Source: Planctomycetota bacterium (GTDB lineage Bacteria; Planctomycetota; Phycisphaerae; Tepidisphaerales; Tepidisphaeraceae). From it: a stretch of DNA of 64,000 nucleotides. The DNA is taken from positions 1 through 64,000 of the forward strand of contig JBCDCH010000009.1 of the NCBI GenBank assembly GCA_039182125.1, read 5' to 3'. This document shows positions 1 to 64,000 of this stretch, in pieces. Position 1 is the stretch's first letter. Each line of letters begins with the position of its first letter. The notes below the pieces were generated by a model. That model was not told the origin of the DNA. It saw nothing but the letters and a program-made list of their open reading frames with translations, and searched no databases. Both the position numbers and the translations under genes were made by a program.

Positions 1-1
1 G

Positions 2-1705
<1,704 letters not shown>

Positions 1706-2395
1706 TCAACCTTCGTTGAACATGCTCATGCCACGCGGGTTGAGGAACCAGTTGTCGTACCCCGGGATGACGATGTCCGCGATTTCGTAGACCTCGCTGA
1801 TCGCCTCCTGCGCACCGGACACCGACGCGACGTCGGGCAACACCTGGCCGGCGAGGAAATGCTCCTGCGTTGGCACCGCCGGCCCGGCGATGAGCACGGT
1901 CCGGCTCCGCTCGGACACGAGCAGCCCGCACGTCCCGGCCGTCACGCCCGGCATCGGAAACAGGTCCACGCCTTCGACCGGCTTGTCCTCGGCAGGCTTC
2001 ATCCGGGCCAGCAGTTGCAACTCGGCGGTGAGTGCGTCACGCACGTCCGACGCACCGCGTTCGAGGAGCGTCTTGACATGCCCGGCCACGGCGGCAAGCT
2101 CACGCTCGTCGGCCAGCCACGTCGCGTGCTCGAACCGGTCGATCCCGCCGCGGTGGTGTGGCAGCAACGTCGTGAGGAACACCATGTCAATGTCATCCGC
2201 CGAGATGCCACATCGTTCGCCCAGTCGAGCTTCCAACACCTGCGGCGGTAGCGCCGGGTCGACCAGCAGCGATTTGTCGCCGACCCGGATGAGCGTCGTC
2301 GTGGCGTGCGGCGTGCGGACGGCGCTCTGCTCGTTCCAGAGCAGATTTCGCCCGAGTGTGCCCAGGCTGATGATGTCGATGCGGGGTTCGTTCAT
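1706..2395 (-). CDS. Metallo-beta-lactamase-fold protein lacking the metal ligands
   Basis: A 229-residue protein with the layout of MBL-fold hydrolases: N-terminal strands, a motif-1 region at residues 74-84, a PGHTPGH-type region and a terminal strand. The usual TH-x-H-x-DHAGG motif reads TTLLPHHRGG, so three of its four metal ligands are replaced. The later PGHTPGH reads PGVTAGT, GDA reads GPA and the final PGH reads PGY. A binuclear zinc site is therefore unlikely, and the protein may be a binding or structural paralogue. The start at 2395 (MNEPRIDI) is preferred, because an upstream in-frame start at 2461 would run far into the divergent lipoprotein gene. The substrate is unknown. Confidence 0.75.
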   Translation of the reverse strand: MNEPRIDIISLGTLGRNLLWNEQSAVRTPHATTTLIRVGDKSLLVDPALPPQVLEARLGERCGISADDIDMVFLTTLLPHHRGGIDRFEHATWLADERELAAVAGHVKTLLERGASDVRDALTAELQLLARMKPAEDKPVEGVDLFPMPGVTAGTCGLLVSERSRTVLIAGPAVPTQEHFLAGQVLPDVASVSGAQEAISEVYEIADIVIPGYDNWFLNPRGMSMFNEG

Positions 2396-3140
2396 GGTGT
2401 TCGCGGTGCTGCTGGTCGGTTGTGCGAGCAACAGTACGCCCGACGCGCAAGGGCCGACCAAGCTCCGCCTTTCGCACGTCGAGTTGGACGACCGCTACGG
2501 CGACCCGGAACTCCGTGCGGAGATCGTCGATTCACTCGCGGCGCTTCGGGTTCGGTTGCGGGACATCGCGCCGCTCGATGAGTTCGAGCCGATCGAGGTG
2601 AAGTTGTTCGCGACGCGGTCGAAGATGGCCAGTTGGGCCCGTGCGGAGGGGATTTCAGCGTTCGAAAACATCGACCGGGGCGGAATCAGCGGCGACTTCG
2701 GCGCGGCGTTGTACTACGTCGGCGACCATGACACCCTGCGGCTTGCCCGGCACGAATACGTCCACCAATATCTCCGCCAAAACACCGACAAGCAACTGCC
2801 ACCGTTCGTGGAAGAGGGGGTTGCCACGATGTTGGACGGCGGAGCGGATACGGCCCGGATCGAGTTGCTGCGAGAACTTGAGGTGGTCGCTCCCATCGGC
2901 GACCTGATCGGTACGCACGCAGGTCAACTCGGCAACCGGTCGATGGCTGAGCGCTCGGCTTGGTACGCACAAGCCTGGGCGTTCGCAGAGTTCATCGAGC
3001 GGCGATACCCCGACTACTGGCGGACGTACTTCACCCGGGCCGGCGGCTTTGCGGCACTGCTCACCGAGCGGGCCAAGCTGGACTGGCCCGGCATCGAGTC
3101 CGCGTATCAAGTCTTCGTTCGCGAGGAACTCATCGATTGA
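2379..3140 (+). CDS. Lipoprotein with gluzincin zinc-protease motif (peptidase MA-like)
   Basis: A 253-residue predicted lipoprotein. Residues 1-15 form a short signal peptide (MRGSFMVFAVLLVGC) with the lipobox Cys at 15. The zinc motif HEYVH lies at 125-129, followed by the EEG typical of gluzincins at 145-147, so an active zinc peptidase on an envelope membrane is plausible. The start at 2379 keeps a basic n-region; starting at 2394 would leave a signal too short to work. This places the start 17 bp inside the divergent MBL-fold gene. The stop overlaps the TTG start of the acylphosphatase gene. The physiological substrate cannot be told from the sequence. Confidence 0.72.
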   Translation: MRGSFMVFAVLLVGCASNSTPDAQGPTKLRLSHVELDDRYGDPELRAEIVDSLAALRVRLRDIAPLDEFEPIEVKLFATRSKMASWARAEGISAFENIDRGGISGDFGAALYYVGDHDTLRLARHEYVHQYLRQNTDKQLPPFVEEGVATMLDGGADTARIELLRELEVVAPIGDLIGTHAGQLGNRSMAERSAWYAQAWAFAEFIERRYPDYWRTYFTRAGGFAALLTERAKLDWPGIESAYQVFVREELID

Positions 3141-3409
3141 ACATTCGGCAAATCATTTTCTACAGCGGCCGGGTACAGGGCGTTGGCTTCCGAGCGACAA
3201 CGTGCAGCGCCGCTCGCGGCTTCGCCGTCACCGGCACGGTGCGCAACCTGCCTGACGGGCGCGTCGAGGTTGTCGTCGAGGGCGATGTCGACGAGGTCGC
3301 GGACTTTCGCCGCGAGCTCGCCAGCCGGATGGCCGGCTTCATCCGCGATAGCCAAACGCTCGATGCGTCACACACCGGTGAGCTCGAAGACTTTCGCGTT
3401 ATCCGCTAA
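3137..3409 (+). CDS. acyP: Acylphosphatase
   Basis: A 90-residue cytosolic acylphosphatase, which hydrolyses acyl-phosphate bonds. The active-site loop GRVQGVGFR carries the catalytic Arg, and the conserved Asn is in VRNLPDGRVE. The length is typical for the family. Translation probably starts at TTG 3137, which overlaps the stop of the upstream lipoprotein gene (TTGA), implying translational coupling. No AUG or GUG fits the start of the domain. Function is secure; the start codon is inferred from homology to the family N-terminus (NIRQIIFYSGRVQGVGFR). Confidence 0.9.
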   Translation: MNIRQIIFYSGRVQGVGFRATTCSAARGFAVTGTVRNLPDGRVEVVVEGDVDEVADFRRELASRMAGFIRDSQTLDASHTGELEDFRVIR

Positions 3410-4353
3410 TCCTCGGGCTTTTCACCCTTGGGGCGGGTCTTCCAACGGCGATGGACCCAAAGGTACTGCCCCGGATCTTCACTGACGAACGTCTCGATCC
3501 CGCGGGTGTAGCGTTCGGTGATGTACCGCAGCGGGTCGTCTTGCGATTCCCAATCCTCGGGGTAGATCACGTCGGACGCGCCGACGTGGAACTGAAACTT
3601 GCCCTCGACCCGTCGTGCGTAGCCGACGACGACGGGGACACGGTACTGCATGGCGAGCAGCCCGATCGACTTGTACGTCGACGCGAGCCGGCCGAAGAAC
3701 GGGACGAACATCCCTTTCGGCCCGGCGTTCTGGTCCGCGATGAACCCGACCGCGCCGTGGTTGTCGAGTGCGTTGGACACATCAACCGTCGCGCCCTTTT
3801 TGTCGACGATCTTCTGTCCGAGGCGTTCGCGCACGCCGAGCAGCCAGTCATTGATGTAAGGGTTGTCCAACGGCCGCGCGACCGACACCGTGTCGAACCC
3901 GAGCAAGGCGAGGACATAACCGAGGATTTCCCAGTTGCCGTAGTGGCCGGTGAGCATGATCACGCCGCGATGCTCATCGAGTAGCAGCTCGATCGTTCGG
4001 CTGACTTCGTTGAGGTGGACGATGCGGTGGACGTTTTCGAGCTTGGCGAGGCGTGTGGTGAAAAGCACCTCGACGAACAACGCGAAGAACATGTGCATGG
4101 AGCGTCGGGCCATCGCCTCGCGTTGGGCTTCGGGCATGTCGGGAAAGCTACGCCGCAAGTTCTCAAGTGCGCGGATGCGATGCCGCTTGTCGAAGCGGTA
4201 CATGACATCACCCAGGCGCGCGGCGAAGTCGAGATTCGACTCCACCGGCCAGCACTGCATGACCGCAACCACACCGCGAAGTGCAACATATTGGAGGTAG
4301 TCGAGTACCTTACTGCGGGGCTTCTTCGGCTTGGGCGATCGGCGTCGGCTCAC
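3406..4353 (-). CDS. LpxL/HtrB-type lysophospholipid acyltransferase
   Basis: A 315-residue member of the lipid A biosynthesis acyltransferase family, which transfers a fatty acyl chain to lipid A precursors or related lipids at the inner membrane. The HX4(D/E) catalytic motif is visible as HYGNWE at 137-142. Other family blocks are IADQNAGPKGMFVPFFGR and a C-terminal WVHRRWKTRP. The basic N-terminus (SRRRSPKPKKPRSK) precedes a hydrophobic stretch that fits a membrane anchor. GTG 4353 is chosen as the start; the open frame continues upstream but crosses the divergent GYF gene. The 3' end overlaps the acylphosphatase stop by 4 bp. It implies an LPS-type outer membrane. Confidence 0.88.
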   Translation of the reverse strand: MSRRRSPKPKKPRSKVLDYLQYVALRGVVAVMQCWPVESNLDFAARLGDVMYRFDKRHRIRALENLRRSFPDMPEAQREAMARRSMHMFFALFVEVLFTTRLAKLENVHRIVHLNEVSRTIELLLDEHRGVIMLTGHYGNWEILGYVLALLGFDTVSVARPLDNPYINDWLLGVRERLGQKIVDKKGATVDVSNALDNHGAVGFIADQNAGPKGMFVPFFGRLASTYKSIGLLAMQYRVPVVVGYARRVEGKFQFHVGASDVIYPEDWESQDDPLRYITERYTRGIETFVSEDPGQYLWVHRRWKTRPKGEKPED

Positions 4354-4366
4354 GGGGACGCCAACG

Positions 4367-4372
4367 TATACT
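4367..4372 (+). promoter_or_regulatory. Putative -10 element (TATACT) of the GYF gene
   Basis: TATACT lies 8 nt before the ATG at 4381, with no Shine-Dalgarno sequence between. Normal -10 to start-point spacing would put the transcript end at or within a few bases of the start codon. No convincing -35 was found. Confidence 0.4.
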
Positions 4373-4380
4373 GGACTCGC

Positions 4381-4980
4381 ATGGGTGATGAAAGCGACAA
4401 CCCGTTTGGTAATCCTCGTCGCAGGGACGATTCGGGATCGTACGACCTCGCGCCCGATCCCTCGGCCGATTGGTACTGGGCCGAGGGCGACCAGCGTCAC
4501 GGACCGGTGACGGGCGAGGAACTGCGCGACCGCATCCGTGCCGGCAAGCTCACCAGCGATCAACTCGTCTGGCGTGCGGGCATGGAAGACTGGCGAGCGG
4601 CCGGCACATTGCCGGTACTCCAACAGGCGTTCCACGCCCCGGTCAGTCCTGCCATCCCGCCGGTTGCGCCGTCCAACACGCTCCAGTACCGAACCGCCCC
4701 GACCCGGGACAACGGCTTCGACAGTCTTGCCGGCCAGGCGACCGGCGCGATGGTGTGCGGCATCATCGCGGTGTTCTTTGGCATGCCGGGTATTTGCTGC
4801 TTGCCCATCTCGGCGGTGACGCTGGTGCTGGGGCTGATCGCGTTGGTGCTCGGGTACAACGCCCGGGCAAGCACCTCGCGCGGCGGCCAGGCGACGGCGG
4901 GCATCGTGCTCGGTTGGATCAGCCTGGCGCTGTGCGTGCTTTCGTGCGGGTTTACGTTTGCCCTGGGTATCAGCGGCTGA
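4381..4980 (+). CDS. GYF_2 domain protein with DUF4190-like membrane region
   Basis: A 199-residue membrane protein. Residues 31-80 form a GYF_2 domain (WYWAEGDQRHGPVTGEEL, then QLVWRAGMEDW), a probable peptide-binding module. A linker follows, then two hydrophobic segments at about 117-150 and 168-195 that resemble DUF4190. This domain pair is common in planctomycetes and related bacteria, where its role is undefined. It is divergent from the acyltransferase gene and 160 bp upstream of the degenerate secretion-ATPase gene. Cytoplasmic placement of the GYF domain is inferred. No catalytic residues are apparent. Confidence 0.8.
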   Translation: MGDESDNPFGNPRRRDDSGSYDLAPDPSADWYWAEGDQRHGPVTGEELRDRIRAGKLTSDQLVWRAGMEDWRAAGTLPVLQQAFHAPVSPAIPPVAPSNTLQYRTAPTRDNGFDSLAGQATGAMVCGIIAVFFGMPGICCLPISAVTLVLGLIALVLGYNARASTSRGGQATAGIVLGWISLALCVLSCGFTFALGISG

Positions 4981-5140
4981 ACCGGCGATTCGGATCCCAT
5001 CGGAATGGTCGGCCGACCCGGCGCGGACGATTCGCGGTCGGTCGGTTGGCGATGCGGCGCGGGTTGCGTTATGCTCCCGAGCCCGCCGAAACCGCCGGCC
5101 AGTTGGTCCGGTGACACCCACGAGAACCCGAGGAGACGGC

Positions 5141-6874
5141 ATGCCCGACGCGTGCTTGAGTCTAATCAACCCGCTGTTCAGTCTGACCGACTTCGCCACG
5201 TTCGCGACCGCCGCCCCGACCGACTCGGTGCCAACGCTGAACCTGCCCGAAACATCGTTCGGCCCGTTCGTCAACGGCCTGCTGGCCATCCCGTTCGTCA
5301 TTGTCATCCTGATCAGCGCGAAGCTTGCCGCTTGGGCGGACAAGGACGCGCAGGCGAACCGGTTGCCCCGGGAGATGATCAACATCATCAGCCTCGCCTC
5401 GTTGGCGCTCGCGGGGATCGTGTTCTTCGCACTGCCTTCTTTCCTGCTCGCGTTTGCCGGGAGCGTGTTGATTCTGCTGCTGGGCGGCGGAATCTTCCTG
5501 GGCATCCGCAACGGCAAGGTCGGTCTCGGAGATCTGGGCGAAGAACTCAGCGACTACTTCGGCAGCCTCATGCCCGGTAGCGGCAAGACGACCCGGAAGA
5601 AGAAACAGGAAGACGAAACAGCCATTGAGGGCGAGGTTGTGCTCCTCGATCAGGCGAAGATGCCGGTCGCCGTGCCCGAGGCCGAGGAGCCGACCCGGCC
5701 CGGGTACGTCGCGCTTCAGCAGGTGCTCGCGGTACCGTTGCAGCAGGGGAGTGAGCGGATCGACTTACTGCCCGGCTCTAGCGGCGCCCAGGTCCGTTAC
5801 AGTGTTGACGGCGTCGCATACCCGGGTGCGACGCTCTCGACGGATCAGGCCACTGCGGCAGTCACCACGCTCAAGCGCATCATCGGGCTGAACGTCGACG
5901 AACGTCGCAAGATTCAATCTGGCACGCTCAACGCCCGCAGTGTTCACGGCTCGCACAAGATCGGAGTTACGACGTCCGGCTCGACCAACGGTGAGCAGCT
6001 CAAGCTCGAGGTCGACAAGCACAACCGCTACGGGATGAAGCTCGACGAACTCGGCTTTCGCAAGAGCCAGCTCGATCGCATCCGCGGACAGCTTTCCGAG
6101 CCGGGGGTCGTCCTTGTTGCGTGTCCGCCGAACAACGGGCTGCACACCTTGCTCTACGGTTTGCTCCGCGAACATGATGCGTTTCTTTCGCACATCCAGA
6201 CGCTTGAGCGTGAAGAACTGTCCGATCTCGAAGGCATCACGCAAAACAGGCTTCAACCCGGTGATAGCGAAGCCGAGCGTGTCGACTGGTTGGTGAGCCA
6301 GCAGTCGGACGTGATGATGGTCGAGAAGCTCGAAGACCCGCAGGCAGCCCGCATACTTGCCGACTACGGCAAGGATCACATCGCCTACCTGGGCATCCGT
6401 GCGTCGAGCACGTTCGACGCGATCACCCGCTGGCGGAAGTTCGTCGGCGACGACAAGGTCGCGCTCGGCTCGCTGAAAATGGTAGTCGCGGGTCGCGTGT
6501 TCCGCCGACTCTGCCCGGCGACGAAGGTGCCGTACACGCCCGACGAACGGGCCCTGCGCTCGATGGGCCTTTCGCCGGACAAGGTCAAACAGCTTTACAA
6601 GGCCCATGTCGGTCCGCTCACCGACGCCAAGGGCAACGAGGTGCCCGACACTTTCTGCCACGGCCTTGGTTACAAAGGCCGGATCGGCGCGTACGAGGCT
6701 TTCCTCCTCGACAACGAAGCCCGCAAGGCGCTGATCAGCGGGGCATCGGGCCAGCAGATCAAGAGCCTCTTTCGCAAGCAAAACGGTCGCTACATCCAGG
6801 AGATGGCGCTCGGCATCGTGCAACTCGGTGAAACCGACCTGCAGGAAGTCCAACGCGTCATGCAAAGCAAATGA
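5141..6874 (+). CDS. Membrane-anchored degenerate PilB/GspE-like ATPase homologue
   Basis: A 577-residue protein whose C-terminal two thirds follow the PilB/GspE secretion-ATPase layout. Around residues 225-325 is the N2-like region (VRYSVDGVAYPG, then LKRIIGLNVDERRKIQSG), then the nucleotide-binding domain. The Walker A position (327-336) reads ACPPNNGLHT instead of GPTGSGKT. The Walker B region reads VMMVEKLED instead of the usual GEIRD, and the zinc tetracysteine is incomplete. Residues about 45-65 and 82-115 are hydrophobic, an anchor absent from normal GspE. The start follows a good Shine-Dalgarno (AGGAG). The last 4 bp overlap the CvpA-like gene. A pseudo-ATPase scaffold is inferred; a sequencing artefact is unlikely because the frame is intact. 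Confidence 0.75.
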   Translation: MPDACLSLINPLFSLTDFATFATAAPTDSVPTLNLPETSFGPFVNGLLAIPFVIVILISAKLAAWADKDAQANRLPREMINIISLASLALAGIVFFALPSFLLAFAGSVLILLLGGGIFLGIRNGKVGLGDLGEELSDYFGSLMPGSGKTTRKKKQEDETAIEGEVVLLDQAKMPVAVPEAEEPTRPGYVALQQVLAVPLQQGSERIDLLPGSSGAQVRYSVDGVAYPGATLSTDQATAAVTTLKRIIGLNVDERRKIQSGTLNARSVHGSHKIGVTTSGSTNGEQLKLEVDKHNRYGMKLDELGFRKSQLDRIRGQLSEPGVVLVACPPNNGLHTLLYGLLREHDAFLSHIQTLEREELSDLEGITQNRLQPGDSEAERVDWLVSQQSDVMMVEKLEDPQAARILADYGKDHIAYLGIRASSTFDAITRWRKFVGDDKVALGSLKMVVAGRVFRRLCPATKVPYTPDERALRSMGLSPDKVKQLYKAHVGPLTDAKGNEVPDTFCHGLGYKGRIGAYEAFLLDNEARKALISGASGQQIKSLFRKQNGRYIQEMALGIVQLGETDLQEVQRVMQSK

Positions 6875-8223
6875 CCCTCATCTTCAGCCTTACGTTTCTG
6901 CTGCTGGTCGGTGTCGTGGCGTACTTCCACTACATCCAGAGCGCGTTTTCGTCGGTGCTCAGCGCGATCTTCGCCGCCCTTGCCGCCGTTCTTGCCGTCG
7001 GCTATCACCAGACCATCGCGACTCTCGGCGGCGCGCCGCTCGGCCCATACGGCGATTCGGTCGCCATGGTCGCCATCTTCGGTGTCAGCTATCTGCTACT
7101 CCGCATCGCGTTCGACCGGTTCGTGCCGGGCAACCTCATGCTGCCGGTTACGCTCGACCGTGTCCTCGCGGTGGTCGGCGGCCTTGTCGCGGGGATTTTT
7201 TGCGTCGGTACTGCCGCGACCGCGGTCCAGCTTTTGCCGTTCGGGCCGAAGGTGTTTTTCTACAGCCCGTACGCGCTGGAGACCCGATCCGACACCGGCG
7301 AAGTCGAGGGCGTTCGCGGTCGGATCACGCTGACCCGCTTCGACGAACTCCAAGCCGACGCACTTGATTCGAGCGAGCGGACGAACATCCTGCTGCCGAT
7401 CGATCAGTGGGTCGTCGGTGTCGCCACGCACGTTAGCGATGGCGGTTCGATGGCGGGCTCGAACAACCTTGCACAGGTCAATCCCAACCTGCTCGACAAT
7501 GCATACGGGCAGCGCCTATCGCTACAGCCCGGGGCGGACATCATGCTCATGGTCGGCGTCGCGGGCAAGGAAGACGCCAGCGTCAAGGCCGTCTACCGCT
7601 TCACCGAGCCGGTTCCGCAAGTCAGCGGCGAGATCGACGTGGTGCGGGAAGACGAACTACCGGCGAGCTTTACACCGGCCAACGGGAAATCGTTGCTCGT
7701 GGTGCGGGTGGGGCTCTCGGGCGACGCCGGCGATAGCGACGGCAAGCTCCGCTTCGCCCCAGCTGCGGCGCGGTTCAACGCCGATCGTGGCAACGACTAT
7801 GCCATCGGCACGTTCACCGAGAGCGGCGTCCTCGTCCGCAACAGACCCGACGACTTCCTCATCGCCCAAGCAGGCGGTGACGTGTTGCTCGCGTTCGAGG
7901 TCGAGAGCGACGTGTTCGAAGGTGCCGAGAACGTGCTGGTCGATGACGCGATGGTGACGTTCAAGCGCTACGGCCGGCTGCCGATCGGCGGGGCCAGCGC
8001 GGGTGCCTTCGAAGCGACCGCGACTGACAGTGTCCTACGCAAGAGCGATGTCGCCGACGCCATCTCGGCCGCGCGGCGTGGCAATCCCGCACCCGCCGCC
8101 GCCGATGATGAAACGGAAGACGAGGAACCGTCGGGCACGAGCGGCGCTCAATCCACCGACACGACGCCGGGCGTTCGTGGCCTGCGTGGCCAGATCGAAG
8201 AGCGGAACGAACAGATCGAGTAG
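6871..8223 (+). CDS. CvpA-like membrane protein with large extracytoplasmic domain
   Basis: A 450-residue protein translationally coupled (ATGA) to the degenerate PilB-like gene. Residues 1-125 hold about four hydrophobic segments in the arrangement of CvpA (colicin V production) proteins, including VAMVAIFGVSYLLLRIAFD. The rest is a hydrophilic, beta-rich-looking domain of unknown family ending in an acidic, low-complexity tail (residues about 400-450). The domain is presumably extracytoplasmic. Coupling to the pseudo-ATPase suggests the two act together at the inner membrane. Function is not recognised beyond the CvpA-like N-terminus. Confidence 0.65.
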   Translation: MTLIFSLTFLLLVGVVAYFHYIQSAFSSVLSAIFAALAAVLAVGYHQTIATLGGAPLGPYGDSVAMVAIFGVSYLLLRIAFDRFVPGNLMLPVTLDRVLAVVGGLVAGIFCVGTAATAVQLLPFGPKVFFYSPYALETRSDTGEVEGVRGRITLTRFDELQADALDSSERTNILLPIDQWVVGVATHVSDGGSMAGSNNLAQVNPNLLDNAYGQRLSLQPGADIMLMVGVAGKEDASVKAVYRFTEPVPQVSGEIDVVREDELPASFTPANGKSLLVVRVGLSGDAGDSDGKLRFAPAAARFNADRGNDYAIGTFTESGVLVRNRPDDFLIAQAGGDVLLAFEVESDVFEGAENVLVDDAMVTFKRYGRLPIGGASAGAFEATATDSVLRKSDVADAISAARRGNPAPAAADDETEDEEPSGTSGAQSTDTTPGVRGLRGQIEERNEQIE

Positions 8224-8239
8224 GCCACGCGGGCGGTGA

Positions 8240-9253
8240 TCAAAGCCGTGTGCGTCGGTCCTCGTCGAGCTTTTCTCGGATCACCCGACACGGGTTACCG
8301 ACCGCGACCACGCCGGCCGGGATGTCTTTGGTCACCACGCTGCCCGCACCGATCGTGGTGTCGCTGCCAATGGTGACGCCCGGGAGAATGACCGCGTTGC
8401 CGCCGATCCATACGCGATCCCCGACGGTGACCGGGTGTGCCGTTTCGTAGCGTTCGGCCCGTCGTGTCGGATCGATCGGGTGGTGAGGCGTGTAAATCTG
8501 AACGTGCGGCCCGAGGAAGCAGTCGTCACCGAACCGGATCGTCGCACAGTCGAGAAACACACAGCCGTGGTTGGCGAAGAACCGGTCGCCGACGTGGATG
8601 TGCCGGCCGTAGTCGCAGTGAAAGGGCGGCAGCACGGCCGGCCGCTCGCCCACGCTGCCGAAAAGTTGTTGAAGCAACGCCTCGCGTTCGGCGACATCGT
8701 CGTTGCTCGTCATGTTGTACCGCTCGGCGAGGCGTTTGGCCGTGTCGATCAGGTCGCCCATGAGCGGGTCCCCCATGCGGTAGGTCATGCCGCGATGAAG
8801 CCGCTCATAGTCCGCCCTTTCGTCGGCCCGCTGCTCGAGCGTTTGCTCGTCCCACATTGCCAGCGGTGGTCGGCCCATCGCCACGGCGCTCGCGGTTGCA
8901 TGGGTCGTGACGTGACTCAGTGATAGTGACCACGTCGAGATGCCGATCCGAGCCGCGATCTGCTCGGCTTCGCCCGAGAGTTGCAATGCCGGTCGGCCAG
9001 TCGGCTCGCGGACGACCTCGACGTCGGTCCAGTTGATGCCGTGCCGTCGGCCGGTACCGATGGCTTTGAGCGTGGCCTCCTTCGCCGCGAACCGCGCGGC
9101 GAGGTGTTCCGCCGCCCGCTTTGGGCGCCGCTTCGAGTACGCCAGCTCGTCGGCCGTGAAACATCGCTGCTCGAACCGCGTCCCATGTCTCTCGAGTAAC
9201 TCCCGGATGCGTGCCACTTCCACGATGTCGATGCCATGCCCGAGCAGTTGCAT
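8240..9253 (-). CDS. acpS: Fusion of holo-ACP synthase and maltose/galactoside O-acetyltransferase
   Basis: A 337-residue two-domain protein. Residues 1-125 are a complete holo-[acyl-carrier-protein] synthase, which attaches 4'-phosphopantetheine to ACP: GIDIVEVARI with Asp9, FAAKEATLKAIGTG with Glu59, and SLSHV at 111-115. After a linker (about 126-145), residues 146-330 are a complete Maa/LacA-type acetyltransferase: a Mac domain (DYERLHRGMTYRMGDPLM), then left-handed beta-helix hexapeptides with the catalytic-His region (YTPHHPID) and GNPCRVIR at the end. Each half is normally a separate enzyme. One uninterrupted frame joins them. Its stop is 16 bp from the convergent CvpA-like gene. Confidence 0.9.
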   Translation of the reverse strand: MQLLGHGIDIVEVARIRELLERHGTRFEQRCFTADELAYSKRRPKRAAEHLAARFAAKEATLKAIGTGRRHGINWTDVEVVREPTGRPALQLSGEAEQIAARIGISTWSLSLSHVTTHATASAVAMGRPPLAMWDEQTLEQRADERADYERLHRGMTYRMGDPLMGDLIDTAKRLAERYNMTSNDDVAEREALLQQLFGSVGERPAVLPPFHCDYGRHIHVGDRFFANHGCVFLDCATIRFGDDCFLGPHVQIYTPHHPIDPTRRAERYETAHPVTVGDRVWIGGNAVILPGVTIGSDTTIGAGSVVTKDIPAGVVAVGNPCRVIREKLDEDRRTRL

Positions 9254-9258
9254 GGAAA

Positions 9259-9264
9259 ATCATA
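9259..9264 (-). promoter_or_regulatory. Putative -10 element (TATGAT) of the AcpS fusion gene
   Basis: TATGAT on the minus strand is separated from the ATG at 9253 by only 5 nt, with no room for a leader or a Shine-Dalgarno sequence. It implies a leaderless mRNA. Confidence 0.45.
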
Positions 9265-9301
9265 CGATCCTCGGCGATGCTGCCGCCCGGCCCACGACCC
9301 G

Positions 9302-9307
9302 TATAAA
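9302..9307 (+). promoter_or_regulatory. Putative -10 element (TATAAA) of the parvulin gene
   Basis: TATAAA ends 8 nt before the ATG at 9316, again with no Shine-Dalgarno sequence. It is divergent from the -10 of the AcpS fusion gene about 40 bp away. Confidence 0.4.
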
Positions 9308-9315
9308 CTCACGCC

Positions 9316-10386
9316 ATGCGAAAAGCCCTCGCTCTGATTGCCCTCGCCGCCGCAACGGCCGTCGTACCGACCCCCGTGACCGCCGAGCCCATCGCCACCA
9401 TCGGCAAGGCCAGCGTTGATCGCGACGCGTTCGTCGAAACGCTCATCGAAGCCAACGGCCTGAACCTGCTCATGAACATGATGGTCATGCGCATGGCCGA
9501 GCAACAGGCAATTGACGCCGGCACCCGTGTGACCGAAGAAGAGATCGCTGCGGAGCGTCGCCAGACGTTGACATTGATGTTCGAGCAGGGCGACGAACTG
9601 ACCGACGAACAGCGTGAATCGCTGCTCGCACAGTTCCTCGAACGGGAGAACGCAAGCGTCGCCGAGTTCGACATCGTTCTTCGGACCAACGCCTACCTCC
9701 GCGCCGTCGCTCGGCCCGCGTTGCGGGACCAGATCACCGACGAGATTCTGTTGCGTGCGTTCAACGTGCAATACGGCGAGAAGATCGCAGTCCGCCACAT
9801 CGCGCTGCCCAATCTCGACGAAGTCCGCAAGGCCCAGGCCCGGCTCGACGAGGGCGAGGATTTTGCCGAGGTGGCGTCCGACCTGAGCGTCAACCCCCGG
9901 ACGGCCGCGCTCGGTGGGGAGATGCCGCCGTTCACCCGGCAATCCCTCGGTCTTCCTGACGCGTTCAAGACCGTCGCGTTCGACCTGCAAATCGGCGAAG
10001 TCTCCGAGCCGGTGCAAGCCGACGACGCATTCCATCTGATCAAACTCGAACGGCGGATCGAGCCGCAACTCGTGAAGTTCGAAGACGTGAAAGACGCGTT
10101 GCGTGAGCAGATCGCGGACGGCTACCTGCAGACGCAGATCGTTTCGATGCGCCGCAAGCTCGCCGAGCGTGCGATTGCCGAGGCGCGGATCGCCCACCCT
10201 TATCTCGCCGAGCAACTCGAAGCCCAACGTGCGGCGCTCACGCCCCAGCCGCTGGACCGTGCGGACTTGGAAGAGCGGTTCGATGCCCAACGCCCGGAAC
10301 AGCCATCGACGCAACCGTCGACGCAGCCGGCGGAAGGCGAATCTGACATTGATCCCTCGTTGCTGCCGGCGGTGCCCGGTGAGTGA
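9316..10386 (+). CDS. Exported parvulin-type peptidyl-prolyl cis-trans isomerase
   Basis: A 356-residue SurA/PpiC-like foldase. Residues 1-23 are a signal peptide ending in VTAEP. Residues 30-145 are a helical chaperone-like region. A parvulin rotamase domain spans about 155-250 (VRHIALPNLDEVRKAQARL, then FAEVASDLS and AFHLIKLERR). The C-terminal tail is rich in Pro, Gln and Thr (PSTQPSTQPAEGE). It probably assists folding of exported proteins in the periplasm. The stop overlaps the GTG start of the aminotransferase gene, so the two are co-transcribed. Confidence 0.88.
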   Translation: MRKALALIALAAATAVVPTPVTAEPIATIGKASVDRDAFVETLIEANGLNLLMNMMVMRMAEQQAIDAGTRVTEEEIAAERRQTLTLMFEQGDELTDEQRESLLAQFLERENASVAEFDIVLRTNAYLRAVARPALRDQITDEILLRAFNVQYGEKIAVRHIALPNLDEVRKAQARLDEGEDFAEVASDLSVNPRTAALGGEMPPFTRQSLGLPDAFKTVAFDLQIGEVSEPVQADDAFHLIKLERRIEPQLVKFEDVKDALREQIADGYLQTQIVSMRRKLAERAIAEARIAHPYLAEQLEAQRAALTPQPLDRADLEERFDAQRPEQPSTQPSTQPAEGESDIDPSLLPAVPGE

Positions 10387-11602
10387 CACGCCTAATGCCA
10401 TCAACGTCGACGTTGCGCCGCGGTTGCGGCGGCTGCCGCCGTACCTGTTCGGTCGCATCAACAAGATCAAGTTGGAGAAGCGACAGGCCGGGCTCGACAT
10501 CATCGACCTTGGCATGGGTAACCCGACGGACCCGACGCCCGAGGCCGTCGTCGAGAAACTCCGCGCCGCCGCGACAGATCCCCGCAACCACCGCTATGCC
10601 GCCGCGTCAGGCATCGCTGGCCTGAAACGCGAAGTCGCCAAGCGCTACGAACGTGAGCGCGGTGTCGTGCTCGACCCCGACCACGAGGTCATCGTCACCA
10701 TCGGCAGCAAGGAAGGCTTTGCCCACTTGTGCCTGGCGTTGCTTGGCCCGGGTGACACCGTCGTCGTTCCCGACCCGGCGTTCCCGGTTCACATCTACGG
10801 CCCGGCGATGGCGGGGGCCAACGTCGTACGCGTCCCGCTCGGAAACGATCAGGCGTTCCTTGACCGCATCGAGCGCGTCCTCGGCGAGTTGTACCCGACG
10901 CCCAAGCTGCTGAACCTCTGTTTCCCGCACAACCCGACGGCGACGACGATCGATGAGGGTTTCTGGGAGCAGGCCATCGCGTTGTGCCGTAAGTACGGCG
11001 TGATGCTCATCAGCGACTTCGCCTACGGCGATATCTGCTTCGATGGCTACCGGGCACCGTCGTTGCTGGGAACGCCCGGTGCGACGGATGTGGGCGTGGA
11101 ATTCACGACGATGAGCAAGAGCTTCAACATGGCCGGCTGGCGTGTGGGGTTCTGCTGCGGCAATCGTGAGATGCTGGCGGCCCTGGCGACGATCAAGGGC
11201 TACTACGACTACGGCCATTTCAACCCGGTCTGGATCGCGAGCGTCATCGCCATGCGTGAAGCCGCCGAAACGCCCGGGGCGATGGCGCGGGTGTACCAGG
11301 GTCGGCGAGACGAGGTGTGCCGCGGTTTGGACAAGCTCGGCTGGGACTACGAAAAGCCCCGGGCGTCGATGTTCGTCTGGGCCCGCGTGGCCGATGAGCA
11401 TCTGGCGGGCCGGGACACGATCGACTTCTGCATCGACATGCTCGACGAGGCGGAAGTCGCGCTCGCGCCTGGCAAGGCCTTCGGCGACGCCGGCGAGGGT
11501 TACGTTCGCATCGCCGTCGTCGAAAACGAACAGCGTTTGCGGCAAGCGATGAAAAACCTTCACGCCGCACTGATCCGGGGCAAGCCGCTTAACACAAGCT
11601 GA
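10379..11602 (+). CDS. Class I/II PLP aminotransferase, AlaC/DapL-like
   Basis: A 407-residue PLP-dependent aminotransferase. The Schiff-base lysine is Lys247 in TTMSKSFNMAGWR. Family blocks include LGMGNPTDPTPE near the N-terminus, FPHNPTATT for the Asn-Pro motif, and YVRIAVVENEQRL with the carboxylate-binding Arg. The sequence resembles the AlaC (glutamate-pyruvate) and LL-diaminopimelate aminotransferase group; I cannot separate those substrates by eye. The start is GTG 10379, overlapping the end of the parvulin gene by 8 bp, because the first residues (SDTPNAINV, then RLRRLPPYLFGRI) match that subgroup. Confidence 0.88.
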   Translation: MSDTPNAINVDVAPRLRRLPPYLFGRINKIKLEKRQAGLDIIDLGMGNPTDPTPEAVVEKLRAAATDPRNHRYAAASGIAGLKREVAKRYERERGVVLDPDHEVIVTIGSKEGFAHLCLALLGPGDTVVVPDPAFPVHIYGPAMAGANVVRVPLGNDQAFLDRIERVLGELYPTPKLLNLCFPHNPTATTIDEGFWEQAIALCRKYGVMLISDFAYGDICFDGYRAPSLLGTPGATDVGVEFTTMSKSFNMAGWRVGFCCGNREMLAALATIKGYYDYGHFNPVWIASVIAMREAAETPGAMARVYQGRRDEVCRGLDKLGWDYEKPRASMFVWARVADEHLAGRDTIDFCIDMLDEAEVALAPGKAFGDAGEGYVRIAVVENEQRLRQAMKNLHAALIRGKPLNTS

Positions 11603-11764
11603 GCACGACAAACCGCGATTCGTGCAGAACTTCCCTAGTTTATCGGCGTATCATGAGGTACGCTCAACTAAGCTCTTGAGCTATCTCCTCGAGGAGGAGC
11701 GCCCGCCCACAGCACCCCGGAGCGGCGGGTACGACGACAACGCAACCGTACGACGATTTTCTTT
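11603..11764 (+). promoter_or_regulatory. infC leader region
   Basis: A 162-nt non-coding stretch before infC. It holds the palindrome CTCCTCGAGGAG (11685-11696) and a strong AGGAGG-like purine run about 65 nt upstream of the start, too far to serve it. Immediately before the ATG there is no Shine-Dalgarno sequence. An in-frame ATT at 11756, the unusual codon used by infC in other bacteria, lies 9 nt upstream. Autoregulation of IF3 through such codons is known elsewhere; here it is only a suggestion. Confidence 0.3.
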
Positions 11765-12523
11765 ATGGCAAGACCCAAGCGATTCACCGCCCGCAGCCGC
11801 GGCCCCCAGTTCCGACACAACGGACAGATCCGAATCTCACCGATCCGGCTCATCGATCAGGACGAAAACCAACTCGGTATCGTCCCTACCCAAGATGCAC
11901 TTCGCATGGCGCGGGACGCCGACCTCGACCTCGTCGAAGTCGCCCCGAATGCCCGCCCGCCGGTCTGCCGCATCCTCGATTACGGCAAGTGGAAGTACCA
12001 GCAGCAGAAGCGCGAGGACAAGTCCAAGTCCAAAAGCTCACAGCTCAAGGAGGTCAAGATCCGCACGGTGAAGATCGGCGATCACGACCTTGAGATTAAG
12101 GTCAACCGCGCTCGCAAGTTCCTTGATGACGGCCACAAGGTCCAGTTCACGCTCCAGTACCGCGGGCGTGAAATGGCACACCAAGACCTCGGCCGCGAGA
12201 TTCTGCGGAAGATCCAGGACACCCTCGCCGACGCGAGCAAGGTGGAGCAGGACATGCGTATGCAGGGTCGCCGGGTGAGTATGGTGCTCGCACCCGAGAA
12301 GAAGGACCCCGAGAAGCTCAAGAAGCAGCGCGAGGAAGAGGAGGCGGAACGCCGCGAGGCTGAGGAACCGGTGATCGTGAAGAAGCGCACGCTCCTCCCG
12401 CAGCGTAAAAGCACCGAGCCGGAGGTGGTCCAGACCGCCGCCAGCGTCAAAGCCACTCCGCCCGCGGCCGATGATGAGCCGGCACCGGAAGACGCCGAGG
12501 CCAAAGAAGCGGTTTCGGCCTGA
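11765..12523 (+). CDS. infC: Translation initiation factor IF-3
   Basis: A 252-residue IF-3, which binds the 30S subunit and checks start-codon selection. The N domain is at about 12-82 (IRLIDQDENQLGIV, then ARPPVCRILDYGKWKYQ). The C domain is at about 90-178 (VKIRTVKIGDHDLEIKV, then FTLQYRGREM). A charged tail of about 70 residues rich in Glu, Lys, Pro and Ala extends past the usual length of about 180. The ATG at 11765 is preferred over the in-frame ATT at 11756. The usual partners rpmI and rplT are not downstream; a terminator follows instead. Confidence 0.96.
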   Translation: MARPKRFTARSRGPQFRHNGQIRISPIRLIDQDENQLGIVPTQDALRMARDADLDLVEVAPNARPPVCRILDYGKWKYQQQKREDKSKSKSSQLKEVKIRTVKIGDHDLEIKVNRARKFLDDGHKVQFTLQYRGREMAHQDLGREILRKIQDTLADASKVEQDMRMQGRRVSMVLAPEKKDPEKLKKQREEEEAERREAEEPVIVKKRTLLPQRKSTEPEVVQTAASVKATPPAADDEPAPEDAEAKEAVSA

Positions 12524-12547
12524 CGTTTGTGCCGAGGACGATCAAGC

Positions 12548-12589
12548 CCCCGGTCTGCTTCCGAGCAGGCCGGGGTGTTTCGTTTTGTT
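12548..12589 (+). terminator. Rho-independent terminator of infC
   Basis: A 12-bp stem (CCCCGGTCTGCT paired with AGCAGGCCGGGG, with one T-G wobble), a TCCG tetraloop at 12560-12563, and a T-rich tail (TGTTTCGTTTTGTT). It lies between the convergent infC and M50 protease genes. Confidence 0.9.
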
Positions 12590-12595
12590 ACATGT

Positions 12596-13288
12596 TCAAC
12601 CAGTCCCCGCGATGAACCTGGCGATCGGGTTGAGAATGTCACCGATCACGGCGAAGAACCGACTGCTCAGCAGGAAGGCGATCGGGAAGAGGATGAAGAC
12701 GAGGCCTTGATTGGACGGGTTGCTGATGAAGCGTGCGTAGCCGTCGTTGAAGTTGGCGAGGATGTGAGAGCCATCGAGCGGTGGCACCGGCAGCAGGTTG
12801 AACACCATGAGGGCCGCGTTAATGAAACCGAACGTCCAGAGGAAGTCGGCGGCATTGTCGCCGATGTTCGATGACGTGAGCCCGAAACGGATGAGCAGTC
12901 CGTATCCGACCACGCCGACCGCCGCGAGCAGCAAGTTCGTCGCTGGACCCGCCGCCGCGACGATCGCCTCGCCGTACTTGTGTCGAATGCGTGACGGGTC
13001 GATCGGCATCGAGCCCCAGGCGATCCCCGCAATCGCCAGGGCGATCAGCGAGAACGGCCCCATGTGGACGATCGGGTTGAGCGTCATGTGTCCGGTGCGG
13101 ATCGGCGTGTCGTCGCCGAGCCGGATCGCCGCGTAACCATGAGCGAGTTCGTGCAACGTGATGCTGAACACGACGGTGACGACCACCGTCAGGAAAAACG
13201 GCAAATCTGTGCCGATCGTCTCGATGAACAATCCGAGGTGCAGCGGCACGAGGGTGAGCGGGTCCGTCAAAATCATCGCCGACACCAT
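12596..13288 (-). CDS. M50 (site-2 protease) family membrane metalloprotease
   Basis: A 230-residue polytopic protein of the short M50B/rhomboid-like site-2 protease group. The zinc motif HELAH is at 46-50 inside the second membrane segment. The third ligand region NLLPVPPLDG, with its conserved Asp, is about 100 residues later. It would cleave substrates within the membrane. The start at 13288 (MVSAMILTD) is preferred because a CACGAT hexamer lies 5 nt upstream; starts at 13276 and 13315 are also open. It is divergent from trxB and convergent with infC. Confidence 0.88.
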   Translation of the reverse strand: MVSAMILTDPLTLVPLHLGLFIETIGTDLPFFLTVVVTVVFSITLHELAHGYAAIRLGDDTPIRTGHMTLNPIVHMGPFSLIALAIAGIAWGSMPIDPSRIRHKYGEAIVAAAGPATNLLLAAVGVVGYGLLIRFGLTSSNIGDNAADFLWTFGFINAALMVFNLLPVPPLDGSHILANFNDGYARFISNPSNQGLVFILFPIAFLLSSRFFAVIGDILNPIARFIAGTG

Positions 13289-13293
13289 AGCCG

Positions 13294-13299
13294 ATCGTG
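13294..13299 (-). promoter_or_regulatory. Putative -10-like element (CACGAT) of the M50 gene
   Basis: The hexamer CACGAT lies 5 nt upstream of the ATG at 13288 on the minus strand. It matches the spacing pattern of other first genes here, though it is a weak match to TATAAT. Confidence 0.25.
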
Positions 13300-13314
13300 C
13301 GTAACATCCGTTCA

Positions 13315-14322
13315 ATGGCAGAGAAGAACGACGTAGCGGAAACTCACGACGTCTTGAAAGTGGTCGTGATCGGTTCAGGGCCGGCCGGGTGGACCGCCTG
13401 CATCTACGCCGCCCGCGCGAATCTCAAACCCGTCTGCTTCGAGGGCGCGATCAGCGAGGAAAACCGCCTCGCCGGCACACTTCCGCTCGGCCAGCTCAAC
13501 TGGACGACAGACGTGGAGAACTTCCCCGGTTGGCCCGAAGGTGTGCTCGGCCCCGACCTGATGCTCAAGATGCGGCAGCAGGCGGAGACGCACGGCACGA
13601 CCATCCACACCAAGGACGTCACCAAGCTCGACCTCTCGCAGCGGCCGTTTCGTATGGAGATCTCCGACGGCTCGGTGATCCATTCGCACACGGTCATTCT
13701 CGCCACCGGAGCGTCGGCTCAGTACTTGGGCCTGGATAGCGAACGGAAGTTCATGAACGAAGGTGTGAGCGCCTGCGCCGTGTGTGACGGGGCACTGCCA
13801 CGCTTCCGTGACAAGCAGATCGTCGTCGTCGGTGGCGGCGACACCGCGATGGAAGAAGCGTCACACTTGGCCAAGTTCGGCAGCAAAATCTACGTCGTGC
13901 ATCGCCGCGACCAACTGCGTGCGTCGGCCGCGATGCAGGAGCGCGTTCTCAACAATCCGAAGGTCGAGATGGTCTGGAATCACGTCGTCGACGAAGTCCT
14001 CGGCAACGACAACGACGGTGTCACCGGCGTGCGCGTCAAGCACGTCGAGACCGGCGACACCAAGGAACTCGAGGCCACCGGCATGTTTCTCGCCATCGGC
14101 CATCGGCCCAACACCAAGTTCCTCGATGACCAACTCGCCACCGACGAAAACGGATTCATCGAGCTGACCAGCCTGCCGCAGATGAACACGAGTATCGAAG
14201 GGGTTTACGCCGCCGGTGACGTGGCGGACCCGGACTACAAACAGGCCGTCACCGCCGCGGGCATGGGTTGCAAGGCGGCCCTCGATGCGGAGCGTTGGCT
14301 CGCCGAGCAGGGCCTCGACTGA
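13315..14322 (+). CDS. trxB: Thioredoxin-disulfide reductase
   Basis: A 335-residue FAD/NADPH flavoprotein that reduces thioredoxin. The FAD-binding GSGPAGWTA is at about 20-28. The redox-active CAVC pair is at Cys154 and Cys157. The NADPH-binding [10 protein letters not shown] follows. The C-terminal block [14 protein letters not shown] is typical. The start at 13315 (MAEKNDV) follows TAACAT by 7 nt; an earlier ATG at 13297 would add six residues. The GTG start of rnpA follows after 5 bp, so trxB heads the operon trxB-rnpA-small gene-yidD. Confidence 0.95.
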
Positions 14323-14327
14323 ATCGC

Positions 14328-14699
14328 GTGACCGAGCAACGCCTCACCTTCCGCCCGCATCACCGGCTCTCGGGCAAGCTCGCTTTCGGTCGTGTGTTCG
14401 ACGCCAAGCACAAGGCGAGCCGAGGCCCGATCACGGTCTTCGCGATTGCTAACGGACTCGCTCACAGCCGGCTCGGTTTGAGCATCGGCCGACGTGTCGG
14501 CAACGCACCGCGTCGCAACAGGCTCAAGCGAAAGATCCGCGAAGCTTTTCGGTTGTCCCAGCACGAGTGGCCGATCGGATACGATTGGGTTGTCACGGCA
14601 CATCGGCACCACGACATGCCTTTGGAACGGTACGTGGCGGTTCTGACCGAACTCGTGACACGACTTGCCGACGCCGAGCGGACGAAAGGCACGACATGA
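14328..14699 (+). CDS. rnpA: Ribonuclease P protein component
   Basis: A 123-residue basic protein that binds the RNase P RNA and helps mature tRNA 5' ends. The RNP motif region appears as RVGNAPRRNRLKRKIREAFR at about 62-81. The N-terminal LTFRPHHRLSGKLAFGRVF matches the family. The start is GTG 14328. The stop overlaps the next ATG (ATGA). Unusually the gene sits behind trxB; rpmH, its near-universal upstream neighbour, is not in the window. Confidence 0.94.
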   Translation: MTEQRLTFRPHHRLSGKLAFGRVFDAKHKASRGPITVFAIANGLAHSRLGLSIGRRVGNAPRRNRLKRKIREAFRLSQHEWPIGYDWVVTAHRHHDMPLERYVAVLTELVTRLADAERTKGTT

Positions 14700-15043
14700 G
14701 CATTTTGTCATACGCCGAGCCTGATGTCGGACACCGGTCAAGATTCGGTTGGTGGCTTGTGCCGATCGGCTTGCTCGGGTCGATATTGCCGGCGTTGGCC
14801 GCGTACTTCTTGGCGAAGAACGTTTTCGGATTCAACGGTTGTCCGCACTGCGAAGCCCCGACGGTGGCGAGTAGCCTTTTGTTCGGTCCTCCGGCGATCG
14901 GCACTGTCGGCGCGATTGCCGTGGTCGTCGCTTCGCTCCGGTTTAGGCGGTATTGGCTGGCGGCGGGGTCCGTCGTCATTACGCTTTGGACAGTTGCGAA
15001 CTTCGTTGCGAGCCTGGGTTTCTGGGCCCTGCTTCGCATGTGA
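14696..15043 (+). CDS. Small membrane protein with a CPHC motif, unknown
   Basis: A 115-residue protein with about three membrane segments (residues 20-45, 62-85 and 92-113). A CPHC pair sits at about residues 50-53, between the first two. The Cys-X2-Cys pattern resembles thioredoxin-like or metal-binding sites, but no fold is recognisable. It overlaps rnpA by 4 bp and is followed 3 bp later by yidD, so all are probably translated from one message. I do not recognise the family. Confidence 0.65.
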   Translation: MSILSYAEPDVGHRSRFGWWLVPIGLLGSILPALAAYFLAKNVFGFNGCPHCEAPTVASSLLFGPPAIGTVGAIAVVVASLRFRRYWLAAGSVVITLWTVANFVASLGFWALLRM

Positions 15044-15046
15044 CCC

Positions 15047-15253
15047 ATGACTTGGCTGCTGATCAAACTCGTGCGTGGGTACCAGATCGCGCTCTCGCCG
15101 CTGCTGGGCGGGCACTGCCGATTCACACCGACATGCAGCCACTATGCGATCGACGCGCTACGGAAGTATGGACCGATCAAGGGCAGCGCGAAAGCCGCAT
15201 GGCGGATCATGCGTTGCAACCCGTTCGGCGGGAAAGGGTACGACCCGGCGTGA
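15047..15253 (+). CDS. yidD: Membrane protein insertion efficiency factor YidD
   Basis: A 68-residue YidD protein, associated with YidC-dependent insertion of inner-membrane proteins. Family landmarks are [24 protein letters not shown] and the C-terminal [12 protein letters not shown]. The N-terminal 20 residues form an amphipathic membrane-associated segment. The classical order is rpmH-rnpA-yidD-yidC; here rpmH and yidC are missing and one extra gene separates rnpA from yidD. The stop abuts the convergent M42-like peptidase gene. Confidence 0.95.
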
Positions 15254-16360
15254 TCAGAGCAGGTGCTCGTGGTCGGCGAAACGCCGCTCCAAACGCTCGC
15301 GCAGGGCCGGCTGCTTCGGATCGAACGCGTGGTGATTCCGGCCCAAACGTACGAACAGGTCCACCATGTTTTGCCAGTCGTCGAGGTGGATGTGCTCGGC
15401 GGCGATGCGTTTCTTGCCGCTCTTGGTCGGTGGGGCCATGTTGTGGTAGTTGCCCAGCGGTACGCACACGGCCGCAGCGGTGAAGCCCCAGAGGTTGAAC
15501 GGCGTCGCCTCGCACGTTCCTCCCGGCATGAGCGCCCGGGTGAAGCGGAAGTTCCCATCGGACTCGGCCAGTGCGGTCGCTTCGCCGGCCATCCAGCCGG
15601 TCAGTGGCGAGTCGAAGATACTCGACAGATCGCCGACCCGTAGTACGACGCCCTTGCCCTGCTGGGCGGCGGGTTGCTCGGCACTGCACTCGACGCTGAT
15701 GATGCGGTCGGACTTCTTGAGCAGTTTCGGCCGACGAGCCGCGGCAATCGCGCCGATGAAGCCGTCTTCTTCCCCACGCGTGAGCAGGGCGGCGACGGTC
15801 TGCTTCGGTGGCTTGCCCCGCGCAAGCCGATCGAGTGCCGACAGAATCGCCGATGCCCCGGCGAGGTCGTCGCAACAACGGCAGTGAAACCGCTCGCCGT
15901 CGATCCGGCCCTCACCCACGTCAAACATGCCCGGCGCGCCGCTCGGCACGGGCTGTTTGACCTTGACGACAACGTGCGTGGCCCGGCCGCGCTCGTTGGC
16001 GGTGACCCCCTGAATCGTGCCGGTGATCTCAGTGGGCTTGCGACCAGTGTCGTCGAAGAACCGCACCTTGACGCCGGGCAGATAATCGGCGTAGACGCCA
16101 CCACGGAAGAAGGCATGGAGCGTGCGTTTGCCGTCCATCTCGTCGGCGATCATGCCGGGATGGTCGAGGTGAGCGACGAACACCAATCGCGGACCGTCAG
16201 CCGATCCGGGGATTTCGAGCAGCCGGTTGCCGTACTTGTCGGCCGACGCGACGATGCGTTTTCGCTTCGCCGCGAACGCATCGACGTAGGCCAACGGCCG
16301 GTCTTCGACAAACGGCGCGGTCGGCAGCGAGCAAAGCGATTGAAGGATTTTTCGCGACAT
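15254..16360 (-). CDS. M42/M28-like zinc aminopeptidase
   Basis: A 368-residue co-catalytic metallopeptidase of the MH clan. Metal-ligand regions are visible: AHLDHPGM (His64, Asp66), CCDDLAGASAIL with the bridging Asp near 165, TRGEEDGFIGA with the catalytic and ligand Glu pair near 205, and a late NYHNMAPP supplying the last His. The arrangement resembles the M42 glutamyl-aminopeptidase/endoglucanase-M family, though the length and inserts differ. Cytosolic peptide trimming is the likely role. TAATCA lies 6 nt before the ATG, possibly a -10. It ends head-on against yidD. Confidence 0.8.
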   Translation of the reverse strand: MSRKILQSLCSLPTAPFVEDRPLAYVDAFAAKRKRIVASADKYGNRLLEIPGSADGPRLVFVAHLDHPGMIADEMDGKRTLHAFFRGGVYADYLPGVKVRFFDDTGRKPTEITGTIQGVTANERGRATHVVVKVKQPVPSGAPGMFDVGEGRIDGERFHCRCCDDLAGASAILSALDRLARGKPPKQTVAALLTRGEEDGFIGAIAAARRPKLLKKSDRIISVECSAEQPAAQQGKGVVLRVGDLSSIFDSPLTGWMAGEATALAESDGNFRFTRALMPGGTCEATPFNLWGFTAAAVCVPLGNYHNMAPPTKSGKKRIAAEHIHLDDWQNMVDLFVRLGRNHHAFDPKQPALRERLERRFADHEHLL

Positions 16361-16369
16361 GGCGTGTGA

Positions 16370-17494
16370 TTACCGCCGGCCCCAGAAGAGCGCCTCGGCC
16401 TCGAACGGATCATGCTTGCCCGTGCGGCGTCGGTTCTCGCTCACGTCCTTGATGTTGTTCACATACGGCTCCCAGTCGCCCGTGCCCGGCTGGTCGAACG
16501 CCTTGGTGCCGACGACGGTGTAGCGATCGGGGTAGGCCGCAAGGTCGTACTCGACGGTGACGCTGATGCCGGCGCGACGCAGGTCGGCGGCCGCGCCGTC
16601 GGCGGCTGCCTTGTCCTTGTAGCTGAGCACGGCGACGTAGATCTTGCCCGGCTCGCGGTCGGCGGTCGGCTCGGGCTCGACGATGATCGGCGGGGCGTTC
16701 TCCATCCCGCGATTGGCCCGGAACTCTAGTGCGGTGCTCGTATCGCCATCGCCGATGTCCGTCACGGCCGGATCGAGCGGAATTTCATCAGGGCTTTCAA
16801 CGGCGGCAATCTGATCGTCGCCGCCGCGGGTGGCGAAGTAGCCGATGGCGACGAGGGTTAGCAGGGCGACCGTACCGACCGCGATCGGTATCGGGCCGAG
16901 TTGAAAGCCACGATCGCCTTGACCGCCTTCGTCACGCTTGATCACGGCGGCGACTTTGGCCGTGGCCGACTCGTAGCTCGCCTTCGCGCTGGCACCCCAG
17001 TCGGCTGCGGCCGTTGCGAGGCCGGCAAACGGCGAGGGTCGCGGTTCGATCGGTTCAAAGTCTTTCTCCGGCTCCTCGCGCACCACCTTGGCAGTCGGTG
17101 TCACCTTCGGAACGGCGGGCGAAGCGACAGGCTCAGTGGCTGGCGGGCTCGGTTCCGGTATGGCTGCGGGGCGGGACTCGCGGACGCGACGGTACAGGCT
17201 CGACGCGTTGCGTCCGGCGGTGGGGTCGTCGCGGTCAGGCTCGCTGATCGGGTCGGCGTTGGCGTTTGTCCGTGGTGCGAGGCCGAGACTGCCCAGCAGG
17301 CCGGCCAGTCGGCTCGGCGGGGGTGGGCCGTTTTCAGCAAGCTCGGCGGCAGCCTTGGCCGCTTCCTCGACCCGGCGCTGCTCACGCAACCGTTCGCGTT
17401 GGGCCTGCAGGTCCGCTTGGGCGGCGCGCTGCTGCTCCTTGAGCCGGCTTTGCTGCATCACCTCGAACAGCGGGACTTTTTTGCGGCGGGCCAT
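16370..17494 (-). CDS. Single-span membrane protein with SPOR-like C-terminus
   Basis: A 374-residue protein. Residues 1-60 are a highly charged region rich in Gln, Arg and Ala that may form a coiled coil (SRLKEQQRAAQADLQAQRER). Then comes a proline-rich linker, a membrane segment at about 200-220 (IAVGTVALLTLVAIGYFATR), and an extracytoplasmic domain. That domain contains KIYVAVLSYKDKAAADGAAADLRRAGI and resembles SPOR (peptidoglycan-binding) domains. A role in envelope or cell-division biology is inferred. The start at 17494 (MARRKKVPLF) is chosen; an upstream in-frame start at 17554 has no support. Confidence 0.6.
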   Translation of the reverse strand: MARRKKVPLFEVMQQSRLKEQQRAAQADLQAQRERLREQRRVEEAAKAAAELAENGPPPPSRLAGLLGSLGLAPRTNANADPISEPDRDDPTAGRNASSLYRRVRESRPAAIPEPSPPATEPVASPAVPKVTPTAKVVREEPEKDFEPIEPRPSPFAGLATAAADWGASAKASYESATAKVAAVIKRDEGGQGDRGFQLGPIPIAVGTVALLTLVAIGYFATRGGDDQIAAVESPDEIPLDPAVTDIGDGDTSTALEFRANRGMENAPPIIVEPEPTADREPGKIYVAVLSYKDKAAADGAAADLRRAGISVTVEYDLAAYPDRYTVVGTKAFDQPGTGDWEPYVNNIKDVSENRRRTGKHDPFEAEALFWGRR

Positions 17495-17641
17495 CCGTGT
17501 TGCGTCTCCGTAATCAGCGTCCGAGCATCGCGGCGAACTCCGATCGAAACACACGCTCCGACCGGTCCGGCAAGCTAAGCGTCGGCCGATGCACGGTCAA
17601 GCAGAACGCAGTGCGTCCACAAGTTATCGGGCGGCCCGGTT

Positions 17642-20062
<2,421 letters not shown>

Positions 20063-20124
20063 CGTCGAAAAGTGGGTCGAAAGGGTGGATCGGTGGGCGG
20101 GTAAGGTCAGTAATCGGCGAAGGT

Positions 20125-20622
20125 TTACCGCTTGGGTATTCCGATCCAGAGCATGCCGTTTCGGTAGGTGGCGTTAATGCGTTCGCGGTCGACGTCCGCG
20201 GGCAGTTCGACTTCGCGGCAGAAGCTGCCGTGGTCGATTTCCATGAGATGAACACGCATGCGTTGACCATCGGGCCGACCACGATCGGCGGGGCTTTGTC
20301 CATGCTCGGCGTCGGCACCGGGCATCTCATCGACCGGATATCGCGGCACCTCCCGCACGCCTCGCAGGGTGAGCCGTTGCTGCACGACGGTCAGGTCGAT
20401 GCTCTCCTTCTCGACGCCTGCCAAGTCCACGCAAACGAGATACGACGCCTCGGTTTCGTACAGGTTCACGTCCGGCGTCCAAGTGTCGGTCGGGCAGAAG
20501 CTGTGCATGCCCTTGCCGTCGGCGACGTGCCCGACGCCCCGCGCGAACTTGCCGAACGGCGCATCGGGTGAGAGTCGGATACTTCGGATGTTGAGCTCGG
20601 TCGGTCGGGTCTTGGTGGTCAT
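20125..20622 (-). CDS. Hsp20/alpha-crystallin family small heat-shock protein
   Basis: A 165-residue protein with an alpha-crystallin domain over about residues 55-165: PDVNLYETEASYLVCVDLAGVE, then LTVVQQRLTLRGVRE, and the final block INATYRNGMLWIGIPK with its GxLxIxIPK-like motif. It would act as an ATP-independent holdase. The 60-residue N-terminal extension includes GKFARGVGHVADG. The start at 20622 (MTTKTRPTEL) is preferred over 20643. It lies just upstream of lon on the same strand. Confidence 0.88.
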   Translation of the reverse strand: MTTKTRPTELNIRSIRLSPDAPFGKFARGVGHVADGKGMHSFCPTDTWTPDVNLYETEASYLVCVDLAGVEKESIDLTVVQQRLTLRGVREVPRYPVDEMPGADAEHGQSPADRGRPDGQRMRVHLMEIDHGSFCREVELPADVDRERINATYRNGMLWIGIPKR

Positions 20623-20669
20623 TCCAAGAGCATCGTAAAGCAATGCCGATGAACTGCGAACAGGCGGTG

Positions 20670-21329
20670 TTACGCGGCGGCGGGCCCGTCAAAGCTGACG
20701 CCGTGCCGTTTCCACTTGTCCGCGAAGTGGGCGACGGCGGCGTGGAGTCGGCTTTTGACCGTACCGAGCGGAATGTTCAGGATCTCGCTGATCTGCTTGT
20801 ACGGGAACTGATGGAAGTAGCTCAGCAGAATGATCTCACGGAGGTGCTCGGGAAGCTCCATGACCGCCGCACGAACGGCTTGCTCCAGTTCCTGTCTTTG
20901 CAACGGCTCGTCTGGAACAGGCACGTCGGCCACCATGAGGTCGACGAACTCGGTGCCGTCAGCGCCGCCATCGACCTTTGCCGAGAGTGGCGCGGCGGGG
21001 CGGCGGGCCTGCGATCTGAGCATGTCACGGCCCTTGTTCGCCGCGATCGTGAACAGCCATGGCCGAAACCGGCGTGTAACGTCAAACGAGCCGGCGGACT
21101 GGCTCACTTGTAATAGCGCTTCCTGGTAAACGTCTTCCGCAGCGGCACGATTGCCCAAAAACCGAACCAGGAAATGGAACAACTCCCGCTCATACCGCCC
21201 GATGAGCTGCGTGAACGCCCCTTGATCGCCGTCCCGAAAGCGTTCGAGCAACCGTTCGTCACTCACGGCCGGATCGGTGTCCGGCTGAGAGTTGATCGGG
21301 GACGGTGCTTTAATCGTCGTTTGTGCCAT
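20670..21329 (-). CDS. RNA polymerase sigma-70 factor, ECF type
   Basis: A 219-residue extracytoplasmic-function sigma factor. Region 2 spans about 25-100 (LIGRYERELFHFLVRFLGNR, AAEDVYQEALLQV, FRPWLFTIAANKGRDMLRS). Region 4 spans about 150-205 (ELPEHLREIILLSYFHQF, then YKQISEILNIPLGTVKSRLHAAV). No anti-sigma gene is adjacent, so its control is not evident. A short inverted repeat (21347-21363) lies just upstream of its start, in the 100-bp gap shared with rlmN. Confidence 0.93.
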   Translation of the reverse strand: MAQTTIKAPSPINSQPDTDPAVSDERLLERFRDGDQGAFTQLIGRYERELFHFLVRFLGNRAAAEDVYQEALLQVSQSAGSFDVTRRFRPWLFTIAANKGRDMLRSQARRPAAPLSAKVDGGADGTEFVDLMVADVPVPDEPLQRQELEQAVRAAVMELPEHLREIILLSYFHQFPYKQISEILNIPLGTVKSRLHAAVAHFADKWKRHGVSFDGPAAA

Positions 21330-21346
21330 CGTGGGTCGGTCCTGCC

Positions 21347-21363
21347 GTAGGATGTCGTCCTAC
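21347..21363. repeat. Inverted repeat between the sigma-factor and rlmN genes
   Basis: GTAGGA and TCCTAC arms flank TGTCG. It could be an operator or a small hairpin in the divergent intergenic region; there is no T-run. Confidence 0.3.
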
Positions 21364-21429
21364 TACTTTAAGCCTGACAAACTTCGTGCCGCTCGTATAC
21401 GACCGATCGAACGTTCGTTCACTTTTGAA

Positions 21430-22533
21430 ATGAAGAGTCCAAGTCCGACCCATCCCGATCCGTCCGTGCATTGGCTGGGCCTGACCGCGACAGAAGGTCG
21501 TGCCCGCGTGACAGATTGGGGGCTTCCCGCGTTTCGCGCCAAGCAGCTCAATCAATGGGTGTACGAGCGATTTTGCACGGCCCCTGGGCAGATGACGAAC
21601 CTGTCCAAGTCGCTGCAGGCTGAGTTGACACCCCTGTTCGAGCCGACGCGGACGCTCAGCGACCAGCGTTCGAGTGACGGGACGCGGAAGTTTCTGTTCG
21701 GCTGGGACGACGGGCAGTCGGCCGAGACCGTGATGATCCCCGACGATGGCGGTGCGAAATCCCGCCGGACCGCGTGCATCTCGAGCCAGGTCGGCTGTCC
21801 GGTTGGCTGTCGGTTCTGCGCCAGCGGTCAAAACGGCAAGCTTGGCGACCTGACCGTGGCACGGATTGTCGAACAGGTGATCCGCGTGAACGCCGCGCTG
21901 GCCGAGGAAGGCACGAAGCTGACCAACTTGGTGTTTATGGGCATGGGGGAGCCGTTGGCCAACTACCGCGAAGTCGCGCAGGCGTTGCGCGTGCTCACTG
22001 ACCCGGACTGCCTCGGCATGTCGCCGCGTCGAATCACCGTCAGCACCGTCGGCGTGCCGCCGCGAATCCGGCAACTCGCCGATGAAAACGCACCGATCAA
22101 CCTGGCCCTTTCACTGCACGCGCCCAACGAGCCGCTGCGCCGAGAACTCATCCCATGGGCCGAGCACTTCACGCTCGACGATATCCTCGACGCTTGTCGT
22201 TACTACTTCGAGAAGACCCGACGCGAAATCACGTTCGAGTACATCCTGCTGCGCGACGTCAACGACCGGCGTGAGCACGCGGTCGAGCTGGCCGCGATCT
22301 GTCGGGCGATGCGGTGCAACGTCAACCTCCTGCGGTACAACGAGGTCGAGGGCATCGACTACGTCCGACCGCGATCGCCCGACGTGATGGCGTTCCAAAG
22401 CGAGCTCCGCCGGCGGGGGGTCAACGCCCATGTTCGCAAGTCGCGGGGGCGTGACATTGATGCCGCGTGCGGTCAGCTACGCAAGAAGCAGGAGCGGGAA
22501 TCCAAGCTCGTTCAACTCGGAGCACCACGATGA
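21430..22533 (+). CDS. rlmN: 23S rRNA (adenine-C2)-methyltransferase RlmN
   Basis: A 367-residue radical SAM methyltransferase that modifies A2503 of 23S rRNA and A37 of some tRNAs. The [4Fe-4S] motif is C123-P-V-G-C127-R-F-C130. Family blocks are TACISSQVGCPVGC, LVFMGMGEPLANY and ALSLHAPN. The second catalytic Cys is in DAACGQL near the C-terminus. The start at 21430 gives a family-typical N-terminus. The ATGA overlap with the prepilin-type gene indicates coupling. Confidence 0.95.
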   Translation: MKSPSPTHPDPSVHWLGLTATEGRARVTDWGLPAFRAKQLNQWVYERFCTAPGQMTNLSKSLQAELTPLFEPTRTLSDQRSSDGTRKFLFGWDDGQSAETVMIPDDGGAKSRRTACISSQVGCPVGCRFCASGQNGKLGDLTVARIVEQVIRVNAALAEEGTKLTNLVFMGMGEPLANYREVAQALRVLTDPDCLGMSPRRITVSTVGVPPRIRQLADENAPINLALSLHAPNEPLRRELIPWAEHFTLDDILDACRYYFEKTRREITFEYILLRDVNDRREHAVELAAICRAMRCNVNLLRYNEVEGIDYVRPRSPDVMAFQSELRRRGVNAHVRKSRGRDIDAACGQLRKKQERESKLVQLGAPR

Positions 22534-23423
22534 GAAAGCGCGGATTCACCCTGCTCGAACTGCTGTTGATCCTCGGCATCGTCGTGGTGCTGTTGGCGAT
22601 CGTGGTTCCCTACGCGGCGGCGTTTCGAGAGGGGGCACGCCGGGTCGAGTGCGTCGACCAACTTCGGCAAATCCGCGATGGTTTGGATCGATACATTCTC
22701 ACCAACATCGACTACCCCCGCGTGACCTACGCCCCGGACTCGGCCGGGTACACCGCTTTCACCGGGACCGACGATGCCGAGCCGTTCGTCCAGGGCGCGG
22801 GTGAAGATGTCCAATCCAATGACGTGACAGCGTCGCTCTGGTTGCTCATGCGCAGTGCCTTGGTGCCCGACCCGGGCGTGTTCGTATGCCCGTCGACGTG
22901 GGACACCGCGGACCCGTTGACCAACAAGGACGGCGTCCGTGTCGGCCCGGCCGAGCGCGGCAACTTTCGCGGGCCCGGCAACCTGAGCTATTCCTACGCC
23001 AACCCGTTCAGCATGGCCGAGCAGTTCGGGCTGAAGCAAGACAATCTTCCGGGCGGCTTCGCGCTCATGGCCGACATGAACCCCGGCACCGGCGTCGATG
23101 GCATCTTCCCCGTGCCGTCCGACGCCACCGCGGGGCAGTTCGCCGCCGCCAACAGTCCGAACCACAACCGTGCCGGGCAAAACGTGCTCTACGCCGACGG
23201 CAGCGTCCGCTGGCACGCGACCCCATACGTCGGCTTCGCCTACGCGCCGGCCAAAGAAGAAGCCGCCGCCGTCTGGGGCGACAACATCTACTCGACGCTC
23301 AGCATCGAAAGCCTACCGGCCGAACACGGCGAGCCGTTCGATCTCCCAGGCTTCATCGGCCAAAGCCTGGCCCCATCCCACGTCAACGACAGCTACCTCG
23401 TCCCAACCATCCGCGACGAGTAA
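22530..23423 (+). CDS. Prepilin-type N-terminal cleavage/methylation domain protein
   Basis: A 297-residue type II pseudopilin-like protein. It starts with the class III prepilin signal MRKRGFTLLELL: cleavage after Gly5, methylated Phe and Glu at +5. A 20-residue hydrophobic helix follows. The globular part contains CVDQLRQIRDGLDRYI and a terminal block (NHNRAGQNVLYADGSVRWH) typical of the abundant planctomycete H-X9-DG proteins. Processing by a prepilin peptidase and envelope localisation are expected. It is coupled to rlmN by a 4-bp overlap. Confidence 0.92.
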   Translation: MRKRGFTLLELLLILGIVVVLLAIVVPYAAAFREGARRVECVDQLRQIRDGLDRYILTNIDYPRVTYAPDSAGYTAFTGTDDAEPFVQGAGEDVQSNDVTASLWLLMRSALVPDPGVFVCPSTWDTADPLTNKDGVRVGPAERGNFRGPGNLSYSYANPFSMAEQFGLKQDNLPGGFALMADMNPGTGVDGIFPVPSDATAGQFAAANSPNHNRAGQNVLYADGSVRWHATPYVGFAYAPAKEEAAAVWGDNIYSTLSIESLPAEHGEPFDLPGFIGQSLAPSHVNDSYLVPTIRDE

Positions 23424-23565
23424 CCACCACGCAAACGCCCGTAATCGCTGCTGCAAAGCATGCATGGTCCGATAAGGACGGTTATGTTAGATGAACCGTT
23501 GAGGGGCAGGCCACGGGGTATGACTTTTACGTCGGTAAGCCGATGTAGCATGTTGGAAGCAGCCA

Positions 23566-24159
23566 CTAAAGACGGTCGAACGGTTTGTCGGTCTTCCAAA
23601 GGACCTTGCCGGTCTCGGCATCTCTAATGATACGGACCTTGAGGATAGGTAAGCTATCGACGCTTCTGCTTGGCTCTAGTTCACCACTATCTGGACTTGG
23701 CCCTGCCACTTCTCCGTCGATCACGAGCGAGCGTGAATTAAGCCGCCGAAAGCCATCTATCTCGACCTGCATCCCAAACGGGAAGGACGTTCGGGGCCCC
23801 AAGACGGCGAAACCCTTCTCTTTGAACCTGAACTCGATCTCTGCATCGTCACTGTCTTCACGACCGACAGGCGAACGGAGGTACCGTGGATTGTCTTCAA
23901 GATCAAACACCGTAAAAAAGCCTCGTGGCTCGACCGCAATGTCCGCTCGGGCTATCCCGGTTTCGTCGAGAGGCACCACTACCGCATCTGGACCACGAAA
24001 TGCAGTTAGCCCTTCAGACACATAACTGACACGCAGCAACCCTTGAACGATTGGTTCCTCCGACGCAGAGTCGACACATTTCACGCTAACCTCTCGATAC
24101 TCCCACGCCCGACAACCTGAAAGAACCATCAATGTTAATAGTGCGATCGAAAGTTTCAT
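23566..24159 (-). CDS. Hypothetical lipoprotein
   Basis: A 197-residue protein of unknown family. A lipoprotein signal (MKLSIALLTLMVLSGC, lipid-modified Cys at 16) is followed by a mostly beta-strand-like sequence with no recognised motif. A Shine-Dalgarno sequence (AGAGGA) precedes the ATG at 24159. Base composition and codon use are noticeably less GC-rich than the neighbours, matching the broken gene on its upstream side. It ends 142 bp from the prepilin-type gene. Confidence 0.65.
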   Translation of the reverse strand: MKLSIALLTLMVLSGCRAWEYREVSVKCVDSASEEPIVQGLLRVSYVSEGLTAFRGPDAVVVPLDETGIARADIAVEPRGFFTVFDLEDNPRYLRSPVGREDSDDAEIEFRFKEKGFAVLGPRTSFPFGMQVEIDGFRRLNSRSLVIDGEVAGPSPDSGELEPSRSVDSLPILKVRIIRDAETGKVLWKTDKPFDRL

Positions 24160-24188
24160 TTGATCCTCTTTTCGTGGCGTGCGCAATC

Positions 24189-26485
24189 TTAACTGCCAAG
24201 CCCAGAAACAATTATGTCCAATCTGACGTCTTGCCACACAAAGAGCGGCGCAACGTCATGATTGACGTCCGATCCGCCATCGAACAAAAACGTGCTTCCG
24301 TTCCAAATCTGCGTGGTCATTCGATTGGCGTAGTTCGGATCAGTTGTCACATTAACATTATTTGACGCGATCGTTGACGGAAGCACGCTCCCTTTCAACA
24401 GACTTGAGAACCCAGTTCCGACAGAGTTCTGTGCACCGTTTATCCGAACCTCGCCGTTCCCAGCTTTTGTCTGATAGTAGTTGTTATGCGCATCGACATT
24501 GTCAAGGACGCCGCTAAACCAAATCCATTTTACAATCCTCGCCGGAAGGCCGTGCACCACATCGATCGTTTCAAGCATCTTGACAGGGATTTGGGCCTCA
24601 AGGTCATCGCCGTATAGTTCAGAACCTGCCATTTTTCGGGTTTCGTTGACTGCCGCCACGCCGCCTCAGCTAAATGCGAATATGTTGATATTGTAGTCAT
24701 CAAACTCGTCGACCTCGATTTCACCGTTCATGTTAGCGTCAACACTCTGCTCATCTAAGAATTTCAAGAGAGCAATTGTTCCAGATGGTCCATCATCGAA
24801 GAAAAACGTATTTCGGACATCTGGCGGCGGCAATGTGGGTTTCAAAATTGTTACGGTCTCACCTTGGTTGAAAAGCGCGTCTTCGATGTTCGGGAGCATG
24901 TCTTCTAAAACGGCATTGCCGAGTGGTTCGACTCCATTAATCGTTGCACCATTCCATGCAAGGAAGATTTCTTGCTCACCCGTTGGGGGCGGAGACGGTG
25001 TTTTTGGCGCAGTTGGCGTGCTCGAAGGCGTTCCAGTTACAATTGCGACTGTGCCAGAACAAGGCCCGTGCTGCCGAACACCGTGACTCTGTGTGAAAGA
25101 CTAGCCCCACCTGGTAGATCGTCTGCCACTGCATCCGAGGCACCCGACAGTCCGGTCAGTTGTACGACAGCTTCCTGTTCTGCCACGCCATCTTGATCCC
25201 AATCGACCTCGATAGTGGCATACTCCCACCAGCAACATTGTCCCAATCAAGGTTCACTTGATTGTTGGTGCCCGTCCCAACATTGAGTGTTAGCGTTGAT
25301 GAAGTTGCAGATGCACTGACGGATGGTGCGGAAAAATTGACGCTGTTTTCCGCGATCACGCGGTATTGGTACGTGCCATTGACGCCAGTATCGGTGAAGG
25401 TCACATCTTCGGCATCCCCTGCTGCGCTCGCAACTTCAACAAACGCACCCGTACCGATGGCCCGCTCGATTCGGAAAGCAGTCTGGGTCGTAGCATTGTT
25501 CGCCCATGTCACTTGGACATTGCCCGGAGAGATGATATTCGACATCACATTTGTTGGCGCAGGGAGAACGGTGACTGACGATGTTCCGTTGGTGGTGTGG
25601 CCTAGCCCCGCTGCTACCGTCCATGGCCGCCAGTGATACCAATGGTTGGTACCATCGACCAAATCTGTATCTTGGTAACTATTCTGGATTCCCGGGATGC
25701 TGTCGTGCGCCACGTAGTCGATGCCGTCGAATGACCGGAAGACTCTCCACTCGTCCGGAGGAGTTTGAGATCCGCTACCCCCACCTTTGACGTTACGTGT
25801 GACAATGATCTCACTGGCTGATTGCGTGGAAGCCGTTAGAAAACCCTCGATGGCAGATGGCGGATCCAGTGTGACGCTGAAGGTTCGCTGCAGGATCAAT
25901 GCATCAAACAGATCGACATCCTGGCACCGTCGAGATCGCCATCACTCCAAACGACGCTGGGGTCACTCAATCCGAAGTTTCGCTGTACGACCAAGGCGTC
26001 GAACAGGTCAACATCTCGATCGCGGTCAAGGTCACCTTGAACGAAGAATGTTTCGATGAGCGTGTCGGATGTGCCGATGGGGTCGCCGCTGCTGTCGAGG
26101 ATGTTCTCGAAGTTGAGCAATGCCTCGTAGTTGGCATTGGGTGGCAAGGTCGACCCCGTCGATGGATCGAGAAAGTCAACTCGGCGATTGTCGTCGCCGG
26201 GTCGTAGGTGAAGGAAAGGCTGTTGTCAGCCCTTTCGGTGTTTCGGGTTAAATCGTAGACCTCGGCATCGGCGAGCGTCACAGACGAAGCCGGAACACCC
26301 GCGACATCGAAGATGAAACGCTGAGGACCCGCATCAACATCGAACTGCCCTGTCGCGACTGCGGCTAGTAGCCGCCTGTCCTCCAAGACCTCACACGCAA
26401 CCCTCTTAACCGGGTCGGCGTAGGATCGTCTGCGACGGACTGACAAAAGCTCCCGAAAACGGCAGTGAGTGCCCATGAGTTTCAT
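24189..26485 (-). pseudogene. Broken LEPR-XLL / dockerin / FnIII / alpha-beta-hydrolase-like exported protein
   Basis: About 765 codons of one original gene, interrupted by four 1-nt losses and one TGA. In order: a planctomycete LEPR-XLL-type N-terminus (CEVLEDRRLLAA), a Planctomycetes-style leader domain, two dockerin-like repeats (GDLDRDRDVDLFDALVVQRN, and a second recovered after correction), a fibronectin type III domain (about 25300-25560), and a C-terminal part with a lipase-like nucleophile elbow (AFS-stop-GG). Shifts map to 26172-26174, 25920-25921, 25225-25227 and 25043-25044; the TGA is at 24666-24668. The start at 26485 follows a CGGAG Shine-Dalgarno. Pseudogene or consensus errors; not resolvable here. 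Confidence 0.7.
24666..24668 (-). other. In-frame TGA within the hydrolase nucleophile-elbow region
   Basis: The frame is open on both sides: upstream ends NINIFAFS and downstream continues GGVAAVNETRKMAG. Reading TGG (Trp) here gives FSWGG, like a serine-hydrolase elbow. A genuine stop with a separate downstream gene is possible, but no start signal is seen there. Confidence 0.55.
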
Positions 26486-26526
26486 ACTGAACTCCGAGGC
26501 AAAAGATGACTTTACCAAACGGTGCG

Positions 26527-26554
26527 ATTATGACATTTTCTGGAGCCTTCACAA
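26527..26554 (-). promoter_or_regulatory. Putative sigma-70 promoter of the LEPR-XLL gene
   Basis: On the minus strand, TTGTGA (-35, 26549-26554) and CATAAT (-10, 26527-26532) are separated by 16 bp. The predicted start point near 26520 gives a 35-nt leader containing CGGAG before the ATG at 26485, unlike the leaderless pattern seen elsewhere in the window. Confidence 0.5.
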
Positions 26555-26648
26555 CTGGAAATCCATAAGGAGTTCCGCAGCTATACGTCGCAGTTGGACA
26601 GGTGCCGGTATGTTGAATCCACCGCTGCCTGGAAAAGGGCTTTCGGAC

Positions 26649-27221
26649 TTACGCCGTGCCGTAGTAGACGCCTTCGTGTTCGACCCAGCCGTCTTCGTGC
26701 CAGCCCTTGGGGTCGTGGTGGGTCCAGTGGACGACGCCGCCCATGTCGTTCCATTCGTACTCGCCGCGGACGCGGACGAGGTCGCCTTCGCTGATGGGGA
26801 CGCGCTTGGCGAGGTCGATGTTGTGGGAAATCTTGAGCGTGATGCCGCCGGGGGTGTCCATGAGCCAGCGCTGGTGTCGGCTGCCCTCGTTGTCGTCCTT
26901 AAGCAGATGCACCACCCGGCCTACCACGGTGACCATCGTGTCGGACTGGCGGGCGTCGAAGAGTTCGGGGATCGGATCCTCGAACTGCTCGGGCTCTCGG
27001 CCCAGCAGCCGCTCGGTGTCGCTCTTGCCATCGACCGATCGGCTCGGCTCTGGGAACGGCTTCGCCGGCTTGCGTTCGACGTCCGGCTCGACGCCGATGA
27101 ACCCGCCGGTGGATGTGCTGCCGGTCTTCGCGGACTTCTTCGACGAGAAGAACTTCAGCACGAACGGCAGAATCGCGATCAACAGTTTGATCAGGCTGCG
27201 CGTGTTGGACGACTTCGACAT
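26649..27221 (-). CDS. DUF3465 family protein
   Basis: A 190-residue protein with an N-terminal hydrophobic segment (SLIKLLIAILPFVLKFF, about 9-25) that may be a membrane anchor, a disordered linker, and a C-terminal DUF3465-like domain at about 90-190. The family block is VVHWTHHDPKGWHEDGWVEH. The domain has an OB-fold-like strand pattern (MVTVVGRVVHLLKDD, then LVRVRGEYEW). The family has no assigned activity. It lies 9 bp downstream of msrA on the same strand, so co-transcription is likely. Confidence 0.75.
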   Translation of the reverse strand: MSKSSNTRSLIKLLIAILPFVLKFFSSKKSAKTGSTSTGGFIGVEPDVERKPAKPFPEPSRSVDGKSDTERLLGREPEQFEDPIPELFDARQSDTMVTVVGRVVHLLKDDNEGSRHQRWLMDTPGGITLKISHNIDLAKRVPISEGDLVRVRGEYEWNDMGGVVHWTHHDPKGWHEDGWVEHEGVYYGTA

Positions 27222-27230
27222 GGGCCGAGT

Positions 27231-27815
27231 CTACCCGGCCGACGCCAGCAGAGCCCGCATCTTGTCGATCTTCGGCAAGGCCGTGCAAGCCACGTACGGC
27301 TGGCTCGGATTCCGGCGAGCAAAGTCCTGGTGGTACGGCTCCGCCTCGAAGAACTCGGTCAACGGCTCGATTGTCGTCGCGATCGGCTGGTCGAAGTAGC
27401 CCGCGTCGTCCAGTTGCTTGACGTACGCGCTGACGACCTCGCGCTGCTGTTCGTTGGCGTAGAAAAATGCCGAGCGGTATTGCGTACCGCGGTCAGCCCC
27501 TTGGCGGTTTAGTTGGGTCGGGTCGTGCGCGACGCCGAAGAACACTTGCACGAGTGTTTCGAAGCTGACCTCGGCCGGGTCGTAAGTGACGCGGATGACC
27601 TCGGCGTGACCGGTGTCGCCGCGACAGGTCGCTTCGTAGTTGGCCGTGCTCGCATCGCCGCCGGCGTAACCGCTGGTAACGTCGGTGACGCCGGGGATGA
27701 TCTCGAAGACCCCTTCGACACACCAGAAACACCCGCCGGCAAACACCGCCGTCTGCGAGCCGGCGTCATCGGCGACATCAAGCTTCGTCAACGGTTCGGG
27801 CGGCAGTTCGGCCAT
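27231..27815 (-). CDS. msrA: Peptide methionine (S)-S-oxide reductase MsrA
   Basis: A 194-residue enzyme that reduces the S-epimer of methionine sulfoxide in proteins. The catalytic motif GGCFWC is at 27-32, with nucleophile Cys29. Further family blocks are GYAGGDASTANYEATCRGDTG, HDPTQLNRQGADRGTQYRS and a late EPYHQDFARRNP. The protein appears cytosolic. The ATG is preceded by a TATGAT hexamer 5 nt upstream. It is divergent from the cytosine deaminase-like gene. Confidence 0.95.
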   Translation of the reverse strand: MAELPPEPLTKLDVADDAGSQTAVFAGGCFWCVEGVFEIIPGVTDVTSGYAGGDASTANYEATCRGDTGHAEVIRVTYDPAEVSFETLVQVFFGVAHDPTQLNRQGADRGTQYRSAFFYANEQQREVVSAYVKQLDDAGYFDQPIATTIEPLTEFFEAEPYHQDFARRNPSQPYVACTALPKIDKMRALLASAG

Positions 27816-27820
27816 GTCGA

Positions 27821-27826
27821 ATCATA
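27821..27826 (-). promoter_or_regulatory. Putative -10 element (TATGAT) of msrA
   Basis: TATGAT is followed by 5 nt and the ATG at 27815, the same arrangement as at the AcpS fusion gene. No Shine-Dalgarno sequence is present. Confidence 0.45.
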
Positions 27827-27851
27827 CGACGTCGGCGGTATGCTGGTTTCA

Positions 27852-28325
27852 ATGACCGACGACCCGTTCATGCAGGCGGCGATTGACGAGGCGATGAAGG
27901 GCTTGGCGGAAGGCGGGTTGCCGATCGGATCGGTGCTGGTGCGGGGCCATGGTCCATCAGGGGAGATCGTCGGGCGCGGTCACAATCGCCGCGTTCAGCA
28001 CGGTGATCCGATGGCCCACGCCGAGATTGACGCCCTCACCCAAGCCGGCCGACAACGCACTTACGCCGACACCGTCCTCTACTCCACGCTCATGCCCTGC
28101 TACCTGTGCAGCGGCGCGGTCGTGCAGTTCGGCATCCCCAAGGTCATCGTCGGCGAAAGCAAAAACTTCCCCGGCGGCGACGGCCCCGGCGGCAACTCCG
28201 TCGACTTCCTCCGCAGCCACGGCGTCGACGTCACCGACCTCGCCGACCCCACCTGCATCGCCATGATGCACGACTTCATCACTGCCAACCCGCAACTCTG
28301 GAACGAGGACATCGGAGTTGAGTGA
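27852..28325 (+). CDS. Cytosine deaminase, FCY1 (yeast)-like
   Basis: A 157-residue zinc-dependent deaminase. The HAE motif is His56-Ala-Glu58 and the PCxxC motif gives Cys83 and Cys86. Blocks GGLPIGSVLVRG, RGHNRRVQHGDP, TVLYSTLMPCYLC and the terminal WNEDIGV follow the yeast FCY1 cytosine deaminase closely, more than tRNA-adenosine deaminases (TadA). The expected reaction is cytosine to uracil plus ammonia in pyrimidine salvage. The start at 27852 is chosen; ATG 27840 adds four residues. The stop overlaps the TTG start of the next gene. Confidence 0.88.
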   Translation: MTDDPFMQAAIDEAMKGLAEGGLPIGSVLVRGHGPSGEIVGRGHNRRVQHGDPMAHAEIDALTQAGRQRTYADTVLYSTLMPCYLCSGAVVQFGIPKVIVGESKNFPGGDGPGGNSVDFLRSHGVDVTDLADPTCIAMMHDFITANPQLWNEDIGVE

Positions 28326-28788
28326 GGCACTGGACTATGCCGGGCTGAGTAACGCGCAGGGTCTGTCGATCACTGAACGACACGATCGGCTCGTTTTCAC
28401 CACTCGCGTTTCTTGGTTGGCTTTCATCGCCGCGAAATCTGTTTGGACCGGCGATTCAATCGGGTTGGTAAAAGACGTCTTGTCTGCGTTGTGGAAACGT
28501 CAGCCGTTCGTCCGACCGTTCGATACGCAGATCGCTATTGATCGCAGTGTGCTTATCGTACAACGCGGTCGTGATGAATCAGGCATGATTCTCAAGCCGC
28601 CCGAGACGTTCGAGATTCCAATCGATCAAGTCCTTGAGATTCGCAAGAACCGTTTCGAGCATGGCGTGTGGATCGACGCGCCGGGCTACATAAAGGACAC
28701 GTTCTTCAAGGGCCGTAAAGACGCTCAGGTGATCGCGGACACGCTGAACCGACGGTTGCGGCAGTTACGGGCTGATGCCGAAGGCTGA
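28318..28788 (+). CDS. Hypothetical protein
   Basis: A 156-residue protein of no recognised family. It has alternating strands (RLVFTTRVSWLAFIAAKS, SVLIVQRGRDE, TFEIPIDQVLEIRKNRF), suggesting a compact beta-rich, PH-like domain, and a basic C-terminal helix (DTLNRRLRQLRADAEG). The proposed TTG start at 28318 overlaps the deaminase gene by 8 bp. Its stop lies inside the left arm of a long inverted repeat (28777-28852). Coding is supported by the overlap and an open frame, not by homology. Confidence 0.5.
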   Translation: MSEALDYAGLSNAQGLSITERHDRLVFTTRVSWLAFIAAKSVWTGDSIGLVKDVLSALWKRQPFVRPFDTQIAIDRSVLIVQRGRDESGMILKPPETFEIPIDQVLEIRKNRFEHGVWIDAPGYIKDTFFKGRKDAQVIADTLNRRLRQLRADAEG

Positions 28789-28852
28789 GTCTGCGAAGCT
28801 TCGGGTATCCCCGTGACCGATGCCCGAGGCTTCGCGTTGCTCAGCCTTCGGC
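28777..28852 (+). repeat. Long nested inverted repeat (probable hairpin/terminator)
   Basis: The outer arms GCCGAAGGCTGAG (28777-28789) and CTCAGCCTTCGGC (28840-28852) pair perfectly over 13 bp. The inner arms GCGAAGCTTCGGG (28793-28805) and CCCGAGGCTTCGC (28823-28835) pair with one wobble. The loop is about 17 nt. No T-run follows. It covers the end of the upstream gene. Confidence 0.75.
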
Positions 28853-28990
28853 GTCATACCACGGGTGATCGGCATGGCTTGCCCCATGTGACGCGCAATC
28901 ACGCCGGGCCGCTGTCGCGCCGGACGGATTTCGTTGGTCACGACCGATATCTCGGGACACTCTGCGGGGGGCGATCGCATCGCCCGTCGT

Positions 28991-29194
28991 ATGACCCGCC
29001 GAGCCCGCACAACCCGAACGCTTTTCGCCGCGTTGCTGCTGATTGTCGCATCGGTCGGCGTGCGTGGGGCGACGGTGAATTCGAATGCCGAGCCCGATGC
29101 GGTCGTGGACAACGAGCCACGCAAACTGCGCAAGCTGCACATGGTCCGCCCCGACCTGATTCCGTTTCCGGTGAAGGTCAACTTCTACTGCTAA
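28991..29194 (+). CDS. Small exported protein, unknown
   Basis: A 67-residue candidate with a clear signal peptide: a basic n-region (MTRRARTTRT), a hydrophobic core (LFAALLLIVASVGV) and an AlaXAla-like cleavage area near RGAT. The mature part is about 40 residues and ends in PFPVKVNFYC. No family is recognised. Start ATG 28991 follows an intergenic stretch of about 200 bp that includes the long hairpin. The stop overlaps the convergent aminotransferase gene by 4 bp. Confidence 0.5.
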   Translation: MTRRARTTRTLFAALLLIVASVGVRGATVNSNAEPDAVVDNEPRKLRKLHMVRPDLIPFPVKVNFYC

Positions 29195-30387
29195 GCCGTG
29201 ACGCTCTCGAGCGCGAGCTCGGCCAACGCGTCGGCGGCGAACTTCACGTCGGGGTTGCCGAGGAAAGGGCCGAAACTCAATCGGCATAGACCGCCCTGCT
29301 CGACCGTGCCGAGCGAGCGATGCACGAACGGGGCGCAGTGGATACCCGGACGCGTGAGAATGCCGTAGTCGTTTTCGAGCACCGCCGCGAGTTCGTGCGG
29401 GCTGTAGCCCTCGACGTCGACGGCGAAGACGCCGATGCGGTCGGCGACGCCTTCGGGTCCGGCGTAGCCGACGCCCTCGGTGCTGCAGAGCGCGCCGACG
29501 AACGTCTTGACCAACGACGCTTCGTGGGCGGCGATCTCATCGATGCCGCGTTCAAGGATGTAGCGCACGCCCGCCCCGAGGCCGGCGATGCCAATGGCGT
29601 TGTGACTGCCGGGTTCGTACTTGTCGGGCAGTTCCTCCGGCTGCATCGCGTCCTCGGAGCGACTTCCGGTACCGCCCTCCTTGATCGTGCGAAGCATCTT
29701 TTCGAGTCCCGGGCGGATGTGCAGGAAGCCGGTGCCGAGCGGGCCGAGCAGGCCCTTGTGGCCCGGTGCGCACAGCAGGTCGATGCAGTCCGCATCGACG
29801 TCGATGGGCAGGTGGCCGATGGACTGTGCCGCGTCGACGACGAACGGCACCGCCGCCTCGCGGCAGATCTGACCGATCTCGCGTACCGGCTGAACCGCGC
29901 CGGTCACGTTGCTCACGTGCGTGATGCACACCAGCTTCGTGTCGTGCCGGATGGCTTTGCGGATGTCGTCGGGATCGACGATGCCATCGTCACCCGCGGT
30001 GACGTGGGTCCGTTCGACGACGCCGTCCGACGCGAGGGCTTCGACCGGGCGCAGGATCGAGTTGTGGTCAGTCTCGGTGCAGACGACGTGCTGCGTCGAC
30101 GTCGGTCGCGGGTCGAGCATGCCCTTGATGGCCATGTTCAACGCGTCGGAGCAGTTGAGCGTGAAGATGACATGCACCGGCGAATCGGCCCCGATGAGCG
30201 TCGTGATATCACGCCGACAGCGGTCGATAATCTGGCCGGTTTCGATTGCTTCGGCGTACGCACCGCGCCCGGCACTCGCACCGAGCCGGTCGGCGTAATC
30301 CTTCATCGCCTCCGCGACCGCCGTCGGCTTGGGAAAGCTCGTCGCGGCGTTGTCCATGTACAGCCGGCGTGGGGCACTATCTGCCAT
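29191..30387 (-). CDS. Class V aminotransferase, cysteine desulfurase-like
   Basis: A 398-residue PLP enzyme of the class V / SufS-like group. Visible blocks: YMDNAATSFPKP at the N-terminus, VVCTETDHNSILRPVEAL, FVVDAAQSIGHLPIDV and the PLP-lysine motif CAPGHKGLLGP. It may release sulfur from cysteine, but the catalytic-Cys loop region (RPGIHCAPFVHRSLGT) should be compared with characterised desulfurases before fixing the role. No iron-sulfur assembly genes are adjacent. A TACGAT hexamer lies 6 nt before the ATG. Confidence 0.85.
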   Translation of the reverse strand: MADSAPRRLYMDNAATSFPKPTAVAEAMKDYADRLGASAGRGAYAEAIETGQIIDRCRRDITTLIGADSPVHVIFTLNCSDALNMAIKGMLDPRPTSTQHVVCTETDHNSILRPVEALASDGVVERTHVTAGDDGIVDPDDIRKAIRHDTKLVCITHVSNVTGAVQPVREIGQICREAAVPFVVDAAQSIGHLPIDVDADCIDLLCAPGHKGLLGPLGTGFLHIRPGLEKMLRTIKEGGTGSRSEDAMQPEELPDKYEPGSHNAIGIAGLGAGVRYILERGIDEIAAHEASLVKTFVGALCSTEGVGYAGPEGVADRIGVFAVDVEGYSPHELAAVLENDYGILTRPGIHCAPFVHRSLGTVEQGGLCRLSFGPFLGNPDVKFAADALAELALESVTA

Positions 30388-30393
30388 GACGGG

Positions 30394-30399
30394 ATCGTA
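30394..30399 (-). promoter_or_regulatory. Putative -10 element (TACGAT) of the class V aminotransferase gene
   Basis: TACGAT is followed by 6 nt and the ATG at 30387, without a Shine-Dalgarno sequence. Confidence 0.45.
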
Positions 30400-30405
30400 G
30401 CAGCC

Positions 30406-31176
30406 CTACCAGAAGTACCATTCATCTTTGCCGAAGCCGTACCACGCGATGAGCACGTACAACCACAGCGTGAAGTTGGTCACGGCGTGCGCGACGATCA
30501 CCGACCAGAGCGACTTGGTCTTCCAGATGAGCCACGACATCAGCAGTCCGTAACCGATCGCGACGAGCCATTGCGGGTGCACCGTGGCGAAGGCGACGGC
30601 GGTGCCGAAGAACGCGATGTGGTCGTACTCGCCCACGCCCTGCTTGTGCATGTCGTTGGGCGAGGCGAGTGTCCGCCAAAGGAAGTCACGCCAGAAGATC
30701 TCCTCCATCACCGGCACGACGATCGAGCTGATCGCCATGCGGACGATGATGACGACCGGCAGCGTCGCGGCCGTCCAGATGTCGGGCATGAACGCGTCTT
30801 CATCGCCGGGCCCGTAGCCGTAGTAGGTCCAACTCAGCCATGACACGGACCGCAATGCCTTGTCCATCCCGATCCACTGCACGAGCCCGACGAGTCCGAT
30901 GAAGATACCGATGAGCGTGTGCGATTTGGTCCGCTCGATCTTCGTGAGCCGAGGCCAGGTCCAGATCAGTAGCGCCCCGACGCCGAGCAGCTGCGCGAGC
31001 CGGACGGGAAAATCCCAGCCGTCCCAGCCCAGCGGCAGCAGCAACAGCAGGAACACCGCCATCGGCAGGAAGTAGTACCAGTCGGCCGGCCCCTTCTTGT
31101 CGAGCCAGCGTTGGACCCGGTCGGTCGGCTGCGTCGGGTATGGGTATGGTTTCTCGGTCGAGGCGGAATCGCTCAT
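30406..31176 (-). CDS. CPBP (CAAX protease/Abi) family intramembrane protease
   Basis: A 256-residue polytopic protein with about seven hydrophobic segments. The CPBP motifs are visible: EEIFWRDFLWR (catalytic Glu pair), a following His-containing segment (FATVHPQWLVAIGYGL), and VAHAVTNFTLWL for the last His/Asn motif. It resembles the CAAX-protease-related proteins found near exosortase systems, though no exosortase is in this window. Its ATG overlaps the stop of the upstream helical-protein gene (ATGA), so they are co-translated. Confidence 0.82.
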   Translation of the reverse strand: MSDSASTEKPYPYPTQPTDRVQRWLDKKGPADWYYFLPMAVFLLLLLPLGWDGWDFPVRLAQLLGVGALLIWTWPRLTKIERTKSHTLIGIFIGLVGLVQWIGMDKALRSVSWLSWTYYGYGPGDEDAFMPDIWTAATLPVVIIVRMAISSIVVPVMEEIFWRDFLWRTLASPNDMHKQGVGEYDHIAFFGTAVAFATVHPQWLVAIGYGLLMSWLIWKTKSLWSVIVAHAVTNFTLWLYVLIAWYGFGKDEWYFW

Positions 31177-32219
31177 GCCGACGCCTCGGCCGGACGGGTA
31201 CGGCTTTCCTCCGCCTTCGCCCAGACGTCGAGCGCACCGGGGTAGGCGTGAAAGTTCACGTCAATGGGTGCGAGGTCTAGTACGGGGCGGATCGCTTCGA
31301 TCAAGGCCGGGTCGTCCGAGGACAAGCCCTTGTCCCGAGCCGCGTCCAATGCCGAAAGAAGGCCCTCCCACTCGGGGCGGAGAAACTCGCACGCAGGGTC
31401 GGGGGCGTCTTCGATCTTGTGGGCGTGGTACTGCACCTTGCGGACGGCCTCGTCGTGTTGCTTGTCGGCAGTGCGGTGTTCGGTGAGGTGCGTATGCAAG
31501 TCGGCGAGTCGGCCGCGCACGTCTTCGATGTCCGCCGGGTCCGCCGGCGATTTGAGCTGCATGTGCGGAACGTAGATCTGACGCGACTTGGTCTCGCGTC
31601 GGAGCCAGCGGAAGATCTCGCGCTGGTCAGGGTCGCTGTTACGCAGGCCGCTCTGGTCGATCGCGACACGCAGCGCCGACTGGGCCTCGCCGACGAGCAG
31701 GAACGCCTCGCGGACGCTGTCGCCGGACGTCTCGGCCGCTGCGAGCACTTCGACGGCCTCAGCCACCGCCCGGTAGCAGTGGGCCGCCCGTTCGAACTCT
31801 GCCTGCTCACGGAGCTTGTGAAACTCCTCGTTGCACATCCACAGGAAACACTCGTCGTACTGCTTTGCCCGGCTGATCAGGTCGGCATCGCCGTGCTGGA
31901 CCGTCTCGCGTTGTCCGGCCGCGCTGAGGGCTTGCCGTTTGGGCTGCCAGTCGAGCGCCTCGGCCTTGAGTCGGCACCGCTCGGCGATGCTGTCCCAGGT
32001 GGGCGTGGGAAAACTGTCGTCGTGCTGCGGCGGTTCGTGGGACAAATCGGCCGGCACAACAGCGGCCGGATGGCTCGCCAGTGCGTCCAGCAATTGCCGG
32101 GCGGCATCGCATACCGCCGCCCGTAACCCCGGATCGTGTCTGGCGGCATCGATCAATCGGTCTGCCACATTACCCAAGCCGTAGTCGGCGTCTCGGTCTT
32201 TTCGTCCGTTACTCTGCAT
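31173..32219 (-). CDS. Hypothetical helical protein
   Basis: A 348-residue soluble-looking protein of unknown family, strongly helical and rich in Ala, Asp, Glu and Arg. A central stretch of about 120 residues (EEFHKLREQAEFERAAHCYR, then AVEVLAAAETSGDSVREAFL) looks like helical repeats. No catalytic or binding motif is recognised. The start at 32219 (MQSNGRKDRD) is proposed; 32270 would add 17 residues. It is coupled to the CPBP protease gene by a 4-bp overlap, its only functional clue. Confidence 0.6.
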   Translation of the reverse strand: MQSNGRKDRDADYGLGNVADRLIDAARHDPGLRAAVCDAARQLLDALASHPAAVVPADLSHEPPQHDDSFPTPTWDSIAERCRLKAEALDWQPKRQALSAAGQRETVQHGDADLISRAKQYDECFLWMCNEEFHKLREQAEFERAAHCYRAVAEAVEVLAAAETSGDSVREAFLLVGEAQSALRVAIDQSGLRNSDPDQREIFRWLRRETKSRQIYVPHMQLKSPADPADIEDVRGRLADLHTHLTEHRTADKQHDEAVRKVQYHAHKIEDAPDPACEFLRPEWEGLLSALDAARDKGLSSDDPALIEAIRPVLDLAPIDVNFHAYPGALDVWAKAEESRTRPAEASA

Positions 32220-32322
32220 AATGCATACGCGGTTTTTGGGCAGGGTCGCCGGAACCGTCCGGTCGGTCAACTCACGGTCGCATTACTTTCATCACTCATG
32301 ATTGATGCGTGCTGCGGCCCGT

Positions 32323-32366
32323 GAAAAGCATTGGGGGCACCCGAACACGCGGTCCGAATGCCCCCG
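32323..32366 (-). terminator. Terminator of the DUF3467 gene
   Basis: A 7-bp GC stem (GGGGGCA at 32333-32339 with TGCCCCC at 32359-32365) is followed on the minus strand by AATGCTTTT. The + strand also has a GTTTTCGTT tail, so it may act in both directions. Confidence 0.6.
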
Positions 32367-32387
32367 TTTTCGTTGCGTCAGTTGCGA

Positions 32388-32753
32388 TTACGCATCGGCC
32401 CGCGGGGCCTGCTGCGGCATGACGGCGATCTCGCCGAACTGCTGCTCGTGACGCTTGATCAGCTGCGTGAGCGACATGGCCAAGCGCTTGGCGTTGGTGT
32501 AGCTCAGGACCACGCGATCGGTGACCTTGAAGAGCATCTGTGCCTGGCCCTGCTGCTGGGCGTTGGGGTTGGGCATGTTGAAGCCCAGGTGGATCAGCAC
32601 TTCCTCGGCGCTCTGGCTGATGAAATAGCCGTTGGCGAAGGTGGTGTTGATGGAGGACTCGTTGAAGAGGACCTGAACGCCGGCCTGAGCGCCTTCGGGC
32701 GCGGCTGCCGCTGCGTCGCCGGTGCCGCCGTTGGGGGTGTTTTCGTCTGACAT
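32388..32753 (-). CDS. DUF3467 family protein
   Basis: A 121-residue DUF3467 protein. Visible blocks are VLFNESSINTTFANGYFIS, EEVLIHLGFNMPNP and DRVVLSYTNAKRLAMSLTQL, all in the family pattern. The N-terminal 25 residues are a Gly/Ala-rich tail. The family is widespread, small and of unknown function. A Shine-Dalgarno-like AGGGAA precedes the ATG. It is divergent from the GlcD-like gene and followed by its own terminator. Confidence 0.85.
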   Translation of the reverse strand: MSDENTPNGGTGDAAAAAPEGAQAGVQVLFNESSINTTFANGYFISQSAEEVLIHLGFNMPNPNAQQQGQAQMLFKVTDRVVLSYTNAKRLAMSLTQLIKRHEQQFGEIAVMPQQAPRADA

Positions 32754-32882
32754 GGTGGTTCCCTTTCGGATTTACGGTTCGTTTGAAGTGACAGGTTGCG
32801 GGTAAACTGCGTATCGGGCGGGTATTCTGTCGGCTATGTGCCCAGATGCAAACGTCGGTACTGGATTGTAGAGGTTAGAACC

Positions 32883-34328
32883 ATGGGCGCGGACCTTGTA
32901 CGGGAAATGACGAAGTTGCTTGGTTCCGAGCGTGTCGCGTCCGATGCGGCGGCGAAAAAGGTCTACGAATCCGACGGCTTCACGATCGCCTGCGGCGAGG
33001 CCGGCTGCGTGGTGTTTCCCGAATCGGCCGAGCAGGTCGTGGGCGTCGTTCGCAAGCTCAAGGACCTTGATATCCAACTCGTCCCGCGTGGCAGCGGCAC
33101 CGGTTTGACCGGCGGCTGCGTCGCGTTCGGCGGCGGGGTCGTCATCTCCACCGCACGCATGGGCAAGGTGCTCGAGATCGACCTGCCCAACCGCGTCGCC
33201 CACGTCGAGGCGGGTGTGAGGAACGTTCAGCTCTCGGATGCCGTCGCCGCCCTGCCCGGCGGGATGTGGTTTCACTTCGCCCCCGATCCGTCCAGCCAGC
33301 GCGCCAGTACGATCGGCGGCAATGCCGCGACGAATGCCGGCGGCATCCACACGCTCAAGGACTTCGTCTCCTCCAACCATGTGCTGGGTATGGAGCTTGT
33401 AACGCCAGAGGGCGAGGTCGTCACGGTCGGAGCGACCGACGGCCGCCACAGCGTCGCCGGGCCGGACATGGCCGGGCTCGTCTGCGGATCGGAGGGGACG
33501 CTCGGGATCATCACGTCGGTCTGGGTCCGGCTTGTTCCGAAAGCGTCGAGCTATCGCACCGTCGTCGCGACCTTCCCGAGCCAGCGGGCCGCATGTGACA
33601 CGGTGAGCGACGTCATTGCCGAAGGGTTTCTTCCGGCGGCGATGGAGATGATGGACGGGCGGATGGTGCAACTGGTGAACGACACGTTCAAGCTCGGTAT
33701 CGACGCCGACGCGCGGGCGTTGCTGCTCATCGAAATCGACGGCATCACCGCCCTGCTAGACGCTGACGTCGACGACCTGCGTGCGATCGCGAACAAGCAC
33801 GGCGCGCTGACGATCGACGCCAGCGGGGATCCGGCCCGCCGGCAACAACTGTGGAAAGCACGCAAAGCGGCGTTCGGCGCGATCGGCAAAATCTCACCCA
33901 GCTACTGCACCCAGGACGCCTGCGTCCCGCGCTCGCGCCTTGGCGAAGTGCTCAGCGAAATTGACCGCATCGGCCAGCGCTACGGCCTTTCGATCAACAA
34001 CGTCTTCCATGCCGGCGATGGAAACATCCACCCGATCTTCCTCTACGACGATCATGACCCGGTCGCGATGCGCAACACGCTCGAAGCTGCCGAGGAAGTG
34101 TTGAAGTTCTGCATCGACATCGGCGGCACGCTCACCGGCGAGCATGGCGTCGGCGTCGAGAAACTCCACCTCATGCCGTACATGTTCGACGGCAACACGC
34201 TGCGCCAGTTCAACGAAGTCAAAGCCGCCTTCGATCCGAACGAACGCATGAACGCCGGCAAGTTGCTCCCAAGCAAAACGGTACGGATCGACATGCTCGA
34301 AGGCGTCGGCCGAAAGGTGCCGCAGTAA
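32883..34328 (+). CDS. FAD-linked oxidase, glycolate/lactate dehydrogenase GlcD-like
   Basis: A 481-residue FAD-binding type 4 oxidase. The FAD-binding domain at about 35-215 shows VPRGSGTGLTGG and SSQRASTIGGNAATNAGG. The C-terminal FAD-oxidase domain shows NVFHAGDGNIHPIF and GGTLTGEHGVGVEKL with conserved His residues. It would oxidise a 2-hydroxy acid such as glycolate or D-lactate. The partner subunits GlcE and GlcF are not adjacent. The ATG at 32883 is preferred; earlier in-frame codons encode no family sequence. It is convergent with the MOSC gene. Confidence 0.9.
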   Translation: MGADLVREMTKLLGSERVASDAAAKKVYESDGFTIACGEAGCVVFPESAEQVVGVVRKLKDLDIQLVPRGSGTGLTGGCVAFGGGVVISTARMGKVLEIDLPNRVAHVEAGVRNVQLSDAVAALPGGMWFHFAPDPSSQRASTIGGNAATNAGGIHTLKDFVSSNHVLGMELVTPEGEVVTVGATDGRHSVAGPDMAGLVCGSEGTLGIITSVWVRLVPKASSYRTVVATFPSQRAACDTVSDVIAEGFLPAAMEMMDGRMVQLVNDTFKLGIDADARALLLIEIDGITALLDADVDDLRAIANKHGALTIDASGDPARRQQLWKARKAAFGAIGKISPSYCTQDACVPRSRLGEVLSEIDRIGQRYGLSINNVFHAGDGNIHPIFLYDDHDPVAMRNTLEAAEEVLKFCIDIGGTLTGEHGVGVEKLHLMPYMFDGNTLRQFNEVKAAFDPNERMNAGKLLPSKTVRIDMLEGVGRKVPQ

Positions 34329-34330
34329 AG

Positions 34331-34744
34331 TCAACCGGGTTCGACCACGTCCGCGCGGAGGCCGCCCTTTTTGTACAGCAGTTCTTTCGCATCAACGCCG
34401 GCGAGCTTCGACAGATGGCCGCACGGTGGGCAACCGCGTACGCCCCGGAAGACGACATCGCCGATGCGAAACGACTGGCCACGCAGTGCGTCTAGATCCA
34501 CGCCACGCACGACGAGGTTGCGGCGATGTTCACCATTGGCGAACTCGGGGATGCCTTCGATCGCTTCGGCGGAGATGAGCGACACGGCCCGGCCGTCCTT
34601 CAGGTTGCTCCCGCTGAACGTGCCGGACCCGATGGCATAGCGGTCGGCACCGAGTCCGGACATGGTCACGACCGAATGCGGTTGCGACAGGGGCTGGGCC
34701 TCGGCGATCGCGCAAACGTAGATTTCTTTGAGCAAACCGGCCAT
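34331..34744 (-). CDS. Short MOSC domain protein
   Basis: A 137-residue single MOSC domain, the fold also found at the C-terminus of molybdenum-cofactor sulfurases. Visible are DRYAIGSGTFSG, IPEFANGEHRRNLVVRGVDL and the Cys-containing CPPCGHLSKLAG, where the conserved Cys is expected to handle sulfur. The substrate is unknown; stand-alone MOSC proteins are often annotated as sulfur carriers or reductase components. The start at 34744 (MAGLLKEIYV) matches the domain's first strand. Confidence 0.85.
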   Translation of the reverse strand: MAGLLKEIYVCAIAEAQPLSQPHSVVTMSGLGADRYAIGSGTFSGSNLKDGRAVSLISAEAIEGIPEFANGEHRRNLVVRGVDLDALRGQSFRIGDVVFRGVRGCPPCGHLSKLAGVDAKELLYKKGGLRADVVEPG

Positions 34745-34831
34745 TCGGACAGTGTCGCACGTCTCCGCCACCAACGCCAGTGACCCTGTCCAACGCTGAA
34801 GCTAGTGCGCTGGTTGGCCGATACCTACCAC

Positions 34832-35149
34832 ATGCTCGACCATCGCCCAATGCCAACGTCCGAACAGGCCGATAGCGGGGTGATCGAACGCCGGCGTGCC
34901 GAGCGGTTCGAGGTCGAGATCGACGCAACGCTCGGCAGCCCGACCGCGACCTCGCGTGAGACACCCGTTGCCGCCGAGGGGATCAACCGCTCGGCGACCG
35001 GCATGCTGCTGATCACCGATATGCCGCTGCCGCCGGGAACTTTCCATGTCCTGCGGATCGACGGCGAAAGGCCGACGGAAGTGCGGATCATGCACTGTCG
35101 TCGCAACACCGATGATGGCCGCTACGACATCGGCGTCGCATTCTGCTAG
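34832..35149 (+). CDS. PilZ domain protein
   Basis: A 105-residue single PilZ domain, a likely c-di-GMP receptor. The RxxxR motif lies in RRRAERFEVEIDATL, and the second motif region appears as GINRSATGMLLITD, a variant of (D/N)xSxxG. Loss of some ligand residues may lower affinity. The start is uncertain: GTG 34805, ATG 34832 or ATG 34850. The downstream FAD-dependent oxidoreductase starts 17 bp later and may be in the same unit. Confidence 0.75.
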   Translation: MLDHRPMPTSEQADSGVIERRRAERFEVEIDATLGSPTATSRETPVAAEGINRSATGMLLITDMPLPPGTFHVLRIDGERPTEVRIMHCRRNTDDGRYDIGVAFC

Positions 35150-35165
35150 ACGCCTACGGTTGGGC

Positions 35166-36347
35166 GTGGCATCCAAACGCGTAGCGATCATCGGCGGCGG
35201 CGTGGCAGGGCTGGCCTGCGCGACTTACCTCGAACGAGGCGGGTTCGATGTCCTGCTCCATGAGGCCGACGACCGCGTTGGTGGCCGCGTTCGGACCGAC
35301 ATCGTCGACGGGTTCAAACTCGACCGCGGCTTCCAGGTCCACCTCACGGCGTACCCCGAAGCGCGGTACCTCCTCGACTACGCCCGGCTCGGCCTGCGCG
35401 ACTTCCTGCCCGGCGCGAAGATCCGGCGCGGAAAGATGTGGACCACCGTGGCCGATCCGTTGCGGGCGCCGTCGAAGATCTTCTCGACGGCGGTTAGCCC
35501 TGTTGCATCGTTCCGGGACAAGATCGCCCTGCTCGAACTTTGGAAGTGGTGCAAGACCCGCGACCTCGACGCACTACTCACCGACCCGACCGGCAGCACC
35601 GTCGACTTCCTCGGCAAGTTCGGCATGTCGGAAAACATCATCGAGGGGTTCTTCCGGCCGTTCTACGGCGGGATCTTTCTTGAAAATGAACTGACGACGA
35701 GCGCGAAGAAGTTCGCGTTCACGTTTCGCATGTTCGCCGACGGCGTGGCCGCACTGCCGGCCGAGGGCATCGAAGCGATCCCGCGTCAACTGGCGGCGAA
35801 TCTCAAGCGGACCGACATTCGTACCGGTTCTCACGTCGATGCATCCGACGTCAACGCCGACGCGGTCGTGTTGGCGATGCCGACGGACGACGTGTCACGC
35901 TGGCACGCGACCAGCGCGTGGTACTTCGCGGCCGAGGCATCGCCGATGCGTGGCGAAAAGCTCATCGCGCTCGATGGCGATGACGATGGTCCGGTCAACA
36001 ACCTCTGCGTGCCCAGTGATGTGCAGCCCAGCTATGCCCCCGACGGTCGGGCGTTGGTCTGTGCATCGACCGTCGGCATTCACGAAGACGAGGCGAGCGT
36101 CCGAGCCCAGCTCCGACAATGGTTCGGCGTCGCGACGGACCAATGGCGACTGCTCCGCGCGGTCCATGTTCACAAGGCACTGCCGGCGCAGCCGGACGAT
36201 CGGATGACGCCCGTCGCAAAGCCGGTGCGGCGTGACGACGTGTACGTTTGCGGCGATTCCCACGACACCGCGAGCCTAAACGGCGCACTCGCCAGCGGTC
36301 GACGCGCCGCCCAGGCCGTGATGGCCGATCTCGGGGGTGCGGCGTGA
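35166..36347 (+). CDS. FAD-dependent amine oxidase/phytoene desaturase-like oxidoreductase
   Basis: A 393-residue flavoprotein. The dinucleotide-binding motif VAIIGGGVAGLACATYLE begins at residue 6, followed by DRVGGRVRTD. A substrate-domain block FFRPFYGGIFLE and a C-terminal DDVYVCGDSHDTASLNGAL complete the amine-oxidase/carotenoid-desaturase fold. The substrate is not evident. The start is GTG 35166. Its stop overlaps the GTG start of the next oxidoreductase (GTGA), so the two are probably one functional unit. Confidence 0.85.
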   Translation: MASKRVAIIGGGVAGLACATYLERGGFDVLLHEADDRVGGRVRTDIVDGFKLDRGFQVHLTAYPEARYLLDYARLGLRDFLPGAKIRRGKMWTTVADPLRAPSKIFSTAVSPVASFRDKIALLELWKWCKTRDLDALLTDPTGSTVDFLGKFGMSENIIEGFFRPFYGGIFLENELTTSAKKFAFTFRMFADGVAALPAEGIEAIPRQLAANLKRTDIRTGSHVDASDVNADAVVLAMPTDDVSRWHATSAWYFAAEASPMRGEKLIALDGDDDGPVNNLCVPSDVQPSYAPDGRALVCASTVGIHEDEASVRAQLRQWFGVATDQWRLLRAVHVHKALPAQPDDRMTPVAKPVRRDDVYVCGDSHDTASLNGALASGRRAAQAVMADLGGAA

Positions 36348-37201
36348 AGCCGATCCATCCGCCTGCAACGGTCGGTTTCGTCGGCCTCGGCGTCATGGGC
36401 GGTCCGATGGCCGGGCACCTTATCGACGCCGGGTATCGGCTCCGAGTCCACACCCGCACTGCGTCGAAGGCCGAGCCCCTGCTCGAGCGCGGCGCGACCT
36501 GGTGTGAGAATGTCGGCGATGTCGCGGTTGATGCCGACGCGGTCTGCACCATCGTCGGCTACCCCGACGATGTCGAACAAACCTACTTCGGCGCTGCCGG
36601 CATTCTCGCCAAGTGTCGGCCATATGCCGTGCTCATCGACCTGACCACGAGCGCCCCCGACCTGGCTCGACGAATTGCCGACGGGCATCCGCAAGCGCTC
36701 GATTGCCCGGTCAGCGGCGGTGATGTCGGGGCACAAGCCGGCACGCTCTCGATCATGTGCGGCGGTACGGATGAGGCGTTCACCGCCGCCCTGCCGCTGC
36801 TCAAATGCATGGGCAAAAATGTCGTGCACCAAGGCGGCCCGGGGGCCGGTCAGCTTTGCAAGCTGGTCAACCAGATCGTCATTGCCGGCACGATGCTGGG
36901 TGTTGCGGAAGCGCTCGCGTTTGCCAGGCAGCCCGGGCTTGATCCGGACACGGTCCTGCGATCCATCGGCGACGGTGCGGCGCAGAGTTGGACGCTCGAC
37001 AACCTCGGCCCACGCATGCTCGCCGGTGACTTCGAGCCGGGTTTCTTCGTGAAGCACTTCCGCAAGGACATGCGTCTCGCCGCCGAGGCCGCCCAACGTC
37101 TCGGCATGGACCTGCCCGGCCTCGCTATCGCCCGACAGCAGTACGAACATGTCGACGATGACTCTGGTACCCAGGCCCTGATCAAACGCTACGATCCCTA
37201 A
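36344..37201 (+). CDS. NAD(P)-dependent beta-hydroxyacid dehydrogenase (3-hydroxyisobutyrate dehydrogenase family)
   Basis: A 285-residue two-domain dehydrogenase. The Rossmann motif VGFVGLGVMGGPMAGHL is at about 10-26. The substrate loop CPVSGGDVGAQAGTL and the catalytic-Lys motif GAGQLCKLVNQ are intact. The C-terminal helical domain contains FFVKHFRKDMRLA. The substrate could be 3-hydroxyisobutyrate, tartronate semialdehyde or glyoxylate; the sequence does not decide. Start GTG 36344 overlaps the preceding gene. A tRNA gene follows 6 bp downstream. Confidence 0.9.
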   Translation: MKPIHPPATVGFVGLGVMGGPMAGHLIDAGYRLRVHTRTASKAEPLLERGATWCENVGDVAVDADAVCTIVGYPDDVEQTYFGAAGILAKCRPYAVLIDLTTSAPDLARRIADGHPQALDCPVSGGDVGAQAGTLSIMCGGTDEAFTAALPLLKCMGKNVVHQGGPGAGQLCKLVNQIVIAGTMLGVAEALAFARQPGLDPDTVLRSIGDGAAQSWTLDNLGPRMLAGDFEPGFFVKHFRKDMRLAAEAAQRLGMDLPGLAIARQQYEHVDDDSGTQALIKRYDP

Positions 37202-37207
37202 CACGTC

Positions 37208-37281
37208 GCCCGCATAGCTCAGTTGGATAGAGCACGGCTTTCCTAAAGCTGAGGTCGCAGGTTCGAGCCCTGCTGCGGGTA
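37208..37281 (+). tRNA. tRNA-Arg (anticodon CCU)
   Basis: A complete cloverleaf of 74 nt. The acceptor stem is GCCCGCA with TGCGGGT (first pair G-T). The D arm is GCTCAGTTGGATAGAGC. The anticodon stem-loop is CGGCTTTCCTAAAGCTG, with CCT at positions 34-36. The T arm is GCAGGTTCGAGCCCTGC. The discriminator is A, and CCA is not encoded. Confidence 0.97.
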
Positions 37282-37283
37282 CT

Positions 37284-37562
37284 TCATTCTTCCAGCGCTT
37301 CCGCCAGCACGTCCGCGCCGGCGACGTGGGCCAGGTGATTGGCCTTGTCGGTTTGAAGGAGACGCCGGGTGACGACCGGGTGGGCTTCGACCTCGGCGAT
37401 CGTCCACTCGCGAACATCGACGTAGGTGTCGGTGATGTTCACGCGGTTCTTCGGGACGATCACGACTTTCTCCGGTGTGCGGATCACATGCACGCTCAAC
37501 GCGGCCAACGCCCAGCCGGCGACGGCGATCAAGAGAAAGATGGCACGAATGGTCGTCTTCAT
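37284..37562 (-). CDS. Small membrane-anchored hypothetical protein
   Basis: A 92-residue protein with an N-terminal signal or anchor (MKTTIRAIFLLIAVAGWALAA). The hydrophilic remainder contains VVIVPKNRVNITDTYVDVRE. No family is recognised. A Shine-Dalgarno (GGAAGGA) lies upstream of the ATG at 37562. Its end is 3 bp from the tRNA-Arg gene on the other strand. It probably follows the 148-residue gene upstream on the same strand. Confidence 0.6.
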   Translation of the reverse strand: MKTTIRAIFLLIAVAGWALAALSVHVIRTPEKVVIVPKNRVNITDTYVDVREWTIAEVEAHPVVTRRLLQTDKANHLAHVAGADVLAEALEE

Positions 37563-37607
37563 GTCGGATCCTTCCGAGGAGCGCGATCGGAGCTACGGCG
37601 ATCGCGC

Positions 37608-38054
37608 CTAATGCGTATCGGCCAGGTCGTCGTCCGGGCTCGCTTCGATCTGATCGATCGACATCGGCTCGTCGGCCTGCCCGATGTTACGCGGCTCGGC
37701 ATCGGCCAAACCGCCATCCAGCGTGCTGCAGTAGAAGCCGCTCGCAAACAGTCCCTGCTGTTGCTGGTATTCGTAGTTGACCAGTTCGCAGAAGTTTTGC
37801 ACCAGCTGTTGGGCTGCGGGATCGCTCTGCTCGGCGGATTGGACCTCGCGTTGGTGCTCACGGCTGCGGAACGCGATCATCTGGATGAATCGCCCCGAGG
37901 CGTCTCCACGGGTCCAGTTCGGGCCCGTCTGCTCGAAAACCTCGAACCGCGTGCAGCCCAATCGCTCCATCACTTCGCGAAACCGCCGCATCAGCCGGGC
38001 GTGCTCGCTGCGCTTTTCCTTGGGAACGATGTAGCTGTTGGTCTGCAGGAGCAT
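37608..38054 (-). CDS. Hypothetical protein, possible dimeric alpha/beta-barrel type
   Basis: A 148-residue soluble protein. The N-terminal 90 residues have the beta-alpha-beta pattern of small ferredoxin-like/ABM folds (LLQTNSYIVPKEKRSEHARL, then FEVFEQTGPNWTRG and FIQMIAFRSREHQREV). The C-terminal tail is acidic and probably disordered (EASPDDDLADTH). No catalytic motif is recognised. It is followed 45 bp later by the small membrane-protein gene on the same strand. Confidence 0.6.
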   Translation of the reverse strand: MLLQTNSYIVPKEKRSEHARLMRRFREVMERLGCTRFEVFEQTGPNWTRGDASGRFIQMIAFRSREHQREVQSAEQSDPAAQQLVQNFCELVNYEYQQQQGLFASGFYCSTLDGGLADAEPRNIGQADEPMSIDQIEASPDDDLADTH

Positions 38055-38216
38055 GGTCGGTCGCGGCCACGTCGCACCGGCGGCCCTGATCAGATCATGC
38101 CATGAGCCATGCCGATCGGCAACGTGTGCCGAGAGATCGCGTCAGTTCGAGTGGTTATCGGACTCGCCCCGCCGATGGTTGGCGTTCCTCCCAGCTCGCA
38201 CCTACGGTCATGGCGC

Positions 38217-38915
38217 ATGAACGACTCAGCCGACCGGATCGCCCAAATGAAGCAACGCGCCGCCGATGCGGCGTTGGCCAAGGTCGAGTCCGGCATGACG
38301 CTCGGTCTGGGTAGCGGATCGACCGCGGCGCTGTTCATCGCCTCGCTCGGAAAGGCGATCGCCGAGGGCAGGCTCACGGACATCATCGGCATCCCAACGA
38401 GCCGAGCGTCGGCCGAGCTTGCCCGTGAAGCCGACATCCCGCTGACCGATTTCACGGAGTCGGCGCGATGTGCGGTCACGGTCGACGGTGCTGACGAGAT
38501 CGATGGCAAGCTACGATTGATCAAGGGACTTGGCGGTGCACTGCTCCGTGAGAAACTCGTCGCCCAGAATAGCGACGTCCTGGTCATCATCGCCGACGAT
38601 ACCAAGTGCGTCGACCGGCTCGCGACCAAAGCTCCGTTGCCGGTCGAGGTGACGCCGTTCGGCCATGACGCGACACGCCGTTTCCTCGAGACGTTCGGCG
38701 AGCCTCGGCTGCGTGGGGGCACGGACGATCCGTTCATCACCGACAACGGCAACCTGATTTACGACGTGCATTTCCAAGAAGGCATGACCGATGCTGAAGC
38801 CGTCGCGGACGCATTGCAGCAGCGGGCCGGCGTCGTTGAGCACGGGCTGTTTCTCGGCATGGCCGACCATGCGATCGTGGCCGGCACCGACGGGATCCAA
38901 ACGCTCAACCGGTGA
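38217..38915 (+). CDS. rpiA: Ribose-5-phosphate isomerase A
   Basis: A 232-residue enzyme interconverting ribose-5-phosphate and ribulose-5-phosphate in the pentose phosphate pathway. Family blocks are GLGSGSTAALFI at about 30-41, the catalytic-Asp region TVDGADEID, IKGLGGALLREK with the catalytic Glu and Lys, and a late NLIYDV. The start at 38217 (MNDSADRIAQM) is preceded by TACGGT 8 nt upstream. The 3' end overlaps the convergent ketoacyl-synthase gene by 11 bp. Confidence 0.95.
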   Translation: MNDSADRIAQMKQRAADAALAKVESGMTLGLGSGSTAALFIASLGKAIAEGRLTDIIGIPTSRASAELAREADIPLTDFTESARCAVTVDGADEIDGKLRLIKGLGGALLREKLVAQNSDVLVIIADDTKCVDRLATKAPLPVEVTPFGHDATRRFLETFGEPRLRGGTDDPFITDNGNLIYDVHFQEGMTDAEAVADALQQRAGVVEHGLFLGMADHAIVAGTDGIQTLNR

Positions 38916-40113
38916 GTCGCACCACCAACGCGCTGTTCTTGCTTCCAAACGCCAGGCAGTTGACCACGGCCAGGCGAACGTCGGCTCGCCGTGCTTCGGG
39001 GACATAGTCGAGATCGCACGCCGGATCGGTGGGCTGCGTGTTGATCGTCGGATGGACGAACCCGCGTTGGGCACAAAGGAGGGTTGCGGCAAGGCCGGCG
39101 GTCGCGCTTGCGCCTTGCGGGTGGCCGATCATGCTCTTGGTCGCGCTCATCGGAATGTCCGCCGCCCGCTCGCCGAAGAGTTGGTGCATCGCCCCTGTTT
39201 CCAGGGTGTCGTTCATCCGTGTGCCAGTGCCGTGAAGGTTGACGTAGTCGACCGCATCAGCAGGCGCGCCGGCATCATCGAGCGCGAGCCGAACGGCCCG
39301 GACGCATTCGGCGACATCGGGGGCGACCTGCACGCGGTGGTATGCGTCGCAGGTGCTGCCGTAGCCGGCAATCTCCGCGAGCGGCGGGCGTGTCGTGGTG
39401 TCGGCGGCTTCGAGCAGGAACATCCACGCCCCCTCGCCGAGTACGAACCCGTCACGGTCAGCGGCGAAGGGTCGGCACGCGTCGGCCGGATTATCGAAAG
39501 GACGCGTGCTGATGACTTTCATCGCCTCGAACGCGCGGAGCGTGGCATTGGAGATCGGCGCGTCGGCGCCGCCGCAAAGCACCGCATCACACCGGCCGAT
39601 GCGGATCAGGTCCAGCCCGTGCCCGACCGCATCAAGCCCGCTGGCGCAGCCGGTCGAAATGCAATGGCTCGGGCCACGCAGGCCAAACGTAATCGACAAC
39701 TCCGACGCGAGGTTGCCGTGCGTGCCGACGGTGATCGCGAACGGCGATGTCTTGCCGCCCGAGAAGAGGGCTTGGTACTGCGTTTCGAGAAACGTCACAC
39801 CGCCCCCACCGGTGCCGAGCAGAACGCCCGTGCGGACCGGATCGACGTTCGCCTCCGCGAGTGCTTCGCGCGCGGCGGCGGTCGCAAGATGCACCGTCCG
39901 TGGCGTGCGTCGGACGTCCTGCACATCCATGTGCTCGGTCGGCTCGAACCCGACCAACCGCCCCGCCACCGTGGACTTGCACGCTTGTCGAATGTCGTCC
40001 GGCAGATGCGAGAGACCGCTCCGCCCGTTGATCATCGCATCGGCAAAGCCATCGCAGCCAACTCCGTTGGGCGAGACACAACCGATCCCCGTAACTACGA
40101 CCGGCCGCGGCAT
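38905..40113 (-). CDS. Beta-ketoacyl-ACP synthase, FabF-like
   Basis: A 402-residue condensing enzyme. The Cys-His-His triad is intact: ISTGCASGLDAVG, NLHGTGTRMND and KSMIGHPQGASATAG. A terminal AFGSKNSALVV matches the FabF GFGG-type loop region. It would extend acyl-ACP with malonyl-ACP. No other fatty-acid genes adjoin it, so it may serve a dedicated lipid or secondary-metabolite pathway instead of the main elongation cycle. TACGAT lies 5 nt before the ATG. Confidence 0.9.
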   Translation of the reverse strand: MPRPVVVTGIGCVSPNGVGCDGFADAMINGRSGLSHLPDDIRQACKSTVAGRLVGFEPTEHMDVQDVRRTPRTVHLATAAAREALAEANVDPVRTGVLLGTGGGGVTFLETQYQALFSGGKTSPFAITVGTHGNLASELSITFGLRGPSHCISTGCASGLDAVGHGLDLIRIGRCDAVLCGGADAPISNATLRAFEAMKVISTRPFDNPADACRPFAADRDGFVLGEGAWMFLLEAADTTTRPPLAEIAGYGSTCDAYHRVQVAPDVAECVRAVRLALDDAGAPADAVDYVNLHGTGTRMNDTLETGAMHQLFGERAADIPMSATKSMIGHPQGASATAGLAATLLCAQRGFVHPTINTQPTDPACDLDYVPEARRADVRLAVVNCLAFGSKNSALVVRLTG

Positions 40114-40118
40114 GCGTG

Positions 40119-40124
40119 ATCGTA
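40119..40124 (-). promoter_or_regulatory. Putative -10 element (TACGAT) of the ketoacyl-synthase gene
   Basis: TACGAT is followed by 5 nt and the ATG at 40113, the leaderless-type arrangement. Confidence 0.45.
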
Positions 40125-40170
40125 CGCCGCCGCGACATCGTGAAGTTTCAATCGCGCGTGGGGCCAGCGA

Positions 40171-43100
40171 CTATGTCAGCACCAACTCCGGCTCGGCGTC
40201 TTCCTTCACGACCTTCACCGGTGCGAGTTTCGCTTCGGGGGGCGACGGTTCATTGCTGCTTTTCTTCTTGAACAGTCCGATGAAATCGAGCAATAGACTC
40301 ATCAGCGTCGGCGTGAGGATGAGCGTGAACAGGGTCGACATGATCAAACCACCGACGACGACCGCACCGAGGCCGCGATACAACTCGGACCCCGCACCGG
40401 TGAAGAGCACCAGCGGCGCGAGCCCGGCGACCGTTGTGGTTACCGACATGAAGATCGGTCGGACGCGACTGACTGTCGACTCGGCGATCGCGATGTCGGA
40501 CGCTTTGCCGTCTTTCATCAGCTGCAACGCGCGGTACACGATGAGAATCGGGTTGTTGATGACGGTACCGATGAGGATAACGAAGCCGAGCATCGTGAGT
40601 ACGTCGAGCTTGATGTTCGGATCGGCCCAGTGAACCAGCGCGAGGCCGACGAAGCCGCCGCTCATCGCCAGCGGCACCGTCATGATGATCGTTAGCGGGT
40701 GCAGCCAGTTCTCGAACAGCGCCGCGAGCAGGAGGTAGGTGATGAGCGCGACGATGATGAAGATCGGCTTGAACTGCGCGAGGAAGCTCTGCAGTTTGTC
40801 GGCCGAGCCGGAGAACGTGACCGCCACATCCGGGGGCAGTTGCCCGTTGGCACGCATCTCCTCGACGAGCGTGTTGGCGGTCGCGGTTGCTTCGGCGATC
40901 GGGATGCTGGGCGGGAGTTGGATCGTGAACTGGACGCTGGGCTGCTCCTCGGCCCGGTTGATCTGCTGCGGCACCGAGAGCGTGGTGAAATCGGCGACCG
41001 AACGTAGCGGGATGACGCGCTGGTCGCCGGCCGCGAGCGGAACCAGCGGAAGTTCCTCCCGAGCGCGGCCGTCCCGGCCCTTGTCGTTGACCACGGTGAG
41101 GTCGATGCTCCGCCCGCTTTCGCGATAGTCGCCGATGATCGAACCGTCGACCGCCACCTCGGCGATGGTGCGGATGTCCGCGTTCGACACGCGAGCACCG
41201 GCGGCGCGGACGTTGTTCGGATCGACGCGAACCTCCTGGCGGCCGATGTTGAAGTTCGGCGGGCTCGGCTGGGGAAACGTGTTGAAGCGGGCGAACAACT
41301 GGAACATCATCACGCCCGCCGCGTCGCGGACCGTGTCGTTGTCATTGCCCACGAGCCGAAGGATCAAGCCCTCGCCGGTGTTACCACCTTCGAAGATCGA
41401 CGCCTGATTGTTGAAAGCGAACGTGCCCGGAATGCCCTCGGCCGCCTCATCCATGAGCAGGCCGAGCGCCGGAACGTTGCGTGCGTCCTCGGAGGTGGCC
41501 CCCATGAACGCGATCGCGCCGGCCTGTACGAAAAAGAAGTGATCGATCGCCGGCGGCGCGTCGACGTTTTCGTAGGCTTGGATCTGCGCGGCGATTTGCG
41601 AGGTCGCTTCGTCGATCTTGTCCTCGGGCAGACCCTGTTGTCGCATGCTCTCGACCATGCCTTCGAGCCCTTGCCTCATCCCGGGCAGGCGGAACTCGTT
41701 GGTCGCGTAGCGCCATTCTTCCTGAAGCCGCGCGTGTTGTTCGTCGCCCTCGCTCGCTTCCCACCAGGGGCGCAGACGGTCCTCGACCCGCGTGCCGATG
41801 GCGTCGAACTCCTCGACGCTGTAGCCCGGCGGCGGGAGCACGATGCCGAACACGAGGTTCTGGTTGCCCGCAGGCAGGTAATCCGTTGGCGGCATCAGCG
41901 CCCAGGCACTACCGAAGGCCGAAACGACGAACACCGCCACGAGCGCGAGCCTGACCAGGATGCCCCGCGTGAGGAAGCGGATGATCGCGCCGAATCCGTT
42001 GGCGATGTTCCCCTGCAAGCGACCGATCGGGCTAAAGAGCTTCGCCAGACCTGTCTGCGGTTTGTCGCTCTTGCCCTTGAGTGCCGTTGGTACCCGGCGG
42101 AGCAGGATCGTCGTGAGCATCGGGATGACGGTCGGCGCGACGAACAAATACAAGAAGAAGCTGATCGTGAGCGCGACGGAGATGTCGCGGAAGAGCTGGC
42201 CGGCTTCTTCCTGAATGAAAATGATCGGCAGGAACACCGCGACGTTGGTAAGCGTTGACGCGAGAATCGCCCCCCAGACTTCTTTGGCCCCGTCGATCGC
42301 GGCGATGAAGCGATCCTTACCCATCTCGCGATGCCTGAAGATATTTTCGAGCACGACGATCGCGTTGTCGATGCCCATGCCGACCGCGAAGGTCAGCCCC
42401 GCCATGGAGATGACGTTGAGATTACGGCCGAGCAGCGCCATGCCGAGGAACGTGCCGATCGTGCTGACCGGCACCGCGGCGATGATCGTCAGCGTCGCGC
42501 CGACCGACCGCAACGTCACAAGCAACACCGTACCCGCCAGGATCGCGCCGATGATCAGGTTCGTCTGTGCCTGCGCGACCGCGTCGTCGATGTAGACGGT
42601 GACGTCGTAGACCTGCTCGAGTTCGAGGCCCCAGTTGGTCGGGGCGAGCACTTCCTCGTTCACGTCGGCGAGGGCCGACTTGAAATTCTCCATGACCTCC
42701 AGCACGTTGCTGCCGGTCTCGCGTTGGGCGTTGATCGCCAGCACGCCTTCGCCCTGACTGCGGACCCAGGAGGTGACCTTCTTGAAATCGAGCACCGCGT
42801 CCGCGACGTCTGCGACGTACACCGGCGCGCCGGTCAGCGGGTCATAGGCGACGACGGTCGTCTCGATGTCCTCGGGCGTTTCGAACTGGCCGACGACGCG
42901 AACGGAGGTGTCGCGCTTGCCCTCGGCAATCGTGCCGGCCGTCACGTCGCGGTTGGCATCGACGAGGGCGGTGATGAACTGGTTGATCGTGATGCCACGG
43001 GCCGCGAGCTTCTCCAGATCGAGCCGGACCTGCATCTCACGCTCGCGTCCGCCGAGGACGTTGATCTCGGAGATGCCTTCGGCGCGTTCGAGCGCGGGCT

Positions 43101-43626
43101 TGATGAAGTCGTCCGCGAAGTCCTGCAACTCCGTCACGCTGGACCCGTCCCAACCGCTTGCGGTCGGACCGGTGGAGCCGAAAGGCTGCGTCTGTTTGAG
43201 CAAGACCCACGCGATGTAGCTGCGGTTCTGCGGGTCGCCGTCGGTGACGACAGGCTCATCGACTTCGTCGGGGTACTCCGGGACCTGGCGTAGCTTGTCG
43301 CGGACTTCGTTGAGTGCGACGTCTTTGTCAACGCCGGTGAAGAACTCGAGTCGGATGGACGCTTGACCCTCGGTGCTTTCCGAGGTCATCTCGCGCAGGC
43401 CGCTGACGTTCTTGAGCCGTTCCTCCTGCTCCTCGACGATTTCGCGGACGATCTCCTGTGGACTTTCACCGAACCATGCGGTGGTTACGGTGACCACGGG
43501 CTGGTCGACGTTGGGCGTGAGTTGGATCGGCACGCTGCGCAAGGCCGCAATGCCCGCGAGGATGATCAGCAGAACGACCACCGCAACGCTGACGGGCCGA
43601 CGCACACTGGTTTCGATCAGGTCCAT
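40171..43626 (-). CDS. RND efflux transporter permease subunit (HAE1/AcrB-like)
   Basis: An 1151-residue inner-membrane proton-driven exporter. It begins with the typical RPVSVAVVVLLIILAGIAALR segment and has two sets of six membrane helices, each preceded by a large periplasmic loop. The TM4 motif is GMGIDNAIVVLEN: one Asp is kept and the second position of the AcrB pair is Asn, as in many HAE1-type members. About 100 extra residues in the second loop exceed AcrB length. It lies 50 bp downstream of its adaptor gene; no TolC-type gene is in the window. The substrate is unknown. Confidence 0.93.
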   Translation of the reverse strand: MDLIETSVRRPVSVAVVVLLIILAGIAALRSVPIQLTPNVDQPVVTVTTAWFGESPQEIVREIVEEQEERLKNVSGLREMTSESTEGQASIRLEFFTGVDKDVALNEVRDKLRQVPEYPDEVDEPVVTDGDPQNRSYIAWVLLKQTQPFGSTGPTASGWDGSSVTELQDFADDFIKPALERAEGISEINVLGGREREMQVRLDLEKLAARGITINQFITALVDANRDVTAGTIAEGKRDTSVRVVGQFETPEDIETTVVAYDPLTGAPVYVADVADAVLDFKKVTSWVRSQGEGVLAINAQRETGSNVLEVMENFKSALADVNEEVLAPTNWGLELEQVYDVTVYIDDAVAQAQTNLIIGAILAGTVLLVTLRSVGATLTIIAAVPVSTIGTFLGMALLGRNLNVISMAGLTFAVGMGIDNAIVVLENIFRHREMGKDRFIAAIDGAKEVWGAILASTLTNVAVFLPIIFIQEEAGQLFRDISVALTISFFLYLFVAPTVIPMLTTILLRRVPTALKGKSDKPQTGLAKLFSPIGRLQGNIANGFGAIIRFLTRGILVRLALVAVFVVSAFGSAWALMPPTDYLPAGNQNLVFGIVLPPPGYSVEEFDAIGTRVEDRLRPWWEASEGDEQHARLQEEWRYATNEFRLPGMRQGLEGMVESMRQQGLPEDKIDEATSQIAAQIQAYENVDAPPAIDHFFFVQAGAIAFMGATSEDARNVPALGLLMDEAAEGIPGTFAFNNQASIFEGGNTGEGLILRLVGNDNDTVRDAAGVMMFQLFARFNTFPQPSPPNFNIGRQEVRVDPNNVRAAGARVSNADIRTIAEVAVDGSIIGDYRESGRSIDLTVVNDKGRDGRAREELPLVPLAAGDQRVIPLRSVADFTTLSVPQQINRAEEQPSVQFTIQLPPSIPIAEATATANTLVEEMRANGQLPPDVAVTFSGSADKLQSFLAQFKPIFIIVALITYLLLAALFENWLHPLTIIMTVPLAMSGGFVGLALVHWADPNIKLDVLTMLGFVILIGTVINNPILIVYRALQLMKDGKASDIAIAESTVSRVRPIFMSVTTTVAGLAPLVLFTGAGSELYRGLGAVVVGGLIMSTLFTLILTPTLMSLLLDFIGLFKKKSSNEPSPPEAKLAPVKVVKEDAEPELVLT

Positions 43627-43676
43627 GCAACACTCCGGACGGTCGGCGAAACGGCGAAACTACGGAAGGCCAAAAA

Positions 43677-44804
43677 CTATCGCGGCGGTCCGCCGCCGGG
43701 AGGGCCGGGCACTTGCAACTGCATTCCCGGTGCGAGTGATTCATTACCGCGGATGACGACCATGTCGCCTTCGGCAAGACCGCCCTCAACGGCGACTTTT
43801 GCGCCGATGCCCGCAACGACGGTCACCGGGACGATCGCGGCCGTGCCTTCGTTGGCGGTGACGACATGCACCGACTCGCCGCTGTAAACCAAGGCATCTT
43901 TCGGGACGGTCAGCAAGTCGTCACTTCGGGTCACGATCGTCGCCCGGCCGAGGAAGCCCGGACGCAGTCCCCCGCTCTCGTTCTGGATCAGCGCTTTGGC
44001 CTTGAAGCTACGCGTGGACATGTCCGCCATCGGCAAGGTGAACGCCACCTCCACGTCGAACGACTTGCCCGGATACGCGTCGAGTACGACCCGCAACGGC
44101 GTTCCGGGCCGGACCTGTGCCAAAAGCACCTCGGGCACGTCGACCGTCACATACATCTGTTCGAGCGACACCACGTCGGCGATCGGATCGCCCTGCCCGA
44201 TCCACTGACCGACCTCGACGTGTCGCTGGGCGACGATGCCGGCGATCGGGCTGGCGATCCGGGCCTTACGCAGAAGTGCCTTAACTTCGGCGACCTCGGC
44301 TCTGGCCTCAGCGACGACCGCCTCGCGGACACCGATGAGCGCCTTGGCCCGATCGGCGGCGGTTTGTGCGTCCTGCAGTTCCTTCTCGGGGGAAACGTTG
44401 CGTTCGAAGAGCGATTGCTGGCGACGTAGTTCGCGGTCGGCGTTGTCCGACTCCAACTTGGCGCGTTCGAGCTCGGCCTGCTCGCTTTGCAGCTTCGCTT
44501 CGAGCGCGTTGGCGCGAAGCGTGAGCAGTTCGTCGTCGAGCCGCACGAGCATGTCGCCGGCGGCGATGGTCTGGCCTTCCTCGAAAAAACGCTCGCGCAC
44601 GAGGCCCGCTTCTTCGGCGGCGACGCGGCTGTTGGTCACAGGCTCGAGCGATGCGACCAGCGGACGCGACACCTCCACCGACCCACGCTCGACCGTGGCA
44701 ACCTCCACCGCCATCGGTCTGCCTTGCGCCGATGCGTCGGCGAGGAATCCGGCGATCGAGAGGACTGCGACCAGCATGCCCGCCATGCGGTGATTTAAAC
44801 GCAT
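43677..44804 (-). CDS. RND efflux periplasmic adaptor (membrane fusion protein)
   Basis: A 375-residue HlyD/AcrA-type adaptor. Residues 1-26 are a signal peptide. Lipoyl-like halves are at about 55-85 and 170-200 (IAGIVAQRHVEVGQWIGQGD). Between them is a long alpha-hairpin (LEAKLQSEQAELERAKLESD, then RAKALIGVREAVVAEARAEV). Beta-barrel and membrane-proximal domains follow, ending in a Gly/Pro-rich tail. It bridges the downstream RND permease to an outer-membrane channel. TACCCT lies 5 nt before the ATG, a possible -10. Confidence 0.92.
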   Translation of the reverse strand: MRLNHRMAGMLVAVLSIAGFLADASAQGRPMAVEVATVERGSVEVSRPLVASLEPVTNSRVAAEEAGLVRERFFEEGQTIAAGDMLVRLDDELLTLRANALEAKLQSEQAELERAKLESDNADRELRRQQSLFERNVSPEKELQDAQTAADRAKALIGVREAVVAEARAEVAEVKALLRKARIASPIAGIVAQRHVEVGQWIGQGDPIADVVSLEQMYVTVDVPEVLLAQVRPGTPLRVVLDAYPGKSFDVEVAFTLPMADMSTRSFKAKALIQNESGGLRPGFLGRATIVTRSDDLLTVPKDALVYSGESVHVVTANEGTAAIVPVTVVAGIGAKVAVEGGLAEGDMVVIRGNESLAPGMQLQVPGPPGGGPPR

Positions 44805-44833
44805 GTTTCAGGGTAGCCCGGCGCGAGGACGCG

Positions 44834-45562
44834 TCAATCGGATTGCCGGATTATGGTGCGGTCGCCGTCGGCCTCGACGCGGTTGACGCCGCTGATGATG
44901 TCGAGTTGGCATGCCGCCGCGATGTCGTCGGCGAGACCGGCGAGAATGACGTTTCGCCCGCCCCGCGTTGCGCTCATCAACGCCGGCAACCGGTCCACAC
45001 AACTCTCGAACAGCAGCGCGGCGGACAGCACCCGGTCGCTCTCGGGTTCGACCTCGTTGCGTAAATGTCGCAGCAGCGCGCCCGCGCCGAGCCAGTCCTC
45101 GAGCGCGTCCTCGCCGTCCGTGCCGGCACAGAGCAGCGTGATCGGCGTGTCGAGCTTGAGCACGGCCTCGGCGGTCGCGCGGGCGTTGACCATGGCGGCG
45201 GTGAACCGGTGCGCCGCGCTGCCGGCGGCGAGGATGGCGCGGGTGCCGTTGGACGTGGTCAACACCACGCGCTTGCCCGCGACCCGCTCCGCCGTGAAAC
45301 CCGCCGGCGAGTTGCCAAGGTCAAACCCGGGCGGCGGCAAACACTCACGCTCCCCGGCGAGCACGGCGGTTCCATCGCCGATGGTCGAAGCGCGTGCGTC
45401 ATCGAGCGAGCCGTGTACCTCGACGTGGTCGGAACCGTTGGCCAGCGCGGTTGCGATCGAGGTCGTGGCACGCAGGACGTCGAAGATCACCACCGTGCGG
45501 CCGATGAGTAGCCGCGGCGTGAGTTGATCGGGCGTAGCGATGACATCGATCTTCCGCGACAC
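44834..45562 (-). CDS. comB: 2-phosphosulfolactate phosphatase (ComB family)
   Basis: A 242-residue ComB-family protein, Mg-dependent phosphatases that convert 2-phosphosulfolactate to sulfolactate. Family motifs are VIFDVLRATTSIATAL, LAGERECLPPPGFDLGNSP and TTSNGTRAIL. In methanogens this is a coenzyme M step; in bacteria the family's role is mostly undetermined. The start is GTG 45562, 6 nt after TAGAGT. It is divergent from the phosphatase-superfamily gene, and the two -10-like hexamers overlap. ComA and ComC are not adjacent. Confidence 0.88.
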   Translation of the reverse strand: MSRKIDVIATPDQLTPRLLIGRTVVIFDVLRATTSIATALANGSDHVEVHGSLDDARASTIGDGTAVLAGERECLPPPGFDLGNSPAGFTAERVAGKRVVLTTSNGTRAILAAGSAAHRFTAAMVNARATAEAVLKLDTPITLLCAGTDGEDALEDWLGAGALLRHLRNEVEPESDRVLSAALLFESCVDRLPALMSATRGGRNVILAGLADDIAAACQLDIISGVNRVEADGDRTIIRQSD

Positions 45563-45568
45563 GCGGAC

Positions 45569-45578
45569 ACTCTACGAT
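45569..45578. promoter_or_regulatory. Overlapping divergent -10-like hexamers (comB and phosphatase gene)
   Basis: On the minus strand, TAGAGT (45569-45574) is 6 nt from the GTG of comB. On the plus strand, TACGAT (45573-45578) is 6 nt from the ATG at 45585. The hexamers share two bases, so only one could be occupied at a time. Confidence 0.4.
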
Positions 45579-45584
45579 GCGGGA

Positions 45585-46937
45585 ATGCCCGGCAACACCG
45601 CACGCAAAACCCTTGTGCTCAACGTGGTGGGTCTGACGCCGAAGTTGCTGAAGCACGCGCCGAACCTGCGTCGGCTCGCGGACGAGACGGGCGTTCGACC
45701 GCTCATGCCGCCGGTGCCGGCCGTGACATGCACGAGCCAGATGGCCATGCTGACCGGCACCGCCGCATCCGAGCACGGCATCGTCGGCAACGGCTGGTAC
45801 GACCGGTCTTATGCCGAGGTGAAGTTCTGGAAACAGAGCGACGGCCTGGTGCAACGGCCACGCGTGTGGGATCGGCTCGCGGGCGTCACTTGTGCGAACC
45901 TGTTTTGGTGGTATGCCATGTACTGCGGGGCCGACGTCACGGTCACGCCTCGCCCGATGTATCCCGCCGACGGCCGAAAGCTACCCGACATCTGGACCAA
46001 TCCGGTCGAGCTGCGTGACCTGTTACAGCGTCGGCTCGGGCAGTTTCCGCTGTTCAAGTTCTGGGGGCCGATGGCCAACATCGAATCGACCCGCTGGATC
46101 GCCGACGCCGCGATCGAAGTCGAACGTCGCTTCGGGTGTGACTTGACGCTCGTGTATCTGCCGCACCTCGACTATGCCTTGCAGAAGGTTGGGCCCGATC
46201 ACGCAAGCATCCCGGCGGAAGTCGAGCGCGTCGATGCGGAGGTCGGCAAGCTGCTCGGCGTGTTCGACGATGCGGCGGTCCGTGTCGTGAGCGAGTACGG
46301 CATCGAGCCGGTTGACACGCCGGTGCATCTGAACCGTGTCCTGCGCCGCAATGGTTGGCTGTCGATTCGCTATGAACTCGGGCGTGAACTGTTGGATGCG
46401 GGGGCGAGCCGAGCGTTTGCGGTGTCGGATCACCAAGTAGCGCATGTGTACGCTGAGGAAGCGGTGATCCCCGACGTGGCCGAAGTGCTCGCCGCGACCG
46501 AGGGAATCGCCGACGTGATCTTCGGCTCGGCCCGCCGTGAGTTGGGACTCGATCACGAGCGGGCCGGCGACATCATCGTGCTGGCCGAGCGCGGTGCGTG
46601 GTTCACTTACTACTACTGGTTCGATGACGCGAAAGCCCCAGACTTTGCCCGGACCGTCGACATTCATCGCAAGCCCGGTTATGACCCGGCCGAGCTGTTT
46701 CTCGATCCCGATATCCGATTTCCGAAATTGCGAATCGCCCGGAAGCTCGCTGCGAGGAAGGCGGGCTTGCGGGCGATGTTGGACGTGACCCCGATAGACG
46801 CATCATGCGTTCGCGGGAGTCATGGGCTGGTGCCGAGTTCACCGGACGAGGGACCTTTGCTCATCGGTGCCGGTAACGGTGACGTTGCACCCATGACCGA
46901 CGTGGCGGATGTCATCCGCGACGCGGTGCTCGGTTAA
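45585..46937 (+). CDS. Alkaline-phosphatase-superfamily hydrolase (nucleotide pyrophosphatase-like)
   Basis: A 450-residue enzyme of the alkaline phosphatase / phosphodiesterase superfamily. The nucleophile Thr region is PVPAVTCTSQMAMLTGT near 45-60, with SEHGIVGNGWYD after it. Metal-ligand regions include YLPHLDYALQKVGPDH and FAVSDHQVAHVYAE. The late HGLVPSSPDEGPLL supplies the final His. It is probably a cytosolic phosphodiesterase or phosphatase of unknown substrate; no signal peptide is seen. The stop codon overlaps the convergent zinc-ribbon gene. Confidence 0.85.
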   Translation: MPGNTARKTLVLNVVGLTPKLLKHAPNLRRLADETGVRPLMPPVPAVTCTSQMAMLTGTAASEHGIVGNGWYDRSYAEVKFWKQSDGLVQRPRVWDRLAGVTCANLFWWYAMYCGADVTVTPRPMYPADGRKLPDIWTNPVELRDLLQRRLGQFPLFKFWGPMANIESTRWIADAAIEVERRFGCDLTLVYLPHLDYALQKVGPDHASIPAEVERVDAEVGKLLGVFDDAAVRVVSEYGIEPVDTPVHLNRVLRRNGWLSIRYELGRELLDAGASRAFAVSDHQVAHVYAEEAVIPDVAEVLAATEGIADVIFGSARRELGLDHERAGDIIVLAERGAWFTYYYWFDDAKAPDFARTVDIHRKPGYDPAELFLDPDIRFPKLRIARKLAARKAGLRAMLDVTPIDASCVRGSHGLVPSSPDEGPLLIGAGNGDVAPMTDVADVIRDAVLG

Positions 46938-47158
46938 GTGCGATCGGCGTTGGCCAAGATACTGCCGGGGAGCGTGAAGGTTTCAAAGTGAACGCTGCCG
47001 CATTTGGTGCAACGCTTCACGGTCTTACCCTTCTCCGGTTCCCAGCCGCAGTCGGCACATTGCTCGTGAAACACCGATACACGGGCAGATGTGATGCGAT
47101 GCGGGTCAAAGGTCTGGAATACTTCTTCGGCGGCGAAACGGTCTGAACTGATGGACAT
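46934..47158 (-). CDS. Small zinc-ribbon protein
   Basis: A 74-residue protein with a two-pair cysteine ribbon: CADCGWEP and CTKCGSVHFE, about 15 residues apart, consistent with one structural zinc. The N-terminal half (MSISSDRFAAEEVFQTFDPH) is helical. A Shine-Dalgarno-like GGGAGG lies upstream of the ATG at 47158; the upstream in-frame extension to 47353 lacks support. Its role is unknown, possibly nucleic-acid or partner-protein binding. Confidence 0.6.
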   Translation of the reverse strand: MSISSDRFAAEEVFQTFDPHRITSARVSVFHEQCADCGWEPEKGKTVKRCTKCGSVHFETFTLPGSILANADRT

Positions 47159-47353
47159 GGGGCCTCCCGTGTTGCCCCGCGGCGAATCCGTCGGGGACGG
47201 ACATCGCATGGCACACCGCGTGCCAGCCGACCGATCGTCGCCAAATCGTGCTTTAGACGATGTAGACGAGCATCGAACTCCCGAAGCCGTCTCCAGCCAT
47301 GTCATTGTGTCGTCCACGGCCGCCACCGCGTCAGAGTGACCGGCGTAGTCCAT

Positions 47354-48787
47354 TTAGCCGTTCCGCTCGGCAAAGTCGTACTGCCGAAGCTTGCGTTGGA
47401 GCGTGCGGACGGAGATGCCGAGCTGCTCGGCGGCGTGGGTTCGATTGCCGTCCGAAGCCGAGAGGGCGGACTCGATCGCCAGCCGTTCGAGATCGTCCAT
47501 CGTCATGCCGCGTGGGATCGTGAAGTCCGTCGTCCGGTCGGCTTCGCCCCGGAACTGCTCGGGCAAGTCCGCCGGCTGGAGCGTGTCGCCCTCGGCGAGC
47601 ACCATCATCGTCTCGAGCACGTTGCGTAGCTCCCGGACGTTGCCGGGCCAGGCCGCCCTCTGCATGGCGTGCATGACTTCCGGGCCGACTTTCTTCGACT
47701 CGACGTTCTTCCGTGCGCTGATCTCGCTGAGGAAGTGTTCGATAAGCAGCGGAATGTCGTCGGGGCGATCACGTAGCGGTGGCAGCGTGATCGGGATGAC
47801 GTTCAGGCGGTAGAACAGATCCTCCCGGAAATCGCCATCGGCCACCATCTTGCGCAGGTCACGGCTCGTCGCGGCGATGACGCGGACGTTTACCTTGCGG
47901 TCCTTGCTCCCGCCGACTGGCGTGACGGTGAGCGTCTCGAGCACGCGCAACAGCTTGGCCTGCAGGCCGATCTCGAAGTCGCCGACCTCGTCGATGAATA
48001 GCGTGCCGCCGTCGGCCTGCTCGAATCGTCCCTCGCGCTCTTCCATCGCACCGGTGAACGCTCCCCGGACATGGCCGAAAAGCTCCGACTCGACCAGCGT
48101 GCCCGGAACCGCGGCGATGTTGATCGCGACGAACGGCTTGGTCTTTCGCGGGCTGTTTTGGTGCAACGCTTGTGCGACGAGTTCCTTGCCCGTGCCGCTC
48201 TCGCCGAGGACCAGAACCGTGCTGTCGGTCGGTGCGGCGCGCTGGATGCGGTCGAAGACTTCGCGCATCTGTTTGGACTGCCCGACGATCTGCTCCAGGC
48301 CGAAACGCTGGTCGAGCCGACGACGAAGCGTGTCGATCTCGCGGTCCTGGTCGATCGCCTTGATCGCCCGATTCAGCGAGATCATCAGCTCATCGGTGTT
48401 GAGCGGCTTGGTGATGTAGTCGAACGCGCCCTTGCGCATCGCTTCGACCGCGGTGTCGATCCTGCTCTGACCGGTGAAGAGAATGAACTGCGTGGCGGTT
48501 CGCTTCTTTCGCCAAAGCTCCATCAGGCGGATGCCGGTGTTCTTCTCGTCGCCGAGATAGAGATCGGTCATCACGATGTCGATGTTTTCGTCGAGGTAGC
48601 CCAGTGCTTTGTCGGTGTTTTCGCAGCCGCTGACGTCGTGGCCCTCGGCTTGGAGGATCTTCACCAGGGCTTTCCGCTCGGTCGGGCGATCTTCGACCAC
48701 GAGGATGCGGACGTGACGCGGTTGGTCGTCGGTGGGCTGATCGCCAGACGATGTGTCGGGGTTTGCGCGGTTGGAGGAGCTGCTCAT
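47354..48787 (-). CDS. Sigma-54-dependent response regulator, NtrC type
   Basis: A 477-residue regulator. Residues 25-150 are a receiver domain (ILVVEDRPTERKALV; phospho-acceptor Asp in VMTDLYLG; Lys in YITKPLN). Residues 165-395 are an AAA+ sigma-54 activator with Walker A GESGTGKE, the sigma-54-contacting GAFTGA loop, and Walker B GGTLFIDEVGD. The C-terminal Fis-type helix-turn-helix is AAEQLGISVRTLQRKLRQY. It activates sigma-54 promoters. It is divergent from a heme-motif histidine kinase, its likely partner. Confidence 0.94.
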   Translation of the reverse strand: MSSSSNRANPDTSSGDQPTDDQPRHVRILVVEDRPTERKALVKILQAEGHDVSGCENTDKALGYLDENIDIVMTDLYLGDEKNTGIRLMELWRKKRTATQFILFTGQSRIDTAVEAMRKGAFDYITKPLNTDELMISLNRAIKAIDQDREIDTLRRRLDQRFGLEQIVGQSKQMREVFDRIQRAAPTDSTVLVLGESGTGKELVAQALHQNSPRKTKPFVAINIAAVPGTLVESELFGHVRGAFTGAMEEREGRFEQADGGTLFIDEVGDFEIGLQAKLLRVLETLTVTPVGGSKDRKVNVRVIAATSRDLRKMVADGDFREDLFYRLNVIPITLPPLRDRPDDIPLLIEHFLSEISARKNVESKKVGPEVMHAMQRAAWPGNVRELRNVLETMMVLAEGDTLQPADLPEQFRGEADRTTDFTIPRGMTMDDLERLAIESALSASDGNRTHAAEQLGISVRTLQRKLRQYDFAERNG

Positions 48788-48890
48788 GGACTGGTTTCGG
48801 TGTATCCGAGCGTCGTCGGTGTCGCCAATGTACAAAATGTCGGCCCCGACATTCCGTCAGGTTCGATGCGGGTATTCCGGGGGATCACGG

Positions 48891-48896
48891 TACACT
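48891..48896 (+). promoter_or_regulatory. Putative -10 element (TACACT) of the histidine kinase gene
   Basis: TACACT is followed by 6 nt and the ATG at 48903; no Shine-Dalgarno sequence fits. Confidence 0.4.
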
Positions 48897-48902
48897 CAAT
48901 CA

Positions 48903-50552
48903 ATGGCCGTCAAACTGCCGCGGCTGCGTTTCAAGCGGCGTGAGACCGAAAACGACCTCAACGGGACCTCGGACGGCGGGCGTTCACGGATCATGTCCCT
49001 GCTCGGGTCGGTCGTTCAGTTCCCCCGGCTCTCACTGGCGACGAAATGCCAGCTCCTATTCGGCCTCGCCGTCGCGGCGATCATCACGGCGGCGCTGTTC
49101 GTGCCGTGGGCGCGGATGGAACAACTCAGCCGCGACATCGACCAAAAGGCCGCCGCGACCGCCGCTGAACTGGCCTTGGGCATCCACATCAAATCGCCCC
49201 AGACCCCGACCTACCGCGAGGGGGACGCGCCCATTTGGGTCGAGTTCGTCGCACCGGTCACGCCCGAGCTTGACGCATTTGAAGAGGAAGCGCTCACGCA
49301 GTTCACGAACGACCCGACCGCCCTGCCGGTCTACAGCCCCTACTACACCGACGATGGCGAACGGCGGTTTCGTTACGGTGCGAAGGTGCTGCTCAATCAA
49401 GACTGTCGCGGATGCCACGGGCTCGCACCAGGGACCGACCTCGGCGGATCGTTTGCGGTGGTGACGGTCGACCTGCCGAGCCAGATCAGCCGGCGTCAGC
49501 AGATGCTCAACCGGGCGCTGCTGGTCACGGGGCTGGTGCTTGCGGGGTCTTTGGCGGTGCTGGTGCTTTGGTTCATCCTCAGCCGGCTCATCCTGCGACC
49601 GGTGCGCGTCTTGCAAACCGCCGCCGAACAGGTCAGCCGCGGCGACCTCAACGTCCGCTCCGACATCGGCTCGGGCGACGAGTTCCAAACGCTCAGCGAA
49701 ACCTTCAACGCCATGCTGCTCAACATCGCCGAGCAGCAGACCGAGCTTCAACGGATGAACCAGACGCTCGACGGCAAACTCGGCCAACTCGCCGAGTCGA
49801 ACGTCGCCCTCTACGAGTCGAACCGGCTCAAGAGTGAGTTCCTCGCGAACGTCAGCCACGAGCTTCGCACGCCGCTCAACAGCATCCTCGGGTTCACCGA
49901 TCTGCTGCGCGACACGTTCGGCGATGACGAAAAAGCAGCACGCTACCTCCGGAACATCGCCACCAGCGGGCGCGGCCTGCTCGATCTGATCAACGACCTG
50001 CTCGACCTGGCGAAGATCGAAGCTGGCCGGATGGAAGTTCGACGCGACAAAGTCAGTGTCACCACGCTGTTGGAGAACATCGAACAGGCGTTGCGTCCGC
50101 TCTGGCTCGGCAAGAAAATCGACCTCGTCCGCACGGTCGATGCCGACGTGCCTGTGATCGAGACGGATCCGGGGAAGCTGCAGCAGGTGCTCTACAACCT
50201 GCTGAGTAACGCGATCAAGTTTTCGCCTAACGGCGGACGGATCGACCTGCAAGCCGAGCGGACCGGTTCGGGCGAGGTCCGCATCAGTGTCGCCGACCAG
50301 GGGCCTGGCATTCCGGCCGACAGGCACGACGAGATTTTCGAGAAGTTCCGTCAGCTCGATCAGGGCGTTACCCGCACGCACGGCGGAACCGGCCTCGGGC
50401 TCGCGATCAGCCGGGAGTTGACCGATCTGCTCGGCGGGCGAATCGCGATTGAGAGTACGCCCGGCAAGGGCGCGACGTTCCTGGTGACCTTGCCGTTGGT
50501 CGTACCCGACGAGCGGAAAGCATCGGGCCACGTCCGGTCGGTTACTCCGTAG
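48903..50552 (+). CDS. Sensor histidine kinase with c-type heme (CxxCH) sensor domain
   Basis: A 549-residue membrane kinase. A membrane segment at about 47-67 is followed by a periplasmic domain (about 70-200). That domain contains Cys168-Arg-Gly-Cys171-His172, a c-type heme attachment site, in a context like DUF3365 (YSPYYTDDGERRFRYGAKVL). A second membrane segment lies at about 203-225. A HAMP domain and a helical linker follow. The HisKA domain has His319 in NVSHELRTPLNS, and the HATPase domain has N (NLLSNAIKF), DQGPGIP and GGTGLGLAI. It probably senses redox state or a gas. It is divergent from the NtrC regulator. Confidence 0.9.
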   Translation: MAVKLPRLRFKRRETENDLNGTSDGGRSRIMSLLGSVVQFPRLSLATKCQLLFGLAVAAIITAALFVPWARMEQLSRDIDQKAAATAAELALGIHIKSPQTPTYREGDAPIWVEFVAPVTPELDAFEEEALTQFTNDPTALPVYSPYYTDDGERRFRYGAKVLLNQDCRGCHGLAPGTDLGGSFAVVTVDLPSQISRRQQMLNRALLVTGLVLAGSLAVLVLWFILSRLILRPVRVLQTAAEQVSRGDLNVRSDIGSGDEFQTLSETFNAMLLNIAEQQTELQRMNQTLDGKLGQLAESNVALYESNRLKSEFLANVSHELRTPLNSILGFTDLLRDTFGDDEKAARYLRNIATSGRGLLDLINDLLDLAKIEAGRMEVRRDKVSVTTLLENIEQALRPLWLGKKIDLVRTVDADVPVIETDPGKLQQVLYNLLSNAIKFSPNGGRIDLQAERTGSGEVRISVADQGPGIPADRHDEIFEKFRQLDQGVTRTHGGTGLGLAISRELTDLLGGRIAIESTPGKGATFLVTLPLVVPDERKASGHVRSVTP

Positions 50553-52281
50553 CAAGTAGATCGATCACAACGTTCACGTCATCGACCATGTCCACTTCCT
50601 TCTCGATCGACTTGCCGTCGACGGTGACCGTTACGAGATAGGTTCCTTTGAACCCGCGGATTTCCGCGACGCCGTCGGCGTTGGTCGAGGTCGTTTCGTC
50701 GGTCCACCACTGGTTGTAGACGAGGTCGCGCCAGACGTGGTAGTTCGGTTTGGGCGTCCAATCCTCACGCAGCATCGCCCCCGCCGGCTTCCAGTGATCA
50801 CCGGCCCACCAGCCCCAGAGGATGAACGCGTCGACCGACGGATGACTGAAGCAGACGGTCAGGAAATCGCGGGTGTAATCCGCTTGGGCCTTCTCGTTGT
50901 ACGTCTCAATGTCGAACTCGGTGATGTGAATCGGCAGGTCGAACTCGGCGAACTCGTCAAGGATTTCCCGAACGCGGGCCGGGTCGGTCAAGCCTTCGCC
51001 GAAGTGGCCCTGAATGCCGATGCCTTCGACGGGCCAGCCTTTCTCGAGCGCGGTCGTGATCCACTGCGTGTAGAAGTCGATGTTCGCTTGCTGGATTCCG
51101 CCGTTGTTCACGATCCCGTAATCGTTGACGAACATGCGTGCCTCGGGATCGAGTTCCTCGGCGATGCGGTACCAATCGCCGACGATGTCCGGGCCGCACC
51201 GTTCCTCGATTACCTGATTGACACGCGGCTCGTTGATGACGTCGTAGTCGGTCACGCCGTGCGGTGCGGCGAAGCCGACGACCTCACGGACTTGCGCTTC
51301 GCTGAGCGCTCGCAACTCGTTCGGGTCGGTGATCGCGAAGACATCTCTCGGCAAGTATGTCGACGAAGACCAGATGATGTTGTGAGCGCGGTACGGAATG
51401 CCACGTTCGCCGAGCCATTCGATCTGGGCCTTGTAGTTTCTTTGACTCTCGGGTAACTCCCAGCCCCAGTCGGCCCAGTACACCGGCGTGGTCGCGTAGT
51501 TAAAGTTCTCCTCGAACGAAGCCCGCATCCTCTCACGGTCCGGCGTGTCCAGCAGGAACTGCCCACCGAGGAAGCTACCGAAATGGAACGCGTGCTTGGT
51601 CATCGCGACGGTGACCTGTGCATCTTCGACCGGCACACCGTCTTGCGTGACGGTGACCCGCATGTCCGCCTTGCGATGCGCCTCGATCGACGCGGCGGCG
51701 ACCGCGCGCCATGCCGCATCCGCTTCACGACCGGGGTAGTCGACTTCGTTGACCGGTAACTGCGATACGTCAAACCCGGCCGGGTACTTCCACACTTCGA
51801 CGTCCGCGAGTTCGATCACCTGGGCCTGTGCCGCGAGGTGAAACGTCAACTCCGCCGTCCCCGGCTCGTACGGCCGCAACGCAACGCCGACGACGTGAAA
51901 TGTCCGCCAAGCCGACGTCAGCCGCGCGGACGTGTCGCCCGCCGACTCCCAGTTCGGCTCACGGTCCTGGAACCGTGCGCTGCTGAGCAGTCCCTCTTGC
52001 TGTTCGTTCTGCGCCGATACCGCGCGGGCACGGAACGTGAAGTACACGTACTCGTCCTTCGCCACGGTGCCGTCGATCGGCGGGCTGGTCACTTGCGTGT
52101 CCCAGGCATTCTGGCCCACGGTCGGCACGGTGATACGCAGGACATCGCCCTCTACCTCGGCGCTTGCGTCCGCCCCGAGAACCGGGATCAACTCGTCCGC
52201 CGAAAGATCGGCCAGGCGGGTTCCGCCATCAACGGGTGGCGCGAACATCAGCGCGAACGCCAGAAAGGGAATGTGGAGCAT
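50542..52281 (-). CDS. Glycoside hydrolase family 10 endo-beta-1,4-xylanase
   Basis: A 579-residue probably exported enzyme (hydrophobic N-terminus MLHIPFLAFALMFAPPVDGG). An N-terminal beta-sandwich, carbohydrate-binding-like domain covers about 25-165. The GH10 barrel is at about 200-520, with acid/base Glu in YDVINEPRVN and nucleophile Glu in IHITEFDIE. A C-terminal immunoglobulin-like stretch (about 530-575) follows. It would cleave xylan, fitting a polysaccharide-degrading lifestyle. The 3' end overlaps the histidine kinase gene by 11 bp, convergently. Confidence 0.93.
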   Translation of the reverse strand: MLHIPFLAFALMFAPPVDGGTRLADLSADELIPVLGADASAEVEGDVLRITVPTVGQNAWDTQVTSPPIDGTVAKDEYVYFTFRARAVSAQNEQQEGLLSSARFQDREPNWESAGDTSARLTSAWRTFHVVGVALRPYEPGTAELTFHLAAQAQVIELADVEVWKYPAGFDVSQLPVNEVDYPGREADAAWRAVAAASIEAHRKADMRVTVTQDGVPVEDAQVTVAMTKHAFHFGSFLGGQFLLDTPDRERMRASFEENFNYATTPVYWADWGWELPESQRNYKAQIEWLGERGIPYRAHNIIWSSSTYLPRDVFAITDPNELRALSEAQVREVVGFAAPHGVTDYDVINEPRVNQVIEERCGPDIVGDWYRIAEELDPEARMFVNDYGIVNNGGIQQANIDFYTQWITTALEKGWPVEGIGIQGHFGEGLTDPARVREILDEFAEFDLPIHITEFDIETYNEKAQADYTRDFLTVCFSHPSVDAFILWGWWAGDHWKPAGAMLREDWTPKPNYHVWRDLVYNQWWTDETTSTNADGVAEIRGFKGTYLVTVTVDGKSIEKEVDMVDDVNVVIDLLATE

Positions 52282-52312
52282 GCTCGGTAAGGTAACGCGC
52301 GGAGGGGCGGCG

Positions 52313-53209
52313 CTACAAGATCTGCGAGGCTTCCTCGATCAGATCGGGCAACTCCGCACGCAGCGCGTCGGTCGACTCGGCACTGAGGTACACGGCCTTG
52401 GCGTCCTGCGGCTTGAGGTGCTGGCGTCGGCCGGTCAGGTCGAAACCGCCGCCGACTTCGCATGCGAGCGTGTCGGCCGCAAAGACCACGGCACTGAGCC
52501 CGCGATGGTCTTCGTTGAGCTCGGGCTTGTGGTGGAAGCGGCACACGTCGCGACACGCGGCGGGGAACTTCCACTTGGCACACAATGCCGCGCCGAGGTT
52601 CGCATGGTCGGTACCGGTCATGCGGCGTTCGACTTCGAGGAAAGACTCGCCGGTCGCGTCGACCTCTTCGATGACTTTCCGGAACTTCTCCGGCCATGTC
52701 TGGGCCGCGACGAGCAGGCCGATGTCGTGGACCATGCCGCAGAGGAATGCTTCGTCCGGCTTGCACATCCCGGTCGCCTCGGCGAGCTTCCGCGAACCGA
52801 CAGCGACGGCGATGCAGTGACGCCACAGGTCCGAAGCGCTTTTGCCCGCGCCGAGGTCCTTGCCACGGAACATCTGGCCGAGCGATGCCGCGACGGCAAT
52901 GTTCTTCACCGCCTGCAGACCGAGTAGCACGATGGCCCGGTCGATCGAGGCGATCTCGCCGGGCAGTCCGTAGAAGCTGGAGTTCACGACCTTGAGCAAA
53001 CGCGACACGAGTGCCGGGTCGTTCTGCACGAGCTTTTCGAGTTGCTGCGCACTGCTACGCGGATTCTCGACGAGGCTGATGATCTTGCTGGTGACCTGGG
53101 GCAGGGTCGCGACGGCGGTGAGATCGGCAATCGCGGCCCGGATGATGTCCGCCTCGCCGCTCGGCGCGGCTACGTCGACGTGCGTGGGTTGTGCGGTGAT
53201 GGTGGCCAT
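52313..53209 (-). CDS. HDOD domain protein
   Basis: A 298-residue HDOD signalling protein. The domain spans about 30-235 and contains LPQVTSKIISLVENP, LVSRLLKVVNSSFYG, IVLLGLQAVKNIAVA and a weak HD-like part (GMVHDIGLLVAAQTWPEKF). HDOD proteins are usually adaptors linked to chemotaxis, motility or cyclic-nucleotide signalling and lack clear catalysis. It lies just downstream of the neu/maf operon on the same strand, separated by 320 bp. The ATG at 53209 is well placed for the family. Confidence 0.9.
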   Translation of the reverse strand: MATITAQPTHVDVAAPSGEADIIRAAIADLTAVATLPQVTSKIISLVENPRSSAQQLEKLVQNDPALVSRLLKVVNSSFYGLPGEIASIDRAIVLLGLQAVKNIAVAASLGQMFRGKDLGAGKSASDLWRHCIAVAVGSRKLAEATGMCKPDEAFLCGMVHDIGLLVAAQTWPEKFRKVIEEVDATGESFLEVERRMTGTDHANLGAALCAKWKFPAACRDVCRFHHKPELNEDHRGLSAVVFAADTLACEVGGGFDLTGRRQHLKPQDAKAVYLSAESTDALRAELPDLIEEASQIL

Positions 53210-53529
53210 GACGGCAAGTTCCTTTCCGCTGCCCTACCCGTTCGAGCAACCCCTGGGCTCGGCCGCCCGGGTGTTTTGACCTCTTCCGGTCGGGTCGCCT
53301 ACTGGACCATTAGCGATGTCCCAACAGGTGGTGACACCCCAAAACGTGCGACGATGGCATTTTCTTCCCTCGGAAGACACCGTCAACGGACGAAGGCCAC
53401 TGTCGCAGGCCCGGCATTGCTCCGGAATCCACACGACGCCAGCGACCCGCTGACCGTTACATCGGTTTGTACGAAACTGACTTGAGTTTGGATCACCTGA
53501 TCCTGCGGTTGATAACGATTGTCGCGGGA
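53210..53529. other. Non-coding interval between HDOD and neuC genes
   Basis: A 320-bp stretch without a convincing gene. It contains one GC-rich hairpin (CCTGGGC at about 53252 with GCCCGGG, 6-nt loop), followed on the + strand by TGTTTT. On the minus strand this hairpin lies in the HDOD leader. No promoter or riboswitch could be assigned. Confidence 0.4.
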
Positions 53530-54594
53530 TCAATAGGTGATGAGCTTCCGCCGCCACGCGGGATCCGCCGGAAGCTGGGTGAGCCGTTCGGCGATGCGTT
53601 GCCCGGTGCCGTCGCCGCCGTACGGGTTCGTGCCGGTCCACGGTCGGGTGTTGGCCAGAGTCTGGGGAACTTCCGCCACCGTGACACGTTTCACGTTGCC
53701 GCCGCACTCCCGGCCGGCCTGGCGCGGGCCCACGTCGATGACCGGCGTTCCGAAGCTGGCCGCTTCGATGATCCCGCTCGAGGAGTTGCCCAGCAGCCAG
53801 CGCGTATCGCGCAGCAGGCCAAGATATCGCTCGCGCGGGAGATCGCGGAACTTGACGAGTCCCGGCTGCCGCTCCGCGTCCAGCACCTCCGCGATGCCCC
53901 CGGCCCCCGGATCGTTGTTCGGATACACCGCGACGACCGTCGGTATCGTAGCGAGGGCATCATCAATCAGTTGCCGCATCACGCCCGCCTCGTTGACATC
54001 GTCGGCACTACCGGGGTGGTACACGAGCAAGCCGAACGGGCCATCGACGCCCGGGTCGATCGCGGCTGCGACAATGCCGTCGATCCCCGGCGCTCCCACG
54101 ACGTGAATCCGATCGGCGTCTTCGCCGAGCTTCGCAATGCGTTCGCCACTTATGGGCGTTGCCGCGAAGTGAACATGCGCGAGCTTGGTGATCGCGTGGC
54201 GTAGTGCATCGTCGAGTTGGCCCAGCGCGCGGTCGCCGCCGTGGACATGGGCGACGATCCGCCCGCCGATCGCGGCCGCGCTCGCCCCGGCGAACGCTTC
54301 CACCCGGTCGCCCACCACCAACACGATCTCCGTCGCCATCCGCCCGAACGCATCGGCCATGTCGGCCAGCGCGGTACCCGTGTTGCGAGCGGTCACACCA
54401 TCGGTCGGCCATGGCGTGACGTGGTCCACTTGTGAGATCAGGTCCAACGAATGCCCGCGTGAATGATCGAGGTGCATCCCTGTTGCGAGCACCTGCAGGG
54501 TCAGGTCCGGGTGTTCCTCGATCGCGGCGAGCGTGGTACGCATCAGCCCGTACTCGGCCCGTGTGCCGGTGACGAAGCAGACGTTACGGGCCAC
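53530..54594 (-). CDS. neuC: UDP-N-acetylglucosamine 2-epimerase, hydrolysing (NeuC-like)
   Basis: A 354-residue enzyme of the hydrolysing UDP-GlcNAc/UDP-diNAcBac 2-epimerase family, releasing ManNAc or a 2,4-diacetamido sugar for nonulosonic acid synthesis. Visible blocks: FVTGTRAEYGLM at the N-terminus, VVGDRVEAFAGA, HVHGGDRALGQLDDA and WLLGNSSSGIIEAASFGTPVI. It is the last gene of the Maf-SPASM-NeuA-NeuB-NeuC operon. The start is GTG 54594, 1 bp after the neuB stop. Whether the product is sialic- or legionaminic-type is not decided. Confidence 0.9.
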   Translation of the reverse strand: MARNVCFVTGTRAEYGLMRTTLAAIEEHPDLTLQVLATGMHLDHSRGHSLDLISQVDHVTPWPTDGVTARNTGTALADMADAFGRMATEIVLVVGDRVEAFAGASAAAIGGRIVAHVHGGDRALGQLDDALRHAITKLAHVHFAATPISGERIAKLGEDADRIHVVGAPGIDGIVAAAIDPGVDGPFGLLVYHPGSADDVNEAGVMRQLIDDALATIPTVVAVYPNNDPGAGGIAEVLDAERQPGLVKFRDLPRERYLGLLRDTRWLLGNSSSGIIEAASFGTPVIDVGPRQAGRECGGNVKRVTVAEVPQTLANTRPWTGTNPYGGDGTGQRIAERLTQLPADPAWRRKLITY

Positions 54595-54595
54595 G

Positions 54596-55618
54596 TCATG
54601 CCGCCTTCGCGAGAAGGTCCCAGGACAACAGCGTGCCCGCTGGCAAGTCGCGCGTGGCACGCCGGCCGACCACGTCCACCCACACCGAAGGTGCCAGCCC
54701 ATCACCGGGCCGACGCGTGGTCAGGTCCGCCGCGCCGATGACCCGCCCCGCCGCGATGCCGTGCCGCAAGGCCAAGCTCTGCCGACTCACACGACGTACG
54801 TCTTGTTCGCACGGTTGTACGGACTTGTCACCGCCACCCATCACCTGCTCGGCCTCGCGGATACCTTGGACGTAGTTGGCAAACTGCGCCGGCGCGAAGC
54901 TCGCCGCATGGTCCGGTCCGGCGGCGGCGCGGTCGTAGGTCAGGTGTTTCTCGATCACTCGGGCCCCGGCAGCGACGGCGAGCGCGCCCGTGACGGCGTT
55001 CTGCGTGTGATCGGAATAGCCGACGATCGGGCATCGCGTTTCGAGTTGGCGTATCCAGCCAAGTTGGGCAGCGTCATCAGGCGTCGGGTAGCTGCTGACA
55101 CAGTGCAACAGCGCGAGATCGACATCGCCAATGTCGCGCACGAGGCGATCGACCTCACCCATCGTCGCCGCACCGGTACTCACGAGCATCGGCACGGAGA
55201 GCTCGGCACACGCCCGAAGCAACAACGTGTTCACGCAGTCGGGCGAAGCAATCTTGACCGCCGGCAGGCCAAGCCGACGCACATCGTCCACGTCCTCGGG
55301 CGAGAACGGCGTCGCGATCGGCAGACGGCCGGCGTCGCGGTTGGCGGCGACGACCGACTCGACCTCGGCGGTACTCAGTTCGAGCGAGCGGAGCAGTTCA
55401 CGCTGTCCGCCGGTGCCGGTTTGGTACGCCGCGAGTGGCGCATCGCCGGCGAGCCGATCGGCGCGGAACAGTTGGAACTTGACCGCGTCCGCCCCGGCAT
55501 TCGCCGCCGCTTCGACCAACCGCAGCGCCCGTGTCACGTCGCCGTCGTGGTTCACGCCGATCTCGGCAATGACCAACGTAGGACGACCGGGGCCGATCTC
55601 ACGCTCACCGATTCGCAT
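54596..55618 (-). CDS. neuB: N-acetylneuraminate/nonulosonate synthase (NeuB family)
   Basis: A 340-residue synthase condensing phosphoenolpyruvate with ManNAc (or a 2,4-diacetamido hexose) to give a nonulosonic acid. The NeuB TIM barrel covers about 15-260 (VIAEIGVNHDGDV, GADAVKFQLF, KIASPDCVN, GYSDHTQNAVTG). The C-terminal SAF/antifreeze domain (about 280-338) contains RRVSRQSLALRHGIAAG. The ATG overlaps the neuA stop by 1 bp. Related LegI, PseI and NeuB enzymes cannot be distinguished by eye. Confidence 0.92.
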   Translation of the reverse strand: MRIGEREIGPGRPTLVIAEIGVNHDGDVTRALRLVEAAANAGADAVKFQLFRADRLAGDAPLAAYQTGTGGQRELLRSLELSTAEVESVVAANRDAGRLPIATPFSPEDVDDVRRLGLPAVKIASPDCVNTLLLRACAELSVPMLVSTGAATMGEVDRLVRDIGDVDLALLHCVSSYPTPDDAAQLGWIRQLETRCPIVGYSDHTQNAVTGALAVAAGARVIEKHLTYDRAAAGPDHAASFAPAQFANYVQGIREAEQVMGGGDKSVQPCEQDVRRVSRQSLALRHGIAAGRVIGAADLTTRRPGDGLAPSVWVDVVGRRATRDLPAGTLLSWDLLAKAA

Positions 55619-56358
55619 CACGCCGCCCTTCGCATGTTCGGCCGGACCTTGCCACGGAGGGCGGCCTCGGCGATCCACAGGTCGCGCTCGCTGTCGACTT
55701 CGACAACGTCACCCTCGCCGGTTTCGATGCCGCGTCGGTCGGTACCGAACATCGCATGCGGATCACTTGTGCCCCGGCCCGCCAGCAACGCCTCACGCTT
55801 GATGACGACGCATCCCCCGTCGTGCAGTCGCATCGGCGGCAGATCCTGGCGGCGGTGAATGCTGCCGGTGAAGTTGGGAACCACTCGATCGCCGTCGAGC
55901 GTCGCCATCCAGTACGGGTGCCATTTACCGACCGGGCACCATGTCCGCACCGAATCGGAGCCACTGTCGCGTAGTTTCTCGACGGCCGCGTCGATGCAGC
56001 CGTCCGGCCGGACCGGCACGTTGCCGTAAAGAATCGCCACCGCGTGAGCCCGGAAGCTGCTCCTGCTCTCGACACTGTCGAGCGCGTGAAGCAACACGTC
56101 CTGCACCGACGCCGCGCTCGTCGCCAGGGATTCGGGTCGGTGGATCGTCTCAAACATCCGCCGACGTGCGAGGTCGAGGATGTTTGGGCAATCGCTACTG
56201 ACCACGACGCGCGTGACCGACTCGGCCGCCGTGGCATGGTCGAGCGTGTAGTCGATGACCGTCCGGCCGTGCAGCTCGCGCAGATGCTTGCCCGCCAGCC
56301 CGACACTCCCGCCGCGGGCCATCACGACGCCGAGCACGTTGAAATCTGTATTTACCAT
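55618..56358 (-). CDS. neuA: CMP-nonulosonate cytidylyltransferase (NeuA family)
   Basis: A 246-residue acylneuraminate cytidylyltransferase that activates the nonulosonic acid with CTP. The N-terminal nucleotide-binding loop reads MARGGSVGLAGKHLREL; the Lys usual in RGGSKG is Val here, which could weaken triphosphate binding. Other blocks are VVVSSDCPNILDLARR and YGNVPVRPDGCIDAAV. The start at 56358 overlaps the end of the SPASM-protein gene by 7 bp, and its stop overlaps neuB, as expected for a tightly coupled operon. Confidence 0.87.
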   Translation of the reverse strand: MVNTDFNVLGVVMARGGSVGLAGKHLRELHGRTVIDYTLDHATAAESVTRVVVSSDCPNILDLARRRMFETIHRPESLATSAASVQDVLLHALDSVESRSSFRAHAVAILYGNVPVRPDGCIDAAVEKLRDSGSDSVRTWCPVGKWHPYWMATLDGDRVVPNFTGSIHRRQDLPPMRLHDGGCVVIKREALLAGRGTSDPHAMFGTDRRGIETGEGDVVEVDSERDLWIAEAALRGKVRPNMRRAA

Positions 56359-57929
56359 CGGTGCCACTCCGAGCAGGTGTTGCAAAGGTTGAGCGTCTCC
56401 CACTCGCCGTCGAGGTGGAGTTCGTGGACATGTTGCTGGGCCGACCAGAGGTCCGCGATCGTTTGGTTGTGCGTCGAGCCGATCGGATGCAGTGCGCGAA
56501 TGTCTTCCTCGCAGCGCACGACCTGACCGTCGCTGAGGATCGTCATGCGCCCGCCGAGCCGACGGCATGGAACACGCTTGGGCGGCTTCATCTCGGTGAC
56601 GCTGAGATTGACCAGCTGCCCCGCCGCCGAACTCGGGCCGTCGATGACGGCGCTGCCAAGCGTGCCGAGCCATTGGTCGTACCACGCCTCCATCTCGTCC
56701 ATGTTCTCGCGGAGCTTGACGAGCTTGGGAACGACCAAGGGAGTGCCGCGCTTGGCCTCGCTGCGGGCTAGTACGAGTCGGCCGAGATTTTGCAACGCCT
56801 CGGCCATTCGGGGCACGCCCATGATCGCGGCGTAGGTTTCGTGTCGCATCGCCGGGAGGTTGACCGTCACGACGTCGACCTCGGCCAGTAGATCAAGAAC
56901 AATTTCGTCCGGGGGCAACAGGTCGGTCTCGACGTTGAGCGCGATGCCGTGCATGCGGGCGGCGGACAAAATCGCCGGTAGGTACGGGCTGAGCAGCGGA
57001 TCACCGACACCGCCGAGGGTGACGCGGACGTCGCCGACCTCGCCGAGTTGGCGGAAGATGCGGTCGGCCTCGCGGGTGTTCATGTCCGGGCGATCGATCT
57101 CGAACGTGTTGCCCGCCCACCACACCGGCCGTGTGGGGCGCTGGGTGTTGATCTCCAGTGTCACGTCGCGTGGCATCAGCGCGTCCGCGTCGACCTCGGC
57201 GAACGCATCCACCGCGTCGTGGGCGTCGGCCGGGACGTGGGTCAGCTCTTCGAAGCGCCGAACCTGCCGCGGGGAATCGATCAGCAACCGGTCGAACGCT
57301 TGGTGTAACGCAGCGTCGACCTGTACGCCGGCCGTCTTGAACAGCGGATCGACCATCGGCCGGTCGGGCGTGTAGGTCAAATACCGCCCGGGATGTTCGT
57401 CACCGGCCAGGCGTTCGCGAAGGAAGTCACGATCGAACGCGAACCCGCTCAGCCCGGGTAGCGCCGGTGTGAACGACCATTGGTTTTGCTCGGCTTTTTC
57501 GGCGACCCGGCGCAGCAGGGCCGGGTCGAGAACGGCGGCCGCGGGATCAACGAGCAGGCCGATGGGCTGGTCATCGCCGAAGGCCTCCGCGACCGCCGCG
57601 CCGTGCCAGCCTGCGTCGAAACAACTGCTGTTGAGCAAGCCGCCCCGCCAGCCGTCATGCCAGCGGGTCGCCACGGTCAGCGCGTCGAGCCGAGGCATCG
57701 GACGTCGCACACCGACGTTGTGGACAGCGAGCCCAAGTTTCCGGACGGCCGATAGTTGGTCGTCCCAACAGATCACAATAAGGTCGGTGAACCCGGCTTC
57801 GACGAGCCGATCGACCGTCCACGCCAGGACCGGCTTCTCCCGTGCGACCATCTCCGCCGACGATTCGCCGGGCCGCTGGTGAAGCATCGACAGCACGACG
57901 CGGGTGCGGGTCAGGACGTCCGAACTCAC
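56352..57929 (-). CDS. Radical SAM-like/SPASM protein lacking the CxxxCxxC motif, with N-terminal nucleotidyltransferase-like domain
   Basis: A 525-residue protein. Residues 1-240 resemble a GT-A/nucleotidyltransferase fold (VVLSMLHQRPGESSAEMV, PVLAWTVDRLVEAGFTDLIV). Residues about 257-440 follow the radical SAM barrel, starting LEINTQRPTRPVWWAGN where a real enzyme has CxxxCxxC; all three Cys are absent. The C-terminal SPASM-like region (about 445-520) keeps its Cys (VPCRRLGGRMTILSDG, QVVRCEEDI, LCNTCSEW). It resembles spirochaete spiro-SPASM proteins as I remember them. It sits between Maf and NeuA, overlapping both, so a role in glycan assembly or flagellin modification is inferred. Confidence 0.75.
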   Translation of the reverse strand: MSSDVLTRTRVVLSMLHQRPGESSAEMVAREKPVLAWTVDRLVEAGFTDLIVICWDDQLSAVRKLGLAVHNVGVRRPMPRLDALTVATRWHDGWRGGLLNSSCFDAGWHGAAVAEAFGDDQPIGLLVDPAAAVLDPALLRRVAEKAEQNQWSFTPALPGLSGFAFDRDFLRERLAGDEHPGRYLTYTPDRPMVDPLFKTAGVQVDAALHQAFDRLLIDSPRQVRRFEELTHVPADAHDAVDAFAEVDADALMPRDVTLEINTQRPTRPVWWAGNTFEIDRPDMNTREADRIFRQLGEVGDVRVTLGGVGDPLLSPYLPAILSAARMHGIALNVETDLLPPDEIVLDLLAEVDVVTVNLPAMRHETYAAIMGVPRMAEALQNLGRLVLARSEAKRGTPLVVPKLVKLRENMDEMEAWYDQWLGTLGSAVIDGPSSAAGQLVNLSVTEMKPPKRVPCRRLGGRMTILSDGQVVRCEEDIRALHPIGSTHNQTIADLWSAQQHVHELHLDGEWETLNLCNTCSEWHRW

Positions 57930-59842
57930 GCGGCCTCCCGTGCTTCACCGCCCAGTTCGTCGGCCACGCCGTCGAGGAGCTCGCCCAGTTCCAACGCGGC
58001 GCCACGGATGTTTTCGACGTGGCTCAGATCACGCTCGACCTGGCGACGTTGCCGCTCGACCGGGTCGAGTTTGACCGCGTTGATTCGCCAATCTTCGAGC
58101 ACACGGGTGCATTCGTCTTTCTGGATCATCGTCGTGATCAGTTCGTAGGCGACGCCGTTTCTGGATAGCTCTGCGCGGATCGGGTCGATCTCGGCGATGA
58201 GCCGGTTCATTCGACGTTGATCATCCGTGCTTGCGATCATGAGGCGTAGCTTGGCGAGAATGCGTTCGCAGCAGTCGGCGATGTTGCCGCATTCGGTGAC
58301 GCGATCACGGATGGCCCGGCGGGCGTGGGGAATCGCGTCGGTGCGTGGTGAAAGGTTGGGGTCGGCCTTCGGTAGCGGCTTGGTGCAGTACTTCGTCAGT
58401 GCTTCCGCGAGAGGCATCGGCGTCGTGAACCGCTTGGCGACGCCGCCTTCGGTTGCGTCGACGATCGTCGCGCGGCACTCGGCGAAGTCGGCCTCGAACT
58501 GTTGCAGATACGTGATCATCCGCGGCTCGGTGTAGATCGGTCGGCCGTGAACGTCGACGGTCTTGCGCAGGATCGCGCGGTCACGGACGATGCGCTCCCA
58601 CTGACGCATCTCGACCGACGCAAACCGGCCGAGTTCGGAGTTCCACACGGACTCGTGTGCCGTGCCCGGCAGGTAATAGATCCCGTCGGAAAAGCCCAGG
58701 TCTTGTCCGACCATGATGATCGGGTCGCAGCCAAGGTGAACCGCGAGATGGAAGGCGAGGTGCGCAACGGTCGAACGCTGCGGCACGGCGGAGCGCTCGC
58801 GCAAGCCGCTGCCTGTGAGCACCTGCTCGGCCCAGGTGTTACCGTTGAGGGAGATGCTGCCCGGGTGCAGTTGCGGGATGCGCGGCGAGATTTTCGGCTC
58901 GGCGACGAGGTGCGTCGAGAGCGTCGGCGGCAACTCCTCGAAGAACTGCTTGCACGCTTCGTGGTAGTCGAGCGAGGTGACGTAGTCTGGCGTGACGCCC
59001 ATCTCGATCATCGGCTTGAGCGCGGTCTGCACGGCGATGAGGACGGCCTTGCCCTGCGCGTCCTTGAGCAGGTGCTTGTTCTTCCGCAGCGACGGGCCGG
59101 CGGAGATGAGGATCGCGGGCTGGCCCTTGTGGAGGCCGGCGAGCGGCTCCATGCCCGGGCCGGTGATGTAGTTCTTGAGGTGCCCGACCGTGTTGCGCGC
59201 CGTGACACGGCTGAGCGTCTTGGCCGTCATCACCTGGGTCTTGACGTGGGTGAGGTGCTTCTCGGTCCAGCGGGCGACGTGGAGGAAGATGTCGGGGTGT
59301 CGGCGGAGACTCGGTGCGTGGGAGATGGTCGCCGAGCCGATGCCGGGCGCGGTGCTCCAGGGGCGCAGTGCCGAGAGCAGGTCGTCCTCGTCGTTGCCAA
59401 AGCGGATCGAGAGCTTGCCGCTGCCGAGTTCTTCGGCGAAGTCGTGCAGCGTGAACGCGGTGGCGATGAGCCTGGGGTCGGGCTCGACGACGAGCAGCTT
59501 CGCATCATCGGCGAGCCGTTCGATCGCGGCGACGACGTGGTGCATGAGCCCGCCGCCGTAGATGCAACCGCACAACGCCTGCTCAGGGTCGAACTCCTCG
59601 GCGAGGCGCTTCGCTTCGGCGAGCGGACGCCGACGAGAGTGGAGCGGCTGGCTGTCGACTTCGACCGTGAAGCCGCCGTCGGGCGTCGCTTCGATCGGGT
59701 ACGGTTCGTCGGCGACGGCGTCGATCGGCTCGGCGGTCTTGGGGTCGCGTGACCAGAGCGCGGCGAGGTTTTTGCGCAGCAGATCGCTTTCGCAGGGCGC
59801 GAAAGTGCATCGTCGAGATGAGCCGCGCGTGAGGGTGAGCAT
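57926..59842 (-). CDS. Maf-type motility accessory factor / flagellin nonulosonate transferase (DUF115)
   Basis: A 638-residue DUF115/MptE-like protein of the Maf family, which transfers nonulosonic acids to flagellin Ser/Thr in Campylobacter, Aeromonas and relatives. Central domain (about 215-420) shows GQPAILISAGPSLRKNKHLL, VLIAVQTALKPMIEMGVTPD and IIMVGQDLGFSDGIYYLPG. The N-terminal domain (about 80-190) is Rossmann-like (CIYGGGLMHHVV, LLVVEPDP). The C-terminal helical region is predicted to aid binding. It is the first gene of the operon, overlapping the SPASM gene by 4 bp (ATGA). It implies glycosylated flagella; no flagellar gene is in the window. Confidence 0.85.
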   Translation of the reverse strand: MLTLTRGSSRRCTFAPCESDLLRKNLAALWSRDPKTAEPIDAVADEPYPIEATPDGGFTVEVDSQPLHSRRRPLAEAKRLAEEFDPEQALCGCIYGGGLMHHVVAAIERLADDAKLLVVEPDPRLIATAFTLHDFAEELGSGKLSIRFGNDEDDLLSALRPWSTAPGIGSATISHAPSLRRHPDIFLHVARWTEKHLTHVKTQVMTAKTLSRVTARNTVGHLKNYITGPGMEPLAGLHKGQPAILISAGPSLRKNKHLLKDAQGKAVLIAVQTALKPMIEMGVTPDYVTSLDYHEACKQFFEELPPTLSTHLVAEPKISPRIPQLHPGSISLNGNTWAEQVLTGSGLRERSAVPQRSTVAHLAFHLAVHLGCDPIIMVGQDLGFSDGIYYLPGTAHESVWNSELGRFASVEMRQWERIVRDRAILRKTVDVHGRPIYTEPRMITYLQQFEADFAECRATIVDATEGGVAKRFTTPMPLAEALTKYCTKPLPKADPNLSPRTDAIPHARRAIRDRVTECGNIADCCERILAKLRLMIASTDDQRRMNRLIAEIDPIRAELSRNGVAYELITTMIQKDECTRVLEDWRINAVKLDPVERQRRQVERDLSHVENIRGAALELGELLDGVADELGGEAREAA

Positions 59843-59910
59843 GGCCGACGGGATTCCTCGTGGAGTTATCGGACACCTCGCCCCGAAGGCTGCAAAGATT
59901 GGAGCACGCC

Positions 59911-60489
59911 ATGCAAGACTTGATCATGAGCCCGCCGTTTTGGATTCCCGCGTTGCTGGTCTTCGCCGGGTTGCTGGTGGCCCTCGTGCTGCGGAGCGTG
60001 GCGAAGGTGCCGGCGATCGGCCTGAGCGTGGCGGCGGTCGGGCTGCTCTGGTTTGGGGTCGACCTCGTAACCGAGACCAACCGTGAGGAGGCGCTGCGGC
60101 GGACAAGCACGATCATCAACGCCGCGGCCGACCGTGACTGGGAGGCGTTCGGCGATGCGATGGACGGCAACACCCGCCTACCCGGCCGATACGCCAATCG
60201 CGATCAGTTCCTCGCCGGCGCCGAGGCGACGATCGAGACCATCGACCTGAAGTCCGTGTTCATCCGCTCGCGCCAGGTCGGCGAGCTTGATGGCGTCATC
60301 GACGTCGACACCGTCGTGCTCAGCGTGCAGGCCGCCACGCACGACCGGCCGGAGAAAACCACCTGGCGGTTCCGCTACGTCGAGACCGACGATGGGCTCG
60401 TGCTCGACCTGATCCAGCCGTTGGAAGTCCGCGGGCAGGATGTCTCGATCGTCATGGACGCGATCAGTCGGTTCACCGGCAACAACTGA
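59911..60489 (+). CDS. Hypothetical membrane-anchored protein
   Basis: A 192-residue protein with two hydrophobic segments near the N-terminus (about 8-27 and 33-52). A soluble domain follows, containing NREEALRRTSTIINAAADRD and YANRDQFLAGAEATIETIDL. The fold resembles a SnoaL/NTF2-like cone, but I cannot confirm it. A Shine-Dalgarno (GGAG) precedes the ATG at 59911. It is upstream of trkH by 29 bp, so it may share that transcript. Confidence 0.6.
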   Translation: MQDLIMSPPFWIPALLVFAGLLVALVLRSVAKVPAIGLSVAAVGLLWFGVDLVTETNREEALRRTSTIINAAADRDWEAFGDAMDGNTRLPGRYANRDQFLAGAEATIETIDLKSVFIRSRQVGELDGVIDVDTVVLSVQAATHDRPEKTTWRFRYVETDDGLVLDLIQPLEVRGQDVSIVMDAISRFTGNN

Positions 60490-60518
60490 CGCCCGTCTCG
60501 GCTACACTGCCGCCACAG

Positions 60519-61970
60519 GTGGCGACCGCTCCGGACGATTCTCAACCCAAACGCGGATGGCTTCGCTTCGGGCGCGACCCCGACGGCGCGCCGCTGACAT
60601 GGCGTGATATTCGGAGCGGGATCAACGAGTGGGTCCGCGATCGATCGGCGGCGCAGCTTTTCACCGGCAGCTTCTTCCTTCTCGTCGTGCTCGGCACGCT
60701 CGCGCTGTGGGGGCTGCCGGGGCTGTACACGGGCGAGGATCTCGGCTTCGTCGACTCGCTGTTCATGTCGACCAGCGCGGTCTGCGTCACCGGGCTGAGT
60801 GTGTCGGACCTGGAGACGCAGTTCACGTTCTTCGGGCAGGTCGTGATGCTGACGCTGATCCAGATCGGCGGGCTGGGGATCATCGCGTTCGCGAGTCTGA
60901 TCATCCTCGCGCTGGGCAGACGGCTGACACTCGACGCACGCGACTCGGCCGGGTCGGAGCTGGTCGACCTGCCCAACGTCACGCCGAGGCAGCTGGTCTT
61001 CGGCATTTTCCTCTACGCGTTCAGCTTCGAGTTCATCACCGCCGTCGGATTGTTCTTGCTGTGGCGTGAGGATCTCGGCGTGGGCGAGGCGCTTTGGTCA
61101 TCGATCTTCCACGCGGTCAGCGGCTTCTGCCAGGCCGGCTTCTCGATCAACTCCGACTCGCTCATGGGCTGGAACGACTCGCCGATGACGCTGATCGTTG
61201 CAGGGTTGCCGGTGCTGGTGGGTGGACTGGGCTTTCTGACCATCGAGGACATCCGTCGGCGGGTCTTCTGGAAACGCCATCGACTCGCGCTACACACCAA
61301 GGTCGTGGTGACCGCGACGATCGCCCTGTTCCTGCTTGGCATGGGCGTGTTCCTGATCTTCGAATGGGACGGCGTGCTCAGCGGGATGTCGCTGGCGGAC
61401 CACCTCGCCAACGCGGGGTTCATGTCGGTCTCGGCACGCAGCGTCGGCTTCAACAGCATCGACCACGCCCAGGCGAGCTACGGGACCAACTTCTTCACCG
61501 TCATCCTGATGTTCATCGGCGGCGGACCCGGCGGCACCGCGGGCGGGATCAAGATCACCACCTTCGCGGTCATCGGCTTGCTCGCGTGGAGTCGGCTGCG
61601 CGGGCGGCAGCATGTGACCGTCTTCAACCGCACCATCCCCGACGAAACCATCCAGCGTGCGACCGGTCTTGTCATGGCGTTCGGCACCGTCACGATCGTG
61701 TGCCTGCTCGTGCTCACGCGGACCGAGGATTTCTCGGTGCCGGGGCACACGTTCCTCGCTTACCTCTTCGAAGTCGTGAGCGCGCTGGGCAACGTCGGGC
61801 TCGGCATGGGCGTGACCGGCGATCTGTCGACCACGGGCAAGCTGGTGATCATCGTCGCGATGTTCGCAGGTCGGGTCGGGCCGATCACGCTCATCAGTAT
61901 CTTCGCCCATCGCAACGGACGCCGGCGTGACAGGTTCCGCTACGCCAACGGGGAAGTCATCCTCGGCTAG
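60519..61970 (+). CDS. trkH: Potassium uptake protein, TrkH/KtrB family
   Basis: A 483-residue K+ channel-like transporter with four M1-P-M2 repeats. Filter regions are visible: TSAVCVTGLSV, AVSGFCQAGFSINSD, SARSVGFNSID and EVVSALGNVGLGMGV, each with its conserved Gly. The gating loop sits in GGGPGGTAGGIKITTF. The cytosolic N-terminus is basic. The start is GTG 60519 after a TACACT hexamer 10 nt upstream. It is paired with the regulatory TrkA gene 9 bp downstream. Confidence 0.94.
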   Translation: MATAPDDSQPKRGWLRFGRDPDGAPLTWRDIRSGINEWVRDRSAAQLFTGSFFLLVVLGTLALWGLPGLYTGEDLGFVDSLFMSTSAVCVTGLSVSDLETQFTFFGQVVMLTLIQIGGLGIIAFASLIILALGRRLTLDARDSAGSELVDLPNVTPRQLVFGIFLYAFSFEFITAVGLFLLWREDLGVGEALWSSIFHAVSGFCQAGFSINSDSLMGWNDSPMTLIVAGLPVLVGGLGFLTIEDIRRRVFWKRHRLALHTKVVVTATIALFLLGMGVFLIFEWDGVLSGMSLADHLANAGFMSVSARSVGFNSIDHAQASYGTNFFTVILMFIGGGPGGTAGGIKITTFAVIGLLAWSRLRGRQHVTVFNRTIPDETIQRATGLVMAFGTVTIVCLLVLTRTEDFSVPGHTFLAYLFEVVSALGNVGLGMGVTGDLSTTGKLVIIVAMFAGRVGPITLISIFAHRNGRRRDRFRYANGEVILG

Positions 61971-61979
61971 GACTCAGAC

Positions 61980-62630
61980 ATGAAACGATTCGTCATCATC
62001 GGACTCGGCAACTTCGGCTCGGCAGCCTCCGTCGCGCTCTTCGAACAGGGCCACGAAGTCATCGTCGTCGACACCGACGAGGACACGATCGACCGCGTAG
62101 GCAACACCGTCACCCGTGCCGCCGTCGGCGACGGGCGCGATGTCGAGACGCTCAAGCGTGTCGGCGTCGCCGAGGCGGATGCAGGCGTCATCAGCACCGG
62201 CGATGACATCGCCGCCTCGATCCTCGCCACCCTCGCGCTCAAGGATCTCGGCGTCGAGGAGATCTTCGTCAAGGTCATCAGCCGCGACCACGCGAGGGTC
62301 ATGCAGAAGATCGGTGTCACCGAGACGGTCTTCCCCGAGAAAGACAGTGCCGAGGCGCTCGCCCAGCGGATCACCGGTAAGGCCGTGCTCAACTACGTCA
62401 ACATTGCGCCCAACTTCAGCCTGCAGGAGATGGCCGTCCCCGACCAATGGTGCGGCAAGTCGCTCGCGCAGCTCGACATCCGCCGCGAGTACGGCGTCCT
62501 CGTGGTCGCCCTCCACGACGTGCTGACCGACACCTACAGCGCCCCCGATCCGCAGGCCGTCCTCGAAGACAGCGACACCCTGCTGCTCGCCGGAAACGAC
62601 AAGGACCTTCAGGAACTGGCCGGCCTCTAG
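61980..62630 (+). CDS. trkA: Trk/Ktr potassium uptake regulatory subunit TrkA
   Basis: A 216-residue cytosolic RCK protein gating the TrkH channel. The RCK_N Rossmann domain at 1-130 shows IIGLGNFGSAASVALFEQG and VVDTDED for NAD(H) or nucleotide binding. The RCK_C domain at about 135-215 contains NFSLQEMAVPDQWCGKSLAQL and DSDTLLLAGNDKDL. The length is that of a single KtrA-type RCK. The ATG is 9 bp after the trkH stop. The stop overlaps the convergent ABC-permease stop by 4 bp. Confidence 0.94.
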   Translation: MKRFVIIGLGNFGSAASVALFEQGHEVIVVDTDEDTIDRVGNTVTRAAVGDGRDVETLKRVGVAEADAGVISTGDDIAASILATLALKDLGVEEIFVKVISRDHARVMQKIGVTETVFPEKDSAEALAQRITGKAVLNYVNIAPNFSLQEMAVPDQWCGKSLAQLDIRREYGVLVVALHDVLTDTYSAPDPQAVLEDSDTLLLAGNDKDLQELAGL

Positions 62631-63808
62631 CCCTTCACCGCACCGGCGGTGAGGCCCGCGATGAACTCCTTCTGGAGCATCAGGAACAGCACGAGCACGG
62701 GAAGGATGGCGACGAGGGTGCCGGCCATGATCAGGCCGTAGTCGATGCCGTAGATGCCACGAAGCTGGTTGATCGCGACCGAGAGCGGGAACTTCTCGGG
62801 CGATTGCAACACGATCTGCGGGCCGATGAAGTTGTTCCAAGTACCCAGGAACGTGATCAGCAGGTAGGCACCGACCATCGGACGCACCAGCGGCAGCACC
62901 ATCTCGAAGAACATGCGAATCTCGCCGCAGCCGTCGATGCGTGATGACTCGAGCATCTCGTTGGGCACGCCGTTGATCATGGCCTGACGGAAGAGAAAGA
63001 CGCCAAAGGCGGGCGCGGCGGCGGGGATGATCAGCCCCGCGTAGCTGTCGAGCAGTCCGAGCCAATAGAGCAGTTGGTACGCCGGTGCCAGCAACAGCGC
63101 GCCGGGAATGACCAGGGCCGCAAGAACCAATGCGAGGAAGAACGCCTTGCCGCGGAAGTGGTGTTTGGCCAATGCATAGCCGCCCATCGCCGCGCCAAGC
63201 GTCGAGAAGACGGAGGTGACCGACGCGAGGAAAAAGCTGTTAAGCACGGCCCGGCCGAAGTTGATGTCACCGCCGAAAAGCCGACCGAAATTGCCGAGGG
63301 ACAAGAGTCCCCACGCGACGCCAAAGATGCCGCCCGGGTTGCCGTCGGTGATTTCGTAGGTCGTGTTCGGCGCGCCCGGCAGTCGGGCCGAGCCGATCGC
63401 TTGGTTGAGGCCGGGAATGCTCTCCAACTCCGGATCATCGAACGTCGCGAGAGGTGGAACGCTGATCACCTCGTCGAAGTCCGCCGCGTTGGCGGGCTCG
63501 GCTTCCGATGGGTTGTACCGGATGAGTACGTCCAGCACCGTGCCGTCACCGCGAGTGACTTCGATCGGGAAATCGGCGGACTCCACACCATCGAGGTGTG
63601 TCGGATCCGACAGGCTGATCTCGCCAGTGGTCGTCTCGACCGCGAACAGCCCCACCCGTGGCAGGAACTGACCGGTAAAGAACACGTCCTTTTCCTTGAG
63701 CGACGACGCGACGAGGTAAAAGAAAGGTACCAGCGTCAACACCGCGACGGGGATGAGCAGGAAGTGGGCGACGAAGTTGAAGCGCTTGTCGCGCTGGCGC
63801 TCTGACAT
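62627..63808 (-). CDS. Sugar ABC transporter permease, MalG type, with enlarged first loop
   Basis: A 393-residue inner-membrane permease of the carbohydrate CUT1 type. The first membrane helix is at about 12-35 and the rest start near 195. The EAA-type cytoplasmic loop for ATPase contact is MFFEMVLPLVRPMVGAYLL. Between helix 1 and 2 is an extracytoplasmic segment of about 130 residues (about 50-175), far longer than in MalG-like proteins of about 280 residues. It is 3 bp downstream of the partial permease gene, its probable partner. Confidence 0.88.
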   Translation of the reverse strand: MSERQRDKRFNFVAHFLLIPVAVLTLVPFFYLVASSLKEKDVFFTGQFLPRVGLFAVETTTGEISLSDPTHLDGVESADFPIEVTRGDGTVLDVLIRYNPSEAEPANAADFDEVISVPPLATFDDPELESIPGLNQAIGSARLPGAPNTTYEITDGNPGGIFGVAWGLLSLGNFGRLFGGDINFGRAVLNSFFLASVTSVFSTLGAAMGGYALAKHHFRGKAFFLALVLAALVIPGALLLAPAYQLLYWLGLLDSYAGLIIPAAAPAFGVFLFRQAMINGVPNEMLESSRIDGCGEIRMFFEMVLPLVRPMVGAYLLITFLGTWNNFIGPQIVLQSPEKFPLSVAINQLRGIYGIDYGLIMAGTLVAILPVLVLFLMLQKEFIAGLTAGAVKG

Positions 63809-63811
63809 GAC

Positions 63812-64000
63812 TTATTCGGTCCTCTTGGCGATGGCGCGTTGAACGATGGCGAAGGCAATGAGGATCAGCGCGAGCGTCCAGCCGATCGCGCTGGCGTAGC
63901 CGAGGTCGCCGGTGTCGAAGCCGGTTTGGTAGAGGTACATGACGACGGTGAGCCCGGCGTTCTCCGGGCCCGGGCCGTTACCAAGTAGCAGGTATGGCAA
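63812..64000 (-). CDS. Sugar ABC transporter permease, MalF/UgpA type (C-terminal end; cut by window)
   Basis: The last 62 or more codons of a second sugar permease; the upstream part lies beyond the window. The sequence GNGPGPENAGLTVVMYLYQTGF followed by LGYASAIGWTLALILIAFAIVQR matches the end of CUT1 MalF-like proteins, with the final membrane helix. Its stop is 3 bp before the ATG of the MalG-type gene. The binding protein and ATPase are presumably further out. Confidence 0.75.
   Translation of the reverse strand: MPYLLLGNGPGPENAGLTVVMYLYQTGFDTGDLGYASAIGWTLALILIAFAIVQRAIAKRTE

Follow-up and report, generated by a model that had tools for sequence, protein, structure and literature searches.

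A membrane-anchored, PilB-like pseudoATPase paired with a CvpA-like protein in Phycisphaerae

What could be the role of a protein that has the fold of a secretion ATPase, but lacks the catalytic residues, and whose gene overlaps that of a CvpA-like membrane protein? This question is raised by two genes, here named A and B, in a 64,000-nucleotide stretch of DNA (the window) from contig JBCDCH010000009.1 of a planctomycete belonging to the class Phycisphaerae (Table 1). The initial annotation of the window regarded A as a secretion ATPase of the PilB/GspE type with replaced Walker A, Walker B and zinc motifs. CvpA proteins are common and their molecular role is poorly understood. In the literature that we searched (on CvpA function, on CvpA with GspE, PilT or planctomycetes, on the PilB Walker A motif and on planctomycete type IV pili), we found neither a description of the module discussed below, nor a report of PilB/GspE pseudoenzymes that are conserved throughout a class.

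Table 1. Coordinates of genes A and B and of their features in the window.
Feature	Residues	Position	Strand	Basis
Putative ribosome-binding site of gene A, gaggag		5130..5135	+	sequence reading
Gene A, membrane-anchored PilB/GspE-family pseudoATPase, 577 aa (start ATG 5141, stop 6874, by sequence reading)		5141..6874	+	ORF, Pfam, AlphaFold/Foldseek
A, transmembrane helix 1	46-66	5276..5338	+	model helix 46-72; hydropathy 2.56
A, transmembrane helix 2	76-97	5366..5431	+	model helix 77-97; hydropathy 2.57
A, transmembrane helix 3	100-122	5438..5506	+	model helix 101-126; hydropathy 2.41
A, T2SSE/PilB-like domain	193-572	5717..6856	+	PF00437, Foldseek; predicted cytoplasmic by positive-inside rule
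A, degenerate Walker A, CPPNNGLHT	328-336	6122..6148	+	sequence/alignment
A, degenerate Walker B region, catalytic Glu column K396	390-399	6308..6337	+	alignment
A, remnant zinc motif: C458, C506 kept; T461, D503 replaced		6512..6658	+	alignment
Gene B, 450 aa, CvpA-like membrane protein: bundle of 4 helices followed by a beta domain; 4-base overlap with A		6871..8223	+	
B, four-helix membrane bundle, CvpA/Colicin_V-like	2-120	6874..7230	+	model; family-level Pfam
B, beta-sandwich domain	136-371	7276..7983	+	model; putative periplasmic side

An anchored PilB fold without catalytic residues

The assignment of A to the PilB/GspE fold was borne out by profile and structure searches. Its PilB-like domain matched the T2SSE family PF00437 with an E-value of 6e-26 (91.3 bits, above the gathering cut-off of 24.9), and the AlphaFold model (pLDDT 87.4) was matched in Foldseek by chains of PilF, PilB and GspE, with PilF as the best match (E-value 5.8e-34, probability 1.00). 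As in the PilB/GspE extension and secretion ATPases, the fold comprises an N2D and a C-terminal domain. The identity to canonical PilF, PilB and GspE structures was 21-26% among the best 24 Foldseek matches, and A scored far below the two GspE/PilB equivalog cut-offs of TIGR02533 and TIGR02538 (131.1 versus 630.25 bits in one case and 113.8 versus 675.65 bits in the other). Unlike these ATPases, A carries membrane helices in place of a soluble N-terminal domain; the model and hydropathy identify three of them, and not two as had been counted initially. All three are present in 82 of the 83 class members aligned and in 14 of the 14 aligned sequences with an intact ATPase site. The distribution of Lys and Arg residues predicts an N-out, C-in orientation, in which A would reside in the inner membrane through its three helices, with the N-terminus outside and the PilB-fold domain in the cytoplasm.

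In the window, CPPNNGLHT takes the place of the canonical GPTGSGKS/T, with a His at the P-loop Ser/Thr position, and the catalytic Glu, the Asp-box Asp and the second His are replaced by K396, R357 and R420, respectively. The claimed replacement of both Walker motifs is therefore correct, and it extends well beyond the window. Among the 83 class members in our alignment (the relatives named here being Phycisphaerae MAGs), the Walker A lysine is kept in none and GxxxxGK is found in none. Ten different residues replace this lysine (mostly L, R and V, in 30, 21 and 17 rows, respectively), Glu occupies the catalytic Glu column in only 17 of the 83 rows, and the Asp-box Asp and the second His were lost in most of them. 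The replacement of the zinc motif applies to the window, where two of the four Cys residues are left, but not to the family, since all four are present in 78 of the 83 rows and losses are seen only in the window and four other rows. By comparison, the non-catalytic framework of the pocket is among the most conserved parts of the domain: the last Gly of the P-loop (G333) and the Glu of the Asp box (E356) are invariant (83/83), and the N2D residues R256 and Q259 are each found in 81 of the 83 rows. The Lys, Glu, Asp and His columns, on the other hand, lie at the 0.51-0.94 entropy percentile. What most relatives of A share with PilB/GspE is thus the zinc loop and the pocket framework, while the catalytic Lys, Glu, Asp and His are missing.

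The loss of catalytic motifs could simply mark a decaying pseudogene, or a hitch-hiker without present function, and frameshifts interrupt the two genes in one relative (genome G009, locus L065). However, neighbouring open reading frames at that locus look fragmented as well, so that a sequencing error is likely and we set this case aside as an example of joint A-B decay. Moreover, the A reading frames are open in the 83 aligned class rows, and dN/dS values of 0.05-0.22 in all nine species pairs indicate purifying selection and, therefore, that A is not in decay. This explanation is already disfavoured, and we regard it as extremely improbable. Together with the membrane anchor and the inheritance of A alongside B across the class (see below), these observations suggest that gene A in Phycisphaerae is not defective, but part of a machine that has been repurposed.

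One could also envisage that the unorthodox P-loop of A still hydrolyses ATP, especially as the lysine is exchanged for Arg in 21 of the 83 rows and Glu persists in the Walker B column of 17. The ten different residues at the lysine position speak against this view, as do the variability of the Asp-box Asp, the catalytic Glu and the His-box His, and the presence of L, R, K and R at the catalytic sites in the window. Residual hydrolysis would therefore be very surprising. Alternatively, A might be a sensor that binds a nucleotide or second messenger without hydrolysis and signals through B, which would be consistent with near-invariant G333, E356, R256 and Q259 next to variable catalytic residues. 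There is precedent for this in Myxococcus, where nucleotide-free PilB signals to exopolysaccharide control. PilB of Myxococcus xanthus is reported to signal even with a dead Walker A motif (PMC5544727, PMC11656802). Nevertheless, the conservation of the pocket could merely serve to maintain the fold, and the phosphate-contacting Lys is missing in 83 of 83 rows, with the P-loop Ser/Thr being His in the window. In addition, some PilBs have a c-di-GMP-binding N1 domain, a counterpart of which was not seen in A. We consider a sensor function unlikely.

The CvpA-like partner

Gene B starts with an ATG at position 6871 and stops at 8223, and its first 4 bases overlap the end of A, which confirms the overlap annotated initially. 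Across the class, B was found downstream of A in all 80 testable loci (77 by script, with B located -4 to 190 bases downstream, and 3 by eye), and the proposed pairing of a membrane-anchored pseudo-PilB with a CvpA-like protein is thus supported class-wide. However, A can lack an adjacent B, since three genomes from one genus of another planctomycete family, f44 (L157, L254 and L255), have an intact A and no CvpA-like open reading frame within the scanned distance.

The modelled B has four N-terminal transmembrane helices (residues 2-22, 25-52, 55-84 and 93-120), as in CvpA. On its own, the window protein stays below the gathering cut-off of the Colicin_V/CvpA family PF02674 (10.1 versus 29.3 bits, E-value 0.79), and its designation as CvpA-like therefore derives from its relatives: 29 of the 30 members in the B family alignment match Colicin_V with E-values of 1 or less, the best being 2.5e-10. 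The partners of A in lineages with an intact ATPase site exceeded the cut-off in three of six cases (L162, L163 and L166, 33.4-46.1 bits), the other three scoring 10.4-25.9 bits (L153, L160 and L161). B thus shares the four-helix bundle and the family-level profile matches with the CvpA/Colicin V production family, but it differs in having a large extra beta domain and in being paired with a PilB-like gene.

For the beta domain, no Foldseek match was found with an E-value of 0.001 or less, and the VIA structural matches were weak (Z-scores of at most 6.9) and too low for a family name; these weak matches resemble Ig-like or secreted domains, and several of the chains listed are domains of secreted proteins or lipoproteins. 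A CvpA-like bundle followed by an extracytoplasmic domain is also the layout of MarP, and B would follow this layout if its beta domain is extracytoplasmic, as we take it to be. One partner from an intact lineage weakly matches the MarP model over positions 9-134 (E-value 0.0037). In MarP, a membrane protease, the bundle is followed by a serine protease domain. The C-terminal region of B is predicted by the model to be a beta-sandwich, and no protease family was matched in Pfam scans of the window protein and family members. In Escherichia coli, cvpA adjoins purF. The same gene is reported to be required for deoxycholate resistance (PMC6705877).

The upstream pilT gene and a model for the module

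The strongest clue to function comes from an intact gene for a PilT-type ATPase, which precedes A in 57 of 100 loci (corrected coordinates). This gives the order pilT-A-cvpA, and all 56 operon PilTs counted have kept GxxxxGK[ST]. They belong to the PilT/PilU retraction ATPases (TIGR01420; three of them scored 390-407 bits, with a cut-off of 319.1) but, unlike other PilT/PilU proteins, they form a separate clade (SH-aLRT 99) that is tied to the A-cvpA locus. Operon-type PilT is absent from the window's own family (0/24 loci). The loss of pilT in this family explains why the gene was overlooked initially, and it implies that PilT is not essential to A-B everywhere. The best PilT in 26 genomes of this family scored 410 bits, versus 523-607 bits for seven whole-length operon-type copies. 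The GTTGSGKS-type PilT of the family was considered as a displaced operon PilT and rejected, because it groups outside the operon clade, with another PilT type that genome G130 also carries. Over 43 loci, the distances of A, B and PilT co-vary (partial r of 0.65 for A and PilT given B, and of 0.24 for A and B given PilT), a signal confounded by shared ancestry. PADLOC gave no defence-system match for A or B, and membership in a defence system was dismissed, as the matches of PilT and intact A were weak and resembled generic P-loop matches.

In neighbour clustering, pilT was the only conserved pilus gene to stand out next to A and B, and no canonical PilB/GspE gene stood out beside A. The latter has a bearing on the view that A is a non-catalytic subunit of a mixed ring, co-assembling with a canonical PilB/GspE encoded elsewhere. 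In favour of this view, PF00437 was matched 12 times in the window's own genome, several of the matches being intact PilB/GspE proteins, and f44 genomes encode an intact anchored A together with a second, soluble pseudo-GspE. Yet, A has its own membrane helices, a fixed CvpA partner and the low identity to canonical structures mentioned above, which makes a mixed ring quite improbable.

Our preferred reading, to which we give about an even chance, is that of an old inner-membrane module in which the anchored PilB-like member has become a pseudoenzyme scaffold or sensor in Phycisphaerae, and in which any ATP-dependent work would fall to PilT. This planctomycete module would consist of PilT, an anchored PilB-like protein and CvpA, with A and B forming its core in the membrane. 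B is a four-helix CvpA-type membrane protein that in this class has a beta domain, which we take to be periplasmic. The ancestral A would have been a working ATPase, and the Phycisphaerae A has lost its catalytic residues while retaining the fold, the pocket framework and usually the zinc site. Most likely, present-day A would be a ring-like scaffold in contact with B, holding or gating it, and ATP work, where needed, would be provided in trans by the PilT encoded next door. Because the cognate PilT is gone from the window's family, A-B would there have to use another PilT or work without an ATP motor.

Intact orthologues and the history of the loss

A orthologues in other planctomycete families keep GPTGxGKS/T in 20 of 23 genomes. 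The ATPase site is intact in families f44 (16/16), f51 (3/3) and f65 (1/1), and was lost in f94 (1/1) and f85 (2/2). An absence of homologues with GxxGxGKT, which would have fitted the initial annotation, is thus limited to the close homologues within the class. The intact orthologues have the same membrane helices and, mostly, a CvpA neighbour, which shows that anchoring and CvpA pairing predate the loss of the ATPase residues. Within one evolutionary series, the same anchored ATPase thus occurs in an intact and in a dead form, each time next to the same CvpA partner. This makes both the role of CvpA and the way in which a secretion motor can stay in use without ATP open to testing. In the Armatimonadetes outgroup (61 genomes), none of the matches listed starts before model position 92, whereas anchored A forms begin by about position 20; from other phyla, the nearest included, four genomes were sampled.

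Apparently, A became a pseudoenzyme in Phycisphaerae and again in two other families. More tentatively, and with somewhat more doubt than conviction, we propose that planctomycetes possess a distinct inner-membrane motor, separate from pili, in which PilT and an anchored PilB-like ATPase are combined with CvpA as the platform in the membrane, and whose PilB-like member became catalytically dead on two or more occasions. If this is true, a machine with two motors has been reduced to one with a single motor and, in the window's family, perhaps to a motorless scaffold with a periplasmic CvpA arm, and the poorly understood CvpA family gains a cytoplasmic ATPase partner. The A tree allows one loss, with a minimum of one change and the pseudo forms placed together at an SH-aLRT of 91 on long branches. 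The operon-PilT tree, however, groups f94 and f85 with f44, which has an intact A, at an SH-aLRT of 100, and this favours at least two losses of the ATPase residues.

Fold, catalytic residues and membrane anchor of A

Gene A encodes a membrane-anchored protein and is followed directly by gene B, for a CvpA-like membrane protein. A matches T2SSE/PF00437 (E-value 6.3e-26, residues 193-572; profile search), and scores far under the GspE and PilB equivalog cut-offs. Its closest solved structures are Thermus PilF, GspE and PilB, and its own predicted structure has a mean pLDDT of 87.4 (33-row alignment). By fold, A belongs to the PilB/GspE superfamily, yet it lacks the defining catalytic features of the ATPases.

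Features of the A-B locus in the window
Feature	Position	Strand	Length	Remarks
Gene A	5141-6874		577 aa	
Gene B	6871-8223		450 aa	
GYF_2 + DUF4190-like membrane protein	4333-4980	plus		Profile match; just upstream of A
Holo-ACP synthase + hexapeptide acetyltransferase fusion-like ORF	8240-9253	minus	337 aa	Holo-ACP synthase by eye; Hexapep match in C-terminal part

The initial annotation correctly described the Walker A motif as replaced: its position reads CPPNNGLHT, and the lysine is found in none of the 83 aligned A sequences of the class Phycisphaerae, where this column holds L (30), R (21), V (17), I (5), Q (3), S (2), T (2) or one each of H, G and A. Furthermore, K396 occupies the position of the catalytic Glu (E in 17 of the 83 class rows), R357 that of the Asp-box Asp and R420 that of the second His. 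The supposed replacement of the zinc motif applies to the window, where two of the four Cys are kept, but not to the class, in which all four are present in 78/83 rows. Three genomes of one f4 genus (L110, L114, L115) have lost three of these Cys, in a pattern unlike that of the window and L050.

Other columns are strongly conserved. The last P-loop Gly and the Asp-box Glu are present in 83/83 class rows, and the N2D Arg and N2D Gln in 81/83 each. Entropy percentiles within the domain are 0.51-0.94 for the catalytic columns, 0.00-0.08 for the pocket framework and 0.03-0.06 for the zinc columns. In nine pairs, with dS near saturation in some, dN/dS was 0.050-0.220 for A and 0.049-0.424 for B. 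Given the low dN/dS of A and its conserved non-catalytic columns, A is, to judge from the sequences, a maintained pseudoenzyme and not a decaying gene. Since the pocket framework and zinc loop are conserved, we argue that the shape of A may be preserved, either as a scaffold ring or as a ligand sensor.

Full-length A orthologues are near-universal in Phycisphaerae. A match at E<=1e-10 was found in all 101 relatives searched, at a threshold that also admits ordinary GspE/PilB. The 17 A loci with names comprise four ordinary homologues of other phyla and 13 close relatives (40-45% identity; 10 Phycisphaerales/Phycisphaerae and 3 Planctomycetaceae/Planctomycetota, mostly MAGs).

Instead of the two N-terminal membrane helices proposed previously, A has three, at about residues 46-66, 76-97 and 100-122. 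Three segments exceed the hydropathy threshold in 82/83 class rows, the exception being a partial row that fails or cannot be scored, in 14/14 rows with an intact ATPase site, and in none of the 4-5 scorable canonical references. Mean K/R counts in the class (0.11 before helix 1, 2.33 in loop 1-2, 0.02 in loop 2-3 and 4.67 after helix 3) indicate a probable N-out, C-in topology. A signal-peptide-like start was seen in 10/14 intact rows versus 7/82 class rows.

The CvpA-like partner and the upstream PilT

The overlap of A with a CvpA-like gene was confirmed: it spans four bases, the predicted structure of B contains a four-helix bundle, and relatives match Colicin_V. Window B alone falls below the CvpA profile cut-off; 29/30 members of its family match Colicin_V at E<=1 (best 2.5e-10). 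B usually has 340-850 aa in the class, with a region past the bundle, and 185-255 aa in other lineages. The beta domain of window B gave weak structural matches only (Z <= 6.9).

Pairing is conserved in the class. Among 82 items (the window and 81 loci), a script detected a 3-4-helix ORF after A in 77, with gaps of -4 to 190; these include L030, where the ORF has only 88 aa and the contig stops 284 bases past A. Such an ORF was visible in L059, L082 and L107 when read by frame, and in L119 the sequence stops 128 bases past A. In L065 (G009, about 5388-8273, reverse strand), A and B are broken, each being split across several frames; as neighbouring ORFs also look fragmented, an error in the sequencing is likelier here than decay of the genes.

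Upstream of A, 57/100 loci (L169 included) encode an ATPase of the PilT type whose P-loop is intact: 48/59 class loci outside the window's family, Tepidisphaeraceae, 9/17 in other families and 0/24 in Tepidisphaeraceae. In two of the 57 it is non-adjacent (L104, 2,030 bases off; L119, 529 bases off). Three operon PilT copies tested passed the PilT subfamily cut-off. The operon PilTs form one clade (SH-aLRT 99), also after adding other PilTs from eight genomes; members of this clade are also present in G099 and G159, that of G099 not beside its A. PilT scores across 26 Tepidisphaeraceae genomes reach at most 410 bits. Because this lies below the 523-607 bits of seven whole-length operon-type copies (an eighth match, in G096, is a fragment), the operon PilT is judged lost in this family, with A and B retained.

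Intact orthologues and loss of the ATPase site

In a phylum sample of 294 genomes, the matches listed include 45 full-length A sequences, 22 from the class and 23 from elsewhere (families f44, 16; f51, 3; f85, 2; f94, 1; f65, 1). The absence of GxxGxGKT holds for the 83 class rows, but not for orthologues in other families: GPTGxGKS/T is kept in f44 (16/16), f51 (3/3) and f65 (1/1). The Walker B Glu is kept in the 14 intact sequences aligned, and the Walker A Lys is gone in f94 (1/1) and f85 (2/2). A CvpA-like 3-4-helix ORF follows A in 20/23 non-class loci. Three genomes of one f44 genus (L157, L254, L255) have an intact anchored A and no CvpA-like ORF found directly downstream.

In the A tree, the intact f51/f65 and f44 forms split off before the dead forms, the 38 Phycisphaerae rows used form one clade (support 98), and the dead f85/f94 forms stand beside the class (91) on long branches. 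As the operon-PilT tree groups f85/f94 with f44 (support 100), the ATPase residues of A were likely lost at least twice.

In f44 genomes whose anchored A is intact, another GspE-like protein is encoded as well; it is soluble, with a called length of about 434-527 aa. In eight loci (L171, L260-L262, L265-L268) its P-loop is without Lys (GPPxSGxTT, GPSNSGTTT or similar); further copies in L263, L264 and L269 gave no GxxxxGK match. By eye, the gene follows dapA-like and 3-hydroxyisobutyrate-dehydrogenase-like genes in four listed loci, and in L265 lies near two GspF/PilC-like ORFs.

Possible role and neighbouring genes

The locus may represent an old inner-membrane module, with an anchored PilB-fold protein, CvpA alongside and PilT as second motor. 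The helices of A itself, not a soluble N-terminal domain, would hold the PilB fold in the membrane, and this anchored member would have turned pseudoenzyme in Phycisphaerae. Work on Myxococcus (PMC5544727; PMC11656802) offers a precedent, a PilB that is catalytically inactive but serves in signalling. We found no CvpA module with GspE or PilT, or in planctomycetes, in the openly licensed literature searched. Since cvpA of EHEC and Vibrio is needed for deoxycholate resistance (PMC6705877), a role of the module in the cell envelope would by analogy be a reasonable first test.

In 27 loci (e.g. L162, L168), a gene named HisF-like by eye stands upstream of either A or the pilT-A-cvpA set, the order hisF-pilT-A-cvpA being recurrent. 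A GYF-like ORF precedes A also in L160 (by eye).
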